DNA from: Pseudomonas mohnii
Lineage (GTDB): Bacteria > Pseudomonadota > Gammaproteobacteria > Pseudomonadales > Pseudomonadaceae
Length of the DNA: 64,000 nt
Assembly: GCF_900105115.1 (NCBI RefSeq)
Contig: NZ_FNRV01000001.1
Span: 4,077,501 to 4,141,500 of the forward strand
Reading direction: 5' to 3'
Shown: positions 1-64,000 of the stretch, piece after piece
How positions within the stretch are numbered: the first letter of the stretch is position 1
Layout of the letters: each line of letters opens with the position of its first letter
Notes under the pieces: generated by a model
The model's input: the letters and a program-made list of their open reading frames with translations, nothing else
Told to the model about the DNA's origin: nothing
Databases searched by the model: none
Position numbers and translations under genes: made by a program

Positions 1-2190
<2,190 letters not shown>

Positions 2191-2311
2191 TTACGGCCGC
2201 GCGTCTCGCAAAAAACGCTACGAGGGCCGTTGGTCGCGGCGTTCAGTCGGTTTGTTCATGGAAGCTAAGCTCTAACTGGGGAGTAGGTTTTATCTTCCAA
2301 TGAGGTGAGGG

Positions 2312-2632
2312 ATGGTTGATTCACAGCAAAAAGCTACAAAACCGGAGTTATATGAAAGACTGATAGATCGTCTTGGAATGGCCCTGGAAGCGGCAAAAAC
2401 CGCAGGCCGGTTGCGTGATGAGCGTCCGCTGGAGCTGGAATTGCGTGGTCTGAGCCTCGCAGAGTTTGCTCTGGTCAAGGCGTATCTGGATCGTTGTGAG
2501 CGTGAAACGCACGGATGCTTGTCCGAGGCAGTGAAGCAACTTGATGCGCCGCATACAGCCAAGATCATCTGGCTCAAGGACAAAACACCCGGCAGAGACG
2601 CGGTAAAGGTCCGGTCTCTGCATTGCAAATAA
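2312..2632 (+). CDS. Conserved-looking small hypothetical protein, 106 aa
   Basis: Not recognised. The product is soluble, charged and probably helical (for example LIDRLGMALEAAKTAGRL). It has three Cys residues but no clear zinc-ribbon spacing, no signal peptide and no membrane segment. A good ribosome site, GAGGTGAGGG, sits just before the ATG. It diverges from leuS and precedes the YdcF-type gene on the same strand. Codon use resembles its neighbours. A function cannot be assigned. Confidence 0.6.
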   Translation: MVDSQQKATKPELYERLIDRLGMALEAAKTAGRLRDERPLELELRGLSLAEFALVKAYLDRCERETHGCLSEAVKQLDAPHTAKIIWLKDKTPGRDAVKVRSLHCK

Positions 2633-2737
2633 GGCACGGCGCCATGCTCCCGGGTTTTTCGAAGCATAGCCCTTCCATATTGATTGTCGCATTACGTCAA
2701 TCCACTTAGGCTTCGGGCATCTTCATGGAGATGCTCG

Positions 2738-3499
2738 ATGCCTTTTCGTTATTTCTTAAAACAACTTCTGTTGCCGCCGGGCATTCTGTTGCTACTGCTG
2801 GCGCTTGCCTGGTGGTGGCGCCGTTCAAGGCCGAGGCTCGCCGCTGTGTGCTTTACCCTGGGCTTGGGCGGCTTCTGGCTGATGAGCTTGCCCATCGTGG
2901 TGCAATGGGGCGCCGAGCTGTTGGAGCGCGAGCCGCCGTTGGCGCGCGAGGAGTGGGCCACTTTGGCTCGGCATGCCGATGCGATCGTGGTATTGGGTTC
3001 GGGGCGCGAGCGCGGCGATCCGGCATGGGGCGCGGATCAGCCAACGGGCGTGGGCCTGGAGCGCGAACGCTATGCGGCGCGTCTGGCCAAGGCCTCGGGC
3101 TTGCCGGTGCTGACCAGTGGCGGCCTGCATTACGGCACGCCGCCGACCGAGGCCCGATTGATGGCCGACTCGCTGCACGATGATTTCGGCGTCACTGTTC
3201 GATGGCAGGAAGGGCGCAGCCGTACGACCTGGGAAAACGCGCAATTCAGCGCCGAAGTATTGTTGCCAGAAGGCATCAAGCGCGTGGTGGTGGTGACTCA
3301 GGCCTGGCACATGCCGCGAGCTGTCTGGAGCTTCCAGAAGGCAGGGTTTGAAGTGGTGTCTGCGCCCGTGGGGTTTTTAGGCGTGGACAATGCCCGGCCG
3401 CTGGGTGGCTGGATGCCGGAATTCAAGTCGATCTGGCAGAGCGGGCAGTTGCTGAATGAAGCGGTGGGGCAGGTGGGGTATTCGTTGTTCTACCGATAG
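2738..3499 (+). CDS. YdcF/SanA/ElyC family (DUF218) membrane protein
   Basis: DUF218 protein of about 253 residues. Two hydrophobic segments at the N-terminus (LLLPPGILLLLLALAWWW, then a second near residues 35-50) anchor it in the inner membrane. The remainder is the Rossmann-like DUF218 domain, with AIVVLGSG, LTSGG and TTWENAQFS motifs. Relatives such as ElyC and SanA affect envelope or peptidoglycan precursor metabolism in E. coli; the exact reaction is unsettled. The ATG at 2738 is preferred over an upstream in-frame ATG at 2684 because GGAG at 2727-2730 is well spaced and the protein then begins directly with the membrane anchor. Confidence 0.85.
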   Translation: MPFRYFLKQLLLPPGILLLLLALAWWWRRSRPRLAAVCFTLGLGGFWLMSLPIVVQWGAELLEREPPLAREEWATLARHADAIVVLGSGRERGDPAWGADQPTGVGLERERYAARLAKASGLPVLTSGGLHYGTPPTEARLMADSLHDDFGVTVRWQEGRSRTTWENAQFSAEVLLPEGIKRVVVVTQAWHMPRAVWSFQKAGFEVVSAPVGFLGVDNARPLGGWMPEFKSIWQSGQLLNEAVGQVGYSLFYR

Positions 3500-3518
3500 C
3501 GAGGGCTGGCCAACACCC

Positions 3519-3548
3519 TGTGGTGAGGGAGTGTGCTCCCTCACCACA
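3519..3548. terminator. REP-like hairpin between converging genes
   Basis: A 13-bp perfect stem (TGTGGTGAGGGAG / CTCCCTCACCACA) with a 4-nt loop, followed on the plus strand by an A-run. It lies between the ydcF-like stop and the lnt stop, so it may terminate both converging transcripts. It has the look of a single REP unit. Confidence 0.6.
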
Positions 3549-3575
3549 AAAAGCCCTCTGTCCAGGGCCCGCAAG

Positions 3576-5099
3576 TCAGACCGTTTTGGCCATCCGGCTG
3601 GCAATCAGTGCCCAGCCAAACAACAGCACGCAAACAATGATCAACGGCCACGAACGCCATTGAAGATAAGGCGTCAGGTTGTGCATCGGCACCACTTCGC
3701 CATACAGGATGCCGCGCTCGAACTGCGGGATCTGCGCGGTGATCTGGCCGAACGGGTTGATCAGACCGGTCACGCCGTTGTTGGTGGCGCGGATCATCCA
3801 GCGTCCGGCCTCCAGCGCGCGCATCTGCGCCATCTGCAAGTGTTGCAGCGGACCGATCGAGGTGCCGAACCAGGTGTCGTTGCTGATGGTCAGCAGCAAA
3901 TCGCTTTGTGCCGCGAGGCCGGCAGCGAACTCCGGATACACCACTTCGTAGCAGATGAACGGCGCAATCTGGTAACCCTTGGCCTGCAACATGGCCTGGT
4001 CGGCCGGGCCTCGGGCAAAGTCCGACATCGGCAGGTCGAAGAAGGCGATCAAGCCGCGCAGCACATCTTGCAGTGGAACGTATTCGCCAAACGGCACCAA
4101 TTTCTGCTTGAGGTATGTGCCATCGCCTTCACCGACCACGGTGATGCCGTTGTAGAAGCGTTTTTCGTGATGGACCATCTGGCGAATCGGCACGCCGGTA
4201 ATCAACGCCGAGTGACGTTCTGCGGCAAAATTCCCCATCATGTTCAGGTAGCCCTCGGCGGACTCCTTGAGTACCGGGACCGCGGTTTCCGGCCAGATCA
4301 GCAGGTCGACGCGTTTGGAGCTGAAGCTCATGTCGCGATATAGCGCCAGTTGTGCATTGAGCTGCGCCGGGTCCCACTTCATGCTCTGTTCGATATTACC
4401 CTGGATCGCCGCGACACTCAGTGGTGCGCCCGCCGGGCTGGTCCAGGCGTGGTGCTTGAGTGCCATGCCGGCGACCCAAGGGCCGACCAGCAGCACGGCG
4501 CCAGCCACGATGAAGCCTTTACGACCCGTGCGCACCAGGCGCATACCGTTGTAGATCAGCGCAGCGGTCAGGGCCAGGGTGAAGGAAATCAGCCACATAC
4601 CGCCAACGGGGGCGAGCCCCGTCAGTGGGCCATCGAGCTGGCTGTAGCCGGAATACAGCCACGGGAAGCCGGTCAGGAACCAGCCGCGGAAGGCCTCCTG
4701 GCCTACCCACAGCGCGGCGAATGCAAGGGCGTCGGCCAGTGGCGCTTCGTTGCGTCGTAGCCAGCGCGCCCAGAGCCAGGCGGGCAGCGCAAAGAACCAA
4801 GCAATCGCCGCTGTGAACAGCAGCATCAGGAACCCGGCCAGCAACACCGAAGCGCCACCGAAGTTGTGAATGCTGTAGTAGATCCAGCTGGTACCGGCAC
4901 CGAACAGGCCAAAACCGAAACACCAGCCACGGCCGAGTGCCTGGCGAGGGCTCAGTTCGCGCAGACCGGCATAGAACAGGCCGACGGCAAGCAGGGCCAG
5001 AGGCCAGATATCGAATGGCGCCAGGGCCAGGGTGGTGATTGCACCGGCCGCCACGGCCAGCAGGTTACCGGGCCAGCCGGGGCGGGTTGTCCAGCGCAT
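3576..5099 (-). CDS. lnt: Apolipoprotein N-acyltransferase
   Basis: Transfers the third acyl chain from phospholipid to the N-terminal Cys of apolipoproteins in the inner membrane, the last step of lipoprotein maturation before Lol sorting. The 507 residues comprise about six N-terminal membrane helices, a nitrilase-fold periplasmic domain (about 225-475) and a C-terminal helix. The Glu-Lys-Cys triad is visible: E271 in WPETAVP, K331 in YLKQKLVPFGEY and C383 in FICYEVVYPE. It starts 16 nt after the corC stop, in the conserved phoH-ybeY-corC-lnt operon. Confidence 0.96.
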   Translation of the reverse strand: MRWTTRPGWPGNLLAVAAGAITTLALAPFDIWPLALLAVGLFYAGLRELSPRQALGRGWCFGFGLFGAGTSWIYYSIHNFGGASVLLAGFLMLLFTAAIAWFFALPAWLWARWLRRNEAPLADALAFAALWVGQEAFRGWFLTGFPWLYSGYSQLDGPLTGLAPVGGMWLISFTLALTAALIYNGMRLVRTGRKGFIVAGAVLLVGPWVAGMALKHHAWTSPAGAPLSVAAIQGNIEQSMKWDPAQLNAQLALYRDMSFSSKRVDLLIWPETAVPVLKESAEGYLNMMGNFAAERHSALITGVPIRQMVHHEKRFYNGITVVGEGDGTYLKQKLVPFGEYVPLQDVLRGLIAFFDLPMSDFARGPADQAMLQAKGYQIAPFICYEVVYPEFAAGLAAQSDLLLTISNDTWFGTSIGPLQHLQMAQMRALEAGRWMIRATNNGVTGLINPFGQITAQIPQFERGILYGEVVPMHNLTPYLQWRSWPLIIVCVLLFGWALIASRMAKTV

Positions 5100-5115
5100 T
5101 TCAATCCTTAATGTT

Positions 5116-5955
5116 TTACCGGGCGATTGGCGTCAGGCGCAGCAGGTGAATCCGGCGACTGTCGGCATTCAGGATGCGGAAGCGGTACGGGCCGATTTCG
5201 GTGATTTCGTTGCGTTTGGGCAGATGCCCGAATGCACTCATCACCAGGCCGCCGACGGTGTCGAACTCGTCATCGGAGAATTCACTGTCGAAGAACTCGT
5301 TGAAGTTCTCGATCGGCGTCAGGGCCTTGATCAGGAAATCACCGCTTGGCAGCGGCTTGATGTAGCTGTCTTCTTCGACATCGTGTTCGTCTTCGATGTC
5401 GCCGACAATCTGTTCGAGCACGTCTTCGATGGTCACCAGGCCCGCCACGCCGCCGTATTCGTCAATGACGATGGCCATGTGGTTATGGTTGGCGCGGAAC
5501 TCGCGCAGCAGCACGTTCAAGCGCTTGGACTCCGGCACGAACGTGGCCGGGCGCAGCAGATCCTTGATATTGAAGCTGTCGCCGTTCTCCCGAAGGATCA
5601 ACGGCAGCAGGTCCTTGGCCAGCAACACGCCCATCACGTCATCGTGGCTCTCGCCGATCACCGGGTAGCGGGAGTGGGCCGAGTCGACCACGGCGGGCAG
5701 GAACTCGCGGGGTGTCTGGGTCGCCTTGATGCTGACCATCTGCGAGCGCGGGACCATGATGTCCCGTACTTGCAGGTCAGCGACCTGGATGGCGCCTTCG
5801 ACGATGGCCAGCGCTTCGCTGTCCAGCAGTTTGTTTTGGTGTGCGTCGCGCAGCAGCTCCAGCAGCTCCTGGCGGTTTTTCGGCTCATGGGCAAAAGCCT
5901 GGGTGAGCTTACCCAGCCAGGACTTTTGCCCGTTGCTCGATCGATCTTCGCTCAT
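5116..5955 (-). CDS. corC: HlyC/CorC family CBS-domain protein
   Basis: Cytoplasmic protein of 279 residues with a paired CBS (Bateman) module (about residues 65-190, starting VRDIMVPRSQM and ending in IVDEYGGVAGLVTIEDVLE) and a C-terminal CorC/HlyC FAD-binding-like domain (FNEFFDSEFSDDEFDTVGG). Relatives are linked to magnesium and cobalt export or resistance, but the mechanism is poorly defined. It begins 5 nt after the ybeY stop and ends 16 nt before lnt, so all are likely co-transcribed. There are no membrane helices, unlike the larger CNNM-type members. Confidence 0.93.
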   Translation of the reverse strand: MSEDRSSNGQKSWLGKLTQAFAHEPKNRQELLELLRDAHQNKLLDSEALAIVEGAIQVADLQVRDIMVPRSQMVSIKATQTPREFLPAVVDSAHSRYPVIGESHDDVMGVLLAKDLLPLILRENGDSFNIKDLLRPATFVPESKRLNVLLREFRANHNHMAIVIDEYGGVAGLVTIEDVLEQIVGDIEDEHDVEEDSYIKPLPSGDFLIKALTPIENFNEFFDSEFSDDEFDTVGGLVMSAFGHLPKRNEITEIGPYRFRILNADSRRIHLLRLTPIAR

Positions 5956-5960
5956 AGCGA

Positions 5961-6455
5961 TTACTCTGAATCCTTTGTTGTAACGGTTGGGGATGTTTCG
6001 GTTTCGTCGTCCGCGTACGGATCGGGATAGCCCAATTCTGCAAGCAACGTTCGTTCCAGTGCTTCCATTTCCTCGGCTTCGTCATCATCTATATGGTCGT
6101 AACCCAGTAGATGCAAGCAGCCGTGAATCACCAGATGAGCCCAGTGGGCCTTGAGTTCCTTGCCCTGTTCGGCGGCTTCGCGCTCGACCACGGCCACGCA
6201 GATCACCAGATCGCCCAGCAACGGGATGTCGAGAAACTCGTCGGGTACGTCGGCAGGGAATGACAGGACGTTAGTGGCGTAATCCTTCTGACGCCAGGTG
6301 TGATTCAGTTCGCGGCCTTCGGCTTCGTCGACCAGACGAATGGTCATCTCGGAGTCGGCGCTGCGCTGGCGCAGGGCCAGTTCGCACCATTGGCGGAACT
6401 CGGCCTCGCCGGGGGCGGGCGCCTGGGTAGCCAGTTGCAGATCAAGCTCAAGCAT
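5961..6455 (-). CDS. ybeY: Endoribonuclease YbeY
   Basis: Zinc-dependent RNase for 16S rRNA 3' end maturation and 70S ribosome quality control. The signature [15 protein letters not shown] carries the three zinc-binding His residues. The protein has an extended acidic C-terminal tail. I chose the ATG at 6455 (MLELDLQL), giving 164 aa. It overlaps the end of phoH by 8 nt, which suggests translational coupling; an upstream in-frame ATG at 6482 would lie deeper in phoH. Confidence 0.93.
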
Positions 6456-7452
6456 CGCGGCGGCTGTCCTTTGGCGCTTCATCGGTCACGCGGTTCTCGA
6501 AGCGCTCATAGGCTTCGACAATGCGCTGCACCAACGGATGACGCACAACGTCCTTGGGCATGAAATGGGTAAAGCTGATACCTGGCACGTCTTTGAGCAC
6601 TTCGATCACATGGTGCAGCCCGGATTTGGTGCCTTTGGGCAGGTCGACCTGGGTGATGTCACCGGTGATGACGGCGGTAGAGCCGAAGCCGATCCGGGTC
6701 AGGAACATTTTCATTTGCTCGACCGTGGTGTTCTGGCTTTCGTCGAGGATGATGAAGCTGTTGTTCAGCGTGCGCCCGCGCATATAAGCCAAGGGGGCGA
6801 CTTCGATCACCTGGCGTTCGATCAGTTTGGCGACGTATTCGAAGCCGAGCATCTCGTAGAGCGCGTCGTAAAGCGGGCGCAAATACGGGTCGATCTTCTG
6901 GGACAGATCCCCAGGCAGGAAGCCGAGTTTCTCACCCGCTTCGACCGCTGGACGTACCAGCAGAATGCGGCGGATCTGCTCGCGTTCCAGTGCATCGACC
7001 GCGCAGGCAACCGCCAGATAGGTCTTGCCGGTACCGGCCGGACCAATGCCGAAGTTGATGTCGTTGCCGAGGATTTCCTTCACGTAGCGCAACTGATTCA
7101 AGCCGCGGGGGCGAATCATGCCTTTCTTGGTGCGCAGGGCGACGGAGGCTTCGGCAGGGGCGTGATTGTCCAGCTCTTCAACGGCCGATTCCTGCAGGAA
7201 CAGGTGAACCATGTCCGGCGACAGCTCCGTACCCTTGGTTTCCCGGTACAGGCGGCGCAGCAGGTTTTCCGCAGAGGTGGTGTGCTTGGGTTCGCCGATC
7301 AGCTCGAACTGATTGCCGCGGTTGCGGATCTCGATGGTCAGGCGCTGTTCGATCAAGCGCAGATGCTCGTCGAATTGCCCGCACAGATTGGCGAAGCGGC
7401 GAGCTTCAAAAGGCTCGAGGATGAAACGATGTGGTTCGATGGGTGCGTTCAA
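6448..7452 (-). CDS. ybeZ: PhoH family ATPase (YbeZ)
   Basis: Predicted cytoplasmic P-loop NTPase of the PhoH/YbeZ type, 334 residues, thought to work with YbeY in RNA metabolism. Walker A is [12 protein letters not shown] and Walker B is [11 protein letters not shown]. An N-terminal extension of about 120 residues precedes the NTPase core, as in other YbeZ proteins. The start appears to be a TTG at 7450-7452 (protein begins (M)[12 protein letters not shown]); no convincing Shine-Dalgarno lies immediately upstream, and no nearby ATG is available. It is separated from miaB by a REPIN. Confidence 0.93.
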
Positions 7453-7565
7453 GGTCGTATTTAGCCGCCCTGGGGCAATAGTGATGAGTTCAAGGATAGC
7501 GCCAGTGGCGTGGGTGCGAAAGCTCTTAAATGGATCAACCCATTCTCAAGAACAATGCATTTCAC

Positions 7566-7655
7566 TGTGGGAGGTGGCTTGCCAGCGATGGCGATGTAAC
7601 TGGCGACATCGTTGTCGGGCTTGCTGGCCCTATCGCTGGCAAGCCAGCTCCCACA
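7566..7655. repeat. REPIN (two inverted REP units)
   Basis: Two REP-like halves in inverted orientation: TGTGGGAGGTGGCTTGCCAG on the left and CTGGCAAGCCAGCTCCCACA on the right, about 45 nt apart. They lie between miaB and phoH, inside the likely operon, where they could form a long hairpin that modulates phoH and downstream expression. Halves are of the GGCTTGCC subtype. Confidence 0.85.
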
Positions 7656-7665
7656 GGGATCGGTG

Positions 7666-8994
7666 TTATTGAATCAGCGAGCCTCGCAGCGAGTGCGGCT
7701 GTGCGGCATCGATGTGCACGTCGGCAAACTGACCGATCAGGGTCGGATTGTCACACTTGAAGTTGACGATACGATTATTTTCGGTACGGCCTTGCAGCTC
7801 ACCGGGGTCTTTTTTCGAATAATCGGTGACCAGAATCCGCTGGATCGACCCGACCATTTGTCGGCTGATTTCGAAGCCTTGTTGGTTCAGGCGATGTTGC
7901 AAGGCGTTCAAGCGCTCTTTTTTCAGCTCTTCGGGGGTGTCGTCTGCCAGATCGGCGGCCGGAGTACCTGGACGCTGGCTGTAGACGAACGAATAGGAAA
8001 AGTCGAAGCCGACGTCCTGGATCAGTTTCATGGTCTGTTCGAAGTCTTTTTCCGTCTCGCCGGGGAAGCCGACGATGAAGTCCGAACTGATGCAGATGCC
8101 CGGTACGGCCGCGCGCAGCTTGCGCAGTTTGGATTTGTATTCCAGCGCGGTGTGGTTGCGCTTCATCGCCGCGAGGATGCGGTCCGAGCCTGACTGCACC
8201 GGCAAATGCAGGTGTTTCACCAGTTCCGGCACCTCGGCGTGGGCCTGGATCAGGCTGTCGGAGAATTCCAGCGGGTGTGAGGTGGTGTAGCGGATGCGGT
8301 CGATGCCATCGATGGCGGCGACCACGCGGATCAGCTCGGCCAGATCGGCCAGGCGACCGTCGTGCGTGGTGCCGCGATAACCGTTGACGTTCTGCCCCAA
8401 CAAGGTCACTTCGCGCACGCCGTTTTCAGCCAGGTGAATGATCTCGGCGATCACGTCGTCGAATGGCCGGCTCACTTCTTCGCCGCGGGTGTACGGCACC
8501 ACGCAGAAGGTGCAGTACTTGCTGCAGCCTTCCATCACCGACACGTAAGCGCTGGGGCCATCGATGCGCGGCTCGGGCAAGTGGTCGAATTTTTCGATTT
8601 CCGGGAAAGAAACGTCGACCTGCGGCAGCTTGCTGATGCGTGCGGCGTCGATCATTTCCGGCAGGCGGTGCAAGGTCTGCGGGCCGAAGACGACGTCCAC
8701 GTAGGGCGCGCGATCTCGGATGGCGGCGCCTTCCTGGCTGGCCACGCAACCGCCGACGGCGATCACCATGTCCGGGTTGGCGAGTTTCAGTTCGCGCCAG
8801 CGGCCGAGCTGAGAGTAGACACGATCCTGAGCGCGTTCGCGGATCGAGCAGGTGTTGAGCAGGATCACGTCGGCGTCTTCAGCACGCGCGGTGACTTCCA
8901 GGGCCTGGTGTGCGCCCAGCAGATCGACCATGCGCGAGCTGTCGTACTCGTTCATCTGGCAACCGTGGGTTTCGATGTAAAGCTTCTTGGCCAT
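7666..8994 (-). CDS. miaB: tRNA-2-methylthio-N6-adenosine37 synthase (MiaB)
   Basis: Radical-SAM methylthiotransferase that converts i6A37 to ms2i6A37 in tRNAs reading UNN codons. Visible parts: N-terminal MTTase domain ([17 protein letters not shown] with the first cluster Cys), radical-SAM motif [16 protein letters not shown] with Cys-X3-Cys-X2-Cys, and a C-terminal TRAM domain. The ATG at 8994 gives 442 aa; a longer in-frame reading from 9042 adds a non-conserved leader. It heads the minus-strand group miaB-phoH-ybeY-corC-lnt and diverges from the DUF1820 gene. Confidence 0.96.
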
Positions 8995-9071
8995 GGAAAG
9001 AGTCATCACGTGATTCAAAGAACCGCGCATTATAGGGAACATGCACCCAGGTTCCTACCGCTGCGCGTCCG

Positions 9072-9083
9072 ACGGCTATGCTA
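9072..9083 (+). promoter_or_regulatory. Putative -10 region for the DUF1820 gene
   Basis: ACGGCTATGCTA, followed by TAGT, gives an extended -10-like CTATGCTATAG about 45 nt before the ATG. No strong -35 hexamer is visible. The same 12-mer recurs at 13414-13425 in front of ladS. The CTATnCTA shape is compatible with sigma-70 or RpoS holoenzyme. Confidence 0.4.
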
Positions 9084-9129
9084 TAGTTCGTGCCCTCTTT
9101 TTTATCCCTCGATGTGTTACCCGCCCACC

Positions 9130-9459
9130 ATGACCAAACGTGAAGCTCCAATCTACAAGGTGATTTTCCTCAACCAGGGCCAGGTGTTCGAAATGTACGC
9201 CAAGCAGATCTATCAAAGTGATCTGTGGGGCTTTCTGGAAGTGGAAGAGTTCGTCTTTGGCGAGCGCACGCAAGTGGTCGTCGATCCGAGCGAAGAGAAA
9301 CTCAAGGCTCAGTTCGAAGGCGTGGTGCGCAGTTTTGTGCCGATGCATTCGATCGTGCGCATCGACGAAGTCGAGCGCCTGGGCACGCCGAAAATCAGCG
9401 AAGCCCGTGGCGCGGTCGGCAATGTCATGCCGTTTCCGATGCCGATGCCTGAGAAGTAA
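9130..9459 (+). CDS. DUF1820 family protein, 109 aa
   Basis: Small cytoplasmic protein typical of gammaproteobacteria, beginning MTKREAPIYKVIFLNQGQ and ending with a Pro/Met tail (MPFPMPMPEK). It lacks signal and membrane segments. The family has no established role. It diverges from miaB across about 135 nt and is conserved at this position in Pseudomonas as far as I recall. The ATG at 9130 matches the domain start. Confidence 0.88.
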   Translation: MTKREAPIYKVIFLNQGQVFEMYAKQIYQSDLWGFLEVEEFVFGERTQVVVDPSEEKLKAQFEGVVRSFVPMHSIVRIDEVERLGTPKISEARGAVGNVMPFPMPMPEK

Positions 9460-9484
9460 GGTTTCAAGACCGAGTCGTCTCCAC

Positions 9485-9580
9485 CGCGAACAAGCTCGCT
9501 CCCACAATGAATCGTCTGCGAACACAATAGTTGTGAACGCCAGAAATCACGTGTGGGAGCGAGCTTGCTCGCGATGGGGC
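9485..9580. repeat. REPIN
   Basis: Inverted REP pair of the CGAGCTTGCTCG subtype: GCGAACAAGCTCGCTCCCAC on the left and TGTGGGAGCGAGCTTGCTCG on the right, about 45 nt apart. It lies between the converging DUF1820 and Sel1 genes. Confidence 0.85.
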
Positions 9581-9600
9581 CAGAAAAATCGGTACAGAAC

Positions 9601-10155
9601 TTAAGGCAACGGCGCGAACGGCGTACGCCCATCGGCGCTCTGCAATTCCATCAAATACTTACGGAAAATTTGCCCCAGCACCTGAGTGGCGACTTCCAGT
9701 TCTTCGCGAGGCATCTTTTCGGTGACTTCGTCGGCAGTGTCCAGCGCATCTTCGTCGCCATTGACCGAAGCCATTTTCAGCAGGATATACGCCTGAACGT
9801 TATTGGCCGGCACGCCTTCACCGTGGAAAAACATGGTGCCGAGTTTGAACTGCGCCTGGGCGTGGCCTTGCAGCGAGGCCTTTTCGAAATAGCTCAGGGC
9901 TTGATTGAGGTCGCGCGGGGCGTTTTTGCCTTCGTAGTAGAACTCACCCAACTCGTATTGCGCTTGGGCATCCCCTTCATCCGACGCTTTCTGGCAGGCG
10001 GCGAGTGCCTGTGCCAGGTCTTGCGGCTGGGTATTGAGGGTGCAGCGACCCATCGCTGGGATTAACAACGAGTTACCGCCTGCTTGTGCGAGCGCGAGCA
10101 GGGGCTGAAGGAGCAACAGGCAGCCCAGTGAAAGGGCGCGGCCGGTGCGGTTCAT
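9601..10155 (-). CDS. Exported Sel1-like repeat (TPR-type) protein
   Basis: Protein of 184 residues with a clear signal peptide (RALSLGCLLLLQPLLALAQA) and at least two Sel1/TPR-like units. These show the A-Q-Y-x-L-G and A-x-x-x-x-x-K-A-x-x-x-G patterns (GDAQAQYELGEFYYEG and GHAQAQFKLGTMFFHGEG). It is expected in the periplasm as a protein-protein interaction module. No partner can be named from the sequence. It follows hemL on the same strand, separated by a hairpin terminator. Confidence 0.82.
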   Translation of the reverse strand: MNRTGRALSLGCLLLLQPLLALAQAGGNSLLIPAMGRCTLNTQPQDLAQALAACQKASDEGDAQAQYELGEFYYEGKNAPRDLNQALSYFEKASLQGHAQAQFKLGTMFFHGEGVPANNVQAYILLKMASVNGDEDALDTADEVTEKMPREELEVATQVLGQIFRKYLMELQSADGRTPFAPLP

Positions 10156-10343
10156 GGGAATCGACTTACCTCTGAAGGGCGCGCGGACCCATCGAGGGGA
10201 TCCAATAAGCGCGCATTATGAAATAAGCAGGGCCAACCTTACAAAGTCTTTACTCGTTTTTCTGCTGCGCGGGAAATATATCGCCCACTTTGCTGGGGAT
10301 TGTTGGCAGATGAGTCGGAAAAAAAGCGGGAATGCAGGTGAAA

Positions 10344-10371
10344 GCCGACGCTGGCGATGGCCAGCGTCGGC
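10344..10371 (-). terminator. Likely hemL terminator
   Basis: Perfect 12-bp stem (GCCGACGCTGGC / GCCAGCGTCGGC) with a GATG loop, 10 nt after the hemL stop on the minus strand and followed by a short TTTC. The T-tract is weak, but stem strength and position fit the end of the thiD-thiE-hemL transcript. Confidence 0.6.
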
Positions 10372-10380
10372 TCGATCACG

Positions 10381-11664
10381 TTACTTCAGTGCAGCGAACG
10401 CGCGCTCAGCGGCATCCAGGGTCAGTTTCAGCTCGGTTTCGCCGTGGGCGATCGAGGTGAAGCCGGCTTCGAACGCGCTTGGCGCCAGGTACACACCACC
10501 TTCGAGCATCAGGTGGAAGAAGCGACCGAACAGCGCCGCATCGCTGGCCATCACGTCATCGAAAGTCACGATGTCGTCGGCGCCGCTGAAGTACAGGCCG
10601 AACATGCCGCCGGCCTGAGTGGTCACGAACGGGATGCCTGCCGCATCGGCACGTTGTTGCAAGCCATCGAGCAGGCGCGTGGTGTAGTCGGTCAGCTCCG
10701 CGTGGAAACCCGGACGGCTGATCAGGCGCAGGGTGGTCAGGCCGGCAGCCATCGCCAGCGGGTTACCCGACAACGTACCGGCCTGGTAGACCGGGCCCAG
10801 CGGGGCGATGCGCGACATGATTTCGCGCTTGCCACCGAAGCAGCCGACCGGCATGCCGCCCCCGATGATCTTGCCGAACGTGGTCAGGTCCGGCGTTACG
10901 CCGTAGTGAGCCTGGGCGCCGCCCAGGGCGACACGGAAGCCGGTCATCACTTCGTCGAAAATCAGGACCACGCCGTGCTTGTCGCACAGGGTCCGCAGGC
11001 CTTCGAGGAAACCTGGCGCCGGTGGTACGCAGTTCATGTTGCCAGCTACCGGTTCAACGATGATGCAGGCCACGTCCTGCCCGACTTCGGCGAGCATCGC
11101 TTCAACCGCGTCGATGTCGTTGAATGGCAGGGTCAGGGTGTGTTTGGCGAACGCCGCCGGCACGCCGGCCGAACTCGGTACGCCTTGGGTCAGGGCCCCG
11201 GAACCGGCCTTGACCAGCAGGCTGTCGGAGTGACCGTGGTAGCAGCCTTCAAACTTGATGATGCTGTCGCGGCCAGTGAAACCGCGGGCCAGACGAATGG
11301 CACTCATGGTCGCTTCGGTGCCGGAGCTGACCATGCGCACCATGTCCATCGAAGGCACCAGCGAGCAGACCAGGTCGGCCATCTGGGTTTCCATCTCGGT
11401 CGGCGCGCCGTAGGACAGGCCGTGCTCCAGCTGTTTACGCACGGCGTCCAGCACATCCGGGTGGCTGTGGCCGAGAATCATCGGGCCCCAGGAGCCGACG
11501 TAATCCACATAACGCTTGTTGTCTTCGTCGGTGACGTAGGCGCCTTCAGCGTGTTTGAAGAACAACGGCGTGCCGCCAACGCTCTTGAACGCGCGCACTG
11601 GCGAGTTCACGCCACCGGGAATGTGTTTCTGGGCATTGGCAAACAGGGTTTCGGAACGAGACAT
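10381..11664 (-). CDS. hemL: Glutamate-1-semialdehyde 2,1-aminomutase
   Basis: PLP enzyme that isomerises glutamate-1-semialdehyde to 5-aminolevulinate, the committed C5-pathway precursor of heme and siroheme. It is 427 residues, full length for the family. The PLP lysine is K265 in [14 protein letters not shown], and the pyridine-binding Asp lies in [11 protein letters not shown]. The N-terminus [20 protein letters not shown] is typical. It begins 15 nt after thiE on the same strand and probably shares a transcript with the two thiamine genes. Confidence 0.97.
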
Positions 11665-11679
11665 GTGCGGACTCTCAAA

Positions 11680-12303
11680 TCAGATTTTTAGTAATTCATT
11701 GAATGCGCGGGCGCGGCGGGTCACTTCGGTCGTGCTCTCGGCGCCAAACAAACCATGCACCACGGCCAGCAGATCGACGCCATGGGCCACCAGTGGGGCG
11801 GCGTTGTCCAGGGTGATGCCGCCGATCGCGCAGATCGGCAGGTGCAATTTCTGGCGCGCCTGGTCCAGCAGATCGAGGCTGCAGGTCGGGGCGCCGGGCT
11901 TGGTGTTGGAATTGAAGAAGCGTCCGAACGCGACATAACTGGCGCCTTCCTTGACAGCTTGCTCGGCCAGTTCGAGCTGTGCATGGCAGGTCGAACCGAT
12001 GATGGCTTTGGAGCCGAGCAGGGCGCGGGTCGGCGACAACGGGCCGTCGGTTTGGCCCAGGTGTACGCCTACGTTCAGGCGTGCGGCCAGTTCGGCGTCG
12101 TCATTGATGATCAACTGCGTCTTGTAGCGCTCGCACAAATTGCGCAGGGCTTGCGCCTCGCGCAGTCGACGGGCCTCATCGCTGCTCTTGTCGCGGTACT
12201 GCAGCAGGGTGACGCCGCCTTCCAGCGCCGCCTCCACGTACGAGAGAAATTTACCGGCCAGCAATTGGCTGTCGGTAATGGCGTACAGGCCACGTAGTTT
12301 CAT
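11680..12303 (-). CDS. thiE: Thiamine-phosphate synthase
   Basis: Couples HMP pyrophosphate with the thiazole phosphate to form thiamine monophosphate. TIM-barrel protein of 207 residues, with LYAITDSQL at the N-terminus, LLQYRDKSS for diphosphate handling, IINDDAELA and the phosphate-binding AIGGIT near the C-terminus. It sits 18 nt downstream of thiD, so the two consecutive pyrimidine-branch steps are encoded together. Confidence 0.95.
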
Positions 12304-12321
12304 CGGACAGGCCTCATGGCG

Positions 12322-13119
12322 TTACGAACAGAAGTCCAGTGGCAGGCGGCGTGGCACGAATTGCCCTTTGCCCAGTTGTTCCGCGTCACGCAGGGTGCGC
12401 CACGTGTAGTTAAGTGCAGTCTGTACGGCGCTGGCGAGGTTTTCACCCTGGGCCAGACGGCCGGCGAGGGCACTGGCTAATGTGCAGCCGGAACCGTGAT
12501 AACTGCCCGGCAGGCGCTGACAGGTAAAAGTGTCGCGATGGCCGTCGCGGCTGTAGAGGCGATTATGGATTTCGGTTTCGTCGCCATGGCCGCCGGTGAT
12601 CAGCAGGTGTTTGACGAACGGCAGGAGTTTTTCAGCGCACTCGTCCGCGGTGCCTTCGGGCAGTTCGGCGAGGATGCGGGCTTCGGGAAGGTTAGGGGTG
12701 GCGATGATCGAGAGCGGCAGCAAGCGTTCGCGCATGGCGTAGCCGACTTCGTCCTTGCCCAGGCGTCCGCCGCCGCCAGCGCGCAGCACCGGGTCGCAGA
12801 CCACTGGCAGGTGCGGGTGCGCCGAGAGCAGTTCGACCACGGTGTCGACCATTTCCAGCGAACCGAGCATGCCCAGTTTGACGGCCGCAACCTCGGAATC
12901 GTTGAGCACGGCATTGGCCTGGGCCAACACCCACTCACGGTCGAGGACGCGGAAGTCAGTGACATTGACCGTATCTTGCACGGTCAGGGCAGTGACGGCC
13001 GGAGCCGCATGGCAACCCTGAGCGAGCAGGGCTTCGATATCTGCCTGCAAGCCGGCGCCACCACTTGGGTCGTGGCCGGAGAGACAGAGGACAACGGGGC
13101 GAGAGCTGTAGATATTCAT
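12322..13119 (-). CDS. thiD: Hydroxymethylpyrimidine/phosphomethylpyrimidine kinase
   Basis: Ribokinase-fold enzyme phosphorylating HMP and HMP-P in thiamine synthesis. The N-terminal CLSGHDPSGGAGLQADIEA is diagnostic, and the GSGCTLASALAGRLA segment carries the anion hole and catalytic region. Start chosen at ATG 13119 (MNIYSSRP), giving 265 aa; an upstream in-frame ATG exists at 13140. No TPP riboswitch (CUGAGA-type core) is apparent in the upstream sequence, which instead holds a REPIN. Confidence 0.95.
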   Translation of the reverse strand: MNIYSSRPVVLCLSGHDPSGGAGLQADIEALLAQGCHAAPAVTALTVQDTVNVTDFRVLDREWVLAQANAVLNDSEVAAVKLGMLGSLEMVDTVVELLSAHPHLPVVCDPVLRAGGGGRLGKDEVGYAMRERLLPLSIIATPNLPEARILAELPEGTADECAEKLLPFVKHLLITGGHGDETEIHNRLYSRDGHRDTFTCQRLPGSYHGSGCTLASALAGRLAQGENLASAVQTALNYTWRTLRDAEQLGKGQFVPRRLPLDFCS

Positions 13120-13169
13120 GGTGCGCGAGCTTACCACCAAACATCTTTTTTCGGATGCAGCGACATGCT

Positions 13170-13291
13170 TGTGGCGAGGGGAGCTTGCTCCCGCTCGAGT
13201 GCGAAGCAGTCGTCAAGTCCAATGGCTCGGCGCAACTGACAAAACGTTGGGGCCGCTTCGCAACCTGGCGGGAGTAAGCTCCCTCGCCACA
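13170..13291. repeat. REPIN, GGCGAGGGAGCTTGCTCCC subtype
   Basis: Left half TGTGGCGAGGGGAGCTTGCT and right half AGTAAGCTCCCTCGCCACAA in inverted orientation, about 65 nt apart, in the 406-nt gap between thiD and ladS. This GGCGAGGG subtype differs from the GGGAGCGAG type that dominates elsewhere in the window. Confidence 0.8.
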
Positions 13292-13353
13292 AGTGTTCGC
13301 TCAGGTATTTTTACAACCTGATCAATCAAACAGCTCTAGCTCAATAATCTCCG

Positions 13354-13382
13354 CTGAAAAGCCCGTTCTAGAGCCTTTTCAG
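13354..13382. promoter_or_regulatory. Inverted repeat upstream of ladS
   Basis: CTGAAAAG and CTTTTCAG form an 8-bp perfect inverted repeat with a 13-nt centre, about 35 nt upstream of the putative ladS -10. It could be an operator or part of a hairpin. No known regulator site was recognised. Confidence 0.35.
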
Positions 13383-13413
13383 TAAAAATTTCAGTAGTGC
13401 TCAATGGCCATCA

Positions 13414-13425
13414 ACGGCTATGCTA
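13414..13425 (+). promoter_or_regulatory. Putative -10 region for ladS
   Basis: ACGGCTATGCTA followed by GAGT, identical over 12 nt to the segment upstream of the DUF1820 gene. It lies about 100 nt before the ladS ATG, which would leave a leader of roughly 90 nt. No clear -35 box is present. Confidence 0.4.
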
Positions 13426-13525
13426 GAGTGGATCCAAATCAATAACAGGTAATACCGGTTTTACGTCTGCTCAAAAGGAATGGGGGGCTTCCTGACAGAA
13501 CCGGATAGGCCACGCTGGGGCACCA

Positions 13526-15886
13526 ATGCGCTATTTGCTAATGTTGATGTTGTGTTTGCCCTTTTTGGCGAACGCCGTCGAATTCGATGAGTTCACTCAA
13601 AGCCTCCCCCTGGGCCGATCCCTGCAGGTGTTTGAAGACGCAAGTGGTCAGGCGACCATTGCGGACGTGCGCGCACAAGCGGCGGCCGGCAACTTCAAAT
13701 CCCACGACAAAGCCACCCTCAATGCCGGGTACTCGCGTTCGGTGTTCTGGCTGAAAATCGACTTGCAGTACCGCCCGACCAACCCTGCGGCGCAACGGAC
13801 CTGGCTGCTGGAACTGGCCTACCCGCCCCTCGATCACCTTGATCTCTATCTGCCTGATGCAACCGGTAACTATCAAGTGGTCCGTCAGACGGGCGATGCA
13901 TTACCCTTTTCCAGTCGCGAGATCCGTCAGAACAACTACCTGTTCAGTCTGAACTTCACCCCCGGCCAGACCCAAACCCTGTACCTGCGCTTGCAAAGTG
14001 AGGGCTCGATCCAGGCGCCGGTGACATTGTGGTCAAGCACCGCCTACCTCGAAGAGCAGCCGGTCCGACTCTATGTGTTGGGCCTGATCTATGGCGTGTT
14101 GCTGGGGATGCTGGTCTACAACCTGTTCATCTACCTCAGCGTGCGCGACACCAGTTATCTCTATTACATTGTCTACATTGCCTCGTTCGGGCTGTATCAA
14201 CTCTCTGTGAACGGCGCTGCCGTAGAGTATTTCTGGCCGGACAATCCCTGGTGGACCAACGCCGCGACACCGTTTTTCATCGGTTGCGCCGGGCTGTTCG
14301 GCAGTCAGTTCGCTCGCAGCTTCTTGCAGACGGCCACCCACAGTCGCTGGCTCGATCGCCTGTTGCTGGCATTGGTGGCGTTCAGCGCGCTGGTGGTCGG
14401 ATTGTCCTTGATGACCAGTTACGCCCTGGCCCTGCGCCTGGCCACGGCGCTGGCGCTGACCTTTACCGTGGTGATTTTTTCTGCGGGGATTTTCGCCTGG
14501 CTACGTGGTCTTCGAGTGGCGCGGTATTTCATCATTGCCTGGTCGGCTTTTTTGCTGGGCGGCATCATCAACACGCTGATGGTGCTGGGTTATCTGCCGA
14601 ACGTGTTCCTGACCATGTACTCCAGCCAGATCGGTTCGGCCATCGAAGTGGCACTGCTGTCCCTGGCCCTGGCCGACCGCATCAATGCGATGCGCGAACA
14701 GCAGGCGCAAACGTTGTTCGACGCCGGGCAAAAACTTGAAGTGCTCAACCAGCAACTGGCCCACAGTAACAAGCTAAAGGACGAGTTCCTTGCCACCTTG
14801 ACCCATGAACTGCGCACGCCCATGAACGGGGTGATCGGCTCGCTGGAGCTGATGCAGACCGTCGAGATGGACCCCGAGCTGGAGCAATACCAGCAAACAG
14901 CCGCGGGATCGGCGCGGGAGATGATGCGTATGGTCAACGGCATCCTGACCCTGACCGAGTTGCAGGCCGGCAAGCTCAAGGCTTATCCGACGACATTCAG
15001 TTTGCGCGGTGTGGTCGAGGCGTTGCGTGTGCAATTCGAAGGCAGTGCGTCGAGCAAATCGCTGGACTTCAAGGTCGACGTGGCACCCGGCGTGCTGGAC
15101 CGATTGCATGGCGATAGCACCAAGTTGGCGCAATGCCTGGAATGCCTGCTGGATAATGCGATCAAATTCACCAAGGTCGGAGGGTTGGCGTTGCGGGTAA
15201 CGGGTAAAACCGTCGAGCCTGACCGACTCGCGCTGTCCTTCGCGGTGATCGACACCGGCATCGGCTTTACCGATCTGGGGGAGGCGACCATGTATCAACG
15301 CTTCTTTCAGCTCGACGGTTCGATGACCCGTGAATACGGTGGTTTGGGCGTGGGTTTGGCCATCTGCCGGCAGTTGGTGGAGTTGCTTGGCGGACGCCTG
15401 ACCCATCGCTCCGAGCCTGGGCGTGGGAGTCGCTTCCAGCTCGATGTCGAGTTCGAAGTGCCGGCGCCGGAGCGTTCGACGGTGCCCTTTATGGCCCGGG
15501 ATTTCCCGCTCCTGCGCCTGCCGCAGGATTGCTCGGTGTTGCTGGTGGACGAAAACAGCATCAATCAGTTGGTGATGCGCGGCATGTTGCTCAAGCTCGG
15601 TTTCCGGGTCCGCACGGCTGACAGCGGCCAAACCGCACTCGAATTGTTGCAGTGTGAAACCTTCGACGCCGTGCTGCTCGATTGTCAGTTGCCGGCCCTG
15701 GATGGTGTGTCGTTGTGCTGCCAGATTCGCGCCTTGCCGGGCTGCGCCGAGGTGCCGATATTCATCATCGCACTGGGCGTTGAACGGGAGCGCTGCCCGA
15801 CCGGCGCGTTGATCGACTACCTGAACAAACCGGTGAAATTCGAAGATTTGCAGGCTGCGCTCTATCGACGGGTGCTTTGCGCGTAA
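13526..15886 (+). CDS. ladS: LadS-type hybrid sensor histidine kinase
   Basis: Inner-membrane hybrid kinase of 786 residues. Order: signal peptide, periplasmic 7TMR-DISMED2 domain (about 25-165), 7TM DISM bundle (about 175-385), HisKA with phospho-acceptor His427 in LTHELRTPMNG, HATPase (LLDNAIKFT, VIDTGIGF, GLGVGLAICR) and a C-terminal receiver with Asp719 in LLDCQLP and Lys in NKPVKF. In P. aeruginosa LadS is a calcium-responsive sensor that promotes GacS/GacA signalling and RsmY/RsmZ expression. Architecture, length and position beside thiD match that protein. Ligand and Gac link here are inferred from homology and gene order. Confidence 0.85.
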   Translation: MRYLLMLMLCLPFLANAVEFDEFTQSLPLGRSLQVFEDASGQATIADVRAQAAAGNFKSHDKATLNAGYSRSVFWLKIDLQYRPTNPAAQRTWLLELAYPPLDHLDLYLPDATGNYQVVRQTGDALPFSSREIRQNNYLFSLNFTPGQTQTLYLRLQSEGSIQAPVTLWSSTAYLEEQPVRLYVLGLIYGVLLGMLVYNLFIYLSVRDTSYLYYIVYIASFGLYQLSVNGAAVEYFWPDNPWWTNAATPFFIGCAGLFGSQFARSFLQTATHSRWLDRLLLALVAFSALVVGLSLMTSYALALRLATALALTFTVVIFSAGIFAWLRGLRVARYFIIAWSAFLLGGIINTLMVLGYLPNVFLTMYSSQIGSAIEVALLSLALADRINAMREQQAQTLFDAGQKLEVLNQQLAHSNKLKDEFLATLTHELRTPMNGVIGSLELMQTVEMDPELEQYQQTAAGSAREMMRMVNGILTLTELQAGKLKAYPTTFSLRGVVEALRVQFEGSASSKSLDFKVDVAPGVLDRLHGDSTKLAQCLECLLDNAIKFTKVGGLALRVTGKTVEPDRLALSFAVIDTGIGFTDLGEATMYQRFFQLDGSMTREYGGLGVGLAICRQLVELLGGRLTHRSEPGRGSRFQLDVEFEVPAPERSTVPFMARDFPLLRLPQDCSVLLVDENSINQLVMRGMLLKLGFRVRTADSGQTALELLQCETFDAVLLDCQLPALDGVSLCCQIRALPGCAEVPIFIIALGVERERCPTGALIDYLNKPVKFEDLQAALYRRVLCA

Positions 15887-15984
15887 CAGGGCGAAAGCGC
15901 CGGCAGTTAGGCAGATATGACACTTTGATCGGCCCAATGGCGGTGCTTAACTGAGGTCCCTTGGCTGACCAAAGGAGCCCCGTC

Positions 15985-17634
15985 ATGAACCTGCATCAGT
16001 TTGCCGAAACCCACGAAGTCACCAACCAGCCACCGTCTCTGGACGGCATCAACCTGTATCGCATCGACTTGCCGTTGCAGGAGTGGTCGCGGCGCTTCGG
16101 GGCCGGTTGGGCCGAATCGCGGATCGATGCGTACGGTGCGCTGGCGGGCGGGCCGCTGATGGAAGCGGGATTCCTGGCCAATCAGAACAAACCGGTGTTC
16201 AACAGTCACGACCGCTTTGGCCATCGTATCGACCTGGTGGAGTTTCACCCGGCCTATCATCAACTGATGCGCACGGCGATCGAGCATGGCCTGACCTCGC
16301 TGCCCTGGGCACACCCCCAGGACGGTGCCCATGTTGCCCGTGCTTGCATGACGTATTTGCACAGCCAGGCCGAAGCCGGCAGTGGCTGCCCGCTGACCAT
16401 GACGTTCGCCAGCGTGCCGGCACTGCGTCTGCAGCCGGATCTGGCCAGACAATGGCTGCCGAAAATTCTGGCCACCGAATACGACCCGCGCAACGTCGGC
16501 ATGGTCCATAAGGCCGGGGTCACCATTGGCATGGCCATGACCGAGAAACAGGGTGGCACCGACGTTCGTGCCAACACCACCAAGGCTTATCCGGTCGGTG
16601 CCAGCGGTCCTGGCCAGGCTTACGAACTGGTGGGGCACAAGTGGTTCTGTTCGGCGCCGATGTGTGATGCCTTTCTGACGCTTGCGCAGACGGACAAGGG
16701 CTTGACCTGTTTCCTGCTGCCGCGCCATCGCCCGGATGACACGCGCAATCAGTTCTACATCCAGCGCCTGAAAAACAAACTCGGCAACTGCTCCAACGCC
16801 TCCAGCGAAGTGGAGTTTCGTGGTGCGCTGGCGTGGATGGTCGGCGAAGAGGGTCGTGGCGTTCCCACCATCATCGAAATGGTGGCCATGACCCGCTTCG
16901 ATTGCATGGTCGGTTCCAGTTCGCTGATGCGCCAGGCCCTGACCCAAGCCAGCCATCACTGTGCGCACCGCTCGGTCGGCGGCAAATTGCTCGGCGAACA
17001 GCCATTGATGCAAAACGTGCTGGCGGACCTGGCACTGGAAAGCGAAGCGGCGCTGGCCTTGAGCTTGCGCATGGGCCGGGCGCTGGATCATCTGGAGAGT
17101 GAGCAGGAAGCGAAGTTCGCCCGACTGGTGACGGCGGTGGGCAAGTACTGGATCTGCAAGCGCGCGCCAGCCATGATCAACGAAGCCGCTGAATGCATGG
17201 GAGGGGCCGGATATGTCGAAGACAGCATCCTGCCGCGGCTGTACCGCGAGGCACCGGTCAACTCGACGTGGGAAGGCTCCGGCAACGTGCAATGCCTCGA
17301 TGTGCTGCGTGCGCTGTCCAAAGAACCTGGCGTGCTGGACGTATTGTTCAACGAGCTGGGCGACGGCCATGGCGACAAGCGCCTGGCCGCGCACATCAAT
17401 CGGTTGCAGACGGCCTTCAAGGACACCAGCGACATTCAGTATCGTGCCCGGCAATTGACCGAAGACATCGCCCTGGGGCTGCAGGCCAAGTTGCTGCTGG
17501 AGGCGGGCAATGCGGCGGTCAGCGATGCCTTCATCGCCAGTCGACTGGATGGAGGTGGCCGGGTATACGGTGCGTTGCCCCGTGGACTGGATGTGGAAGC
17601 CCTTGTCACTCGCTCGTCTGCACAGGGGGTCTGA
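15985..17634 (+). CDS. AidB-like acyl-CoA dehydrogenase
   Basis: Flavoprotein of 549 residues, the size of E. coli AidB (an isovaleryl-CoA dehydrogenase/DNA-protective member) rather than the usual ~380-residue dehydrogenase. Diagnostic segments: MTEKQGGTDVRANT near the FAD site, GAGYVEDSILPRLYREAPVN and WEGSGNVQCLDVLRAL near the C-terminus. The ATG at 15985 has AAAGGAG 7 nt upstream and is preferred over a TTG at 15961. It follows ladS on the same strand after about 100 nt. The natural substrate, and whether the alkylation response is involved, cannot be told from sequence. Confidence 0.88.
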   Translation: MNLHQFAETHEVTNQPPSLDGINLYRIDLPLQEWSRRFGAGWAESRIDAYGALAGGPLMEAGFLANQNKPVFNSHDRFGHRIDLVEFHPAYHQLMRTAIEHGLTSLPWAHPQDGAHVARACMTYLHSQAEAGSGCPLTMTFASVPALRLQPDLARQWLPKILATEYDPRNVGMVHKAGVTIGMAMTEKQGGTDVRANTTKAYPVGASGPGQAYELVGHKWFCSAPMCDAFLTLAQTDKGLTCFLLPRHRPDDTRNQFYIQRLKNKLGNCSNASSEVEFRGALAWMVGEEGRGVPTIIEMVAMTRFDCMVGSSSLMRQALTQASHHCAHRSVGGKLLGEQPLMQNVLADLALESEAALALSLRMGRALDHLESEQEAKFARLVTAVGKYWICKRAPAMINEAAECMGGAGYVEDSILPRLYREAPVNSTWEGSGNVQCLDVLRALSKEPGVLDVLFNELGDGHGDKRLAAHINRLQTAFKDTSDIQYRARQLTEDIALGLQAKLLLEAGNAAVSDAFIASRLDGGGRVYGALPRGLDVEALVTRSSAQGV

Positions 17635-17648
17635 TCACGACTGACCCC

Positions 17649-17741
17649 CTGTAGGCGCGAGCTTGCTCGCGATAGCGGTATCTCAGTCAACCCATCTGTC
17701 GATTGATATACCCTCATCGCGGGCAAGCCCGCTCCCACAGG
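17649..17741. repeat. REPIN with mismatched halves
   Basis: The left half (CTGTAGGCGCGAGCTTGCTC) is of the CGAGCTTGCTCG subtype and the right half (CGGGCAAGCCCGCTCCCACA) of the GGGCTTGCCC subtype. Both lie in the gap before amn. Confidence 0.75.
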
Positions 17742-17846
17742 GTTTTTGGTGTGTGCAATATTTTTTGTAGCTGCATGCCACTGTTCCCGTGAAGCGACGA
17801 TGCAGGCAAGATGAAGGCCTGCAAGTCAGAACACAGGATGCTGATC

Positions 17847-19310
17847 GTGACCGAAGCTTTTATTGTCGTTCAAACCGCCGAGCAAGCCGTTGACCGGCTT
17901 GCGCTCTTGCACAATCGTGCAACCACCGCACTGAGCCAGGCGCTCAAGCGTTACCTCAAGGATCGCGTCGAGCCCGATGCCGAGCAGCGGGCATTGTTCC
18001 GTTATCCCGAACTGCGTCTGACCTACCTTTGCCAGGGCGAAGTCCCGCAGACCACCCGCGCCTACGCCAAGGTCCAGTTGCCAGGCACCTACAGCGTCAC
18101 CGTCACCCACCCTTCGGCGTTCCGTAAATACCTGCTGGAACAACTTGTGCCTTTGATGCACGACTTCACCGTGACTGTAGAGGTCGGTGTCAGTCAGCAA
18201 AACATCCCGTATCCGTATGTCGTCGAACAGGGCGATGAGCTGGCCGGCTCTGGCGTCACCGCTGCCGTGCTGGCTCGGGTGTTCCCGAGCACCGACCTGT
18301 CGGCGGCGACCGACGGCATTGCCGATGGTTTGTACGACTGGGAAAACACCGATCCGCTGCCACTGGCGCTGTTCGATGCCGCACGGGTGGATTTCTCCCT
18401 GCGCCGACTGGTGCATTACACCGGCAGCGACTGGCGTCATGTACAGCCGTGGATTCTGCTGACCAACTACCACCGTTACGTCGACCAGTTCATCGTCCAT
18501 GGCCTTGAACAATTGCGCAAAGACCCGCGTTTCGTGCGCATGGTACTGCCGGGCAACGTGATCATCGAAAAGAGCATGGACCACGGCGAAGCCTCGGCGA
18601 TTGCCGCCGGCGTGGTTTGGCACCGCTACCAGATGCCGGCCTATCACCTGATCGCCAGCGACGGTCACGGGGTGACCCTGGTGAACATCGGCGTCGGCCC
18701 GTCCAATGCCAAGAACATCACCGATCACCTGGCGGTGCTGCGTCCGCACTGCTGGCTGATGATTGGTCACTGCGGCGGCTTGCGTCAGTCGCAGACCATT
18801 GGCGACTACGTGTTGGCGCACGCCTACATGCGCCGCGACGGGATTCTCGACCGGGTGGTACCACCGAACATTCCGATCCCGGCCCTGGCCGAAGTGCAGA
18901 TGGCCTTGCAGCAAGCGGCGGCCAACATCACCGGCGAGCAAGGCGACCAATTGAAGAAACGCCTGCGCACCGGCACCGTATTGACCTACGACGACCGTAA
19001 CTGGGAACTGCGCTGGGCCCAGGAGCGTCCGCTGATCAACCTGTCTCGCGCCGTCGCGGTGGACATGGAAAGCGGCACCATTGCTGCCCAGGGCTATCGC
19101 CTGCGTGTGCCTTACGGCACGTTGCTCTGCGTGTCGGACAAGCCGCTGCACAGTGAAATCAAGCTGCCGGGCTCGGCCAACGCCTTCTATGAGCGCGCGG
19201 TCAGCCAGCATTTGAAGATCGGCATCGAGGCGGTGGACTTGCTGCGCACCGAACTCAACTCGCTGCACTCGCGCAAACTGCGCAGCTTCGACGAGCCGCC
19301 GTTCCGCTAA
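17847..19310 (+). CDS. amn: AMP nucleosidase
   Basis: Hydrolyses AMP to adenine and ribose 5-phosphate and so adjusts adenylate pools. An N-terminal AMN-specific domain is followed by a nucleoside phosphorylase-like catalytic domain containing GVTLVNIGVGPSNAKN and VDMESGTIAAQGYRLRVPYG. About 487 aa. I favour the GTG at 17847 (product begins (M)TEAFIVVQTAEQ), with AGGA at 17835-17838; ATGs in frame at 17811 and 17838 are alternatives. Monocistronic between a REPIN and rluE. Confidence 0.93.
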   Translation: MTEAFIVVQTAEQAVDRLALLHNRATTALSQALKRYLKDRVEPDAEQRALFRYPELRLTYLCQGEVPQTTRAYAKVQLPGTYSVTVTHPSAFRKYLLEQLVPLMHDFTVTVEVGVSQQNIPYPYVVEQGDELAGSGVTAAVLARVFPSTDLSAATDGIADGLYDWENTDPLPLALFDAARVDFSLRRLVHYTGSDWRHVQPWILLTNYHRYVDQFIVHGLEQLRKDPRFVRMVLPGNVIIEKSMDHGEASAIAAGVVWHRYQMPAYHLIASDGHGVTLVNIGVGPSNAKNITDHLAVLRPHCWLMIGHCGGLRQSQTIGDYVLAHAYMRRDGILDRVVPPNIPIPALAEVQMALQQAAANITGEQGDQLKKRLRTGTVLTYDDRNWELRWAQERPLINLSRAVAVDMESGTIAAQGYRLRVPYGTLLCVSDKPLHSEIKLPGSANAFYERAVSQHLKIGIEAVDLLRTELNSLHSRKLRSFDEPPFR

Positions 19311-19416
19311 CGGTTTGTCATGGTCATTTAGCGGTCGGGGCAAGGGCGTGGCAGTGGTAATTATTGATGGCGCGCCCTAGCATTAGCAGCCCTGACCGTT
19401 AGATGTCTCTTTTGCC

Positions 19417-20052
19417 ATGTCCCGTCCTCAACGTCCTGTTTCCCGCCGTCCTGGCGCGAAGCCATCCCCTTCGGCCCCGCGCCGTGTCGCCAAGGCGCCA
19501 CCGGCCGAGCCCAAACTGATCCTGTTCAACAAGCCGTTCGATGTGCTGACGCAATTCAGCGATGGCGAAGGTCGGGCGACGCTCAAGGACTTTATCGATA
19601 TTCCGGGAATTTACCCCGCCGGACGGCTGGACCGTGACAGCGAAGGCTTGCTCCTGCTGACCAACGACGGCCAGCTACAGGCGCGGATCGCCGACCCGAA
19701 ACACAAACTGGCCAAGACCTATTGGGTGCAGGTGGAAGGTGAGCCGAGCGCCGAGCAGTTGCAGCGCTTGCGTGACGGTGTCGAGTTGAACGACGGCATG
19801 ACCTTGCCCGCCGAGGCGCGGCAACTGGATGAACCCGAGTTGTGGCCGCGCAATCCGCCGGTGCGCTTTCGCAAGAGTGTGCCAACCCGTTGGCTGGAAC
19901 TGGTGATTCGCGAGGGGCGAAACCGTCAGGTGCGCCGCATGACGGCGGCGGTCGGACTGCCGACGTTGCGCCTGGTGCGGGTCAGAATCGGCGACTGGAC
20001 CATCGAAGGGCTTGATCAGGGCCAGTGGAAGGAAGTGCCGGCACGCTTATAA
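19417..20052 (+). CDS. rluE: RluE-type 23S rRNA pseudouridine synthase
   Basis: RsuA/RluE family enzyme, 211 residues, expected to form pseudouridine in 23S rRNA (position 2457 in E. coli). Catalytic Asp72 lies in [17 protein letters not shown]. Other conserved parts are [23 protein letters not shown] and [21 protein letters not shown] basic, Pro-rich N-terminal tail of about 30 residues replaces the S4 domain. The last 6 nt overlap the converging DUF2788 gene. Confidence 0.93.
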
Positions 20053-20256
20053 GGTGCCGGACTCGATCAATCCGATCACCACGCTCTTGATCACGAACGC
20101 CGCCACGCCAAGGCCCAGCACGAAGAACAGAATGAACGAGCCGAAACGCCCGGCCTTGGACTTCTTCGCCAGATCCCAGACGATGAAACCCATGAAAATG
20201 ATCAGGATGGAGACCAGGCCGGTCATCATCCACTCTTCGAAAACTGCAGGATCCAT
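20047..20256 (-). CDS. DUF2788 small membrane protein, 69 aa
   Basis: Two predicted membrane helices ([20 protein letters not shown] and [20 protein letters not shown]) joined by a short basic loop KKSKAGRFG. It matches the DUF2788 family found in Pseudomonas and relatives; the function is unknown. Its 3' end overlaps the rluE 3' end by 6 nt on the opposite strand. ATG at 20256 gives the expected short N-terminus [10 protein letters not shown]. Confidence 0.87.
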
Positions 20257-20370
20257 TGAACATCTCCAGCGCGGGCGAGGCTAATAGGGCGCGGGGAGTA
20301 TACGCCTCGCTGGGGGAGGGCAGTATTGACCTGCGGCGGTGTGTCGCAGTCATTCGTCGGCTGTTGCGGC

Positions 20371-20452
20371 CCCATCGCGAGCAAGCTCGCTCCTACAGTT
20401 GATCCTGGTGCGCTGAAGATCCCCTGTAGGAACTGGCTTGCCAGCGAAGGCG
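20371..20452. repeat. REPIN with mismatched halves
   Basis: Left half ATCGCGAGCAAGCTCGCTCC (CGAGC subtype) and right half TGTAGGAACTGGCTTGCCAG (GGCTTGCC subtype), inverted. It ends 4 nt before the stop codon of the Lrp-family gene, so it sits at that transcript's 3' end. Confidence 0.75.
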
Positions 20453-20455
20453 CCC

Positions 20456-20935
20456 TTAGCTACGAAGATGAGTCAGCGGCAGCTCAGTGCTGTTCAAAAC
20501 CTGATTCAACACAAAACTGGAGCGCACGCTGGTCACGCCTTCAATTCGCGTCAGGTGCCCCAGCAGCAGTTTCTGATAGTGGTCCATGTCCGGCACCACG
20601 ACCTTGAGCTGATAATCGGCATCCATCCCGGTCACCAGGCTGCATTCCAGGACTTGCGGCAAGGTACGGATAGCCGCTTCGAAGTTCTCGAAGCGCTCTG
20701 GCGTATGACGGTCCATGCCGATCAGCACATACGCCGTCAGGCTCAGGCCGAGCATCTTGCGGTCGAGCAGGGCGACCTGGCGGGAAATGTAGCCGTCGTC
20801 CTCCAGTTGCTTGACCCGCCGTGAGCAGGGCGACGGTGACAGGCCGATGCGTTCGGCCAGCTCCTGATTGGAGATGCGTGCATCACGCTGCAATTCAGCC
20901 AAAATGCTCAGGTCGTATCGGTCGAGTTTGCTCAT
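20456..20935 (-). CDS. Lrp/AsnC family transcriptional regulator
   Basis: Feast/famine regulator of 159 residues: N-terminal winged HTH (SKLDRYDLSILAELQRDARISNQELAERIGLSPSPC region) and C-terminal RAM/AsnC ligand-binding domain (ECSLVTGMDADYQLKVVVPD). The ATG at 20935 (MSKLDR) follows a TTG that could extend it by one residue. The upstream region has AT-rich sequence with repeated TTGCGCAA/TTGAGCAA-like elements that could be autoregulatory sites. The amino-acid effector is unknown. Confidence 0.92.
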   Translation of the reverse strand: MSKLDRYDLSILAELQRDARISNQELAERIGLSPSPCSRRVKQLEDDGYISRQVALLDRKMLGLSLTAYVLIGMDRHTPERFENFEAAIRTLPQVLECSLVTGMDADYQLKVVVPDMDHYQKLLLGHLTRIEGVTSVRSSFVLNQVLNSTELPLTHLRS

Positions 20936-21054
20936 CAATCAGGCCTTTGTCATAACTATTGCGGCAGATTATCTATCCAGGGTTAAAAATTGCGCAAGTA
21001 GTGTTTATTTGAGCAATCTTCGCAATCCTCTGCTGGCTCTCCGAGCCTATTCTT

Positions 21055-21250
21055 ATCACCAGAATCACTGCTCGGACAAACAGTCCAGTGCGGCTCGCCC
21101 AATCAGGCCTGCTGCGGTCGCCACCCCCACAGGGGATGTGCCGGCCCCCGAGCTACACACTGTCCAGAAGACGGCGTGAGGTGAGCCGACGTCAAAAGCG
21201 TCGAGCACGGACGAAGTTCTCAAGGGGAGGCCGACAGGTCTCCCCTTTTT
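21055..21250 (+). ncRNA. Candidate small RNA or long leader of unknown class
   Basis: Between the divergent Lrp gene and the DUF6515 gene lies about 200 nt without a convincing protein. It ends in a strong intrinsic terminator at 21224-21250: 9-bp stem GGGGAGGCC / GGTCTCCCC (one G-U), GACA loop, then TTTTT. Internal hairpins include CCCC-ACA-GGGG near 21130 and GACG-TCAAAAG-CGTC near 21188-21202. A TATTCT-like -10 lies near 21047. I do not recognise a known riboswitch, 6S, 4.5S or Rsm RNA. The 5' end is a guess. Confidence 0.5.
21224..21250 (+). terminator. Strong rho-independent terminator
   Basis: Stem 21224-21232 / 21237-21245 with GACA tetraloop and a five-T tract. No protein-coding gene on this strand ends nearby, so it marks the end of an uncharacterised transcript and insulates the downstream gene. 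Confidence 0.85.
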
Positions 21251-21402
21251 CTATGCCTGGAATATAGTGCTGCCCCTCAATAAATAAGTTTCGCGACTGA
21301 TAACCTGTGGCAGAACCAGCCTGTGCATTTCCAGTCTTACGTACAAGCGCTGTTCGCTCCTACGGAATCCGTACCCCAGCAGTCCCCACAGTGAGGAAAA
21401 GC

Positions 21403-22437
21403 ATGAAGTCGCGCATCTGGCGTTTGGCCGGAGTTGGTTTGCTGTGTGTCAGTGTCACTGCGCAATCGTTGGCCGATGAGCCGCAGAACCGGGGGCCCGA
21501 GGGTGGTCGACAGGGGGAGGGCGGTCATCAGGGAAATAATCAGGGCCATGGCAACAATCAACCGCGCCCGCAAAACAATGACGTCATTCGTGGCGACAAC
21601 AGTCGCCAGTTCGAGCACAACGGGCAGAACCGGAACGATGGCCAATGGCAAAACCGTCAACAGCCCGATTTCAACAATCCGGTTCGCTCCCCTCCGCCGC
21701 CACCGCAATTGCCGGCCAATGACTTGCCGATCCAGCCAAGGCCCGACGCTGTGCGTCAGACTCAGCCGCCGCAACGCGGGTATTACCAGGACGTGCCGCG
21801 GCGTAACGACAACAACCAGCACTGGGGCGGCTATGCCGGTGCGCCGTCGAGTAATAATCAGTGGCAGGGCCGTCCGAACGGGCACGGCAACGGTTGGGGC
21901 CCAGGGCCGCAGTATCGCCCGGGTCATGTGATCGATCGCTTCCCGGACCGCGAGTACCGCGTGCCTTACCGTGGCATGGATTATTTCTATTCCGGCGGTT
22001 ACTGGTATCGCCCGCTAGGCCCGCGTTATGTGGTGGTTGAGCCACCGCGCGGGATTCGCGTCAGCTACTTGCCGGATTACGCCGAACAGGTGTTGATCGG
22101 CGGCGCGGTGCTATTTCTGGCGGCGGGCGCGTACTACGCCTATCAGGAGAGTACCCAGGATTACGTCGTGGTCGAACCACCTGTTGGCAGCCTTCAGCCG
22201 CAGCCGCAACAGCCACCACCACCCGTCAACAACAGTTATGACGTGGTGGCTTACCCGGCCAACGGCCAGTCCCAGGACCAGGTCAATCGGGATGGCTACG
22301 AGTGTTATCAATACGCGGTGCAGCAGAGTGGCTTCGATCCGCGAACCGCGACCTACCAGCCAGACCCTTCGGTGGTGCAAGCCTATCGCCAGGCTCAGGG
22401 CAATTGCCTGAGCAGTCGTGGGTATCAGGTTCAGTAG
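21403..22437 (+). CDS. Exported DUF6515-type Asn/Gln/Pro-rich protein
   Basis: 344-residue secreted or envelope protein. Signal peptide ends near QSLADE (about residue 26). Then a low-complexity stretch of about 140 residues rich in Asn, Gln, Gly, Arg and Pro. A conserved Tyr/Pro/Arg core follows (MDYFYSGGYWYRPLGPRYVV, VVEPPRGIRVSYLPDYAEQV), then a short hydrophobic patch, a Pro linker, and a C-terminal module with YPANGQSQDQVNRDGYECYQ. The core resembles DUF6515 proteins. ATG 21403 has GAGG 6 nt upstream. The role is unknown; the composition suggests an envelope or surface-associated protein. Confidence 0.78.
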   Translation: MKSRIWRLAGVGLLCVSVTAQSLADEPQNRGPEGGRQGEGGHQGNNQGHGNNQPRPQNNDVIRGDNSRQFEHNGQNRNDGQWQNRQQPDFNNPVRSPPPPPQLPANDLPIQPRPDAVRQTQPPQRGYYQDVPRRNDNNQHWGGYAGAPSSNNQWQGRPNGHGNGWGPGPQYRPGHVIDRFPDREYRVPYRGMDYFYSGGYWYRPLGPRYVVVEPPRGIRVSYLPDYAEQVLIGGAVLFLAAGAYYAYQESTQDYVVVEPPVGSLQPQPQQPPPPVNNSYDVVAYPANGQSQDQVNRDGYECYQYAVQQSGFDPRTATYQPDPSVVQAYRQAQGNCLSSRGYQVQ

Positions 22438-22516
22438 CAGCTTCAAGCTTCAAGCTTCAAGCCGCAAGCTGTGGGCATTAGCCTCAAGCTTGCAGCTTAA
22501 AGCTTGGAGCTTGCCG
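22438..22516. repeat. CTTCAAG tandem/inverted repeat tract
   Basis: Three head-to-tail copies of CTTCAAG at the left, then AAGCCGCAAGCT and its inverted counterpart AGCTTGCAGCTT, making a mixed direct and inverted repeat between two converging genes. The right part overlaps the last codons of the CDF gene. Confidence 0.7.
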
Positions 22517-23390
22517 CTATTTTCATCGGGTCGGCGTGCACCAGCACCTCGGCTCGCGGGTAGGCGGCGTGAATCGCATCGGCGGCTTGATCGCTGATGC
22601 CGTGGGCAACGGATAGCGTCAGATCCCCCGGCAATTCCAGGTGGAGTTGCACGAACCACTGGTTGCCGGAAACCCGCGTGCGCAGGTCATGGGCGCCCAG
22701 CACGCCCGGAACGCTGCACGCCAGTTCGAGCATGTGCTGGCTGACATCCGGTGGCAGCTCTTCATCCATCAGCACCGTGAAACTTTCCCGGGCGATCTGC
22801 ACCGCGCTCCAGAGGATGTACGCGGCGATGCCCAGGCCGAACCAGGCGTCGACCTGATGCCAGCCAAACCCGGCCAGTACCAGCGCCACCAGAATGCTGC
22901 CGTTGAGCATCATGTCCGAACGGTAATGCAAGGAGTCGGCGCGCACCGCGTTGGACCCCGTGGCCTTGACCACACGATGCTGCAACATCAGCAGCGCCAG
23001 GGTCAGGACCAGCGAGAACACAATCACCCCGATGCTGATCCACGGCGCGCCCACCGGCTCCGGATGCTTGATCCGCTCGAACGCCTGCATCGCAATCAGC
23101 ACCGCACTGCCCCCGATGAACAGCGCCTGCGCCATGCCGGCCAGCGATTCGGCCTTGCCATGCCCGTAGCGATGATCGTCGTCGGCGGGGCGCAGGGCGT
23201 AGTGCACAGCCAGCAAGTTGAGCATCGAAGTGATGCCGTCGAGTGCCGAGTCGGTCAACCCGGCGAGCATGCTCACCGATCCACTCAGCCACCAGGCGAT
23301 GGCCTTGGCGACGACCAGCGTGCAAGCCACCGCCACCGAGGCACGGGTCGCCAGCCGCAGCAGGCGGGCGTGTTCGGAGCTGGAGATCAT
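22497..23390 (-). CDS. fieF: Cation diffusion facilitator (FieF/YiiP-like)
   Basis: Inner-membrane proton-coupled divalent metal exporter (Zn, Fe, Cd in relatives), 297 residues. About six membrane helices. Site A is suggested by LAGLTDSALDGITS (helix 2) and RADSLHYRSDMMLNG (helix 5), and the cytoplasmic loop has the HRYGHGKAESLAG motif. The C-terminal cytoplasmic domain (VLGAHDLRTRVSGNQWFVQLH) is the metallochaperone-like dimerisation domain. Its final residues (AASSKL) are encoded by the CTTCAAG-type repeat tract. Confidence 0.92.
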   Translation of the reverse strand: MISSSEHARLLRLATRASVAVACTLVVAKAIAWWLSGSVSMLAGLTDSALDGITSMLNLLAVHYALRPADDDHRYGHGKAESLAGMAQALFIGGSAVLIAMQAFERIKHPEPVGAPWISIGVIVFSLVLTLALLMLQHRVVKATGSNAVRADSLHYRSDMMLNGSILVALVLAGFGWHQVDAWFGLGIAAYILWSAVQIARESFTVLMDEELPPDVSQHMLELACSVPGVLGAHDLRTRVSGNQWFVQLHLELPGDLTLSVAHGISDQAADAIHAAYPRAEVLVHADPMKIAASSKL

Positions 23391-23419
23391 AAGTGCGGCC
23401 TTTCCTTGAAACGCATCGA

Positions 23420-23839
23420 TTACGCGGCGGGTTGCAGGCCGAACATGGCCAGTTGCTGGGTGCTGCCCTTGTGCTGGATCAGGCGTGGATCATCCAGCGG
23501 GAAGCTGCGGCCCAGTTCACGCTGCAGAATAGTCTGCAATTTGAGGTTATCGACCTTGCCGTCGGCGCCGATGGCGTCCTTGAGCTTTTCCGGATCAACC
23601 TGGGCTGTCTTGCCCGGTTCGAAGTAAATCGCGCCGGTGGCGAAGTCCACGGCAAACGCGATCAGGCCGGGAATGATATAGAACAGAAGGCCCACGGCGT
23701 CGAGCACGGCAATGGCCGGGTCGATCTTGCCGTCGATCTGGCCGCGGCGATCCGGGTAGAAGATCGAACCGCAGGCCGTCACTTGGGTCAGCAGGGTGGC
23801 GACCAGAACACCGCCAATCAGGCGAAAGGGAATACGCAT
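23420..23839 (-). CDS. Small outer-membrane-type lipoprotein, 139 aa
   Basis: Lipoprotein signal with lipobox VTACGS at about residues 20-25 after LIGGVLVATLLTQ. The mature part contains a conserved-looking GQIDGKIDPAIAVLDAVGLL and a hydrophobic stretch FYIIPGLIAFAVDFATGAIYF. The overall pattern recalls the YceK/YidQ-type lipoproteins, but the match is loose. Residue +2 after Cys is Gly, so outer membrane sorting is expected. It is followed on the same strand by fieF after 29 nt; the two may be co-transcribed. Confidence 0.8.
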   Translation of the reverse strand: MRIPFRLIGGVLVATLLTQVTACGSIFYPDRRGQIDGKIDPAIAVLDAVGLLFYIIPGLIAFAVDFATGAIYFEPGKTAQVDPEKLKDAIGADGKVDNLKLQTILQRELGRSFPLDDPRLIQHKGSTQQLAMFGLQPAA

Positions 23840-23948
23840 ATGAAATCTCCTGGGTCATTTCAAAACGAAGCGTCATCGGTATGAATTAGGACCGCAACGA
23901 ACACTGGGCAGTTCGCCGTTATACTCGCCGCTCTGTTTGGGAGCCAGC

Positions 23949-26465
23949 ATGATTTCTTTGCCGATTGATGAAGTTTTACCCGCCCTGCGTGAAGCCTTGG
24001 CGACACGCCACGAAGCCGTGCTCGAAGCACCGCCCGGCGCCGGTAAAACCACCCGCGTGCCCTTGGCCTTGCTCAACGAGCCGTGGCTGGCCGGGCAAAC
24101 CATCCTGATGCTCGAGCCGCGCCGGTTGGCGGCGCGTGCGGCAGCGGAGCGCCTGGCCAGTGAACTGGGCGAGAAAGTCGGCGAAACCGTGGGTTATCGC
24201 ATTCGGCTCGACAGCAAGGTCGGCCCCAACACCCGCATCGAAGTGGTCACCGAAGGCATCCTCACCCGGCGCTTGCAGGACGACCCGGCACTGGAAGGCG
24301 TGGGCCTGCTGATCTTCGACGAATTTCACGAACGCAGCCTCGACGCCGACCTCGCGTTGGCCCTGAGCCTCAATGGCCGGGAGCTGTTTCGCGACGATCA
24401 ACCGCTGAAAATCCTGCTGATGTCCGCAACCCTGGAGGGCGAACGCCTGGCCGGGCTACTGGACGATGCGCCGATCCTGCGCAGCGAAGGGCGCATGTAC
24501 CCGGTGGCGATGCGTTGGGGGCGGCCATTCCAGGCGGGTGAATTCATCGAGCCACGGCTGGTGCAGACCATTCTCGAAGCCTTGAACGATGAGACCGGCA
24601 GCGTGCTGGTGTTCCTGCCCGGACAAGCGGAAATTCGACGCGTGCATCAACAACTGGCCGATGTGCTGGGCGACAACCCTCAGGTGTTGCTCTGTCCGTT
24701 GCATGGCGAACTGGACCTGGCCGCGCAACGTGCGGCGATCGACCCGGCGCCGGTGGGCCAACGCAAAGTGGTGCTGGCCACCAACATCGCCGAGACCAGC
24801 CTGACCATCGACGGCGTGCGCGTGGTGATTGATGCCGGGTTGGCGCGGGTGCCGCGTTTCGACCCTGGCAGCGGCATGACCCGCCTCGACACTCAGCGTA
24901 TCTCCAAGGCCAGCGCTACCCAGCGTGCGGGCCGCGCCGGGCGACTGGAGCCCGGCGTGTGTTATCGCCTGTGGTCACAGGATCAGCACGAACAGCTGGC
25001 GGCCTACGGCAGTGCGGAGATCCTTTCGGCGGACCTCGCCGGTCTGGCCTTGCAACTCGGCCGCTGGGGCGTGACGCCCGGGCAATTGGTCTGGCTCGAT
25101 GTACCCCCCGCCGCCGCGTACGCCCAGGCGCAGGACCTGCTCGAACGTTTGGGCGCACTGGATGGCCAAACGCTGACCCGTCACGGTCAGGCCATGGCCG
25201 AGTTGCCGGCGCATCCGCGCATCGCCCATTTGCTGTTGCGCGGCCAGGCCCTGGGTTTGGCAAACATGGCCTGCGATGTCGCGGCGCTGCTTGGCGAGCG
25301 CGACATCTTGCGCGGTGCCGGCGCGGATCTGCACAGCCGACTGGTGCTGTTGTCCGGCGAGGCGCGCGCCGCTCGCGGTGCCCAGGGCGGGGTGCAGCGG
25401 GCGCGGCAACTGGCGCGGCAATATCGAGGCTATCTGCGCGGCAAGGCAACGCAGCCGGTCAGCGATCCCGATCACCCGCGCTGGCTCGGCGCGCTGCTGG
25501 CACTGGCCTATCCCGATCGCGTCGCCCAACAACGACGCGCGAGCGGTGCCGAGTATCGCCTGGCCAACGGCCGTGCAGCCCTGTTCGCCGAAGCAGACAG
25601 CCTGATGAAGCAACCCTGGCTGGTAATCGCCGACCTCGGCAGTCGTCAGGGCCAGCGTGAAGAGCGGATTTATCTGGCGACGGATTTCGATCCGGCACTG
25701 TTCGACTCGGTACTGGCCGAGCAGGTGCGTGTGGTCGATCAACTGGATTGGGATGAGCGCGAAGGCGTGTTACGGGCCGAGCGTCAGCGCAAGGTCGGGG
25801 AACTGATCCTCAGCCGCGAACCGCTGACCGGCCTCGATGAAACCGCCCGCAGTCAGGCGCTGGTCAATCTGGTCCGGCGCAAGGGTCTGGAATTGTTGCC
25901 GTGGACGCCGGAGCTGCGTCAGTGGCAGGCGCGGGTCGCCTTGTTGCGCCAGTTGGATCTGGCGGGCAAGGGCGAGAGCGAGTGGCCGGATGTCAGCGAC
26001 GCCGCGTTGCTCAAAAGCCTGGAGCACTGGTTGATGCCGTATCTGGGCAAGGTCTCACGGCTCAGTCACTTCGCTAACCTGGACCTGTCGAGCATCGTCC
26101 ATAACCTGCTGCCATGGCCGCTTCCGCAACGGCTCGACGAGCTGGCACCGCATCATTTGAGCGTGCCGTCGGGCTCGTCGATCCGTCTGGATTACAGCGA
26201 ACAACCGCCGATTCTGGCGGTGCGCCTGCAAGAGCTGTTTGGCCTGGCCGAGACCCCGCGCATCGCCGGTGGCCGGCAGGTGGTCAAGCTGCATCTGTTG
26301 TCCCCGGCGCGGCGGCCGGTGCAGGTGACGCAAGACCTGGCGAACTTCTGGCGCAGCACCTACGCCGAAGTGAAGAAGGACTTGAAGGGGCGCTACCCGA
26401 AACACTACTGGCCAGATGATCCGTTGGTGGCCGAAGCGACCGCACGGATCAAGCCGCGTAAGTAG
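23949..26465 (+). CDS. hrpB: ATP-dependent RNA helicase HrpB
   Basis: DEAH-box helicase of 838 residues. Walker A is APPGAGKTTR near residue 27, the DEAH-like box is DEFHERS, motif III is MSATLEG, and the C-terminal RecA domain shows NIAETSLTIDGV and QRAGRAGR. HA2 and HrpB-specific C-terminal domains follow. The family is widespread in proteobacteria; the cellular RNA target is not firmly known. The ATG at 23949 has GGGAG upstream and replaces a TTG reading from 23937. It diverges from the lipoprotein gene. Confidence 0.95.
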   Translation: MISLPIDEVLPALREALATRHEAVLEAPPGAGKTTRVPLALLNEPWLAGQTILMLEPRRLAARAAAERLASELGEKVGETVGYRIRLDSKVGPNTRIEVVTEGILTRRLQDDPALEGVGLLIFDEFHERSLDADLALALSLNGRELFRDDQPLKILLMSATLEGERLAGLLDDAPILRSEGRMYPVAMRWGRPFQAGEFIEPRLVQTILEALNDETGSVLVFLPGQAEIRRVHQQLADVLGDNPQVLLCPLHGELDLAAQRAAIDPAPVGQRKVVLATNIAETSLTIDGVRVVIDAGLARVPRFDPGSGMTRLDTQRISKASATQRAGRAGRLEPGVCYRLWSQDQHEQLAAYGSAEILSADLAGLALQLGRWGVTPGQLVWLDVPPAAAYAQAQDLLERLGALDGQTLTRHGQAMAELPAHPRIAHLLLRGQALGLANMACDVAALLGERDILRGAGADLHSRLVLLSGEARAARGAQGGVQRARQLARQYRGYLRGKATQPVSDPDHPRWLGALLALAYPDRVAQQRRASGAEYRLANGRAALFAEADSLMKQPWLVIADLGSRQGQREERIYLATDFDPALFDSVLAEQVRVVDQLDWDEREGVLRAERQRKVGELILSREPLTGLDETARSQALVNLVRRKGLELLPWTPELRQWQARVALLRQLDLAGKGESEWPDVSDAALLKSLEHWLMPYLGKVSRLSHFANLDLSSIVHNLLPWPLPQRLDELAPHHLSVPSGSSIRLDYSEQPPILAVRLQELFGLAETPRIAGGRQVVKLHLLSPARRPVQVTQDLANFWRSTYAEVKKDLKGRYPKHYWPDDPLVAEATARIKPRK

Positions 26466-26543
26466 GCGCTGGCTTGCCAGCGAAGGCGGCATCAAGGTCG
26501 GTGCAAGTCTCCACGGCCCTTTCGCCGGCAAGCCGGCTGCTAC
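26463..26543. repeat. REPIN, first of a tandem pair
   Basis: Left half GTAGGCGCTGGCTTGCCAGC and right half CGCCGGCAAGCCGGCTGCTA, inverted. It begins at the hrpB stop codon. Confidence 0.8.
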
Positions 26544-26573
26544 AGATGGCGTCCGCCGAACCACCATGGAACT

Positions 26574-26655
26574 TGTGGGAGCTGGCTTGCCAGCGAAGGC
26601 GTCCTGCAAAACACCACAGATTCCAAACCCTTCGCCAGCAAGCTGGTGCCTACAG
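26574..26655. repeat. REPIN, second of a tandem pair
   Basis: Left half TGTGGGAGCTGGCTTGCCAG and right half CGCCAGCAAGCTGGTGCCTA. The right half reaches into the last codons of the LysR gene (stop at 26650-26652). Confidence 0.8.
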
Positions 26656-27579
26656 GGTCGGGTGTGTTTTTTCGGATTTTTCGGTGAGCTGCTCGCGGCA
26701 GTAATCGGCGAACAGCTGCGCCGGTTTGGTCAATTGGCCGCGTTTCAACCACGCTGCCACCAGTCCTGACCCCGTGACGTCTTCGACAATGTCCACGCAC
26801 ACCACTTTTTGCCCGTCATAGGTGCACTCCGAATGCGGCCGCGTGACCAGGATCGAGAAGCCAAACCCTTGCCCGACCATTCCGCGCACCATCTCGATCG
26901 ACGGTGAGCTGAAGGCAATGTGCGGCGTCAGGCCCAGTTCCTCGAACAGGCTGACGAAGTAGGTCCGGCTCGGCTGTACATCCAGCAGAATCATCGGCTC
27001 CAGGCACAGGTCGCGCAGCGACACTTGCTTCAACTGGGCAAAGCGATGATCCGCCGGCAGCAAGGCATAAGGGCGCTGCGCCGGCATCAGGGGTTCGGTC
27101 TGGATGGTGGCGTCCAGGTCGTGCTCATAGAGAATCGCCAGATCGAAGGTGCCCGAGGTCAGGCCTTGCACCAACTCTTGCTGCTCACCGTCGCGGATCC
27201 GGATTTTTACCCCCGGGTACAGTGCCGAAAACCCCGCAATCAGCTTTGGCAGATACAGCGGTGCGACGGTTTCGAAGCAGCCGATATCGATTTGCCCGGC
27301 CACCACGTCGTTATCGGCCAGAGCGTTCTGTTCGAACTCCTTGGCCATGCGCAGCAGTTCCTGGGCCTTGCGGTAGAAACGTGCCCCGCTGGGCGTCAGG
27401 GAGACGCCCTGGGCGTGATGGCGGATCAGCAGTTGCACGCCGAAGCTGTCTTCCAGGCCTTTGATCGCCGTGGAGATCGCCGGTTGGGCGATATACAACT
27501 TGCGCGAAGCCTCGGCGACGCTGCCGCAATCGACGGTGGTAATGAAGTACTTCAATTGACGCAGGTTGTAGGCGGCCAC
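26650..27579 (-). CDS. LysR regulator of the adjacent amine-catabolic locus
   Basis: LysR-type activator/repressor of about 309 residues: N-terminal HTH (LRQLKYFITTVDCGSVAEAS, then AQPAISTAIKGLED) and a two-lobed co-inducer domain. Most likely start is GTG at 27579, with GAGG upstream; an ATG at 27609 would add ten atypical residues. It diverges from the aldehyde dehydrogenase gene, the classic LysR layout, and the shared 225-nt spacer holds the first copy of the 72-nt block. The co-inducer is probably the amine or its aldehyde; this is inference. Confidence 0.9.
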   Translation of the reverse strand: MAAYNLRQLKYFITTVDCGSVAEASRKLYIAQPAISTAIKGLEDSFGVQLLIRHHAQGVSLTPSGARFYRKAQELLRMAKEFEQNALADNDVVAGQIDIGCFETVAPLYLPKLIAGFSALYPGVKIRIRDGEQQELVQGLTSGTFDLAILYEHDLDATIQTEPLMPAQRPYALLPADHRFAQLKQVSLRDLCLEPMILLDVQPSRTYFVSLFEELGLTPHIAFSSPSIEMVRGMVGQGFGFSILVTRPHSECTYDGQKVVCVDIVEDVTGSGLVAAWLKRGQLTKPAQLFADYCREQLTEKSEKTHPTL

Positions 27580-27699
27580 GACAAACCTCGGGACGGACGG
27601 GTAAGGCATCCAAGCAATTTACGCACCGCCCGTATCCCTTCAGGCGAAGTTTTTCTCGCGTTTGAACAATAACCACAAGCGGCGCAACCAGGGAGATTG

Positions 27700-27771
27700 G
27701 CTACCCAGTTTTTTCATCGTCTGCGAAGACATTTTTACTATTTTTCCTCGACACGGGCCTGGGCCACCATC
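27700..27771 (+). promoter_or_regulatory. 72-nt regulatory block, copy 1
   Basis: Begins GCTACCCAGTTTTTTCATC and ends GGGCCACCATC. Aligned without gaps to 30883-30954, 53 of 72 positions match, including 19 consecutive bases at the left end. A GTCT-GCGA-AGAC palindrome sits inside this copy only. It lies in the LysR/aldehyde dehydrogenase spacer, 33 nt before the chosen GTG. Confidence 0.7.
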
Positions 27772-27804
27772 CATGCACAAGAAAAGCCCTTGGAGCATCT
27801 GAAC

Positions 27805-29295
27805 GTGTTCGAGCTTGCATATTGGCAAAACAAGGCCGCTGCGCTGCGGCTACCCGACCAGGCCGTGATCGACGGTAAATCCCGTGCGGCGCAGTCGGGA
27901 CAGACATTCGCGGCCATCAACCCCGCCACCGGCCAGTGCCTGGCCAACGTGGCGGCTTGCGGTGAGGAGGACGTCGACGCAGCGGTGCGCAACGCGCGGC
28001 AGGTGTTCGAAGCCGGCACTTGGGCGGCGCGTTCGCCGAGCGAGCGCAAGCAGGTGCTATTGCGCCTGGCGGATCTGATTCTGGCCCATCGCGAAGAACT
28101 GGCGCTGCTCGATTCGCTGAACATGGGCAAACCCGTCATGGACGCCTACAACATTGACGTGCCGGGCGCCGCCGGGGTGTTTCGCTGGTACGCCGAGAGC
28201 CTCGACAAACTCTACGATCAGGTCGCCCCCAGCGCACAGAACGTGCTGGCGACCATCACCCGCGAAGCGTTGGGCGTGGTCGCGGCCGTGGTGCCCTGGA
28301 ACTTTCCGCTGGATATGGCCGCGTGGAAACTCGCGCCAGCCCTGGCGGCGGGCAACTCGGTAATCCTCAAGCCGGCCGAGCAATCGCCGTTTTCCGCGCT
28401 GCGTCTGGCCGAGCTGGCGCTGGAAGCCGGACTGCCGGCCGGTGTGCTCAACGTGTTGCCGGGGCTTGGCGAACAGACCGGTAAAGCCCTCGGCCTGCAC
28501 CCGGATGTCGATTGCCTGGTGTTCACCGGCTCCACCGAAGTCGGCAAATACTTCATGCAGTACTCGGCGCAATCGAACCTGAAACAGGTATGGCTGGAGT
28601 GCGGCGGCAAGAGTGCGAACCTGGTGTTCGCCGACTGTCAGGACCTGGATCTGGCGGCGCAGAAGGCGGCGTTCGGCATCTTCTTCAATCAGGGTGAAGT
28701 CTGTTCCGCCAACTCGCGGTTATTGGTGCAGCGCTCGATTCACGATGAGTTTGTCGAGCGCCTCAAAGCCCAGGCCGAGTGCTGGCAGCCGGGCGATCCT
28801 CTGGACCCGTCGAGCACTGCCGGCGCCATCGTCGACAGCCGCCAGACGGCACGCATCATGACGTTCATCCAGCAAGCCGGGCAGCAGGGCGCGACCCGCG
28901 TCTGTGGTGGCCGGCAGTCGATCTTCAATGGCTCCGACAACTTTATCCAGCCGACCATTTTTACCGGCGTGAGCCCGGACATGCCGCTGTTTCGCGATGA
29001 GGTGTTCGGCCCGGTGCTGGCGGTCACGGCGTTCGATGACGAGGCCCACGCCTTGCAACTGGCCAACGACAGCGTCTACGGTCTGGCGGCGTCGCTGTGG
29101 ACCGACGACCTCAATCGCGCCCACCGCGTGGCGCGACAATTGCGAGCCGGTACCGTGTCGGTCAACAGCGTTGATGCGCTGGACGTGACCGTGCCTTTCG
29201 GCGGTGGCAAACAGTCCGGTTTTGGCCGTGACCTGTCGCTGCACTCATTCGATAAATACACCCAGTTGAAGACCACCTGGTTTCAATTGCGCTGA
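27805..29295 (+). CDS. PuuC/KauB-like aldehyde dehydrogenase
   Basis: NAD(P)-dependent aldehyde dehydrogenase, 496 residues, full length. Catalytic Cys300 in NQGEVCSANSR and Glu265 in WLECGGKSAN; cofactor segment VVPWNFPLDMAAWKLAP and FTGSTEVGKY. It resembles the aminoaldehyde dehydrogenases of polyamine and amine catabolism (gamma-glutamyl-gamma-aminobutyraldehyde type). GTG at 27805 with GGAG at 27792-27795 gives the family's usual N-terminus; a TTG at 27790 is possible. It ends 21 nt before the aminotransferase, whose aldehyde product it presumably oxidises. Confidence 0.9.
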   Translation: MFELAYWQNKAAALRLPDQAVIDGKSRAAQSGQTFAAINPATGQCLANVAACGEEDVDAAVRNARQVFEAGTWAARSPSERKQVLLRLADLILAHREELALLDSLNMGKPVMDAYNIDVPGAAGVFRWYAESLDKLYDQVAPSAQNVLATITREALGVVAAVVPWNFPLDMAAWKLAPALAAGNSVILKPAEQSPFSALRLAELALEAGLPAGVLNVLPGLGEQTGKALGLHPDVDCLVFTGSTEVGKYFMQYSAQSNLKQVWLECGGKSANLVFADCQDLDLAAQKAAFGIFFNQGEVCSANSRLLVQRSIHDEFVERLKAQAECWQPGDPLDPSSTAGAIVDSRQTARIMTFIQQAGQQGATRVCGGRQSIFNGSDNFIQPTIFTGVSPDMPLFRDEVFGPVLAVTAFDDEAHALQLANDSVYGLAASLWTDDLNRAHRVARQLRAGTVSVNSVDALDVTVPFGGGKQSGFGRDLSLHSFDKYTQLKTTWFQLR

Positions 29296-29316
29296 TAACA
29301 AAATGGAGAACTGGCG

Positions 29317-30687
29317 ATGACCACCCCACGTGAAACCCGCGACTACCAGGCCGCCGACGCCGCGCACCACATCCACGCATTTGTCGATCAAAAGGCACTC
29401 AACGAGGAAGGGCCCCGGGTGATGGTCCGTGGCGAGCGCCTGCACCTGTGGGACAACGACGGTCGGCGTTATCTCGACGGCATGTCCGGGCTGTGGTGCA
29501 CCAACCTCGGCTACGGGCGCAAGGACCTGGCGTTGGCGGCGAGCCAGCAGTTGGAACAGTTGCCGTACTACAACATGTTTTTCCACACCACTCACCCGCA
29601 GGTGATCGAGCTTTCCGAGCTGTTGTTCAGCCTGTTGCCGGGTCACTACAGCCACGCGATCTACACCAACTCCGGCTCTGAAGCCAACGAAGTGTTGATC
29701 CGCACGGTGCGGCGTTATTGGCAGGTGCTCGGCAAGCCCGAGAAGAAAATCATGATCGGCCGCTGGAACGGCTACCACGGTTCGACCCTGGCCGCGACGG
29801 CGCTCGGGGGCATGAAGTTCATGCACGAAATGGGCGGCATGATCCCCGACATCGAGCACATCGACGAGCCGTACTTCTTCGCCCACGAAGGTAACCTGAC
29901 GCCGGCCGAATTCGGTCTGCGCGCGGCGCAGCAACTGGAAGCGAAGATTCTCGAACTCGGCGCGGACAAGGTCGCCGGCTTCATCGCCGAGCCGTTCCAG
30001 GGCGCGGGCGGCATGATCTTCCCGCCGGAAAGCTACTGGCCGGAAATCCAGCGCATCTGCCGCAAGTACGACGTGCTGTTGTGCGCCGACGAAGTGATCG
30101 GCGGCTTCGGTCGTACTGGCGAATGGTTCGCCCACGAGTACTTCGGTTTCGAGCCGGACACCCTGTCCATCGCCAAGGGCCTGACCTCGGGCTACATCCC
30201 GATGGGAGGCCTGGTGCTGTCGAAAAAAATGGCCCGGGTGCTGGTGGAGCAGGGCGGGGTGTTCGCCCACGGCCTGACCTATTCCGGGCACCCGGTGGCG
30301 GCGGCGGTGGCGATTGCCAACCTCAAGGCATTGCGCGATGAAGGGGTGGTGACGCGGGTCAAGGATGACATCGGTCCGTACCTGCAACAGTGCCTGCGCG
30401 AGGTGTTCGGCAATCACCCGCTGGTGGGCGATATCCAGGGCACGGGCATGGTGGCGGCACTGCAACTGGCCGAAGACAAGACCAGCCGCAAACGCTTTGC
30501 CAACGAGAACGACATCGCCTGGCGCTGCCGCACGATTGGCTTTGAAGAAGGGGTGATCATTCGTTCGACGCTGGGGCGGATGATCATGGCGCCAGCGTTG
30601 ATTGCCAGCCGTGAAGAGATCGATGAGCTGGTGGGCAAGACCCTGAAAGCGGTCGATCGTACGGCGCAGGAATACGGCCGGCTCTGA
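29317..30687 (+). CDS. Class III omega-aminotransferase (SpuC-like)
   Basis: PLP-dependent aminotransferase of 456 residues related to putrescine/omega-amino acid:pyruvate aminotransferases. PLP Lys287 in SIAKGLTSGYIPMGG; other motifs are TNSGSEANEVLIR, GRWNGYHGSTLAA and LCADEVIGGFGRTGEW. GGAG is well placed before the ATG. It forms an operon with the upstream aldehyde dehydrogenase: deamination of a primary amine to an aldehyde, then oxidation to the acid. The substrate could be a diamine, beta-alanine, taurine-like or another omega-amine; the sequence alone does not decide. Confidence 0.9.
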   Translation: MTTPRETRDYQAADAAHHIHAFVDQKALNEEGPRVMVRGERLHLWDNDGRRYLDGMSGLWCTNLGYGRKDLALAASQQLEQLPYYNMFFHTTHPQVIELSELLFSLLPGHYSHAIYTNSGSEANEVLIRTVRRYWQVLGKPEKKIMIGRWNGYHGSTLAATALGGMKFMHEMGGMIPDIEHIDEPYFFAHEGNLTPAEFGLRAAQQLEAKILELGADKVAGFIAEPFQGAGGMIFPPESYWPEIQRICRKYDVLLCADEVIGGFGRTGEWFAHEYFGFEPDTLSIAKGLTSGYIPMGGLVLSKKMARVLVEQGGVFAHGLTYSGHPVAAAVAIANLKALRDEGVVTRVKDDIGPYLQQCLREVFGNHPLVGDIQGTGMVAALQLAEDKTSRKRFANENDIAWRCRTIGFEEGVIIRSTLGRMIMAPALIASREEIDELVGKTLKAVDRTAQEYGRL

Positions 30688-30712
30688 CACCGCCTGAAGG
30701 TCCTGCGGACCT

Positions 30713-30804
30713 TATCGCGGGCAAGCCACGCTCCCACAGGTTATGTGTCGTGCTTAAACGTGCGACCGACACATGACCTGTGGGAGCGGGCTTGCCCGCG
30801 ATTG
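30713..30804. repeat. REPIN
   Basis: Left half ATCGCGGGCAAGCCACGCTC and right half TGGGAGCGGGCTTGCCCGCG, inverted, after the aminotransferase gene. The left half carries the CACGCT variant, the right half the canonical one. Inner flanks GTGTCG...CGACAC extend the pairing. Confidence 0.85.
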
Positions 30805-30882
30805 CTTTTGCCCATTCAACACCCCTTTCATTTTTGCACCCACCCCGTGCACCCCCTCCAACGCTGCCCTTTTTCCGCGCAC

Positions 30883-30954
30883 GCTACCCAGTTTTTTCAT
30901 CATTCCCATCGACATATTTCCTCATTTTCCTGAGCCCTGCCTTGGGCCAACATC
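30883..30954 (+). promoter_or_regulatory. 72-nt regulatory block, copy 2
   Basis: Begins with the same 19 bases GCTACCCAGTTTTTTCATC and ends GGGCCAACATC, the same length as copy 1. It lies 126 nt before the substrate-binding protein gene of the ABC transporter. Differences cluster in positions 20-28 and 50-58, the pattern expected when two protein-contact segments are conserved around freer spacers. Confidence 0.7.
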
Positions 30955-31079
30955 GACTTCGCCAGTCAGCCCATGCTGCCCAACCAAAGGTCCGTCAGAG
31001 ATCGCCGGTGGCAGCTGATGTTCAGGGCCGCTGGCCGTACTGCCCATCAAAACTAAATCAACAGCTTTGGGAGTGCCCT

Positions 31080-32066
31080 ATGATCAAGTCCTTGCTTACC
31101 CGCGTTACTTATCCACTGGCGGTCACCGCCATCGCCGCGACGGTCGCCACCAGCGCCCAGGCCGGCACCCTGTCCATCGGTCACACCACCTGGGTCGGTT
31201 ACGGCACCCTCTACCTGGCCCAGGACCTGGGCTACTTCAAGGAAAACGGTTTGACCGTGGAACTGCCCGTCGTCGAAGAGGCTTCGATGTACATGGCTGC
31301 GCAAGCGTCGGGCGAGTTGTCGGGCTCGGCTTCGACCATCGACGAAGTGCTGAAATACCGTCCGCAATTCTGCTTCAAGGCGGTGGCCGCGCTGGATGAC
31401 AGCCATGGTGGCGACGGCGTGCTGGTGGGCAAGGACGTCAAGAGCCTGCAGGAGCTCAAGGGCAAGTCCGTGGCGGTCAATGAAGGCTCGACCTCGCAGT
31501 TCTGGTTGTCTTACCTGCTGAAAAAACATGGCATGACCATGAGCGACATCACTGTGCAGAACATGACGGCTGACGACGCCGCCACCGCCTTCATCGCCGG
31601 TCGCGTGCCCGCCGCCGTGACCTGGGAACCGCACCTGTCGATGGTCCGCGACAAGCAACAGGGCAAGGTGCTGATCGACAGCAGCAGCACGCCGGGCGTG
31701 ATCGTCGACGTGGTGGCACTCAACTGCACCGTCATCGAAAAACAACCGGAAGACGTCAAGGCCCTGGTGGCCGGTCTGTACAAAGCGGTGCAGTACACCA
31801 AGGACCACCCGGAGCAGGCCTACACCATCATGGCCAAGGGCGTCGGCGGCTACCTCGCCGATCCGAAGGAGCTGGCGGCGGCCGCAAAAGGCGTGCGCTT
31901 CTACGATCAGGCCATGAGCGAAAAACTGCTCGGCTCGCCGGGCAAGCCGGGTGACAGCGAACCGCTGATCAAGCTGGCCAACGAGACCGCCAGCGAGTTG
32001 CAGGGCAAGCCTTACAACGTCAGCAATGACGACCTGATCGACAACCGTTTCGTCAGTCCGCTCTAG
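31080..32066 (+). CDS. NitT/TauT-type ABC substrate-binding protein
   Basis: Periplasmic binding protein of 328 residues with a signal peptide (TYPLAVTAIAATVATSAQAG, cleavage near residue 28) and an NMT1/SsuA-like fold: LSIGHTTWVGYGTLYLAQDL, GYFKENGLTVEL, SASTIDEVLKYRP, VAVNEGSTSQFWLSYLLKK. Relatives bind sulfonates, nitrate, pyrimidines or other small solutes. ATG at 31080 with GGGAG upstream. First gene of a three-gene transporter operon behind regulatory block copy 2, so its ligand is probably the substrate of the aminotransferase pathway. Confidence 0.92.
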   Translation: MIKSLLTRVTYPLAVTAIAATVATSAQAGTLSIGHTTWVGYGTLYLAQDLGYFKENGLTVELPVVEEASMYMAAQASGELSGSASTIDEVLKYRPQFCFKAVAALDDSHGGDGVLVGKDVKSLQELKGKSVAVNEGSTSQFWLSYLLKKHGMTMSDITVQNMTADDAATAFIAGRVPAAVTWEPHLSMVRDKQQGKVLIDSSSTPGVIVDVVALNCTVIEKQPEDVKALVAGLYKAVQYTKDHPEQAYTIMAKGVGGYLADPKELAAAAKGVRFYDQAMSEKLLGSPGKPGDSEPLIKLANETASELQGKPYNVSNDDLIDNRFVSPL

Positions 32067-32075
32067 GAGGTCTGC

Positions 32076-32879
32076 ATGTTCAAGCGCAATTCATGGCTGA
32101 GCCGCTGCATCACGCCCAAGACCGGCCTGCCGGTGTCGGTGATCTGGAGTGCGAGCGGCCTGGCCTGGGTCTTGTTGGTCGGCCTCTGGGCCGGCTTGTC
32201 CTACGGCGGCGTGGTGCCGGGCATGTTCCTGCCGACACCGGGCGCCGTGGTCGAGGCCGCCGTGCGCCTGGGTCGCGACGGCACGCTCGGCCAGCATGTC
32301 TGGGCCAGCGTCGAAGTGGTGATGGTCGGTTTTATTGTCTCGTCCCTGGTCGCCGTGCCGCTGGGGTTGCTGATGGGCAGCTTTCGCATCGTCCAGGCGT
32401 TTCTCGAGCCGATGGTCAACTTCATCCGCTACCTGCCGGTCACGTCCTTCGTGCCGCTGTTCATTCTGTGGATCGGCATCGGTCTGGAGCAGCGGGTGTC
32501 GGTGATTATCTTCGGCGTGTTCTTCCAGCAACTGGTGATGATCGCGGATGTGTCCAAGGGCATCTCCAAGGACTTGATCAACGCCTCCTACACCCTTGGC
32601 TCTAACCGTCGTGACGCCGTGCTGCACGTAATTGCCCCGGCGTCCTTGCCGGGCGTGCTCGACACCCTGCGCGTGACCATGGGCTGGGCCTGGACTTACC
32701 TGGTCGTCGCTGAACTGGTCGCGGCCTCCAGTGGCCTGGGTTACCTGAGCCTCAAAGCCATGCGCGGCTTTCAAGTGGATGTGATTTTCCTGGCCATCGC
32801 GATCATCGGCCTGCTGGGCCTCGCGACCGATCAACTGTTCCGCTTCCTACGTCTGAGGATCACCGCATGGGCTCAGTAA
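32076..32879 (+). CDS. ABC transporter permease
   Basis: Inner-membrane BPD-type permease of 267 residues with about six helices and the EAA loop (SKGISKDLINASYTLGSNRR). It belongs to the SsuC/TauC-like group. Its Shine-Dalgarno AGGAGG overlaps the stop region of the binding-protein gene 9 nt upstream, and its own stop lies inside the following ATPase gene, so the three genes are translationally linked. Confidence 0.93.
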   Translation: MFKRNSWLSRCITPKTGLPVSVIWSASGLAWVLLVGLWAGLSYGGVVPGMFLPTPGAVVEAAVRLGRDGTLGQHVWASVEVVMVGFIVSSLVAVPLGLLMGSFRIVQAFLEPMVNFIRYLPVTSFVPLFILWIGIGLEQRVSVIIFGVFFQQLVMIADVSKGISKDLINASYTLGSNRRDAVLHVIAPASLPGVLDTLRVTMGWAWTYLVVAELVAASSGLGYLSLKAMRGFQVDVIFLAIAIIGLLGLATDQLFRFLRLRITAWAQ

Positions 32880-33703
32880 CCGCTGCCAATCATCGATTCG
32901 CCACCCCCCAGGCCACTGCGGTGCAGGCCGCGCCACGACTGCAAGTGGACAAGGTCAGCCTGCGTTACAAGAAACCCGATGGCGGCACGTTTACCGCGCT
33001 GGAAGAGGTGTCGTTCGACGTGCCGGATCAGCAATTCGCCGTGCTGGTCGGCCCTTCGGGGTGCGGTAAGTCGAGCCTGCTGTACCTCACGGCCGGCCTG
33101 AACGAGCCCACTTCGGGCGAGATTTATGTGGGGGGCCAGCAAGTGCAGGGGCCCGGTGCGGATCGCGGCATGGTGTTCCAGAGCTACACGCTGTTCCCGT
33201 GGCTGACCGTGCGCCAGAACGTCGAGTTCGGACTCAAGCGGCGTGGCATGCCGGCGGCGCAACGCAAGGACATTGTCGACTACTACGTCAACGAAGTCGG
33301 CCTGAGCAACTTCGCCGACAACTACGCCAAGCAGTTGTCCGGCGGCATGATGCAGCGTGTGGCGATCGCTCGCGCGCTGGCCAACGACCCGCAGATTCTG
33401 CTGATGGACGAGCCCTTCGGTGCCCTCGACAGCCAGACGCGCCTGCAAATGCAGCAGCTGCTGTTGCGGGTCTGGGGCCACAGCAAGAAAACCGTGTTGT
33501 TCGTCACCCATGACATCGACGAAGCGATTCTGCTGGGTGACCGGGTCTATGTGATGGGCGCACGTCCCGGGCGGATCAAGCAGATTCTCGACGTGCCGAT
33601 CGAGCGCCCGCGCACGCTGGACATGGTCATGGAGCACTCGTTCATTGACATGAAACGCAAGATTTTCGGCTTGCTGCATGACGACCTGGAAGAGGTGCAT
33701 TGA
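32867..33703 (+). CDS. ABC transporter ATP-binding protein
   Basis: ATPase of the NitT/TauT importer, 278 residues. Walker A VGPSGCGKSS, signature LSGGMMQRVAIARAL, Walker B LLMDEPFGALD and H-loop FVTHDIDEA. The ATG at 32867 overlaps the permease gene by 13 nt. It completes the importer; no further gene follows before a REP hairpin. Confidence 0.95.
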   Translation: MGSVTAANHRFATPQATAVQAAPRLQVDKVSLRYKKPDGGTFTALEEVSFDVPDQQFAVLVGPSGCGKSSLLYLTAGLNEPTSGEIYVGGQQVQGPGADRGMVFQSYTLFPWLTVRQNVEFGLKRRGMPAAQRKDIVDYYVNEVGLSNFADNYAKQLSGGMMQRVAIARALANDPQILLMDEPFGALDSQTRLQMQQLLLRVWGHSKKTVLFVTHDIDEAILLGDRVYVMGARPGRIKQILDVPIERPRTLDMVMEHSFIDMKRKIFGLLHDDLEEVH

Positions 33704-33714
33704 TGCACGTTCTT

Positions 33715-33740
33715 TGTGGGAGCGAGCTGGCTCCCACAGG
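33715..33740. repeat. Single REP hairpin
   Basis: TGTGGGAGCGAGCTGGCTCC continuing to CACAGG: a 9-bp stem TGTGGGAGC / GCTCCCACA 12 nt after the ATPase stop, a likely transcript end for the transporter operon. Confidence 0.75.
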
Positions 33741-33765
33741 GGCGGTGTTGGCCTGGAGTCTGGCG

Positions 33766-34845
33766 CTAAGGCGCCGCCGGCAGCAGGAACCGGGCGATCA
33801 CCGGCAAGTGATCGGAGATGCGTAATGTATCGTCCTGTCGCACCCTCGCTTCGACCCGTTTGATGCGCGGGCTGTAAAACAGGAAGTCGACAGTCCGGTC
33901 CGGGCCGCTGACGTTCGTATCGTTCGGGTAGTGCGTCAGCCAGCGCGCGCGGTCGATGCCACTGGCTTCGTTGTTGGTGGGGATCATCGGGTATTTGTCC
34001 CACAGCACATGCAAGGCGCTGTCGGAGGAATAGGGCGTGCGTTGCTCGCTGGGCAGGCGCTGGTATTGACCCAGGGGCAGGAGGTTGAAGTCGCCGCCGA
34101 TCAACCACGGCGTGCCACGGCTTTCGAATTTGTCGAGGACCTTGGCCTCGGCCGAGACTTGCGCTTGCAGGGTTTCGTCGGGTTGGGTCGCACGGTCCAG
34201 ATGGGTGTTGAGGACCGCCATCTGGCCGCCGTCGCTCAACGGCAGGTAGGTCAGCAACAAGGCGTTTTTCGGCTTGAACTGACGGCTGATCAGGTTGACC
34301 TCCGACACGGGCAGTTGCAGGCGCTCGGCGTGTTCGAGCTCGTAGCGGCTCAAGGTCGCCAGTTGCCGGCCAACGCTGCCGAAAATGTGCGGATCAGGGA
34401 TGAAGTCGGCTTTCCAGTCGAACGCGTGGGCACTGCATGGATAAAGGTCGGCGACCCGCTCCTGCAAGAGCTTGAGCTGATTCTGGTAGTCGCTGGCCTT
34501 GGCGCCGTCATCGAGTTCCTGCAACAGCACGATGTCCGGTTGCTCGTCACGAATCACCCGCGCCACCTCATCGAGGCTGAAGGCCATGTCGTCGGCGGTG
34601 GGGGCTTCATCGGTGCCGGCCGCCAGGTCATTCCAGAACACGTAGCGCTTGCCCGCCAGGTACTGGACGTTCCAGGTCATCACCTTCAACGCCTGGCCAG
34701 GCGCCAGGGTCGGGGCCTGAGTACTGCAACTGACCGGCAGCACCTCCCTGGCGTCAGGACGCCAGGTCAGGCTGTAGACCATCGCGCCTGCCAGGGCGAT
34801 CACAATCAACAATCCCAGCAGGGTGTAGCGCAATGGTCGGATCAT
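33766..34845 (-). CDS. Membrane-anchored endonuclease/exonuclease/phosphatase family protein
   Basis: Protein of 359 residues with one N-terminal membrane segment (YTLLGLLIVIALAGAMVYSL) and an EEP (DNase I-like) domain: KVMTWNVQYLAG, LLQELDDGA, IGGDFNLLP and SDHLPVIARF contain the metal-binding Asn, Glu, Asp and His. Members hydrolyse phosphodiesters in nucleic acids, sphingomyelin or inositol phosphates. Anchoring suggests a periplasmic or membrane-associated substrate; which one is unknown. Start ATG 34845. Confidence 0.87.
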   Translation of the reverse strand: MIRPLRYTLLGLLIVIALAGAMVYSLTWRPDAREVLPVSCSTQAPTLAPGQALKVMTWNVQYLAGKRYVFWNDLAAGTDEAPTADDMAFSLDEVARVIRDEQPDIVLLQELDDGAKASDYQNQLKLLQERVADLYPCSAHAFDWKADFIPDPHIFGSVGRQLATLSRYELEHAERLQLPVSEVNLISRQFKPKNALLLTYLPLSDGGQMAVLNTHLDRATQPDETLQAQVSAEAKVLDKFESRGTPWLIGGDFNLLPLGQYQRLPSEQRTPYSSDSALHVLWDKYPMIPTNNEASGIDRARWLTHYPNDTNVSGPDRTVDFLFYSPRIKRVEARVRQDDTLRISDHLPVIARFLLPAAP

Positions 34846-34922
34846 GGCTCGGCTTATTATCTTATTATTGTGTTACGAGGATAGACCCCGAGCATACCCG
34901 ACTGACAAGCCATCGCCCACGG

Positions 34923-35597
34923 TCAGCGTGGTCCATCGATTTTTTCCGGCGTATCGCCGATCAGCATGAACAGGCGGAACAGCACCACGCTGGTGAACAG
35001 TTGCAGGAAGCTGTGGGCACTGTCGATCAACAGCGAGATCATCGGGTTCTGCGGGTCGGGATACACCGCCAGCGTCGCGCCCTTGAGCACCCACAACGGC
35101 CCCATCACGCACAGAATGCACACCAGGATGCGCATGAAATGCCCGCGGGTCAGGCGCAGGCTTTCCTTCATCGCCGCCAGCGGGGCCAGGCCACGCAGCA
35201 CCAGCAGGTATTCGCCGAAAGCCAGGGTCACCATCAGCCAGATGCCCGGCAGGAAATACAGCGACAGGCCGAGCAGTATCAGCACGGTATTGAGGGCCGT
35301 CAGCAAGGCAAAGCGCGGCCACAGGTAGGCGGACCTTGTCAGCAGATCGCGGTTACGGGGCGATTCCCCACGGCTGCGGGCATCGAGAAACAGAATCAGC
35401 GCGGCGGTGTACAGCGGATAGATCAGCAAACCGACGATCACGCTGATGCCTGGAAAACTGTCGGGCTCGGTCGAATGGTCGACCACTTGTTGCAGCAGGG
35501 CCTCGATGATCACCAGCGGCAGGCACAGTTGCACAATCTGGCCCAGATTGCGTTTGAAGAAGTACAGGGAGTCACGCAGTACGTCGAACGGATTCAT
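34923..35597 (-). CDS. YciC family (UPF0259) inner-membrane protein
   Basis: Polytopic membrane protein of 224 residues with about five or six helices, starting MNPFDVLRDSLYFFKRNLGQ. The RDSL...F(K)RN N-terminus is the YciC/UPF0259 signature. The function is unknown. The ATG at 35597 is preferred to an in-frame ATG at 35684 that would add a polar stretch absent from relatives. It diverges from the DUF2076 gene, and the spacer has a perfect 17-bp palindrome. Confidence 0.82.
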   Translation of the reverse strand: MNPFDVLRDSLYFFKRNLGQIVQLCLPLVIIEALLQQVVDHSTEPDSFPGISVIVGLLIYPLYTAALILFLDARSRGESPRNRDLLTRSAYLWPRFALLTALNTVLILLGLSLYFLPGIWLMVTLAFGEYLLVLRGLAPLAAMKESLRLTRGHFMRILVCILCVMGPLWVLKGATLAVYPDPQNPMISLLIDSAHSFLQLFTSVVLFRLFMLIGDTPEKIDGPR

Positions 35598-35684
35598 CAG
35601 TCGGTATCGCAGGTTGAAAGCAGTGGTCCACTTTAACCGATGATGTGCACAAGGGCACAAACGTAAACGTTCGGTAAAGGTCAT

Positions 35685-35701
35685 TGAAACAACTTGTTTC
35701 A
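35685..35701. promoter_or_regulatory. Perfect 17-bp palindrome, possible TetR-family operator
   Basis: TGAAACAACTTGTTTCA: two 8-bp arms around a central C in the YciC/DUF2076 spacer. The arms resemble the GAAAC...GTTTC element bound by PsrA in Pseudomonas, but the 5-nt centre is longer than the 2-4 nt I recall for PsrA sites. Confidence 0.5.
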
Positions 35702-35775
35702 GCCTCCATTAAGGTCAGGCACCTTATCCTCGGTGGATACAGGCAACGATTTTCCCGGCAATCTAAGAGGTCGCC

Positions 35776-36561
35776 ATGAACAGCGAAGAACAAACCCTGA
35801 TCGATGGACTGTTTTCCCGGCTGCAACAGGCCGAAACGAACTCAGCCCCGCGCGACGCCCAGGCCGAGGCGCGGATCAAGGAACACCTGACTCGCCAGCC
35901 CGCAGCGGGTTATTTCATGACCCAGGCGATTCTGGTGCAAGAGGCGGCGATCAAGAGCCTCGACGAGCAGAACAAGCAACTGACGGCACAAATCCAGCAA
36001 TTGCAGGCCGAACTGCAGCAGGCCAAGGCGCAGACAGCAGCGCCGGCCCCGAGCAGTGGCGGCTTTCTGTCGAGCATCTTTGGTGGCAGCGCCCGCGACC
36101 CGCAGCCGGCGCCCAGCCAAAGCGCACCGGTATCGAGTGGTGGCGGCTGGCGTGAGCCAGGGCGGTCGTCGTTCGGTGGCCAACCGCCGCAGCAAAACTA
36201 CGGTGCTCCGCAGCAGGGCTTTGCACAGCAGGGCTATGCGCCGCAGCAGCAGGCTCCGGCAGCGGCCGGCAGCAGTTTCCTCGGTGGCGCGCTGAAAACC
36301 GCCGCGGGCGTCGCGGGTGGCGTAATGCTGGCGCAAGGCATCAGCAGCCTGTTCCATAACAATCAGCAACCGCAGGAAATCGTCGAAGTCATCAAGGAAG
36401 AGCCGGCCCAGGTCAGCGACCAGAGCAACAATGGCTGGGGCGATGACCAGCGTATGGCGGGCAACGATTCCTACAGCAACGACCAGGGCGGCTTTACTGA
36501 CGCCGACTACAACGATGACAGCTCATCGTTCTTCGGCGGTGACGACGACTCTTTCGTCTGA
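35776..36561 (+). CDS. DUF2076 family protein
   Basis: 261 residues. The N-terminal conserved part (MNSEEQTLIDGLFSRLQQAE, then YFMTQAILVQEAAIKSLDEQ) leads into a coiled coil (about 60-90), a Gln/Pro/Gly-rich low-complexity middle, a short hydrophobic glycine-rich segment (LGGALKTAAGVAGGVMLAQG) and an acidic Asp/Asn/Ser tail. DUF2076 proteins are considered periplasmic ligand-binding sensors in some annotations, but no function is established. There is no obvious signal peptide. Confidence 0.88.
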   Translation: MNSEEQTLIDGLFSRLQQAETNSAPRDAQAEARIKEHLTRQPAAGYFMTQAILVQEAAIKSLDEQNKQLTAQIQQLQAELQQAKAQTAAPAPSSGGFLSSIFGGSARDPQPAPSQSAPVSSGGGWREPGRSSFGGQPPQQNYGAPQQGFAQQGYAPQQQAPAAAGSSFLGGALKTAAGVAGGVMLAQGISSLFHNNQQPQEIVEVIKEEPAQVSDQSNNGWGDDQRMAGNDSYSNDQGGFTDADYNDDSSSFFGGDDDSFV

Positions 36562-36578
36562 CCCTTCTGTTGCACCTG

Positions 36579-36606
36579 ACCTGTGGCGAGCTCGCTCGCC
36601 ACAGGT
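36579..36606. terminator. REP-type palindromic hairpin after the DUF2076 gene
   Basis: Near-perfect palindrome ACCTGTGGCGAGC / GCTCGCCACAGGT, 18 nt after the stop. It lacks a T-tract, so it may stabilise the 3' end rather than terminate alone. Confidence 0.6.
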
Positions 36607-36775
36607 GTCATTCCAAAGGTGTCACTCCCCAACGTTGCCCATTCCACAGGTGCCATTCGTCCGAGGCGTCCGGATGCCTCGGGCCGATTATTCGCGGAAT
36701 ACGCCTTCAGGCTGGCATACTGGGCGCCTTTTCGGGCCTGGTGCCTGATCCTGCCTGCGCCCAAGGGGATGTGCG

Positions 36776-37255
36776 GTGAAAAAAATCGCAGTGTTCGCCG
36801 ATGTCCAGAACCTCTACTACACCGTGCGTCAGGCTTACGGTTGCCACTTCAATTACGCCGCGCTGTGGGCTGAAATCAGCAAGCAGGGGCAGATTGTCGA
36901 GGCCTACGCCTACGCCATCGATCGCGGCGACAGCAAACAGCAGCAGTTCCAGCAGATCCTGCGCAACCTCGGGTTCACCGTGAAGCTCAAGCCCTTCATC
37001 CAGCGCAGCGACGGCTCGGCCAAGGGCGACTGGGACGTGGGCATCACCCTCGACATCATGGACGCCGCCGACCATGTCGACGAAGTGGTGCTGGCCTCCG
37101 GCGACGGTGATTTCGACATGCTGCTCGAGCGCATCATCAGCAAGCACGGCGTGCAAGCGGTGGCCTACGGCGTGCCGGGCCTGACCGCCAATTCGCTGAT
37201 CCGCGCGGCCAGCCGCTACGTGCCGATCGAAGGCGCGCTGCTGCTCAAGAATTGA
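36776..37255 (+). CDS. NYN domain (LabA/DUF88-like) putative RNase
   Basis: PIN-like NYN protein of 159 residues starting at a GTG (36776): KIAVFADVQNLYYTVRQAYG. The conserved acidic residues needed for metal-dependent RNase activity are seen in FADVQN, GDWDVGITLDIMDAAD and LASGDGDFDMLLE. It is followed 22 nt later by a 3'-5' exonuclease gene on the same strand, making a two-gene nucleic-acid degradation unit. Substrate unknown. Confidence 0.9.
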   Translation: MKKIAVFADVQNLYYTVRQAYGCHFNYAALWAEISKQGQIVEAYAYAIDRGDSKQQQFQQILRNLGFTVKLKPFIQRSDGSAKGDWDVGITLDIMDAADHVDEVVLASGDGDFDMLLERIISKHGVQAVAYGVPGLTANSLIRAASRYVPIEGALLLKN

Positions 37256-37277
37256 TTTTTACGGAGTTGAAACAGGT

Positions 37278-37889
37278 TTGGAACGCATCGCAGTCATCGA
37301 CTTTGAAACCACCGGGATCTCCCCGAGCAGCAGCTGCCGGGCCACGGAAATTGCCGTGGTGATCCTTGAACAAGGGCGCATCGTCGAGCGTTACCAGAGC
37401 CTGATGAATGCCGGCGTGCGTGTCCCGGCCTTCATCGAACAACTCACCGGCATCAGCAACGCCATGCTGCGCACCGCGCCATCGGCCGAGCAGGTGATGA
37501 ACGAGGTCAACGAATTCGTCGGCACCACGCCGTTACTGGCGCACAACGCCGCGTTCGACCAGAAATTCTGGGACTTCGAGCTCGGGCAGATCAAACGCAT
37601 GCGTTTGCAGAGCTTCGCCTGTTCGCTGCTGTTGGCTCGGCGCCTGATGCCTGGGGCGCCCAACCACAAACTTGGCACCCTCACCACTTTTGCCAATCTG
37701 CCCCACACCGGCAAGGCCCACCGGGCCATGGCGGACGCGGAAATGGCCGCCAACCTTACGGTGCACCTGGCCGAAGAACTGCGCCAGAAACACGGCGTGC
37801 GCGAGTTGTCCCACGACCTGCTGTGCAAGTTGCAGAAAGTGCCGGCGGCAAAAGTGGGCGAACATCTGAAGCGCTATCGCGGCTTCTGA
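37278..37889 (+). CDS. DEDDh 3'-5' exonuclease (DnaQ/PolC-like)
   Basis: 203-residue exonuclease domain protein with the DEDDh residues in VIDFETTGISP (Exo I), LLAHNAAFDQKF (Exo II) and AHRAMADAEMA (Exo III, with His). It starts at TTG 37278: no ATG or GTG is available before the first conserved Asp, and ACGGAG precedes it. Free-standing members process RNA 3' ends or proofread DNA; this one is not the replicative epsilon subunit. Likely in operon with the NYN gene. Confidence 0.9.
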   Translation: MERIAVIDFETTGISPSSSCRATEIAVVILEQGRIVERYQSLMNAGVRVPAFIEQLTGISNAMLRTAPSAEQVMNEVNEFVGTTPLLAHNAAFDQKFWDFELGQIKRMRLQSFACSLLLARRLMPGAPNHKLGTLTTFANLPHTGKAHRAMADAEMAANLTVHLAEELRQKHGVRELSHDLLCKLQKVPAAKVGEHLKRYRGF

Positions 37890-37913
37890 CTACACCGCAG
37901 ATTCCCTGTAGGA

Positions 37914-37932
37914 GCCGGCTCGCTCCGACAGG
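37914..37932. repeat. Short REP-like hairpin
   Basis: TGTAGGAGCCGGCTCGCTCC followed by GACAGG forms an imperfect hairpin between the converging exonuclease and Lrp genes. Confidence 0.5.
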
Positions 37933-37936
37933 TTGT

Positions 37937-38389
37937 TCACTTTCCATTGCCCTCGATGTGCCCCAGCGGCACGCGCTTCTCTATCGCGCTCGACAACACA
38001 ATTGACGTCTTGCTGAAGCCGAACGTGGCGATCCGGTTGATCAACTCTTCCAGCTCCGGCATCGAACCCACCGCCGCCTGCATGATCACGCAGGGATCGC
38101 CCGTCACCCGGTGGCATTCAGTCAACTGTGGGATTTTGATCAGGTCGTCGTAGGCTCTCTGGTTGCCGTGCTGGTTCAGGCGCAGTTCGATCACGCACTG
38201 GATCGGCAGGCCCAGCTTGGCCATGTCAACTTTCGCCTGGTAACCGGTGATGACGCCGCTGGCTTCGAGCTTGGCCACGCGTTCGGCCACGGCGGGGGCG
38301 GACAGGTTGACCTTGCGCGCCAGGTCGGCGTAGGACGCGCGACCGTTTTCCAGCAGGGCGCTGAGCAGCATGCGGTCGTATTTATCCAC
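37937..38389 (-). CDS. Lrp/AsnC family transcriptional regulator
   Basis: Second Lrp-type regulator of the window, 150 residues, starting at GTG 38389 with an excellent AGGAG 7 nt upstream ((M)DKYDRMLLSALLENGRA). HTH LSAPAVAERVAKLEASG and C-terminal RAM domain (ECHRVTGDPCVIMQAAVG). It diverges from yedA over 164 nt, so it may control that exporter; Lrp-type proteins often regulate adjacent amino-acid exporters. The effector is unknown. Confidence 0.92.
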   Translation of the reverse strand: MDKYDRMLLSALLENGRASYADLARKVNLSAPAVAERVAKLEASGVITGYQAKVDMAKLGLPIQCVIELRLNQHGNQRAYDDLIKIPQLTECHRVTGDPCVIMQAAVGSMPELEELINRIATFGFSKTSIVLSSAIEKRVPLGHIEGNGK

Positions 38390-38553
38390 GGGGCGACTCC
38401 TGAAAAGGGCTGACTTTCGAAACAACGGTATATAGCGCTGAACTCCGTGTTTTGAAAAGTGTACCGGCGCTTTAAAAAGGTTTTGTAACTTATTTTCTGC
38501 TGTCAGCCTTTCTAGAATAGCTGCTCACTTGTCTTGCCTGTGAGCTGCCCCCC

Positions 38554-39483
38554 ATGCCTGGCCTACGTCGTTTTCCCTTACCGCTGATCGCCGCCTTCTT
38601 CGCCTTGTATGTGATTTGGGGCTCGACCTACCTGGTGATCCGCATCGGCGTGGAGTATTGGCCGCCGCTGCTGCTGGCCGGGATTCGCTTCGTCATTGCC
38701 GGGAGCTTGATGTACGCCTTCCTGCGCTGGCGCGGGGCACCGGCACCGACCTGGGCGCAATGGAAAGCCGCGGGCATCATCGGTGTGTTGTTGCTGGCGT
38801 GCGGCAACGGCGCGGTCAGCGTGGCTGAGCACACGGGCGTGGCCTCAGGTGTCGCCGCCCTGGCGGTGGCGACGGTGCCGTTGTTCACCTTGCTCTGTGG
38901 CTACTTGTGGGGCGCGCGCAATACCCGTCTCGAATGGGCCGGGATTGTCCTCGGGCTGATCGGTATCGCCATGCTCAACCTCGGTTCCAACCTGCAATCG
39001 AGCCCGCTGGGCGCCGCGTTGTTGATCTTTGCAGCAGCCACCTGGGCCTTCGGCTCGGTGTGGAGCAAACACTTGCCATTGCCTCAGGGTGCCATGGCCA
39101 GTGCCGTGGAAATGCTGGTGGGCGGGGTGGTGTTGCTGATCGGCAGTGCCGTGAGCGGCGAACACCTGGAAAAGATGCCACCGATCGAAGGCTGGGCCGC
39201 GCTGGCGTACCTGACCGTGTTCGGTTCGATCATCGCCTTCAACGCCTACATGTATCTGTTGAAACACGTGCGCCCGGCGGCGGCCACCAGTTATGCCTAC
39301 GTCAACCCGGCGGTGGCGGTGTTGCTGGGGATCGTGTTTGTCGGCGAGACCATCGGTATCGAAGAAGGGCTGGCGATGCTGGTGATCATCAGTGCCGTGG
39401 TGTTGATCGGTCTGCCGCAGTGGCGCCGTTCGCCACCGCAGCCGGTGGTGAAGGCAGTGCCGACAGAATCCCGTGTGAATTAG
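38554..39483 (+). CDS. yedA: EamA/DMT exporter YedA
   Basis: Drug/metabolite transporter of 309 residues with ten membrane helices in two EamA repeats. The N-terminal FFALYVIWGSTYLVIRIGVE and the second-half YAYVNPAVAVLLGIVFVGE are characteristic of YedA. Probably exports a small metabolite or amino acid. Divergent from the Lrp regulator. Confidence 0.88.
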   Translation: MPGLRRFPLPLIAAFFALYVIWGSTYLVIRIGVEYWPPLLLAGIRFVIAGSLMYAFLRWRGAPAPTWAQWKAAGIIGVLLLACGNGAVSVAEHTGVASGVAALAVATVPLFTLLCGYLWGARNTRLEWAGIVLGLIGIAMLNLGSNLQSSPLGAALLIFAAATWAFGSVWSKHLPLPQGAMASAVEMLVGGVVLLIGSAVSGEHLEKMPPIEGWAALAYLTVFGSIIAFNAYMYLLKHVRPAAATSYAYVNPAVAVLLGIVFVGETIGIEEGLAMLVIISAVVLIGLPQWRRSPPQPVVKAVPTESRVN

Positions 39484-39561
39484 GGTAAACTGCGCGCCAT
39501 TGCACATTTGTTTGCACACTTGTTTTGCACAACCCGCGCTGAATTTTCCTACGGTACTCCC

Positions 39562-40899
39562 ATGACTTTCGCCACCCTTGGCCTGATCGAACCCTTGCTG
39601 CGCTCCCTCGAGAAGCTTGGCTACCAGACTCCGACGCCGGTTCAGGCGCAAGCCATACCGGCGGTGCTGGCCGGTCGCGACCTGATGGCCGCCGCCCAGA
39701 CCGGCACCGGCAAGACCGCCGGTTTTGCGCTGCCGCTCCTGCAATTGCTGGCCATGGAAGGGCCGAAAGTCACCGCCAACTCGGTCCGCGCGTTGATCCT
39801 GGTGCCAACCCGCGAACTGGCCGAGCAAGTTCACGAAGCCGTGCGCCAGTACGCCGAGAACCTGCCGTTGCGCACCTACGCGGTGTACGGCGGCGTCAGC
39901 ATCAACCCGCAAATGATGAAGCTGCGCAGCGGTGTCGATCTGCTGGTGGCGACCCCGGGCCGTTTGCTCGACCTGTTCCGCCAGAACGCGCTGAAGTTCA
40001 ACCAGTTGCAAACCCTGGTGCTGGACGAAGCCGACCGGATGCTCGACCTGGGCTTTTCCGAAGAACTGGCGAACATTTACCGCGCATTGCCGAAGAAACG
40101 TCAGACGCTGCTGTTCTCCGCGACCTTCTCCGACGACATCCGCCTGCTGGCCGGGCAAATGCTCAACGACCCGCTGACCATTGAAGTCAGCCCGCGCAAC
40201 GTGGCCGCCAACACCGTCAAGCAATGGGTGGTGACGGTGGACAAGAAACGCAAGCCCGAGCTGTTCGTGCACTTGATGCGCAAGGGCAAGTGGAAGCAAG
40301 TGCTGGTGTTCGCCAAGACCCGTAATGGTGTGGATGCGTTGGTCGAGAAGCTGCAGGGCCTGGGCATCAACGCCGACGGCATTCACGGCGACAAACCCCA
40401 GGCGACCCGTCAGCGAGCGCTGGACCGTTTCAAACTCAGTGAAGTGCAGATCCTGGTCGCCACCGACGTCGCGGCCCGTGGTCTGGATATCGAAGACTTG
40501 CCGCTGGTGGTCAATTTCGACTTGCCGATCGTCGCCGAGGACTACATCCACCGCATCGGCCGTACTGGCCGCGCGGGCTCGACCGGCGAGGCGATTTCCC
40601 TGGTGTGTGCCGATGAAGTGAACCTGCTCTCGGCCATCGAGATGCTCACCCGTCAGACCTTGAAGCGTCAGAACGAGCCGGACTTCGAGCCTGAGCACCG
40701 GGTGCCGGACACCGATGCCAGTGGCCAGGTGATCAAGAAGCCGAAAAAGCCGAAGAAACCGAAAACTTCGGGTGGTGGCGGCAAGCGCAACCTGGGCAAG
40801 TGGGTTGATAGCGGGGAAGTCGCACCAGCAGAACCTTCGGTCAAGCCTGTGCGCAAGGTGCCGGTGTTCAATACCGGGCCGCGCAAGCGTAAGCCTTGA
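39562..40899 (+). CDS. rhlE: DEAD-box RNA helicase, RhlE type
   Basis: ATP-dependent RNA helicase of 445 residues. Q-motif (GYQTPTPVQAQAIP), Walker A AAQTGTGKT, PTRELA, DEAD box LDEADRMLDLGF, SAT motif FSATFSDD, ARGLDIEDLPLVVN and HRIGRTGR. The C-terminal tail is short and basic with a Lys/Pro repeat (KKPKKPKKPKT), likely for RNA contact. RhlE proteins act in ribosome assembly and RNA turnover, often in the cold. Monocistronic after yedA. Confidence 0.93.
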   Translation: MTFATLGLIEPLLRSLEKLGYQTPTPVQAQAIPAVLAGRDLMAAAQTGTGKTAGFALPLLQLLAMEGPKVTANSVRALILVPTRELAEQVHEAVRQYAENLPLRTYAVYGGVSINPQMMKLRSGVDLLVATPGRLLDLFRQNALKFNQLQTLVLDEADRMLDLGFSEELANIYRALPKKRQTLLFSATFSDDIRLLAGQMLNDPLTIEVSPRNVAANTVKQWVVTVDKKRKPELFVHLMRKGKWKQVLVFAKTRNGVDALVEKLQGLGINADGIHGDKPQATRQRALDRFKLSEVQILVATDVAARGLDIEDLPLVVNFDLPIVAEDYIHRIGRTGRAGSTGEAISLVCADEVNLLSAIEMLTRQTLKRQNEPDFEPEHRVPDTDASGQVIKKPKKPKKPKTSGGGGKRNLGKWVDSGEVAPAEPSVKPVRKVPVFNTGPRKRKP

Positions 40900-40922
40900 T
40901 TAACGGCGGCGTCTGCTAAGCC

Positions 40923-41003
40923 GCCATCGCCAGCAGGCTGGCTCCCACAGGTTTTTGTGAACGACGCAAATCCGCTGTGGGAGCCAGCCTGCTGGCGATG
41001 GGG
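40923..41003. repeat. REPIN
   Basis: Left half CATCGCCAGCAGGCTGGCTC and right half GAGCCAGCCTGCTGGCGATG are exact inverted copies across 20 nt and beyond, about 30 nt apart; almost perfectly symmetric. Lies between converging rhlE and the flavoprotein gene. Confidence 0.88.
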
Positions 41004-41015
41004 GCTACTCGGTCT

Positions 41016-42257
41016 TCAGCCCTTGCGCTGCAACCACTCAATCATCCCCAACCCCGCCGCCCGCCCACTGGCGAAACACGCGGTCAGCAGATAGCCGCCC
41101 GTCGGCGCCTCCCAATCCAGCATTTCCCCCGCGCAGAACACCCCGGGCAGTTGCTTGAGCATCAAGCGTTCATCCATCGCTTCGAACAACACACCGCCTG
41201 CACTGCTGATGGCTTCGTCCAATGGCCGGGTTTTCACCAATGTCAGTGGCAATGCCTTGATCGCCTGGGCCAGCAAAGCCATGTCCGTGAAGGTTTCGGC
41301 AGAGGTCAGTTCGCGCAGCAGCGCGGCTTTCACCCCATCGATGCCCAACTGACTGTGCAGGTGTTTGGCCATCGAGCGTGAGCCGCGCGGCTTGCTCAAT
41401 GCCGACTGCACTTTATCCACAGGCCGGCCGGGCAGAAGGTCGATATGAATCGTCGCCGAGCCGTGCCGGTTGATCGCTTCGCGGATCGGTGCCGACAGGG
41501 CATAGATCAGGCTGCCTTCGATGCCGGTGGCGGTCATTACGCATTCGCCGAGGCGCGGCACGTCGTCGTTGAGGCCGATGGCGATGTTTTTCAGCGGGCT
41601 GCCGGCGAATTTGCTGACCATCAATTCGCTCCAGGCCTGCACCTCGAAGCCACAATTACTCGGTTGCAGCGGTGCCAGTCCTACACCGCGTTGCTCCAGT
41701 GGCCGCATCCAGGCGCCGTCCGAACCCAGGCGCGCCCAACTGCCGCCACCGAGCGCCAGCAGGGTGGCGTCGGCCTGAACGGTTATTTCGCCTTCGGGGC
41801 TGTCGATGCGCAAACCGCCGTTTCCATTCCAGCCCAGCCAGCGATGGCGGGTGTGGATAACGACGCCGCTGTCACGCAGACGCTTGAGCCAGGCACGGAG
41901 CAGCGGCGCGGCTTTCATGTCGGTCGGAAAGACCCGGCCCGAGCTGCCGACGAAGGTGTCGATGCCCAGGTCCTGAATCCACTGGCACAGGGCTTCGGCG
42001 CCGAAGCCGCGCAGCAGTGGGGCGATCTGCGGTGCCCGTTCGGCATAGCGCGAAAGGAACGCCGGGTAGGCTTCGGAGTGGGTGATGTTCATGCCGCCGA
42101 CACCGGCCAGGAGGAATTTGCGCCCGACCGAAGGCATGCCGTCGTACAGATCGACCTTGATCCCGGCCTGACTCAACACTTCAGCCGCCATCAGGCCGGC
42201 GGGGCCGCCACCGATGATGGCGACGTGAAAGGCGGAGGGTGTCGAGGGTCGGGTCAT
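41016..42257 (-). CDS. BaiN/RdsA-like (HI0933) NAD(P)/FAD oxidoreductase
   Basis: Flavoprotein of about 413 residues. FAD-binding GGGPAGLMAAEVLSQAG, the family-specific AGVGGMNITHSEAY and GGGSWARLGSDGAWM, and a C-terminal GVFCAGEMLDWEAPTGGYLL. It fits the TIGR03862/HI0933-like group, whose substrates are mostly unknown. The start is uncertain: ATG 42257 gives the usual short lead-in to the Rossmann fold, while ATG 42293 would add 12 residues. Confidence 0.87.
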   Translation of the reverse strand: MTRPSTPSAFHVAIIGGGPAGLMAAEVLSQAGIKVDLYDGMPSVGRKFLLAGVGGMNITHSEAYPAFLSRYAERAPQIAPLLRGFGAEALCQWIQDLGIDTFVGSSGRVFPTDMKAAPLLRAWLKRLRDSGVVIHTRHRWLGWNGNGGLRIDSPEGEITVQADATLLALGGGSWARLGSDGAWMRPLEQRGVGLAPLQPSNCGFEVQAWSELMVSKFAGSPLKNIAIGLNDDVPRLGECVMTATGIEGSLIYALSAPIREAINRHGSATIHIDLLPGRPVDKVQSALSKPRGSRSMAKHLHSQLGIDGVKAALLRELTSAETFTDMALLAQAIKALPLTLVKTRPLDEAISSAGGVLFEAMDERLMLKQLPGVFCAGEMLDWEAPTGGYLLTACFASGRAAGLGMIEWLQRKG

Positions 42258-42310
42258 GGGCTGCGCTGCGGTCTGGCGGGATAGGGCGGGCATTCTACCA
42301 GCCTCGCCTT

Positions 42311-42414
42311 CTGTAGGAGCGAGCTTGCTCGCGAAGGTCTTGAACGATAACGCGTGCAACCAGATGCCCAGCGGTGACGTTATGTTTCTCGCGAGCAGGC
42401 TCGCTCCTACAGGG
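42311..42414. repeat. REPIN
   Basis: Left half TGTAGGAGCGAGCTTGCTCG and right half CGCGAGCAGGCTCGCTCCTA, inverted, about 60 nt apart, upstream of the flavoprotein gene. Confidence 0.85.
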
Positions 42415-42500
42415 GTTATCGGTGTTTTTTAGGGTGGTTAAAAAATGATCATTAGTCTGTAGCCCACACCCCGCATGGGCTGCGGTCCCTTTCACTCAGG

Positions 42501-42535
42501 TTATCCACAGGCAGCTCCACAGGCATTGTGGGTAA
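42501..42535. promoter_or_regulatory. Inverted pair of DnaA-box-like 9-mers
   Basis: A perfect DnaA consensus TTATCCACA at 42501-42509 faces TGTGGGTAA at 42527-42535 (reverse TTACCCACA, one mismatch), 17 nt apart. It is isolated and not near dnaA, so a replication origin is not implied. Confidence 0.35.
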
Positions 42536-42546
42536 AGCGCCCACAA
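42526..42546 (-). terminator. Hairpin just after the HDAC-like gene
   Basis: Stem TTGTGGG / CCCACAA with loop TAAAGCG, 1 nt past the stop codon on the minus strand. No T-tract, so its terminator role is tentative; it also overlaps the second DnaA-like 9-mer. Confidence 0.4.
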
Positions 42547-42547
42547 C

Positions 42548-43468
42548 TCAGTGACAACCTGATGACTGCCAGACCCGCTGCGCGCTGTGGTGGAGAATGC
42601 CGTGGCGGCGGGCCAGGGCTTTGCGGTCCTTGCTGTAACCGCCGCCAATCACCCCGACCACCGGGATGTCGCGGCCCAGGCAGTGGCGCATCACGGCTTC
42701 ATCGCGGGCGGCGAGGCCTTCGTCGGTCAGCTTCAGATAGCCGAGGGCATCGTCCTTGTGCACATCGACGCCGGCGTCATACAGCACCAGATCCGGTTGA
42801 TAGAGCGGCAACAAATAGTTGAGCGCGTCATCCACCACCTTCAGGTAGTCGGCATCGCCCATGCCATTGGGCAATGGAATGTCCCAGTCGCTTTCGGCCT
42901 TGCGTGCAGGAAAATTCTTCTCGCAATGCAGGGAAACGGTAATAGCCTCCGGAGTGTCGTGCAGGATGCGTGCAGTCCCGTCACCCTGGTGCACATCGCA
43001 ATCGAAGATCAGCACCCGGTTGACCCGGCCACTTTCCAGCATGAAATGGCTGATCACCGCCAGGTCATTGAAAATGCAGAAGCCGGCCGGGTGGTCATAG
43101 TGAGCGTGGTGAGTGCCGCCGGCCAGGTGACAGGCCAGGCCATGCTCGAGCGCCTGCTCGGCCGCCAGCAACGAGCCGCCGACCGCCCGCACCGTGCGCC
43201 GGGCCAGGGCTTCGCTCCAGGGCAGGCCGAGGCGACGTTGATCCTCGCGGGACAACTCGCCGCCCATGTAGCGTTCGATGTACGAAGGGTCATGGGCGAG
43301 GGCGAGAATCTCCGGCGGGCAGAGTTGCGGACGCAGCAGGTCGGCGTCGCGAGTCAGGCCGCTGTCCACCAGGTGATCGCGCAGCAAGCGGAACTTGTCC
43401 ATGGGGAAGCGGTGATCCGCCGGGAATTCGGGACTGTAGTCTTCGTGATAAATCAGCGGCAGCGGCAT
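42548..43468 (-). CDS. Histone deacetylase-like (AcuC/acetylpolyamine) amidohydrolase
   Basis: Arginase/deacetylase-fold zinc enzyme of 306 residues. Active-site segments GGTHHAHYDHPAGFC, FDCDVHQGDGTAR and VLYDAGVDVHKDD contain the His pair and Asp/His zinc ligands of class II HDAC-like proteins. Bacterial relatives deacetylate acetyl-lysine proteins or acetylpolyamines. ATG 43468 (MPLPLIYHEDYSPEF) is chosen over an upstream in-frame ATG at 43525. Divergent from the acetyltransferase gene. Confidence 0.9.
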   Translation of the reverse strand: MPLPLIYHEDYSPEFPADHRFPMDKFRLLRDHLVDSGLTRDADLLRPQLCPPEILALAHDPSYIERYMGGELSREDQRRLGLPWSEALARRTVRAVGGSLLAAEQALEHGLACHLAGGTHHAHYDHPAGFCIFNDLAVISHFMLESGRVNRVLIFDCDVHQGDGTARILHDTPEAITVSLHCEKNFPARKAESDWDIPLPNGMGDADYLKVVDDALNYLLPLYQPDLVLYDAGVDVHKDDALGYLKLTDEGLAARDEAVMRHCLGRDIPVVGVIGGGYSKDRKALARRHGILHHSAQRVWQSSGCH

Positions 43469-43543
43469 GATGCTTTCGTACAGGAATGAGTGAAGGATCC
43501 TACCAGCGTTGTAGACTCGCGGCATGAAAATGGGGGGAGCACG

Positions 43544-44113
43544 ATGGAGCCGATACTGGAACTCGCGAGCGCGCGGCTGCTATTGCGGCAGTGGCAGGAT
43601 GAGGATTTGCCGGAGTTTGCGGCGATGTGTGCCGATCCACAGGTCATGCGTTATTTCCCGGCACCCTTGAGCCGACTGGAAAGTGCTTCATTGATCGGGC
43701 GAATCCGTGGTCATTTCGCTGAGCATGGTTTCGGTCCGTGGGCGCTGGAGCGCAAGGACACTGGGCAGTTCATCGGATTTACCGGGCTCGGGGTGGTGGG
43801 TTTCGACGCGCCGTTCACCCCCGCCATCGAAATCGCCTGGCGCCTGGCGCGGGAGCATTGGGGACTGGGTTATGCCAGTGAGGCGGCGTGGACCGCTCTG
43901 CGCTGCGGGTTTGACCGTTTGGCGCTGAACGAAATCGTCTCCTTCACGGCCGACAGCAACCTGCCATCACAGAAAGTCATGCAGGCCATTGGCATGCACC
44001 ATGATTGCGCTGATGACTTTGAACACCCCAACCTTGCCGTCGATCATCCCTTGCGCCATCACGTGCTGTATCGCATCAGCCGTGAACAATGGCTGCAAAC
44101 CTTGCATGGATAA
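43544..44113 (+). CDS. RimJ/RimL-type GNAT N-acetyltransferase
   Basis: Acetyl-CoA-dependent acetyltransferase of 189 residues: LLLRQWQDEDLPEFAAMCAD at the N-terminus, the AcCoA-binding region LAREHWGLGYASEA and C-terminal FTADSNLPSQKVMQAIGM, all typical of the RimJ/RimL group. ATG 43544 has GGGGGAG upstream. It is divergent from a putative deacetylase, which raises the possibility of opposing acetyl-transfer roles, but no direct evidence exists. Confidence 0.88.
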   Translation: MEPILELASARLLLRQWQDEDLPEFAAMCADPQVMRYFPAPLSRLESASLIGRIRGHFAEHGFGPWALERKDTGQFIGFTGLGVVGFDAPFTPAIEIAWRLAREHWGLGYASEAAWTALRCGFDRLALNEIVSFTADSNLPSQKVMQAIGMHHDCADDFEHPNLAVDHPLRHHVLYRISREQWLQTLHG

Positions 44114-44217
44114 GCCGCCGCGGATGTTTACAATGGCTCCCATCGGCCCTGGCCAGAAACTGAATCGACCGCCGCAGCCAAGACTGCGCGGCATTGCTTT
44201 GTGTGAGGAGAGTCTGA

Positions 44218-45087
44218 ATGAGCCAAGTGTTGGATGATCTGGTCGACCTGCTGACCCTGGAGCCGATTGAGGAAAACCTGTTCCGTGGCCGTAGCCAGGA
44301 CCTGGGTTTTCGGCAGTTGTTCGGCGGCCAGGTACTCGGCCAGTCCCTGTCGGCGGCCAGTCAGACCGTCGATGAGGCGCGCCATGTGCATTCGATGCAT
44401 GGCTATTTCCTGCGTCCGGGCGACGCCGGGTTGCCGGTGGTGTATCAGGTTGACCGGGTGCGCGACGGTGGCAGTTTCAGCACGCGCCGGGTGACCGCGA
44501 TCCAGAAGGGTCATCCGATCTTCACCTGCAGCGCCTCGTTCCAGTACGACGAAGAGGGTTTCCAGCACCAAAGCGAAATGCCGCAAGTGGTCGGTCCGGA
44601 AAACCTGCCATCGGAGCTGGAGCTGACCCAGCAGCGCGCGCACCTGATTCCCGAGAAAATGCGCGAAAAACTGCTGTGCCCCAAGCCGATCGAGTTCCGG
44701 CCGATCACCGAAAAGGATCCCTACAACCCGCTGCCGTCCGACCCGATCAAGTACGTCTGGTTTCGCGCCGACGGCGCCTTGGCCGACTCCCCGGCGTTGC
44801 ACAAGTACTTGCTGGCCTACGCCTCGGATTTCGGTCTGCTGACCACCTCGATGCAGCCCCATGGCAAATCGGTCTGGCACAAGGACATGCAGGTCGCCAG
44901 CCTCGATCATGCGCTGTGGTTCCACGCTGATCTGCGTGCCGATGACTGGTTGTTGTACGCGATGGACAGTCCCTGGGCCGGCAACTCCCGTGGTTTCTCC
45001 CGTGGCAGCGTGTTCAACCGCGCCGGGAAACTGGTGGCCTCGGTCACGCAGGAAGGCCTGATCCGTCATCGCAAGGATTGGTCATGA
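44218..45087 (+). CDS. tesB: Acyl-CoA thioesterase II
   Basis: Double hot-dog thioesterase of 289 residues hydrolysing medium/long acyl-CoA. FRGRSQDLGFRQLFGGQVLGQ at the N-terminus and the second-domain HKDMQVASLDHALWFHADLR with conserved Asp are diagnostic. GAGGAGAG precedes the ATG. The stop codon overlaps the start of the HAD gene as ATGA, so the two are translationally coupled. Confidence 0.95.
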   Translation: MSQVLDDLVDLLTLEPIEENLFRGRSQDLGFRQLFGGQVLGQSLSAASQTVDEARHVHSMHGYFLRPGDAGLPVVYQVDRVRDGGSFSTRRVTAIQKGHPIFTCSASFQYDEEGFQHQSEMPQVVGPENLPSELELTQQRAHLIPEKMREKLLCPKPIEFRPITEKDPYNPLPSDPIKYVWFRADGALADSPALHKYLLAYASDFGLLTTSMQPHGKSVWHKDMQVASLDHALWFHADLRADDWLLYAMDSPWAGNSRGFSRGSVFNRAGKLVASVTQEGLIRHRKDWS

Positions 45088-45677
45088 GTCTGGCCGACGT
45101 GCGTCACTGGGTGTTCGACATGGACGGCACCCTGACGGTGGCGGTGCATGATTTCGCGGCGATTCGCGTGGCGCTGGCGATCCCGGCCGAAGACGACATC
45201 CTGACCCACCTCGCCGCGCTACCGGCCGACGAAGCCGCTGCCAAGCATGCGTGGCTGCTTGAGCACGAGCGCGACCTGGCGCTCGGGTCGAAACCGGCAC
45301 CGGGTGCCGTAGAGCTGGTGCGTGACTTGGCCGGGCGTGGTTATCGCCTGGGTATTCTCACGCGCAATGCCCGTGAATTGGCGCATGTCACGCTGGAGGC
45401 CATTGGCCTGGCTGACTGCTTCGCGGTGGAGGACGTGCTCGGTCGAGATGAAGCGCCGCCAAAACCGCACCCCGGTGGTTTGCTGAAATTGGCGCAAGCC
45501 TGGAACGTACCGGCGAGCGAAATGGTGATGGTCGGTGATTACCGCTTTGATCTGGATTGCGGGCGGGCGGCGGGGGCACGGACGGTGCTGGTGAACCTGC
45601 CGGATAATCCGTGGCCGGAATTGACCGATTGGCATGCGGCCGATTGCATCGAGTTGCGGCAGATGCTCTCGGCTTGA
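45084..45677 (+). CDS. HAD-superfamily phosphatase
   Basis: 197-residue haloacid dehalogenase-like hydrolase. Motif I FDMDGTLTV with nucleophile Asp, motif II ILTRNAR, motif III Lys in PPKPHPGG and motif IV MVGDYRFDLDCGRAAG. A small helical cap follows motif I, as in phosphoglycolate phosphatase-like proteins. It overlaps tesB by 4 nt (ATGA). Substrate unknown. Confidence 0.92.
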   Translation: MSLADVRHWVFDMDGTLTVAVHDFAAIRVALAIPAEDDILTHLAALPADEAAAKHAWLLEHERDLALGSKPAPGAVELVRDLAGRGYRLGILTRNARELAHVTLEAIGLADCFAVEDVLGRDEAPPKPHPGGLLKLAQAWNVPASEMVMVGDYRFDLDCGRAAGARTVLVNLPDNPWPELTDWHAADCIELRQMLSA

Positions 45678-45711
45678 GCGCTTGGTTGCCTGATCTGACG
45701 CTATCGTCGGA

Positions 45712-45786
45712 ACGCCGCCCGGAGCAGGCTCGCTCACGCAGTGGAGTGCGATTGATTGTGGGCGCGAGCTTGCTCGCGATGGCGCC
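45712..45786. repeat. Degenerate REPIN
   Basis: Left half GGAGCAGGCTCGCTCACGCA and right half TGTGGGCGCGAGCTTGCTCG, inverted but with several mismatches. Between converging HAD and hydrolase genes. Confidence 0.65.
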
Positions 45787-45805
45787 GGCTCGGCCAGCGC
45801 AAAAC

Positions 45806-46765
45806 CTACCGCCCGAACAACGCCTTTTGCCCCTCCGGCGAAGTAAACATCCCATCCCCGTCATGCCCGACGCCGGGCACTTCGATCAGTTGCTGATTGA
45901 GCCCTTTCGGTTGCATCCGCTTCAGATACTCAAAGTAATTGCGCCCGCGGGCCAATCGATAGGGGCCTTGCGCCTGGGCTTCACAACCCTTGTCCAGCGC
46001 CGGGTGGTTGGGGTCGATGTCCTGTTGCCCCAGCAGATAAACGATGTTGCGCTTGACGTAGGTTGCCAGCAGTTGCGCCGGCGTTTTCCCTTCGGCGTAG
46101 GCGGGTAGATCCGTCAGCCCGTACTTCCAGCGATTGAAGTCCGGGCAGCGGGCATGGCTGAAAGCCACTGGCCGGCGTTCGTCGAAGTACGCATAGGAAG
46201 ATGGATTGGCGATGACATAGCGCACCTGCACACCGGCGGCGTCGAGGGCTGGCTGATCGTGTCCGAGCAGGGCGTATCGCTGAACCACTTGAGCGCCACC
46301 GGAGTGGCCGGCGATGACGATTTGCTTCACATCGGGAAACTGTTCGCGATCACCCAGGCGGGCGATGATTTCGTCCAGCGCCGCAAAGGCGCTGAGACGG
46401 AACGGCGCAGTGGATTCGCCCCCCGCCATCCACTCATTGCCCTGCCAGCGCAGAACGGTCTCGGCGACGGGATGCATCGCGACGTCGGTTTCATTAAGGA
46501 ATTGTGGGGCGATGATCAGTGTTGTCGCACTTTGCCCGGCCAGTTCCGCCGCGTGTTCGCCGCTGTGCAGGTAGGTCTGAGCGTTGCGCAAGCGACCATG
46601 GACGATGATCAGCACACGTTCGATTTTGGCCGGGCCAGGGCTGATGCCCACCGCGATCTCGCCTGATTTCAACAACAGGCGTCCGGGGCTGACCTCCTTG
46701 ACGGCATGCTCGGCAGCCCAAGTGCTTGTGCAAGTGATCAATAACGCCAACAGCCACGTCTTCAT
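45806..46765 (-). CDS. Exported alpha/beta-hydrolase-like protein
   Basis: 319 residues with a signal peptide (MKTWLLALLITCTSTWAAEH). An alpha/beta-hydrolase fold is suggested by VLIIVHGRLRNAQTYL and nucleophile elbow IAGHSGGAQVVQRYA with Ser155; a C-terminal VPGVGHDGDGMF supplies a candidate His. Not assignable to a named esterase or peptidase. Its ATG directly abuts the stop codon of the upstream metallopeptidase gene (TAA immediately followed by ATG). Confidence 0.83.
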   Translation of the reverse strand: MKTWLLALLITCTSTWAAEHAVKEVSPGRLLLKSGEIAVGISPGPAKIERVLIIVHGRLRNAQTYLHSGEHAAELAGQSATTLIIAPQFLNETDVAMHPVAETVLRWQGNEWMAGGESTAPFRLSAFAALDEIIARLGDREQFPDVKQIVIAGHSGGAQVVQRYALLGHDQPALDAAGVQVRYVIANPSSYAYFDERRPVAFSHARCPDFNRWKYGLTDLPAYAEGKTPAQLLATYVKRNIVYLLGQQDIDPNHPALDKGCEAQAQGPYRLARGRNYFEYLKRMQPKGLNQQLIEVPGVGHDGDGMFTSPEGQKALFGR

Positions 46766-47653
46766 TTACAGATTTTTCGCCGCAAAGGTGTCGCACTGGC
46801 CAACCTGGCCTTGGGCGAATCCGGTTTTGAACCAGCGCACCCGTTGCGCCGACGTACCATGGGTAAACGAGTCGGGCACCACACGGCCCCGACCCTGTTG
46901 CTGCAAACGATCATCGCCGATGGCATTGGCAGCGTTGAGCGCTTCTTCGACATCGCCCGGTTCCAGCCAGTTCAGCCGTCGTTGTGCATGGTTGGCCCAG
47001 ACGCCGGCCAGGCAATCGGCTTGCAGTTCTTGACGCACCAGCAAGCCACCATCGCCTTCCATTTGCCGGCCTTGCTGGCGCGCGGCCTGGATTTTTGCGG
47101 AAACACCGAGCAAGGTCTGCACGTGGTGTCCGACTTCGTGAGCGATCACGTAGGCCTGGGCAAAGTCCCCCGCCGCGGAAAAACGTTGGGCCATTTCCTG
47201 GAAAAACGCCATGTCCAGATAGACCTTCTGGTCCGCCGGGCAATAGAACGGACCGGTGGCCGACGTCGCCAGGCCGCAGGCCGAGTTCACGCGATTGCTG
47301 AACAACACCAGGGTCGGGTCTTTGTATTGCTTGCCGGCCTGCTGGAAAATCTGCTGCCAGGTGTCCTCGGTATCACCCAGAATCGAACGGACGAATTCGG
47401 CGCCTTCATCACTGGCTGGTGGCGCCTTGCGCGTCTGAGTGGTCGCCGGTGCCGTTTGCTGGCCCATCTGCCCGGTCAGTTGGCCGAGGATCTGCAGCGG
47501 GTCCTGGCCGGTGATCCAACCGATGCCGACGATCAGAATGATGGCCGTCAGGCTCAGGCCCTTGCCACCGCCAAAGCGCATCCCGCCGCCGCCGGCATCA
47601 TCGCCACGGGCATCGACCACGTTGTCACTGCGTCGGCCTTTTTTCCATAGCAT
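46766..47653 (-). CDS. Neutral zinc metallopeptidase (YpfJ family)
   Basis: Membrane-anchored peptidase of 295 residues: short cytoplasmic Gly/Asp-rich head, one membrane segment (GLSLTAIILIVGIGWITG), then a periplasmic zincin domain with H172-E-V-G-H-H in AYVIAHEVGHHVQTLLG. It has RSILGDTEDTWQQIF and SACGLATSATGPFYCPADQK as in YpfJ-type proteins. GAGGA precedes ATG 47653. Co-transcribed with the hydrolase that starts directly after its stop. Substrates unknown. Confidence 0.92.
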   Translation of the reverse strand: MLWKKGRRSDNVVDARGDDAGGGGMRFGGGKGLSLTAIILIVGIGWITGQDPLQILGQLTGQMGQQTAPATTQTRKAPPASDEGAEFVRSILGDTEDTWQQIFQQAGKQYKDPTLVLFSNRVNSACGLATSATGPFYCPADQKVYLDMAFFQEMAQRFSAAGDFAQAYVIAHEVGHHVQTLLGVSAKIQAARQQGRQMEGDGGLLVRQELQADCLAGVWANHAQRRLNWLEPGDVEEALNAANAIGDDRLQQQGRGRVVPDSFTHGTSAQRVRWFKTGFAQGQVGQCDTFAAKNL

Positions 47654-47897
47654 GTGGGAATCCTCTTCTGTTCCGGGTAATGACCCGTGCGGTGAGTGTT
47701 GCTGCCAAGTGGGAGCGGCGCCAGTCCAGTCGTCCGGGTTTTTGTCGCACGCGCCCGTAGGCCCGGCAACCCCTGACGGATTGCCGAGTACATTTCAGGC
47801 TTGTATTGAACACGGACACCCCGACGAATTCCGCAGGGCGACGGTTTTTTTATCGGGGGAACATCGAGCGCTGCGTAAAGCGCCCGGATCGGCGGGG

Positions 47898-48731
47898 TTA
47901 TTCGTCGAACGCGTCCCATACCGGGGCAAAGGGCGGGCTGACCTGACGCTCGCGTTTGGAAAGGCTGGCGATCAAGGCGCGGTCCGTGTCATCCAGTTGC
48001 ACCTCCAGCGCCGCCAGGTTGGCCCGTTGATTGGCCTCGCTACTGGCCTTGGGAATGGCGGCCACGTTCGCTTGATCCAGCAGCCATTTGAGTGCGACCT
48101 GGGTTGGCAGCACGCCGTGTTTGGCGGCGATCTGACGGATCTGCGGGATGTCCGACACCTTGTTGCGAGCCAGGGGCGTGTAGGCCGTGAGGGCCAGATC
48201 GAGTTGACGGGCGTAGTTCAGCAGGGCGTTTTGGCCGAGCAGTACGTGATACTCGACCTGAATGGCGGACAGCGGGGCGCCCAGTTCCTCGACGACTGTG
48301 CGTAACAGCGGCAGCGGAAAATTCGCCACGCCGATATTGCGCGCCAGGCCCTGTTCCTTGAACGACACCAGGGTCTCGATCGTGCTCGGCAAGTCCCAGT
48401 CGGTGCTCGGCCAATGGATCATGAACAGGTCGACGTAATCGCTGCGCAGGGCCTTTAGGCTGCGGTCCATGGAGTGGCGCATGGCGTCGGGTTGCAGTTG
48501 GTCCCACCAGACCTTGGTGGTGACGTGGATCTGCTCGCGGGGTGTCGGACTGTTCGCCAGTGCTTGACCGACAGCGTCTTCGTTGTTGTAGCCCGCCGCC
48601 GTATCGATGTGCCGATAACCCAGTGCCAGGGCCTGTTCCACGGCGCGGGTGCATTCCTCGCCCAGCATCGGCCAGGTGCCGAGGCCCAGTTTTGGCATGT
48701 TCAAACCTTGGGCGTTAACGATGTGCTGCAT
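47898..48731 (-). CDS. Aldo/keto reductase
   Basis: NADPH-dependent AKR of 277 residues. Catalytic tetrad visible as Asp/Tyr in DTAAGYNNED, Lys in HVTTKVWWDQ and His in VDLFMIHWPS; cofactor segment IPKASSEANQRANLAAL. It resembles 2,5-diketogluconate reductase-type AKRs. ATG 48731 has AAGGAG 8 nt upstream and overlaps the preceding FAD-dehydrogenase gene by 17 nt, so the pair is coupled and probably acts on the same carbonyl/alcohol substrate. Confidence 0.92.
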   Translation of the reverse strand: MQHIVNAQGLNMPKLGLGTWPMLGEECTRAVEQALALGYRHIDTAAGYNNEDAVGQALANSPTPREQIHVTTKVWWDQLQPDAMRHSMDRSLKALRSDYVDLFMIHWPSTDWDLPSTIETLVSFKEQGLARNIGVANFPLPLLRTVVEELGAPLSAIQVEYHVLLGQNALLNYARQLDLALTAYTPLARNKVSDIPQIRQIAAKHGVLPTQVALKWLLDQANVAAIPKASSEANQRANLAALEVQLDDTDRALIASLSKRERQVSPPFAPVWDAFDE

Positions 48732-50463
48732 GGTCGATCTCCTTTTCATAAGCGGTGATACCCGCGATATGCCGCGCGGCGATGTAGCCGAAGGTCAGCG
48801 CCGGACCCAGATTGATGCCGCCGGCGGGGTAGTGCCCGCCCATGATGCTGGCCATGTCGCCGCCCGCCGCATACAGCCCGGCGATGGCCTGACCTGTGTC
48901 GTCGAGGACCTGGGCGTGTGCGTTGACCTTGAGCCCGGCGAAGGTGCCGAAGCAACCGGGCTGGACCTTCACCGCGTAGAACGGGCCTTGTTCGATCGGC
49001 GCGACGCAGGGGTTGGGTTGCTGCCGCGCATCGCCCTGCTTGCGGTTATATGGGGTCGAGCCGCGACCGAACTGCGGGTCTTCACCGTTGCGCGCATGGC
49101 GGTTGTAGTCTTCCACGGTGCGGCGCAGACCGGCCGGATCGATGCCGCAGGCCGACGCCAATTCTTCAAGGGTGTTACCGGTTTTCAGATAGCCGCTGCG
49201 GATAAAGGATGACAACGGCACCGGAAACGGCCGAGAGATGCCCAGCCCGTAGCGCCGCTGGAAACCATGGCTGCAAATCAGCCACGAAGCGACCTCTTCG
49301 CCTGGCGGGGCAGCGGCGACCATGGCCTTGACGTAGTCGTAGTAGCCGTTGGCTTCGTTGACGAAGCGCTGGCCATTGCTCAGCACGCCGATGATCCCCG
49401 GCTTGCCGCGTTCAATAATGTGCGGGAAATGGCCAACGCTGCCATCGCTGTGCGGCACCTGCGAGACCGGTGCCCAGGCGACCGGTGACGCCACATCGGT
49501 ATTCACTCGAGCGCCGACGCTTTCGCCCAGTCGCAGCCCGTCGCCGGACACCGCCAGCGGCGGCAAGGCCAGGTGCTCACGCCCGGTTGGCGTGCGCGCA
49601 AACAATGCCTTGCGCCGTTCGATGTCATTGGCAAAACCGCCGGCCGCGAGCACGACGGCCTTGCGCGCCTGGATGCGCACCGAACCCTTGGCGGTGCTGA
49701 CCACCGCACCACGGACCTGATGGTTCTCGCGCAGCAACTCGGTGACGGGCACCGACTCCCACAGCAATACGCCGAGGTCCTCGGCGGATTTTGCCAGGCG
49801 TGCGACCAGCGCCACACCGTTGACCAGTTGCATCGCGCGGCCATGCACGGCGAGGTCGAGCAGGTGGCGGGTGAAGCGTCGGGTGACGTGCCAGGCGGCG
49901 GGCAGCGAGCGGGTCAGGTTGAGGAATGCCGTAAGGTCCGCGCCCGCCATGATCGGCATGCCCATGAACGACGTTTCACGCATGGTTTTGCGCAGACGCT
50001 TGAGCAGCTTGCCGACTTTTCGTGCGTCATAAGGGGCGGCGATCACCGAGCGCCCGCCGGTGCCTGCGCCTGGCGTGTCGCCGTGAATGTCGGCAATGGC
50101 ATTGCCGTCGGCGAATTGCAGCGAGGTGTGCTGTTCGAAAAACGCAACCATCTGTGGGCCGGCCTCCAGGAAGGCATCAATCATTGCCGGCTCGAAGTGC
50201 TCGCCCAACTCGTGTTTTAAATAGGTGCGTGGCAGTGCCACGTCTTCGACGATGCCGGCGCGACGGGCCAGGGGATTGCAGGGCACCCAGGCCCAGCCGC
50301 CGGACCATGCCGTGGCGCCACCGAAAACCGCATCCTTTTCCACCACAATGACTTTCAGGCCATGCCATGCCGCCGTGACAGCGGCCGACAAACCGGCCGC
50401 ACCGGAGCCGACGATCAGCACATCACAGTCGATGTCGGGAAGAATGGGCGGTTCGGCAGGCAT
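48715..50463 (-). CDS. FAD-dependent dehydrogenase (fumarate reductase/KstD-like)
   Basis: Flavoprotein of 582 residues with dinucleotide fold VLIVGSGAAGLSAAVTAAWH and the C-terminal FAD segment AAGGDMASIMGGHYPAGGIN typical of the succinate dehydrogenase/3-ketosteroid-1-dehydrogenase group. No signal peptide or heme motif. ATG 50463 with GGAG upstream is preferred over GTG 50472. It diverges from the IclR gene across 175 nt and is followed by an overlapping aldo/keto reductase. A ring or side-chain dehydrogenation on a carbocyclic or ketonic substrate is plausible but unproven. Confidence 0.88.
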   Translation of the reverse strand: MPAEPPILPDIDCDVLIVGSGAAGLSAAVTAAWHGLKVIVVEKDAVFGGATAWSGGWAWVPCNPLARRAGIVEDVALPRTYLKHELGEHFEPAMIDAFLEAGPQMVAFFEQHTSLQFADGNAIADIHGDTPGAGTGGRSVIAAPYDARKVGKLLKRLRKTMRETSFMGMPIMAGADLTAFLNLTRSLPAAWHVTRRFTRHLLDLAVHGRAMQLVNGVALVARLAKSAEDLGVLLWESVPVTELLRENHQVRGAVVSTAKGSVRIQARKAVVLAAGGFANDIERRKALFARTPTGREHLALPPLAVSGDGLRLGESVGARVNTDVASPVAWAPVSQVPHSDGSVGHFPHIIERGKPGIIGVLSNGQRFVNEANGYYDYVKAMVAAAPPGEEVASWLICSHGFQRRYGLGISRPFPVPLSSFIRSGYLKTGNTLEELASACGIDPAGLRRTVEDYNRHARNGEDPQFGRGSTPYNRKQGDARQQPNPCVAPIEQGPFYAVKVQPGCFGTFAGLKVNAHAQVLDDTGQAIAGLYAAGGDMASIMGGHYPAGGINLGPALTFGYIAARHIAGITAYEKEIDHAAHR

Positions 50464-50638
50464 TTTGAGCACTCCAGCGGTCTATTATTTTGGAATTTGA
50501 TTCCAGAAAATATAAGAGGTCGACGGAGTCGGGCAAGCCTGGGGCGCACAAAGCGGGCGGTAATCGGACGGCGAGTTCCAGATTTCGCATTCGGCCGGTT
50601 GTCTTCTAGAATCGAGCAAATTTTGCGTGGAAGCTCCC

Positions 50639-51415
50639 ATGGCCGGCAGTCAGATCGAACGTGTTTTCAGTGTGCTTGAAAGCCTCACCAGCGACCCCCG
50701 TGGCCTGCCGATGCAGACCCTGGCAGAGCAGCTGGACATCCCCAAGAGCGCCACCCATCGCATGCTGGCGGAGCTGATTCGCCTCGGTTATGTGCGACAG
50801 AATCCGGAGAACCTGCGCTACCACCTGTCGACCAAGCTGGTGGCGATGGGGTTCCGTTATCTGTCGAGCAGTGGCGCCGATATCGTGCAGCCGGTGCTCG
50901 ATCGCCTGGCTCAGGAAACCGGTGAACTGGTGCGCCTGGGCGTCATAGACGGCGAGCGGCAGACCTGGATCGCCAAGTCCCAGGGGGCCCGCTCCGGCTT
51001 GCGCTACGACCCGGACATGGGCCGCGATGCCCCGCTGTTTTACACGGCTTCCGGGCATGCGTGGCTGGCGTGCATGAGCGATGCCGAAGCCCTGTCGCTG
51101 GTCGAACGCCAGGCCATGGACCGACCACTGGAACTGGGGCCGAATGCGCCGCGCTCGAACATTGAATTGCTCGAGCGCCTGCGCCTGGCGCGGGAGCAAG
51201 GCTATGCCTGTGTCGAGGAAAGTTCGGCGATAGGCACGTCGGCGATTGCCGCGGTGGTGCGTCATCCCGGCGATGGCCGGGTGATCGGCGTACTCAGCAT
51301 TGCCGGGCCGAGCGCGCGGATGCCGGGCGCGCGACTGCATGAACTGGCGCCGTTGTTGTTGAGGTTTACCGAGGAGTTGTCGGCGGCGAGCCTGGCGTCG
51401 GAGTTGTTTAACTAG
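50639..51415 (+). CDS. IclR family regulator
   Basis: 258-residue IclR protein: N-terminal winged HTH (QIERVFSVLESLTSDPRGLP, IPKSATHRMLAELIRLGYV) and C-terminal effector-binding domain (YTASGHAWLACMSDAEA, ESSAIGTSAIAAVVRHP). ATG 50639 with GGAAG upstream; GTG 50627 is an in-frame alternative. Its place between the FAD dehydrogenase/AKR pair and the Gfo/Idh/MocA set suggests it governs both sides. Confidence 0.92.
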   Translation: MAGSQIERVFSVLESLTSDPRGLPMQTLAEQLDIPKSATHRMLAELIRLGYVRQNPENLRYHLSTKLVAMGFRYLSSSGADIVQPVLDRLAQETGELVRLGVIDGERQTWIAKSQGARSGLRYDPDMGRDAPLFYTASGHAWLACMSDAEALSLVERQAMDRPLELGPNAPRSNIELLERLRLAREQGYACVEESSAIGTSAIAAVVRHPGDGRVIGVLSIAGPSARMPGARLHELAPLLLRFTEELSAASLASELFN

Positions 51416-51430
51416 GGGCGCAAGTTTCTC

Positions 51431-51521
51431 CTGTGGGAGCGGGCTTGCCCGCGATGAGGGACTTATATCCGACATCATTGTTGGCTGGAGGTCCGCTATC
51501 GCGGGCAAGCCCGCTCCCACA
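51431..51521. repeat. REPIN
   Basis: Left half CTGTGGGAGCGGGCTTGCCC and right half GCGGGCAAGCCCGCTCCCAC, an almost perfectly symmetric GGGCTTGCCC pair about 45 nt apart, between the IclR and Gfo/Idh/MocA genes. Confidence 0.88.
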
Positions 51522-51654
51522 AAGGATTTTCGTTTGCCAAATGAAGCTGTGCGTTGTTCGAACACTTTCAGTCCTTGTGTGTGTAAGAATCTGGAACTGG
51601 GTTCTAAATTATTGGAAACCTTCCTTCCAACAATAAACACAAGAGGACCGCGCC

Positions 51655-52710
51655 TTGAATTCGCCCCTTCGAATCGCCCTGATCGGCGCTGGCATCATGG
51701 GCCAGCAGCATTACCAGCATCTGAAAACCCTGACTGAAGCGACGCTGTGCGCCGTGGCCGATCCCGGTCCGCAAGCAGCAACCCTCGCCGCCGAATGGGG
51801 CGTGGCGTATTTCGCCGATCACGCTCAGATGCTGGAGCAGATGAAGCCGGACGCGGTCATCGTCGCGAATCCGAATAACCTGCACATCAGCACCGCCCTC
51901 GACTGCCTCGCCGTCGGTGTAGCGGTGTTGCTGGAGAAACCGGTCGGCGTGCATCTGGATGAGGTTCGCCAGTTGGTGGAGGCTTCGAAGGCTACGGGTG
52001 TACCGGTGCTGGTGGGCCATCATCGGCGGCACAATCCGTTGATCGTCCGTGCCCATGAACTGGTCAAGAGCGGCGCCTTGGGCCGGTTGACCACGGTCAC
52101 GGCGCTCTGGCAGTTGCGCAAACCCGACAGTTACTTCGAGACGCCCTGGCGCCGCGAGGCGGGTGCCGGGATGTTGTTGACCAACCTGATCCACGACCTC
52201 GATTTGCTGCGGCACTTGTGCGGTGAAGTACGTCAGGTGCAGGCCATTACCAGCAACGCCATCCGCGGTTTTGCCAACGAAGATTGCGCGGCGGTGTTGC
52301 TGCAGTTCGACAACGGTGCCCTGGGTAGCCTGACCGGGTCCGACGCGGTGGCGGCGCCCTGGAGTTGGGAGCTGGATTCCGGGGAGAACCCGGTGTATCC
52401 GCGTCAGGCCGACCAGCCGTGTTACTTGCTCGCCGGAACCGGCGGGGCGCTGAGCATTCCGCAACTCAAGCGCTGGCATTACACCGAAGCCGATGGCGGG
52501 TGGCATCAGTCCCTGGTGCAGACGCAGGAAAGCTTCAGCGCCGATGAGGCGTTGCGCTTGCAGTTGCAGCATTTCGTGCGCGTCGCGCGCCGGGAAGTCG
52601 AGCCGCTGGTGAGCGCCGCCGATGCCGCCCGCACCCTGGCGCTGATCGAAGCCATCCGCGAAGCCGCCGAAACCGGTCGCGCTTGCACACCTTCCCTGAT
52701 TGAGGCTTGA
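51655..52710 (+). CDS. Gfo/Idh/MocA family oxidoreductase
   Basis: NAD(P)-dependent dehydrogenase of 351 residues. Rossmann motif IALIGAGIMGQQHYQ, catalytic-loop EKPVGVHLDEV, and the C-terminal alpha/beta domain (WRREAGAGMLLTNLIHDLDL). It starts at TTG 51655, supported by AAGAGGA 7 nt upstream. Members oxidise or isomerise sugars, inositols and related polyols. It overlaps the start region of the next gene, a TIM-barrel isomerase, which points to a shared sugar or cyclitol substrate. Confidence 0.9.
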   Translation: MNSPLRIALIGAGIMGQQHYQHLKTLTEATLCAVADPGPQAATLAAEWGVAYFADHAQMLEQMKPDAVIVANPNNLHISTALDCLAVGVAVLLEKPVGVHLDEVRQLVEASKATGVPVLVGHHRRHNPLIVRAHELVKSGALGRLTTVTALWQLRKPDSYFETPWRREAGAGMLLTNLIHDLDLLRHLCGEVRQVQAITSNAIRGFANEDCAAVLLQFDNGALGSLTGSDAVAAPWSWELDSGENPVYPRQADQPCYLLAGTGGALSIPQLKRWHYTEADGGWHQSLVQTQESFSADEALRLQLQHFVRVARREVEPLVSAADAARTLALIEAIREAAETGRACTPSLIEA

Positions 52711-52712
52711 CC

Positions 52713-53528
52713 ATGAGTGAACGAATCTTTTCCCTGGCCAGTCTGACCGTGCTGGAGTTGTCACCGCCCGAGATGGTCGACGTCGCGGCGCGGGCCGGGT
52801 ACAGCCACGTCGGCTTGCGTCTGGTGCCGGCGACGCCGGAGGAGCACCATTTTGCCCTGGTGGCGGATGCGGGTTTGCGCCGTCAGACCCTGGCGCGTCT
52901 GCGCGATACCGGCATACGTGTACTGGATGTTGAAATCCTGCGCTTGAAGCCGGATACCGTCGTCGCCGAATTCGAGAAGGTTCTGGCGGTCGGTGCCGAA
53001 TTCGGTGCGACTGAATTACTGGTGGCCGGTAATGATGTGGATGAGCAACGCCTGATCGATAACTTTGCGCTGCTTTGTGATCTGGCGGCCCCATATGGAC
53101 TGCATCCGCACCTGGAGTTCATGCCCTGGACCGATGCGCGCAACCTTGAGCAAGCCGTGCGCATCGTCGAGGCGGCCGGGCGCGAAAACGGTGCAGTGCT
53201 GGTGGATGCGTTCCATTTCGATCGCTCCGGGTCGCGGCTGGAAGATCTGGCCAGGGTTGCCCCTTCGCGGCTACGGTATGCGCAGTTATGTGATGTGGCG
53301 GGGCCGCGTCCGGCCGACATGGCCGAGATTTTGCGTCAGGCCCGTAATGAGCGGCGGTTTCCCGGCGATGGCGATTGCGATCTGCCGGGTCTGTTGCGCT
53401 GTTTGCCGGCTAACATTCCATTGAGTCTGGAAATTCCCACCCTGCAACTGCTGGAGCAGGGCGTGAGCGGGTTGGACCGGGCGCAGATGGCGTTGGATAA
53501 AACCCGGGAATTGTTGGCGCGGCTGTAA
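52713..53528 (+). CDS. Sugar phosphate isomerase/epimerase-like TIM barrel (AP endonuclease 2 fold)
   Basis: 271-residue xylose-isomerase-like TIM-barrel protein with candidate metal-site segments HLEFMPWTDARN, ALVDAFHFDRSGSR-like VLVDAFHFDRSG, and LSLEIPTLQLLEQG. The family includes myo-inosose dehydratases, hydroxypyruvate isomerases and dehydroshikimate dehydratases. ATG 52713 starts 2 nt after the upstream stop, with GAGG at 52702. Specific substrate not determinable. Confidence 0.88.
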   Translation: MSERIFSLASLTVLELSPPEMVDVAARAGYSHVGLRLVPATPEEHHFALVADAGLRRQTLARLRDTGIRVLDVEILRLKPDTVVAEFEKVLAVGAEFGATELLVAGNDVDEQRLIDNFALLCDLAAPYGLHPHLEFMPWTDARNLEQAVRIVEAAGRENGAVLVDAFHFDRSGSRLEDLARVAPSRLRYAQLCDVAGPRPADMAEILRQARNERRFPGDGDCDLPGLLRCLPANIPLSLEIPTLQLLEQGVSGLDRAQMALDKTRELLARL

Positions 53529-53543
53529 GCGGTGCTGCGCACC

Positions 53544-53608
53544 TGTCGCGGGCAAGCCACGCTCCCACACGTTTTATGCTGACCTGTAGGAGCGTGGCTT
53601 GCCCGCGA
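53544..53608. repeat. REPIN, CACGCT variant in both halves
   Basis: Left half GTCGCGGGCAAGCCACGCTC and right half TAGGAGCGTGGCTTGCCCGC; both halves carry the same CACGCT/AGCGTG substitution, keeping the long hairpin paired. Confidence 0.85.
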
Positions 53609-53644
53609 AGCTTTTGATTTTTGATGTAAACAAAAGGAAACCCA

Positions 53645-54523
53645 ATGACAGTCAGCACCCCGCTTTCCGGCGTCAATCAGCCCTTCAAGGGCATCTTGCT
53701 GATCGTCGTTGCCACCTTCCTGTTTTCCAGTCATGACGCGATATCCAAATACCTCTCGGGGTTCTACCCGATTGTCATGGTGGTGTGGGCGCGTTATGTG
53801 GTGCACACCTTGTTGATGGCCGGGATATTCCTGCCGCAATCCGGGTTGCGGGTGTTGCGTACCAAGCGCCCGTTGCTGCAATTGGTCCGGGCGTTATGCC
53901 TGCTGGGCACCAGTCTGTTTTTCACCACGGGGTTGATGTACATCCCGCTGGCGGAAGCGACCTCGGTCAACTTCCTGGCGCCCGTGCTGGTCACGGCGTT
54001 GTCGGTGCCGTTGCTCAAGGAGCGCGTGACGCGCGGGCAGTGGTTGGCGGTGATTTTCGGCTTCAGCGGCGTGCTGATCATTGTTCACCCCGGCGGCGAG
54101 TTGTTCACCCCGGCGGTGTTGCTGCCGTTCTGTTCGGCGTTGTTTTTCTGCTTCTATCAACTGCTGACCCGCAAGCTCAGCGAGATCGACAGCCCGACCA
54201 CCAGCAACTTCTTCGCCGGGCTGTGCAACACCCTGGTAATGAGTGCGTTGGTGCCGTTCTTCTGGCAGGTGCCGAGCCTGCCCCATGGCGTGCTGATGCT
54301 GGCGCTGGGCGCCTGCGGCATGACGGCGCATCTGTTTCTGACCCAGGCTTTCCGCCATGCCGCGCCCGCTTTGCTGGCGCCCTTCAGTTACTGCCAGATC
54401 GTGTTTGCCGGCCTGCTGGGCTGGTTGCTCTTTTCCCACACGCCAACCTTGACCACGGTGCTTGGGATCGCGGTGATTTGCTGCAGTGGCCTGGCGGCGG
54501 CCTGGCAGCAAAGTCGCCGTTGA
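53645..54523 (+). CDS. EamA/DMT family transporter
   Basis: 292-residue transporter with ten membrane helices in two EamA repeats (ILLIVVATFLFSSHDAISKY; LAPFSYCQIVFAGLLGWLLF). Direction is probably export or facilitated uptake of a small organic solute. AAAAGGAAA precedes the ATG. It follows the Gfo/Idh/MocA and isomerase genes on the same strand and may move the pathway's substrate or by-product. Confidence 0.88.
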   Translation: MTVSTPLSGVNQPFKGILLIVVATFLFSSHDAISKYLSGFYPIVMVVWARYVVHTLLMAGIFLPQSGLRVLRTKRPLLQLVRALCLLGTSLFFTTGLMYIPLAEATSVNFLAPVLVTALSVPLLKERVTRGQWLAVIFGFSGVLIIVHPGGELFTPAVLLPFCSALFFCFYQLLTRKLSEIDSPTTSNFFAGLCNTLVMSALVPFFWQVPSLPHGVLMLALGACGMTAHLFLTQAFRHAAPALLAPFSYCQIVFAGLLGWLLFSHTPTLTTVLGIAVICCSGLAAAWQQSRR

Positions 54524-54529
54524 GGCCGC

Positions 54530-56152
54530 TCAGAACCTGAAGCGCACCACCAGGTTTTGCAGGCCCGCCGCCAATTGCGACAGCTCCTGGCTGGTAGCAC
54601 TGGTGCGGGTCGAGGCGTCGGCGCTTTGCAGTGACAGGTCGCGAATGTTCAGCAGATTCCTGTCCACCTCGCGCGCCACCGCCGCTTGCTCTTCCGACGC
54701 GCTGGCAATCACCAGGTTGCGCTCATGGATCTGTTCCATGGCCCGGGTAATTTCTGCCAGTGCGATGCCAGCCTGTTCCGCGAGCGACAGGGTTTGCGCA
54801 ACGCGCTGGCTGTTGCCGTGCATCGACTGCACCACACCTTCGGTATCGCCCTGAACCCGGCCGATCATCTGTTCGATTTCCCGGGTCGATTGTTGAGTGC
54901 GATGGGCCAGTGCGCGAACTTCATCGGCCACGACCGCAAAACCGCGCCCGGCTTCCCCGGCCCTGGCGGCCTCGATGGCCGCGTTGAGCGCCAGCAGGTT
55001 GGTCTGTTCGGCGATGGCGCGAATCACGTCCAGCACCTTGCCGATTTCCCGGGATTGCTCGGCCAGGGTCTGCACCTGTTGCAGGGCTGTGCCGGCATCG
55101 GCGCTCATGGCCTGGATCGAGTCGAGTGTTTCAATCACCCGCGCCTGACCCTGACTCGCCTGTTGTGTCGACTGGCGCGTACTGTCAGACGTCGATACGG
55201 CATTGCGTGCGACTTCTTCCACGGCCACGGTCATCTCGTTCACCGCCGTGGCGGCTTGTTCGATTTCGTTGTGCTGCTGTTGCAGGCGGCCAGAGTCCTG
55301 GTGGGTGCTCTGTTTCATCTGGTTGGCGGCAGCGGCCAGTTGTGTGGAGGCGTCGCTGATCCGTTGCAGGGTCTCGCGCAGGCTGGTTTGCATGATCGAC
55401 AACGCGGTCAGCAAACGCCCGGTTTCATCCATGCCGTGGCTGCGGATCGGCGTACTGAGATCCCCGGCGGCGACCTGCTCGGCCACGTCTACGGCCTGAC
55501 GGATGGGCGCCACGATGCTGCGAATCAACATCCAGGCGAGGAGCACGGTCAGCAGCGAGACGGCGATCAAGGCCCCGATCACCGTGACTTTCACCTGGTT
55601 GTAGAGCGCGTCGGCCTGTTGCGCCGATTGGCTGACTTGCTGGGTGGTGAGGGCCACCAGCTCTGCGAACTGGTCACCGGTCAGTGTCGAGTAATCCTGG
55701 ATCTTGCCGTTGAGCAGCGCGGTCATTTCTTCCTGGCGGTTTTCCCGCGACAGGGTTTCGTATTGCGCGAGCGCTTGACGGTATTGGGTGACGGTCGCGA
55801 CGAATTTTTCGTACGGCTCTCTGTTGTAATCGCCTACGAGGGGGGTGAATTTGTTCAGCGCCTGTTCCAGCCAGCCCTGCACCTGATGCAGGCGGCTCAC
55901 CGTGGCCTCGAGCACTTTGGGGTCGCGGTTGAGTGCCATGCGCAGGCTGAGTACGCGAATGCTCAATGCATAGTCGCGGATTTCCCCCAGGTAGCGGGTA
56001 CTGGGCAGGGAGATGTTCTCGGTGTATTGGCCGGTGGCACGCACTTCGGCGACTTGCTTGAGGGCGAACAAGCCCTGCAACAGCACCAGCAGGGCGATGA
56101 GACCGAAGCTGATGACCGCGCGTTGGGCGATGCTCAGGCGACCTGGCGACAT
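54530..56152 (-). CDS. Methyl-accepting chemotaxis protein
   Basis: Inner-membrane chemoreceptor of 540 residues: first TM ([20 protein letters not shown]), a periplasmic four-helix-bundle ligand domain of about 150 residues, second TM ([20 protein letters not shown]), HAMP, and a signalling domain with hairpin [19 protein letters not shown]. No C-terminal NWETF-like CheR-binding pentapeptide is seen. A near-ideal AAGGAGGT precedes the ATG. Flanked by two catabolic loci, it could sense one of their substrates (for example quinate or shikimate); this is only a suggestion from position. Confidence 0.94.
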
Positions 56153-56207
56153 GGTTAGACCTCCTTGGCGATGAACGAAAAATCATGGATTCATGAAATG
56201 CGGGCAC

Positions 56208-56240
56208 AAAAAAAGCGCAGGCCCGAAATCGGGCCTGCGC
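56208..56240 (-). terminator. Rho-independent terminator of the MFS gene
   Basis: 13-bp region forming GCGCAGGCCCGA / TCGGGCCTGCGC around AAT-type loop, followed on the minus strand by seven T residues. It lies 10 nt after the MFS stop and separates it from the chemoreceptor gene. Confidence 0.9.
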
Positions 56241-56250
56241 CGAGGCAGCA

Positions 56251-57588
56251 TCAGTCTTCTACTTTCGGAATCTTGCGCGGGGCCATGAAGTACATCCAGA
56301 TCAGCGCGATGAAGTACATCGCCGGAATCAGGGTGAACAGCACGGTGTAGTTGTTGTTGGTGACGGTCAGGATATGGCCGACCAACTGCGTCATGAACAT
56401 CCCGCCAATGGCGGCGCACATGCCACCGAAACCGAACACCGTACTCATCATGTGCTTGGGCGTGTAGTCCATCACCAGGCTCCAGATGTTCGCGGTCCAG
56501 GCCTGGTGCGCGCCGATGGCCAGGGAAATGGCGAACACCGCGACCCACAGGTTGCTGGAGCCGGCGGCCATGATCACGCCGATGATGCAGCAGGCGAACA
56601 GGAACATGGACATCAGTCGCGCCTTGATCGGGTTGATACCGCGGCCGATCAGGAACGAGGACAGAATCCCGCCGCCCACGCTACCGAAGTCGGCAGTCAG
56701 GTAGATGATGATCAGCGGGATGCCCATCTGGGTGACGTTGATGCCCAGGTTGTATTGCTGATTGAGGAACGGTGGCAGCCAGTACAGGTAGAACCAGAAC
56801 ACCGGCGCGGTGATCGAGTAGGCGAGGGCGAAGGCCCAGGTGCCACGCATGCGCAGGATTTTCGAGAACGGTACGCGAGTTTGTTCCGGTTCGTCTTCTT
56901 TCTGGATGTAGTCCAGTTCCGACTGTTTGACGCTCGGGTGATCATCCGGGTTGAAGTACTTCAGGCCCCAGCACACCAGCCAGATGCCGCCCAGTGCCGA
57001 CATGCACAGGAACGCGGCTTGCCAGCCCCAGGCGTGCAGGATCAATGGCAGCAACATCGGCGTGAACATCGCACCGACGTTGGTCCCGGCGTTGAAAATA
57101 CCGGTGGCCACGGCACGCTCGCCGGCCGGGAACCACAGGCGCGTGGTCTTCACGCAGGCCGGGTAGTTGGCGGCTTCGGTCAGGCCGAGGATGAAGCGGC
57201 AAACCATGAAGCCAGCCGCCGATGTGGCCAGGCCATGAGCGCCGGTAGCGAGGCTCCAGAGCAGTACGGCGCAGAAGAACACGCGCTTCACACCGACCCG
57301 ATCGATCAAGCGCCCTTGCAGCACGAAGCCGATGGCGTAGCCGACCTGGAACCAGAAGTTGATGTTGGCGTAGTCCATCGCCGTCCAGCTCATTTCCTTG
57401 GCCAGGATGGGCTGCATGACGCCGAGGGCGGCGCGGTCGATGTAGTTCAGGGTGGTGGCGAAAAACACCAGCGCCAGCATGCCCCAACGGGTTTTGCCGA
57501 CGGCCATGGCGCCGCGGATTTTATCGCCGATGCCACCGGTGGTAGCGCTCATGGCCGGGGCCATGCGTGAGCTTTGTGTAGGATTCAT
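56251..57588 (-). CDS. MFS transporter (anion:cation symporter family), probable quinate/shikimate permease
   Basis: 445-residue major facilitator with twelve membrane helices. Motifs LVFFATTLNYIDRAALGVMQ and GRLIDRVGVKRVFF (loop 2-3) and RFILGLTEAANYPACVK are those of the ACS family of aromatic/hexuronate permeases. ATG 57588 is preceded by GGATGG; ATG 57597 and TTG 57615 are alternatives. Divergent from quiC with a shared regulatory region containing operator-like palindrome A, so quinate or shikimate uptake is a reasonable assignment from context. Confidence 0.88.
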   Translation of the reverse strand: MNPTQSSRMAPAMSATTGGIGDKIRGAMAVGKTRWGMLALVFFATTLNYIDRAALGVMQPILAKEMSWTAMDYANINFWFQVGYAIGFVLQGRLIDRVGVKRVFFCAVLLWSLATGAHGLATSAAGFMVCRFILGLTEAANYPACVKTTRLWFPAGERAVATGIFNAGTNVGAMFTPMLLPLILHAWGWQAAFLCMSALGGIWLVCWGLKYFNPDDHPSVKQSELDYIQKEDEPEQTRVPFSKILRMRGTWAFALAYSITAPVFWFYLYWLPPFLNQQYNLGINVTQMGIPLIIIYLTADFGSVGGGILSSFLIGRGINPIKARLMSMFLFACCIIGVIMAAGSSNLWVAVFAISLAIGAHQAWTANIWSLVMDYTPKHMMSTVFGFGGMCAAIGGMFMTQLVGHILTVTNNNYTVLFTLIPAMYFIALIWMYFMAPRKIPKVED

Positions 57589-57972
57589 GTGTGCCATCCG
57601 TTCAATGACTGACAAGCCAGGCTCGTCGGGACTTCAAGGGCGCGTGATCAATCGCTGGCGGCGAGCGCGTGAGGACTGATCGGCTGTTTCGTCGGCTGAC
57701 GGGTTATTCAGCGAGCGGCACGTGTGTGCCAGCGGTGCGCAGGGTTCGGATGGACGCCGGGCCAGGCGTAATGGCGTTGGTTCGAGCGAGCAGAGCGGTG
57801 AAGGAGCGCATGAGCGTATACCCGTTTTTTTGAAATTTTTATGTGGTGTTCTGGGTCGTTGTTAACTGGGACCGATGAGTGGTGACCGGGCCCAATGTGG
57901 TGTTGATGTTGCGCAGTGGGCGAAAAATCGTCAATTCGCCAATTGCCATTTTGTTCGATAATCGCACGCAAA

Positions 57973-57986
57973 ACTAACTGGGTAGT
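57973..57986. promoter_or_regulatory. Operator-like palindrome A, upstream of quiC and the MFS gene
   Basis: ACTAACTGGGTAGT has arms ACTAnC / GnTAGT. Twelve of 14 bases match palindrome B at 62221-62234 in front of aroQ. Length and symmetry suit a TetR-family dimer; the TetR gene at 60142 lies between the two sites. Confidence 0.6.
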
Positions 57987-58066
57987 ACACTTTAAATTGC
58001 TGTGCGCAATCACGCAGCCAATAATTCACTCAAAGCTAAACGTGATCCTTGTAGCAGATGGCGAAG

Positions 58067-58095
58067 TGTGGCGAGGGGGCTGCCCCCTCGCCACA
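58067..58095. repeat. Perfect 29-nt palindrome in the quiC leader (REP-like)
   Basis: TGTGGCGAGGGGGC-T-GCCCCCTCGCCACA: 14-bp arms around a single T, of the GGCGAGGG REP subtype. It lies 42 nt before the quiC ATG and would be inside the mRNA if transcription begins near palindrome A. Confidence 0.75.
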
Positions 58096-58137
58096 GTGCC
58101 CCTGACAAAATGGTCTCCAGTACCCGGAGTCGAAGAT

Positions 58138-60039
58138 ATGCAGCGTTCCATTGCCACCGTTTCCTTGAGCGGTACCCTGCCGGAAAAACTCGAAGCCATT
58201 GCCGCCGCTGGTTTTGACGGCGTCGAGATTTTCGAGAATGACCTTCTCTACTACGACGGCAGCCCCCGGGAAATCAAACAGATGTGCGCCGATCTCGGGA
58301 TCGCCATCACCTTGTTTCAACCGTTCCGGGATTTCGAAGGCTGCCGCCGTGACCGCCTGTCGCGCAATCTGGAGCGGGCCGAGCGCAAGTTCGACCTGAT
58401 GCAGGAACTGGGCACCGACCTGGTGCTGGTGTGCAGCAACGCCTCGGCCGATTCCATTGGCGATGAGCAGATTCTGGTCGACGACTTGCGCCTGCTGGCC
58501 GAACGCGCCGGCGCGCGGGGTTTGCGTATCGGTTACGAAGCACTGGCCTGGGGCCGGCATGTGAACACCTATCAACAGGTGTGGAACATCGTGCGTCAGG
58601 CCGATCATTCAAGCCTCGGCGTGTTGCTCGACAGCTTTCATACGCTGTCGCTCAAGGGCGATCCAAGCGCCATCGCTGATATCCCGGGCGACAAGATCTT
58701 CTTCGTGCAAATGGCCGACTCGCCCATCCTGGCCATGGATGTGCTGGAGTGGAGCCGGCATTTCCGCTGCTTCCCTGGCCAGGGTGAGTTCGATCTGCCG
58801 GGCTTCCTCGCACCGATCATCAAGAGCGGTTACACCGGGCCGCTGTCGCTGGAGATTTTCAACGACGGCTTTCGCGCCGCGCCACCACGGGCCAATGCCG
58901 CCGACGGTTTGCGTTCGTTGCTGTACCTCGAAGAGAAAACCCGTCAGCGTCTGGCGCAGGAGTCCCGGCCCGCGGCCAATCTCGACATCCTGTTCGAGAC
59001 GCCCAAGGCCAGCGAGTACAACGGCATCGAGTTTCTCGAGTTCGCCGTGGATGAAAGCCTCGGGGCCAAGCTCTCGAACTGGCTGGAACGCCTGGGTTTC
59101 GTCAAGGCTGGCCAGCATCGCTCCAAGAGCGTCAGCCTGTTGCGCCAGGGCGATATCAACCTGATCCTCAACTCCGAGCCTTACTCGTTCGGCCACAGTT
59201 TTTTCGAGGCCCACGGTCCATCGCTGTGCGCCACCGCCGTGCGGGTCAAGGACAGCGCCAGTGCACTGGCCCGCGCCGTGGCTTACAAAGGCCAGCCCTA
59301 TCGCGGGCTGGTCGGCCCCAATGAACTGGAGCTCGCCGCCGTGCGCGCGCCGGATGGCAGCCTGATTTACCTGGTGGACCAGGACGCCGACGTCTACGGT
59401 ACCGACTTCAACCTGCAGCCGAACGCGCTGGCCAGCGGCGGTCTCAAACGCATCGATCACATGGCGATGGCCCTGCCGGCCGACAGCCTCGACAGTTGGG
59501 TGTTGTTCTATAAGAGCCTGCTGGATTTCGAGGCCAACGACGAAGTGGTGTTGCCCGACCCTTATGGTCTGGTGAAGAGCCGCGCGTTGCGCAGTCGGGA
59601 CAGCTCGATTCGTCTGCCGCTGAACATTTCCGAGAACCGCAACACCGCCGTCTCACACGCGCTGTCGAGTTATCGCGGCTCCGGCGTGCATCACATCGCG
59701 TTTGATTGCGACGATATCTTTGCCGAAGTCAGTCGTGCGAAAGCGGCGGGCGTTCCGTTGCTGGACATCCCGCTCAACTATTACGACGACCTGGCGGCGC
59801 GCTTCGACTTCGACGACGAGTTCCTCAGCGAACTGGCCTACTACAACGTGCTGTACGACCGCGATGCCCAGGGTGGCGAGCTGTTCCATGTGTACACCGA
59901 GCCGTTCGAAGGGCGGTTTTTCTTCGAGATCATCCAGCGCAAGAACGGCTATGCCGGTTACGGCGCGGCCAACGTCGCGGTACGACTGGCGGCAATGGCC
60001 AAATCCCGAAGTGGTGCCGTCCGTCAGGCAAAGTTGTAG
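58138..60039 (+). CDS. quiC: 3-Dehydroshikimate dehydratase QuiC, HPPD-fused form
   Basis: Converts 3-dehydroshikimate to protocatechuate, joining quinate/shikimate catabolism to the beta-ketoadipate pathway. The 633 residues hold an N-terminal AP-endonuclease-2-type TIM barrel (about 1-285; metal-site candidates GYEALAWGRH, LLDSFHTL, FFVQMADSP, LSLEIFNDG). A C-terminal vicinal-oxygen-chelate half like 4-hydroxyphenylpyruvate dioxygenase follows (GLKRIDHMAMA, GVHHIAFDCDD, GRFFFEIIQRKNGY; His, His, Glu ligands). This two-domain form matches Pseudomonas QuiC1. ATG 58138 has GGAG 9 nt upstream. Confidence 0.92.
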   Translation: MQRSIATVSLSGTLPEKLEAIAAAGFDGVEIFENDLLYYDGSPREIKQMCADLGIAITLFQPFRDFEGCRRDRLSRNLERAERKFDLMQELGTDLVLVCSNASADSIGDEQILVDDLRLLAERAGARGLRIGYEALAWGRHVNTYQQVWNIVRQADHSSLGVLLDSFHTLSLKGDPSAIADIPGDKIFFVQMADSPILAMDVLEWSRHFRCFPGQGEFDLPGFLAPIIKSGYTGPLSLEIFNDGFRAAPPRANAADGLRSLLYLEEKTRQRLAQESRPAANLDILFETPKASEYNGIEFLEFAVDESLGAKLSNWLERLGFVKAGQHRSKSVSLLRQGDINLILNSEPYSFGHSFFEAHGPSLCATAVRVKDSASALARAVAYKGQPYRGLVGPNELELAAVRAPDGSLIYLVDQDADVYGTDFNLQPNALASGGLKRIDHMAMALPADSLDSWVLFYKSLLDFEANDEVVLPDPYGLVKSRALRSRDSSIRLPLNISENRNTAVSHALSSYRGSGVHHIAFDCDDIFAEVSRAKAAGVPLLDIPLNYYDDLAARFDFDDEFLSELAYYNVLYDRDAQGGELFHVYTEPFEGRFFFEIIQRKNGYAGYGAANVAVRLAAMAKSRSGAVRQAKL

Positions 60040-60141
60040 GAAATTCGTAATGACGGGAGTAATCCATTGCCGCACGGCTTCCCTCAGTGTGCGGCTCAGC
60101 CCATAATCGCCCGCTTGTGCAGTGATGGCCGTGAGCCCGCA

Positions 60142-60819
60142 ATGACAATGACTTCAGAACTCTCCTTGGCGTCCGACGAACCGATGGCCGAGCCGCGTAA
60201 GAGTCGCAAGAACAACCCGGAAAAAACCCGCGAGAACATTCTTCAAGAAGCCATTGTCGAGTTCGTTCAGCAGGGGCTTTCCGGGGCTCGTGTGGATGCG
60301 ATCGCCGAGCGCATCCACACGTCCAAGCGCATGATCTATTACTACTTCGGCAGTAAGGAACAGCTCTACGTCGAAGTGCTGGAAAAGCTTTACGGCGATA
60401 TCCGCAGCACCGAGAACCGTCTGCACCTGGCCGAACTGGCCCCGGTGGAGGCGATTCGGCGGCTGGTGGAATTCACCTTCGATCACCATGACCGCAACGT
60501 CGATTTCGTGCGCATCGTCAGCATTGAAAACATCCACAACGCCGAGTACGTGAAGCGTTCCGATGCGATCAAGGCGATGAACAACACCATCCTCGACTCA
60601 TTGGGTGAGATTCTGCGTCGTGGTGCCGAGGAAGGGCTGTTTCGTAAGGGGCTGGTTCCGCTGGATGTGCATTTGCTGATCAGTTCGTTCTGCTTCTATC
60701 GCGTGTCGAACCGTCACACCTTTGGTGAGATTTTTCAGATCGACTTGCCGGACGAGGGCATCAAGCAGCGTCATCGGGAGATGATTTGCGAGTCTGTTCT
60801 GCGCTATTTGCAGGCCTGA
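60142..60819 (+). CDS. TetR family repressor of the quinate/shikimate locus
   Basis: 225-residue TetR protein: basic N-terminus, HTH (ENILQEAIVEFVQQGLSGAR, IHTSKRMIYYYFGSKEQLYV) and all-helical ligand domain. Start taken as ATG 60142; ATG 60148 is also possible. It lies 102 nt after quiC; a GCCGCAC/GTGCGGC hairpin is in the gap. Two matching 14-bp palindromes in front of quiC/MFS and aroQ are candidate operators. The inducer is probably a pathway intermediate; this is inferred. Confidence 0.9.
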   Translation: MTMTSELSLASDEPMAEPRKSRKNNPEKTRENILQEAIVEFVQQGLSGARVDAIAERIHTSKRMIYYYFGSKEQLYVEVLEKLYGDIRSTENRLHLAELAPVEAIRRLVEFTFDHHDRNVDFVRIVSIENIHNAEYVKRSDAIKAMNNTILDSLGEILRRGAEEGLFRKGLVPLDVHLLISSFCFYRVSNRHTFGEIFQIDLPDEGIKQRHREMICESVLRYLQA

Positions 60820-60822
60820 ACC

Positions 60823-60846
60823 GTGGCGAGCAAGCTTGCTCGCCAC
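60823..60846. terminator. Perfect 24-bp REP-type palindrome
   Basis: GTGGCGAGCAAG / CTTGCTCGCCAC, 3 nt after the TetR stop and 9 nt before the converging aroE stop. Likely marks or protects both 3' ends. Confidence 0.65.
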
Positions 60847-60855
60847 AGAAAGCCT

Positions 60856-61710
60856 TCAGCCATTCATGCTTTGAAAGTGCGCCAGCATTCGCTGGGCATC
60901 GGGCACCACGCCGCTGAACAATTCGAACGCCTTCACCGCTTGAAACACCGCCATGTTGCCGCCATCCAGGGTCCGGCAGCCCAGGGCGCGGGCGTTGCGC
61001 AGCAGTTCGGTTTCCAGCGGGAAGTAAACAATCTCCGCGACCCACAGCTGCGCGCGCAGCCACTCGACCGGCACCGGCATGCCCGGCAGTTTTTTCATGC
61101 CCATGGGGGTGGTGTTCACCAGGCCGTCGGCCTCGGCCAGGCTCCCCGCCAGATCGAGACCCGCGACAGCGCGGCCGCTGCCGAAATGTTGATTGAGGTT
61201 GTCCGCCAGGCTCTGGGCACGACTGATTTCCACATCGAAAATGCTCAGTTGCCGTACGCCTTCGCTCAATAGTGCGTGGGCGACGGCGGCACCGGCGCCT
61301 CCGGCACCCATCTGTACGACGCGGTCAACGGCAACGCCGGTCAAGCCACGGCGAAAGCCTTCGGCAAATCCCAGGCAATCGGTGTTGTGGCCGATGCGCT
61401 TGCCATCCTTGAGCACCACGGTGTTCACCGCGCCGATGCCGCGGGCTTCCGGCGACAATTCGTCGAGCAGCGGGATGATCGCCTGCTTGCACGGGAAGGT
61501 GATGTTCAGCCCGGTAAAGTTCATGCGCTCGGCGGCACTGAGCAGGTCGGGCAGGGCATCGCTGTCGAGTTTCAGTTGATCGAGGTCGATCAGGCGATAG
61601 AGGTAGCGCAAACCCTGGGCATCGCCTTCATGTTCGTGCAGCGCCGGGGTGCGGGACGCCTGGATGCCGGCGCCGATCAGTCCGGCCAATACCGTATGGT
61701 TCGGATTCAC
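60856..61710 (-). CDS. aroE: Shikimate/quinate dehydrogenase (AroE-like paralogue)
   Basis: About 284 residues. N-terminal substrate domain with LIGAGIQASRTPALHEHEG and FTGLNITFPCKQAIIPLLDE (catalytic Lys in CK), then a Rossmann domain (MGAGGAGAAVAHAL). The SRTPALHEHE motif resembles the catabolic YdiB/quinate-type enzymes more than the biosynthetic AroE. GTG 61710 has AAGGGG well spaced; GTG 61719, overlapping the aroQ stop as GTGA, is the alternative. With AroQ and QuiC it would form the route shikimate/quinate to protocatechuate. Confidence 0.92.
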   Translation of the reverse strand: MNPNHTVLAGLIGAGIQASRTPALHEHEGDAQGLRYLYRLIDLDQLKLDSDALPDLLSAAERMNFTGLNITFPCKQAIIPLLDELSPEARGIGAVNTVVLKDGKRIGHNTDCLGFAEGFRRGLTGVAVDRVVQMGAGGAGAAVAHALLSEGVRQLSIFDVEISRAQSLADNLNQHFGSGRAVAGLDLAGSLAEADGLVNTTPMGMKKLPGMPVPVEWLRAQLWVAEIVYFPLETELLRNARALGCRTLDGGNMAVFQAVKAFELFSGVVPDAQRMLAHFQSMNG

Positions 61711-61715
61711 GATGT

Positions 61716-62156
61716 TCACCCCTTCAAACGCAGACTGAAATGCTCCAGCGCCAGGCGATAGCCGTGGCTGCCGAACCCGGCCATCACCGCAGTGGCGATC
61801 GCCGAGACGAAGGAGTGGTGGCGGAAAGGTTCACGGGCGTGGACATTGGACAGGTGCACTTCGATCACCGGCAGTTCACTGGCAACCAGCGCATCGCGGA
61901 TCGCCACCGACGTGTGGGTCCACGCGGCCGGGTTGATCACGATACCGGCGCAACGGTTGCGGGCGTTGTGAATCCAGTCGAGCAGTTCGCCTTCGTGGTT
62001 GGTCTGGCGAAACTCCACCGCCAGGCCGAATTCTTCGGCGGTACGACCGCACAGGGCGGAAATGTCAGCGAGGGTTTCGTGGCCGTAGGTTGCCGGCTCA
62101 CGGGTGCCGAGCAGGTTCAGATTCGGGCCGTTGAGCACCAGAATAATGGGGGGCAT
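61716..62156 (-). CDS. aroQ: Type II 3-dehydroquinate dehydratase
   Basis: 146-residue dodecameric dehydratase interconverting 3-dehydroquinate and 3-dehydroshikimate. Signature [21 protein letters not shown] with active-site Tyr, [11 protein letters not shown], and [20 protein letters not shown] 62156 has GGAG 8 nt upstream. Directly coupled to the AroE-like gene, away from the usual accB/aroQ biosynthetic context, so it is probably a catabolic copy. Confidence 0.95.
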
Positions 62157-62220
62157 CGATGTTTCTCCACTTATTGTTTTTGGCATTGGCCGAGGATTCC
62201 AGCCTGTGGAGATAAATTGT

Positions 62221-62234
62221 ACTAACTGGTTAAT
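62221..62234. promoter_or_regulatory. Operator-like palindrome B in the aroQ promoter
   Basis: ACTAACTGGTTAAT; on the minus strand it falls between a TTGACC -35 and TACAAT -10 (15-nt spacer), the classic place for a repressor to block RNA polymerase. Arms ACTAAC / GTTAAT differ by one base from perfect symmetry. Confidence 0.6.
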
Positions 62235-62294
62235 TCGGTCAATTGAAGAGCCAGTCACCGGGCTTTTTGTGTGCGGTGATCGGACGGTTTCGTA

Positions 62295-63206
62295 TCAGCG
62301 CGGCAGATGCTCAAGCAGAAAATCGATAAACGCCCGCAATCTGAGGGGGACGTGGCGACTTTGCGGATAGAGCAGGGTAAACGGCCGAGAGCGTCCGCCG
62401 TAGGGCTTGAGCACTTCCAGCAATGAGCCATCAGCCAGTTCCTTTTCGACAATGAAACGATAGGTCTGAAACAACCCCGCGCCGTGTTTCGCCAGGGTCA
62501 CGCCACCCAATACATCGTCGGAACAACTGAAGTTGCCTTCCGCCAGAATTTCCCGCTCCACGCTCTTGTCGTTGAACAACCAGGCGATGCGCCGGCCGCT
62601 GCTGGGCAGTTCGTACTGGATGCATTCGTGGTGCTGCAGGTCGTCGAGGGTTTGCGGCGTGCCGGCACGCTGGAGGTAGTCGGGGCTGGCAACCATCACC
62701 AGTTCGGCGTCTTCGAGGGGCCTGGCGATCAGGCCGGAATCCGGAATCGCCCGCACGCGAATGGCCATGTCATAGCCTTCGCCGACAAAATCGATGTTGC
62801 GATTGCTGATGTGCGACTCAACCTTCACCGCCGGAAAACGCGCGCGAAAGGCCGGGAGCAACGGCAGGATGCGATGGTGGGCGTAGGTGGTGGGAATACT
62901 GATGCGCAGGGTCCCGGACGGTACTTGCTGCTGGCCCATGACTTCGCGCTGGGCTTCAACCAGTTGGGCCAGCGCCTGGCGGCATTCCTCGTAGTAGCGA
63001 CGACCGCTGTCGGTCAGCTTGACGCTGCGGGTGGTGCGTGCGAACAGCCGTACGCCCAGACGCTCTTCCATACGTGACACCGAGCGACTCACGGCCGCCG
63101 GAGTGACGCCTGCCACCAGCGCGGCAGAAGTGAAGCTACCGGCTTCGGCGGCCAGGCAAAACAGCTCGATACTGCCTAGCTGAAGATCGTCGAATTGTCG
63201 CTGCAT
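62295..63206 (-). CDS. LysR family regulator
   Basis: 303-residue LysR protein of the AaeR/DsdC-like subgroup: HTH LGSIELFCLAAEAGSFTSAA and VTPAAVSRSVSRMEERLGVR, linker helix, and co-inducer domain (RISIPTTYAHHRILPLLPAF). It lies upstream of aroQ-aroE on the same strand and diverges from the tautomerase gene. Either neighbour could be its target. Confidence 0.92.
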   Translation of the reverse strand: MQRQFDDLQLGSIELFCLAAEAGSFTSAALVAGVTPAAVSRSVSRMEERLGVRLFARTTRSVKLTDSGRRYYEECRQALAQLVEAQREVMGQQQVPSGTLRISIPTTYAHHRILPLLPAFRARFPAVKVESHISNRNIDFVGEGYDMAIRVRAIPDSGLIARPLEDAELVMVASPDYLQRAGTPQTLDDLQHHECIQYELPSSGRRIAWLFNDKSVEREILAEGNFSCSDDVLGGVTLAKHGAGLFQTYRFIVEKELADGSLLEVLKPYGGRSRPFTLLYPQSRHVPLRLRAFIDFLLEHLPR

Positions 63207-63325
63207 GATTGATTACACCGGGGATCAAATGAAGTGTGTGAATCAGTATTTATCAGATGCCTGCACACCGATACAGTGAGTTCGATGCCCCAGGCCTTTC
63301 TTGATCAACGAGCAGGAGATACAGC

Positions 63326-63532
63326 ATGCCTTTCGTCAGCGTACGTATTACCCGTGACGGCGTTACCCGGGAGCAAAAAGCCCAGGTCATCGCGGAAATC
63401 ACCGAAACCTTGCAGCGCGTCCTCGGCAAACCGCCAGAACTGACGCACATCGTGATCGAGGAAATTGATACCGATAACTGGGGGTATAAAGGCATCACCA
63501 CCACTGAATATCGAAAGAATCTGCCAGGGTGA
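63326..63532 (+). CDS. 4-Oxalocrotonate tautomerase family protein
   Basis: 68-residue tautomerase with the catalytic Pro exposed after Met removal (MPFVSVRITRDGVTREQKAQ) and conserved IEEIDTDNWGYKG. Members tautomerise 2-hydroxymuconate-type enols; isolated copies such as this one often have unknown substrates. Divergent from the LysR gene, and followed by a strong terminator, so it is monocistronic. Confidence 0.92.
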   Translation: MPFVSVRITRDGVTREQKAQVIAEITETLQRVLGKPPELTHIVIEEIDTDNWGYKGITTTEYRKNLPG

Positions 63533-63542
63533 AAACCGGGTG

Positions 63543-63573
63543 AAAAAAAGCCGTCGCAGAGACGGCTTTTTTT
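63543..63573 (+). terminator. Rho-independent terminator of the tautomerase gene
   Basis: AAAAAAAGCCGTC-GCAGA-GACGGCTTTTTTT: 8-bp GC-containing stem extended by A/T pairing, with a seven-T tract. Confidence 0.93.
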
Positions 63574-63743
63574 GTGGGCGCCGGAAAAGGATTGGTTACG
63601 TTTTTTCAAGGCTGTGAATCGGCCGCAGATAGGGCTGAGCGCTAGTCTCAGAAGCGCATTGACGATTGTGTGCGTCATGCCGATTGTCGGATTTTCAGGG
63701 AATGTCGGGTCTTCGGATTCATTAACCTAACGGATGGGTTAGC

Positions 63744-64000
63744 ATGAAAGTATGCCGTTATAAAGGGCTCTCAGTGGTGATCATGTTGCGCGATGAACAC
63801 TGTCCACCGCATGTGCATGTGGACGCCGGAACATGGAGTGCGAGGTTCAAGTTTTGCTTCTGGCACAACGGTGTTGAACTCTGGGATGTCGTTCCGCTGT
63901 CGAGACGACCGCCATTGGCGGTGCTTGAGGGATTGCGTCAATCGCTCATGCAGCCTGCCCATCTACAGCGCGCTCGTGGTATCTGGTGGCGCAAAATTCA
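63744..64000 (+). CDS. DUF4160 family protein, 3' end cut by the window
   Basis: Begins MKVCRYKGLSVVIMLRDEHC and continues PPHVHVDAGTWSARFKFCFW, a clear DUF4160 pattern (RDEH-PPHVHV). 85 codons are visible before the window ends. DUF4160 genes are commonly paired with a DUF2442 gene, and the pair has been discussed as a possible toxin-antitoxin-like module; the next gene lies outside the window. AACGGATGGGTTAGC precedes the ATG without a strong ribosome site. Confidence 0.8.
   Translation, partial: MKVCRYKGLSVVIMLRDEHCPPHVHVDAGTWSARFKFCFWHNGVELWDVVPLSRRPPLAVLEGLRQSLMQPAHLQRARGIWWRKI

Follow-up and report, generated by a model that had tools for sequence, protein, structure and literature searches.

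In Pseudomonas aeruginosa, HinK is reported to be a LysR-type activator of histamine catabolism that responds to imidazole-4-acetate (PMC8231116). According to the accessible text of that article, which refers to Wang 2021, HinK activates hinD and hinF, and gel shifts and a common operator motif are reported at both. Imidazole-4-acetate, which HinC and HinD produce, is its reported co-inducer. Other targets reported for HinK are T-N11-A boxes at pvdS, pqsA and pqsR (PMC10912698, as far as its accessible part goes). In the descriptions available to us, PA0220 is an APC permease and PA0222 binds GABA, not histamine.

The locus described here lies in a 64,000-nucleotide stretch of the Pseudomonas mohnii genome (the window). 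It resembles the P. aeruginosa HinK system (PA0218; hinDAC, hinFLHG) in its orthologous LysR, hinD and hinC genes and in a 72-base block, which also precedes hinD in a genome whose HinK is 99% identical to PDB 3fzv. Unlike that system, the window has a downstream ABC importer with a block of its own, and its operon has no HinA permease. Enzymes and a regulator of the same names are described for Pseudomonas putida U (hinABCD, hinFLHG, hinIJ, hinK), where HinA is the permease and the accessible text names no ABC importer, whereas the window contains one. HinK and the hin genes were already known, while an importer under predicted HinK promoters and the reuse of the promoter module with several transporter families appear to be new. 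The features of the locus are as follows.

26650–27579, minus strand: hinK ortholog, LysR-type activator with a GTG start (Pfam HTH_1 and LysR_substrate; PDB 3fzv, 6m5f)
27700–27771, plus strand: block copy 1, predicted HinK operator and promoter of the hinD-hinC operon
27805–29295, plus strand: hinD ortholog, aldehyde dehydrogenase, 79% identical to its counterpart next to hinK in genome G414
29317–30687, plus strand: hinC ortholog, class-III aminotransferase, 84% identical in G414
30883–30954, plus strand: block copy 2, predicted HinK operator and promoter of the ABC importer operon
31080–32066, plus strand: ABC importer substrate-binding protein, NMT1/THI5-like
32076–32879, plus strand: ABC importer permease
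32867–33703, plus strand: ABC importer ATPase

The LysR protein of the window matches PDB 3fzv with 584 bits over 306 residues and 6m5f with 583 bits. In G414, the gene 99% identical to 3fzv adjoins a cluster of aldehyde dehydrogenase, APC permease, aminotransferase and binding-protein genes. This cluster matches the genes and arrangement given for PA0218–PA0222, and by this sequence comparison the neighbouring LysR is therefore the HinK ortholog. With hinD and hinC orthologs downstream of copy 1, the predicted pathway is histamine catabolism. The window genome also encodes hinF, DUF1028 and M20-hydrolase genes (81%, 69% and 81% identical to the queries) near 5.88 Mb (G000:C1). Polyamine metabolism and salvage of thiamine pyrimidine, the latter suggested by the NMT1/THI5 and NCS1 family names, were considered and dropped because the gene set matches PA0218–PA0222. 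Separately, Rfam (E ≤ 1) matched nothing but weak microRNA models, far under their cut-offs, at a hairpin at 30724–30793.

Two copies of the block and their predicted promoter elements

The two copies align without gaps and agree at 53 of 72 positions, the first 19 bases being identical; our recount reproduces the figures of the earlier note. The next-best ungapped match of either copy inside the window reaches 35/72 (mean about 18, standard deviation 3.6), and under a rough binomial model covering every pair of positions in the 64 kb, about 10−6 matches as good would be expected by chance. The 19-base start of the block occurs twice at up to three mismatches and not once in 100 shuffles. In the 6.59-Mb genome, blastn yielded matches to most of the block at these two places only, and a 58-site sequence model returned only the two window copies at E ≤ 10, so that neither search found a third full copy. 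Copy 1 ends 33 bases before the GTG start of the dehydrogenase gene at 27805, and copy 2 ends 125 bases before the ATG of the binding-protein gene at 31080. The earlier note had read the copies as protein or polymerase contacts upstream of two transcription units of one pathway and had proposed the neighbouring LysR as the protein; both ideas fit the predicted hin genes and importer and the orthology of the LysR with HinK.

The block is gap-free in 57 of the 58 aligned sites. Over 159 sites, information is low at positions 49–52, 54, 56–58 and 60, and positions 53, 55 and 59 are better kept than the variable ones around them; positions 21 and 23 vary, and 24 and 25 are well kept. Of the two variable stretches described earlier (positions 20–28 and 50–58), the low-information positions and 21 and 23 bear the description out, whereas 53, 55, 59, 24 and 25 depart from it. 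T18 and A30, which form a T-N11-A, are invariant in the 58 sites; we regard this as weak evidence because 17 columns are invariant, and a T/A pair at such spacing is likely by chance. The weight matrix left out four sites with fewer than 43/72 identities (L009@7711, L074@1090, L075@985 and L083@2357), the last three being diverged copies upstream of a DUF1028 gene.

The right end of the block looks like a −10 element, with A, A and T at its bases 2, 5 and 6 invariant in the 58-site alignment. The predicted elements are:

27742–27747, plus strand: −35-like element TTTTCC of copy 1 (block positions 43–48), 17 bases before the −10-like element
27765–27770, plus strand: −10-like element CACCAT of copy 1 (block positions 66–71)
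30925–30930, plus strand: −35-like element TTTTCC of copy 2
30948–30953, plus strand: −10-like element CAACAT of copy 2

Promoters controlled by LysR-type activators typically have two sites ahead of the −35 element, one for recognition and one for activation. The block is similar to these in that conserved zones precede a predicted weak promoter and, perhaps by chance, in its T-N11-A; it differs from them in being conserved over the entire 72-base promoter.

Association of the block with HinK

Among 298 Pseudomonas genomes, HinK is present in 153 of the 156 that bear the block, 102 have neither, and 40 have HinK alone; the counted genomes are phylogenetically non-independent. The three block-bearing genomes with no HinK match comprise two with blocks at E 0.04–0.05 and one that is 73% complete. 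A family sample of 148 genomes gave HinK in 46 of 48 block-bearing genomes, the two others having only partial, weak block matches. The 40 genomes with HinK alone yielded no block at E ≤ 0.05 in the model search. Fourteen of them (L140–L153) include nine with a diverged block, located before hinF (L142–L145) or before an NCS1 permease gene (L149–L153); the remaining five showed no block within the locus stretch examined.

In G414, whose HinK is 99% identical to 3fzv, the block before hinD agrees with copy 1 at 50/72 positions and keeps all 18 of the conserved positions checked. A diverged block upstream of hinF in the same genome agrees at 37/72 and keeps 14 of the 18. Their model scores are 69.9 and 28.2, respectively, compared to a background maximum of 7.5 in about 2000 window segments. 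At E ≤ 0.01, the model search of G414 found the hinD block alone; given the boxes reported at pvdS, pqsA and pqsR, the block is therefore not the sole reported kind of HinK site. The hinF operon of the window genome itself has no clear block. Its weak diverged candidate, 33 bases upstream of hinF, has a score of −37.6; capping the penalties brings this to −2.1, which falls between the 95th and 99th percentiles of the background.

The conservation of the block, the orthology of HinK, the hinD and hinF blocks in G414 and the co-occurrence across genomes lead us to conclude that both blocks are very probably promoters activated by the adjacent HinK, one for hinD-hinC and one for the ABC importer, where we infer binding at both copies. 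HinK would contact block positions 8–48, which include T-tracts and the invariant T18-N11-A30, while positions 43–48 and 66–71 (TTTTCC, 17 bases, CAnnAT) would form a weak sigma-70-type promoter. Such a promoter, poor in its −35 element and in the first −10 base, would need an activator, and imidazole-4-acetate could then raise the enzymes and the importer jointly.

Conservation in relatives and alternative explanations

Across 120 loci from relatives, the block stands before an aldehyde dehydrogenase gene 93 times and before an ABC importer gene 81 times; the training loci of model R1 were fetched via the importer gene, and hits at such loci are therefore partly circular. Where the end of a locus truncated a gene, the listed block-to-gene distance could run to thousands of bases, and such values were ignored as artefacts. 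In 79 pairs of copies from the same genome, identity is 63% inside the block, 26% in the 72 bases upstream and 31% in the 30 bases downstream, and conservation thus drops at the block edges. Two alike copies 3.2 kb apart could be a functionless recent duplication or a dispersed repeat, a possibility to which we give hardly any credence. The earlier note had itself raised the dispersed repeat, as well as a lack of conservation at this locus; the genome searches found only the two copies, and the block is kept in relatives. Moreover, each side's copy is separately conserved across two clades (60% for the dehydrogenase side and 69% for the importer side, against 28–30% upstream), and the two copies are about as similar within genomes as between them (0.633 and 0.620). 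In a permutation test, one clade had slightly higher within-genome similarity (0.635 versus 0.629, p = 0.001) and the other showed no such effect (p = 0.12); we place no weight on this difference. Equally implausible is a sigma-54 promoter preceded by activator sites: the right end is GC-rich with GG dinucleotides, and 26 of 159 sites have GG-N10-GC on the reverse strand, but 3 of 159 have it on the forward strand, in keeping with the exclusion of this pattern in the earlier note. The position of the block in the sense direction upstream of both operons would also suit an RNA leader, either a riboswitch or an attenuator. This appears highly improbable, as RNAalifold predicted no pairs for the 58 sequences, Rfam gave no match to either block at E ≤ 1, and the conserved block stops well ahead of both start codons, with a −10-like right end.

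The block could instead be recognized by another regulator of the pathway, such as a counterpart of HinB or HinJ of P. putida U, for which the accessible text names three regulators (PMC8231116), or by a global DNA-bending protein making use of the T-tracts, with HinK merely co-occurring. We consider this unlikely, since the gel shifts reported at hinD and hinF were obtained with HinK (PMC8231116, accessible text). Of 80 named loci, 77 have a HinK ortholog, in 76 cases within 2.5 kb of a block, and the nine inspected genomes with blocks unlinked to hinK (G305, G409, G428, G263, G273, G275, G199, G110 and G173) all carry HinK.

The importer and a proposed exchange of transporters

Activation by HinK being the preferred reading, the NMT1/THI5-type ABC importer is a predicted histamine importer, because it shares its promoter type with the hin genes and nearly excludes HinA: its binding protein is present in 74 of 298 Pseudomonas genomes, and the importer and the HinA permease occur together in 3 genomes compared with 11.9 expected. 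No ABC histamine importer in Pseudomonas was found named in the open part of the literature searched, and one may be in print elsewhere; if the prediction is true, the importer in the window would be the first in these bacteria. On balance, we lean towards a portable HinK promoter module with which unrelated histamine uptake systems are exchanged, namely the NMT1/THI5-type ABC importer, the APC permease HinA and NCS1-type permeases. The promoter of a single regulator would then be put to new use as one transporter replaces another. The HinK reading proposes a pathway and a regulator for operons in which family scans alone recognise an aldehyde dehydrogenase, an aminotransferase and an ABC importer of sulfonate- or taurine-like type, and histamine becomes a testable substrate for the transporter.

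Where the dehydrogenase, aminotransferase and importer genes form a contiguous run, there is a single block (8 loci: L127, L129–L131 and L135–L138). Where the gene set is split, each transcription unit has one block, and L120 has three. The importer operon retains a block even at about 120 kb (G305) and 101 kb (G409) from hinK. With the promoter model, much of the histamine regulon may be traced by sequence throughout the family, even where a transporter gene is distant from hinK. One locus, L168, has an additional block at position 6348, approximately 1 kb ahead of the dehydrogenase block and with no mapped target.

A conserved 72-base block upstream of two transcription units

The features considered here are listed below in window coordinates.

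26650-27579, minus strand: hinK ortholog, LysR-type regulator gene
27700-27771: copy 1 of the block
27805-29295: hinD ortholog, dehydrogenase gene
29317-30687: hinC ortholog, aminotransferase gene
30724-30793: inverted, REP-like repeat between hinC and copy 2
30883-30954: copy 2 of the block
31080-32066: binding-protein gene of the ABC importer

Weak matches of Rfam microRNA models to the repeat at 30724-30793 are surely chance.

The earlier note had counted 53 of 72 matching positions between the two copies without gaps, and ungapped alignment bore this out, the next best ungapped match to either copy in the 64-kb window being 35 of 72. The identical 19-base left end also held up, as the first 19 bases occur at two places only even when 3 mismatches are allowed. 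The block is not a dispersed repeat: in a blastn search of the 6.59-Mb genome, matches to most of the block were found at these two places only, and a sequence model built from 58 related sites returned the same two sites only at E ≤ 10.

Conservation at this locus, which the note had proposed to check, was found in all of the best 80 of 172 loci retrieved with the binding-protein gene as query (nearly all Pseudomonas): the block precedes that gene in 80 of 80 loci (81 with the window), and in most of them, in several different gene arrangements, also the dehydrogenase gene. Adding 40 further loci gave a set of 120 with 195 blocks at a score of at least 12 and no block at that score in 8 of the 120. 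In 93 cases the gene downstream was that for the dehydrogenase, its start codon lying 31-59 bases past the end of the block, and in 81 cases that for the binding protein, at 107-130 bases; an APC permease gene followed 4 blocks and the aminotransferase gene 2, and weaker variants precede a hinF-like flavoprotein gene 5 times and a DUF1028 gene twice. The remaining 8 blocks, without a mapped downstream gene (L149-L154, L157, L158), have hinK on one side and, on the other, a divergent gene for an NCS1-type permease that is 92-100% identical among these loci.

Similarity is concentrated within the block. Copies from the same genome share a mean identity of 63% inside it, 26% in the 72 bases upstream and 31% in the 30 bases downstream (79 genomes, window included). 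Between two distant clades, orthologous blocks are 60-69% identical, whereas their upstream flanks share 28-30%; on the importer side, identity in the downstream flank is 44%.

The 58 aligned sites, which differ from one another by at least 6 bases, have 17 invariant columns (T12-T15, T18, A30, T35-T37, T40, T43-T45, T61, A67, A70, T71) and a 1-base insertion in a single site (L084). TTTTCC stands at positions 43-48 in 108 of 159 sites; at positions 66-71, CAACAT, CACCAT, GACTAT, GACCAT or CACTAT is found in 156 of 159. Spaced 17 bases apart, these two elements look like a weak sigma-70-type promoter, whose putative -10 element would keep the second, fifth and sixth bases and lack the first T; diverged block versions have a similar right end (ACAAT, AGAAT). 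Transcription is predicted to start near 27777 (copy 1) and 30960 (copy 2), the former probably giving a short leader with GGAG before the GTG at 27805. No RNA base pairs were predicted in the block alignment.

HinK as the predicted regulator

The LysR protein encoded beside copy 1 matches PDB entries 3fzv (584 bits across 306 residues) and 6m5f (583 bits). When the 3fzv sequence was searched against 25 genomes of one neighbouring genus, 99% identity was found in a single genome, G414, where hinK is accompanied by genes for an aldehyde dehydrogenase, an APC permease, an aminotransferase and a binding protein, the same gene set as PA0218-PA0222 (PMC2542419, PMC8231116). According to PMC8231116, HinK is a LysR-type regulator of PAO1 that is required for induction of hinD by histamine and also controls hinFLHG and its own gene; gel shifts are reported with HinK on the hinD and hinF promoters, responsive to imidazole-4-acetate, and its operator is described as a conserved motif common to both. 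The G414 hinD gene has a block upstream that keeps 18 of 18 checked conserved positions (capped score 69.9), and hinF a diverged block that keeps 14 of 18 (28.2), compared with a background maximum of 7.5 in about 2000 window segments. In line with the reported self-regulation, a block-like sequence (scores -0.2 to 16.6) lies at a near-constant 43-44 bases before hinK in L073, L074, L076-L078, L081, L082, L085 and L088. The hin pathway, HinK and its operator were known before; this analysis adds a member that has an ABC importer, together with a 72-base definition of the predicted promoter.

A survey of 298 genomes from the genus found the block (E ≤ 0.05) in 156 and a HinK ortholog (E ≤ 1e-70) in 193: 153 had both, 3 the block only, 40 HinK only and 102 neither (Fisher 4.7e-42, uncorrected for relatedness). 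Two of the block-only genomes have a block at E 0.04-0.05, and one genome is 73% complete. Of 14 genomes sampled from the 40 with HinK only, 9 have a diverged block upstream of either hinF or the NCS1 permease gene and 5 no block within the stretch examined. A family sample of 148 genomes (block at E ≤ 0.01) contained 48 with the block, 60 with a HinK-like gene and 46 with both; the 2 block-only cases are partial weak matches, and 10 of the 14 HinK-only genomes have just 52-55% identity to HinK and may encode other LysR proteins.

Distribution over transcription units and the importer

The 8 loci with contiguous dehydrogenase, aminotransferase and importer genes on a single strand have one block each; split gene sets have a separate block for each unit, three in L120. 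The importer operon in another genus has its own block about 120 kb (G305) or 101 kb (G409) from hinK, and the APC permease genes of L128 and L132-L134 have a block with no hinK within the stretch examined. A block separates the aminotransferase genes from the importer genes in the window and in close relatives, although these genes are adjacent on the same strand. Such a distribution is that expected of a regulon operator-promoter.

HinA, an APC-type permease, is the reported histamine transporter (PMC8231116, PMC2542419); a close HinA is missing from the window genome, where the top match is 32% identical. Among 193 HinK-bearing genomes, 71 had the importer binding protein only (E ≤ 1e-100), 28 HinA only (E ≤ 1e-150), 3 both (11.9 expected) and 91 neither, a near-exclusion with p 1.5e-4, uncorrected for relatedness. 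HinK was present in 74 of 74 importer genomes and 31 of 31 HinA genomes; the block occurred at E ≤ 1e-5 in all 74 importer genomes, the model having been trained on loci of this kind, and the model found none in 5 of the 31 HinA genomes. Since HinA is reported to transport histamine and the two are rarely found together, we predict that the importer replaces HinA as histamine transporter. Regulon membership is no proof of a gene's substrate: PA0222 belongs to a different family of binding proteins and is encoded in the PA0218-PA0222 cluster of P. aeruginosa, yet it is reported to bind GABA and not histamine (PMC6829864). One genome carries a truncated importer binding-protein gene (G058 C21:33558-34103; residues 147-328 only, one internal stop codon).

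Other block classes and possible targets

The hinF operon of the window genome is without a clear block. A second class of blocks has an A-tract, ACAAAAA or similar, in place of ACATATTT; GTTTCGC, ATTTCGC or a related sequence follows. It occurs upstream of DUF1028 in L073-L075, L078-L080, L083-L085, L088 and L120, usually at 85-90 bases, but at 30 in L075 and L083. The loci with this class before hinF are L125, L135, L136, L139, L142-L145, L169, L171 and L178. A third class lies between hinK and the divergent NCS1-type permease gene in L149-L158 and L171, with AACAAACTTACTAATTT in the blocks of L149-L158; this position suggests that the permease gene is another HinK target.

Further promoters reported to be bound by HinK are those of pvdS, pqsA and pqsR (PMC10912698). 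In G414 the block model finds the hinD site alone at E ≤ 0.01, so it does not cover all reported HinK targets.

An AT-rich stretch with the sequence CAGCTTAATAATATTTT, or a near variant of it, is conserved about 20-45 bases before hinF (L161:8595-8666, L086, L133, L149-L158) and differs too much to be called a block. Strong blocks were seen in one neighbouring genus at L164:6253-6324, L167:5749-5820 and L180:5224-5295, where only part of the downstream gene aligns with the APC permease query, at 26-27% identity.
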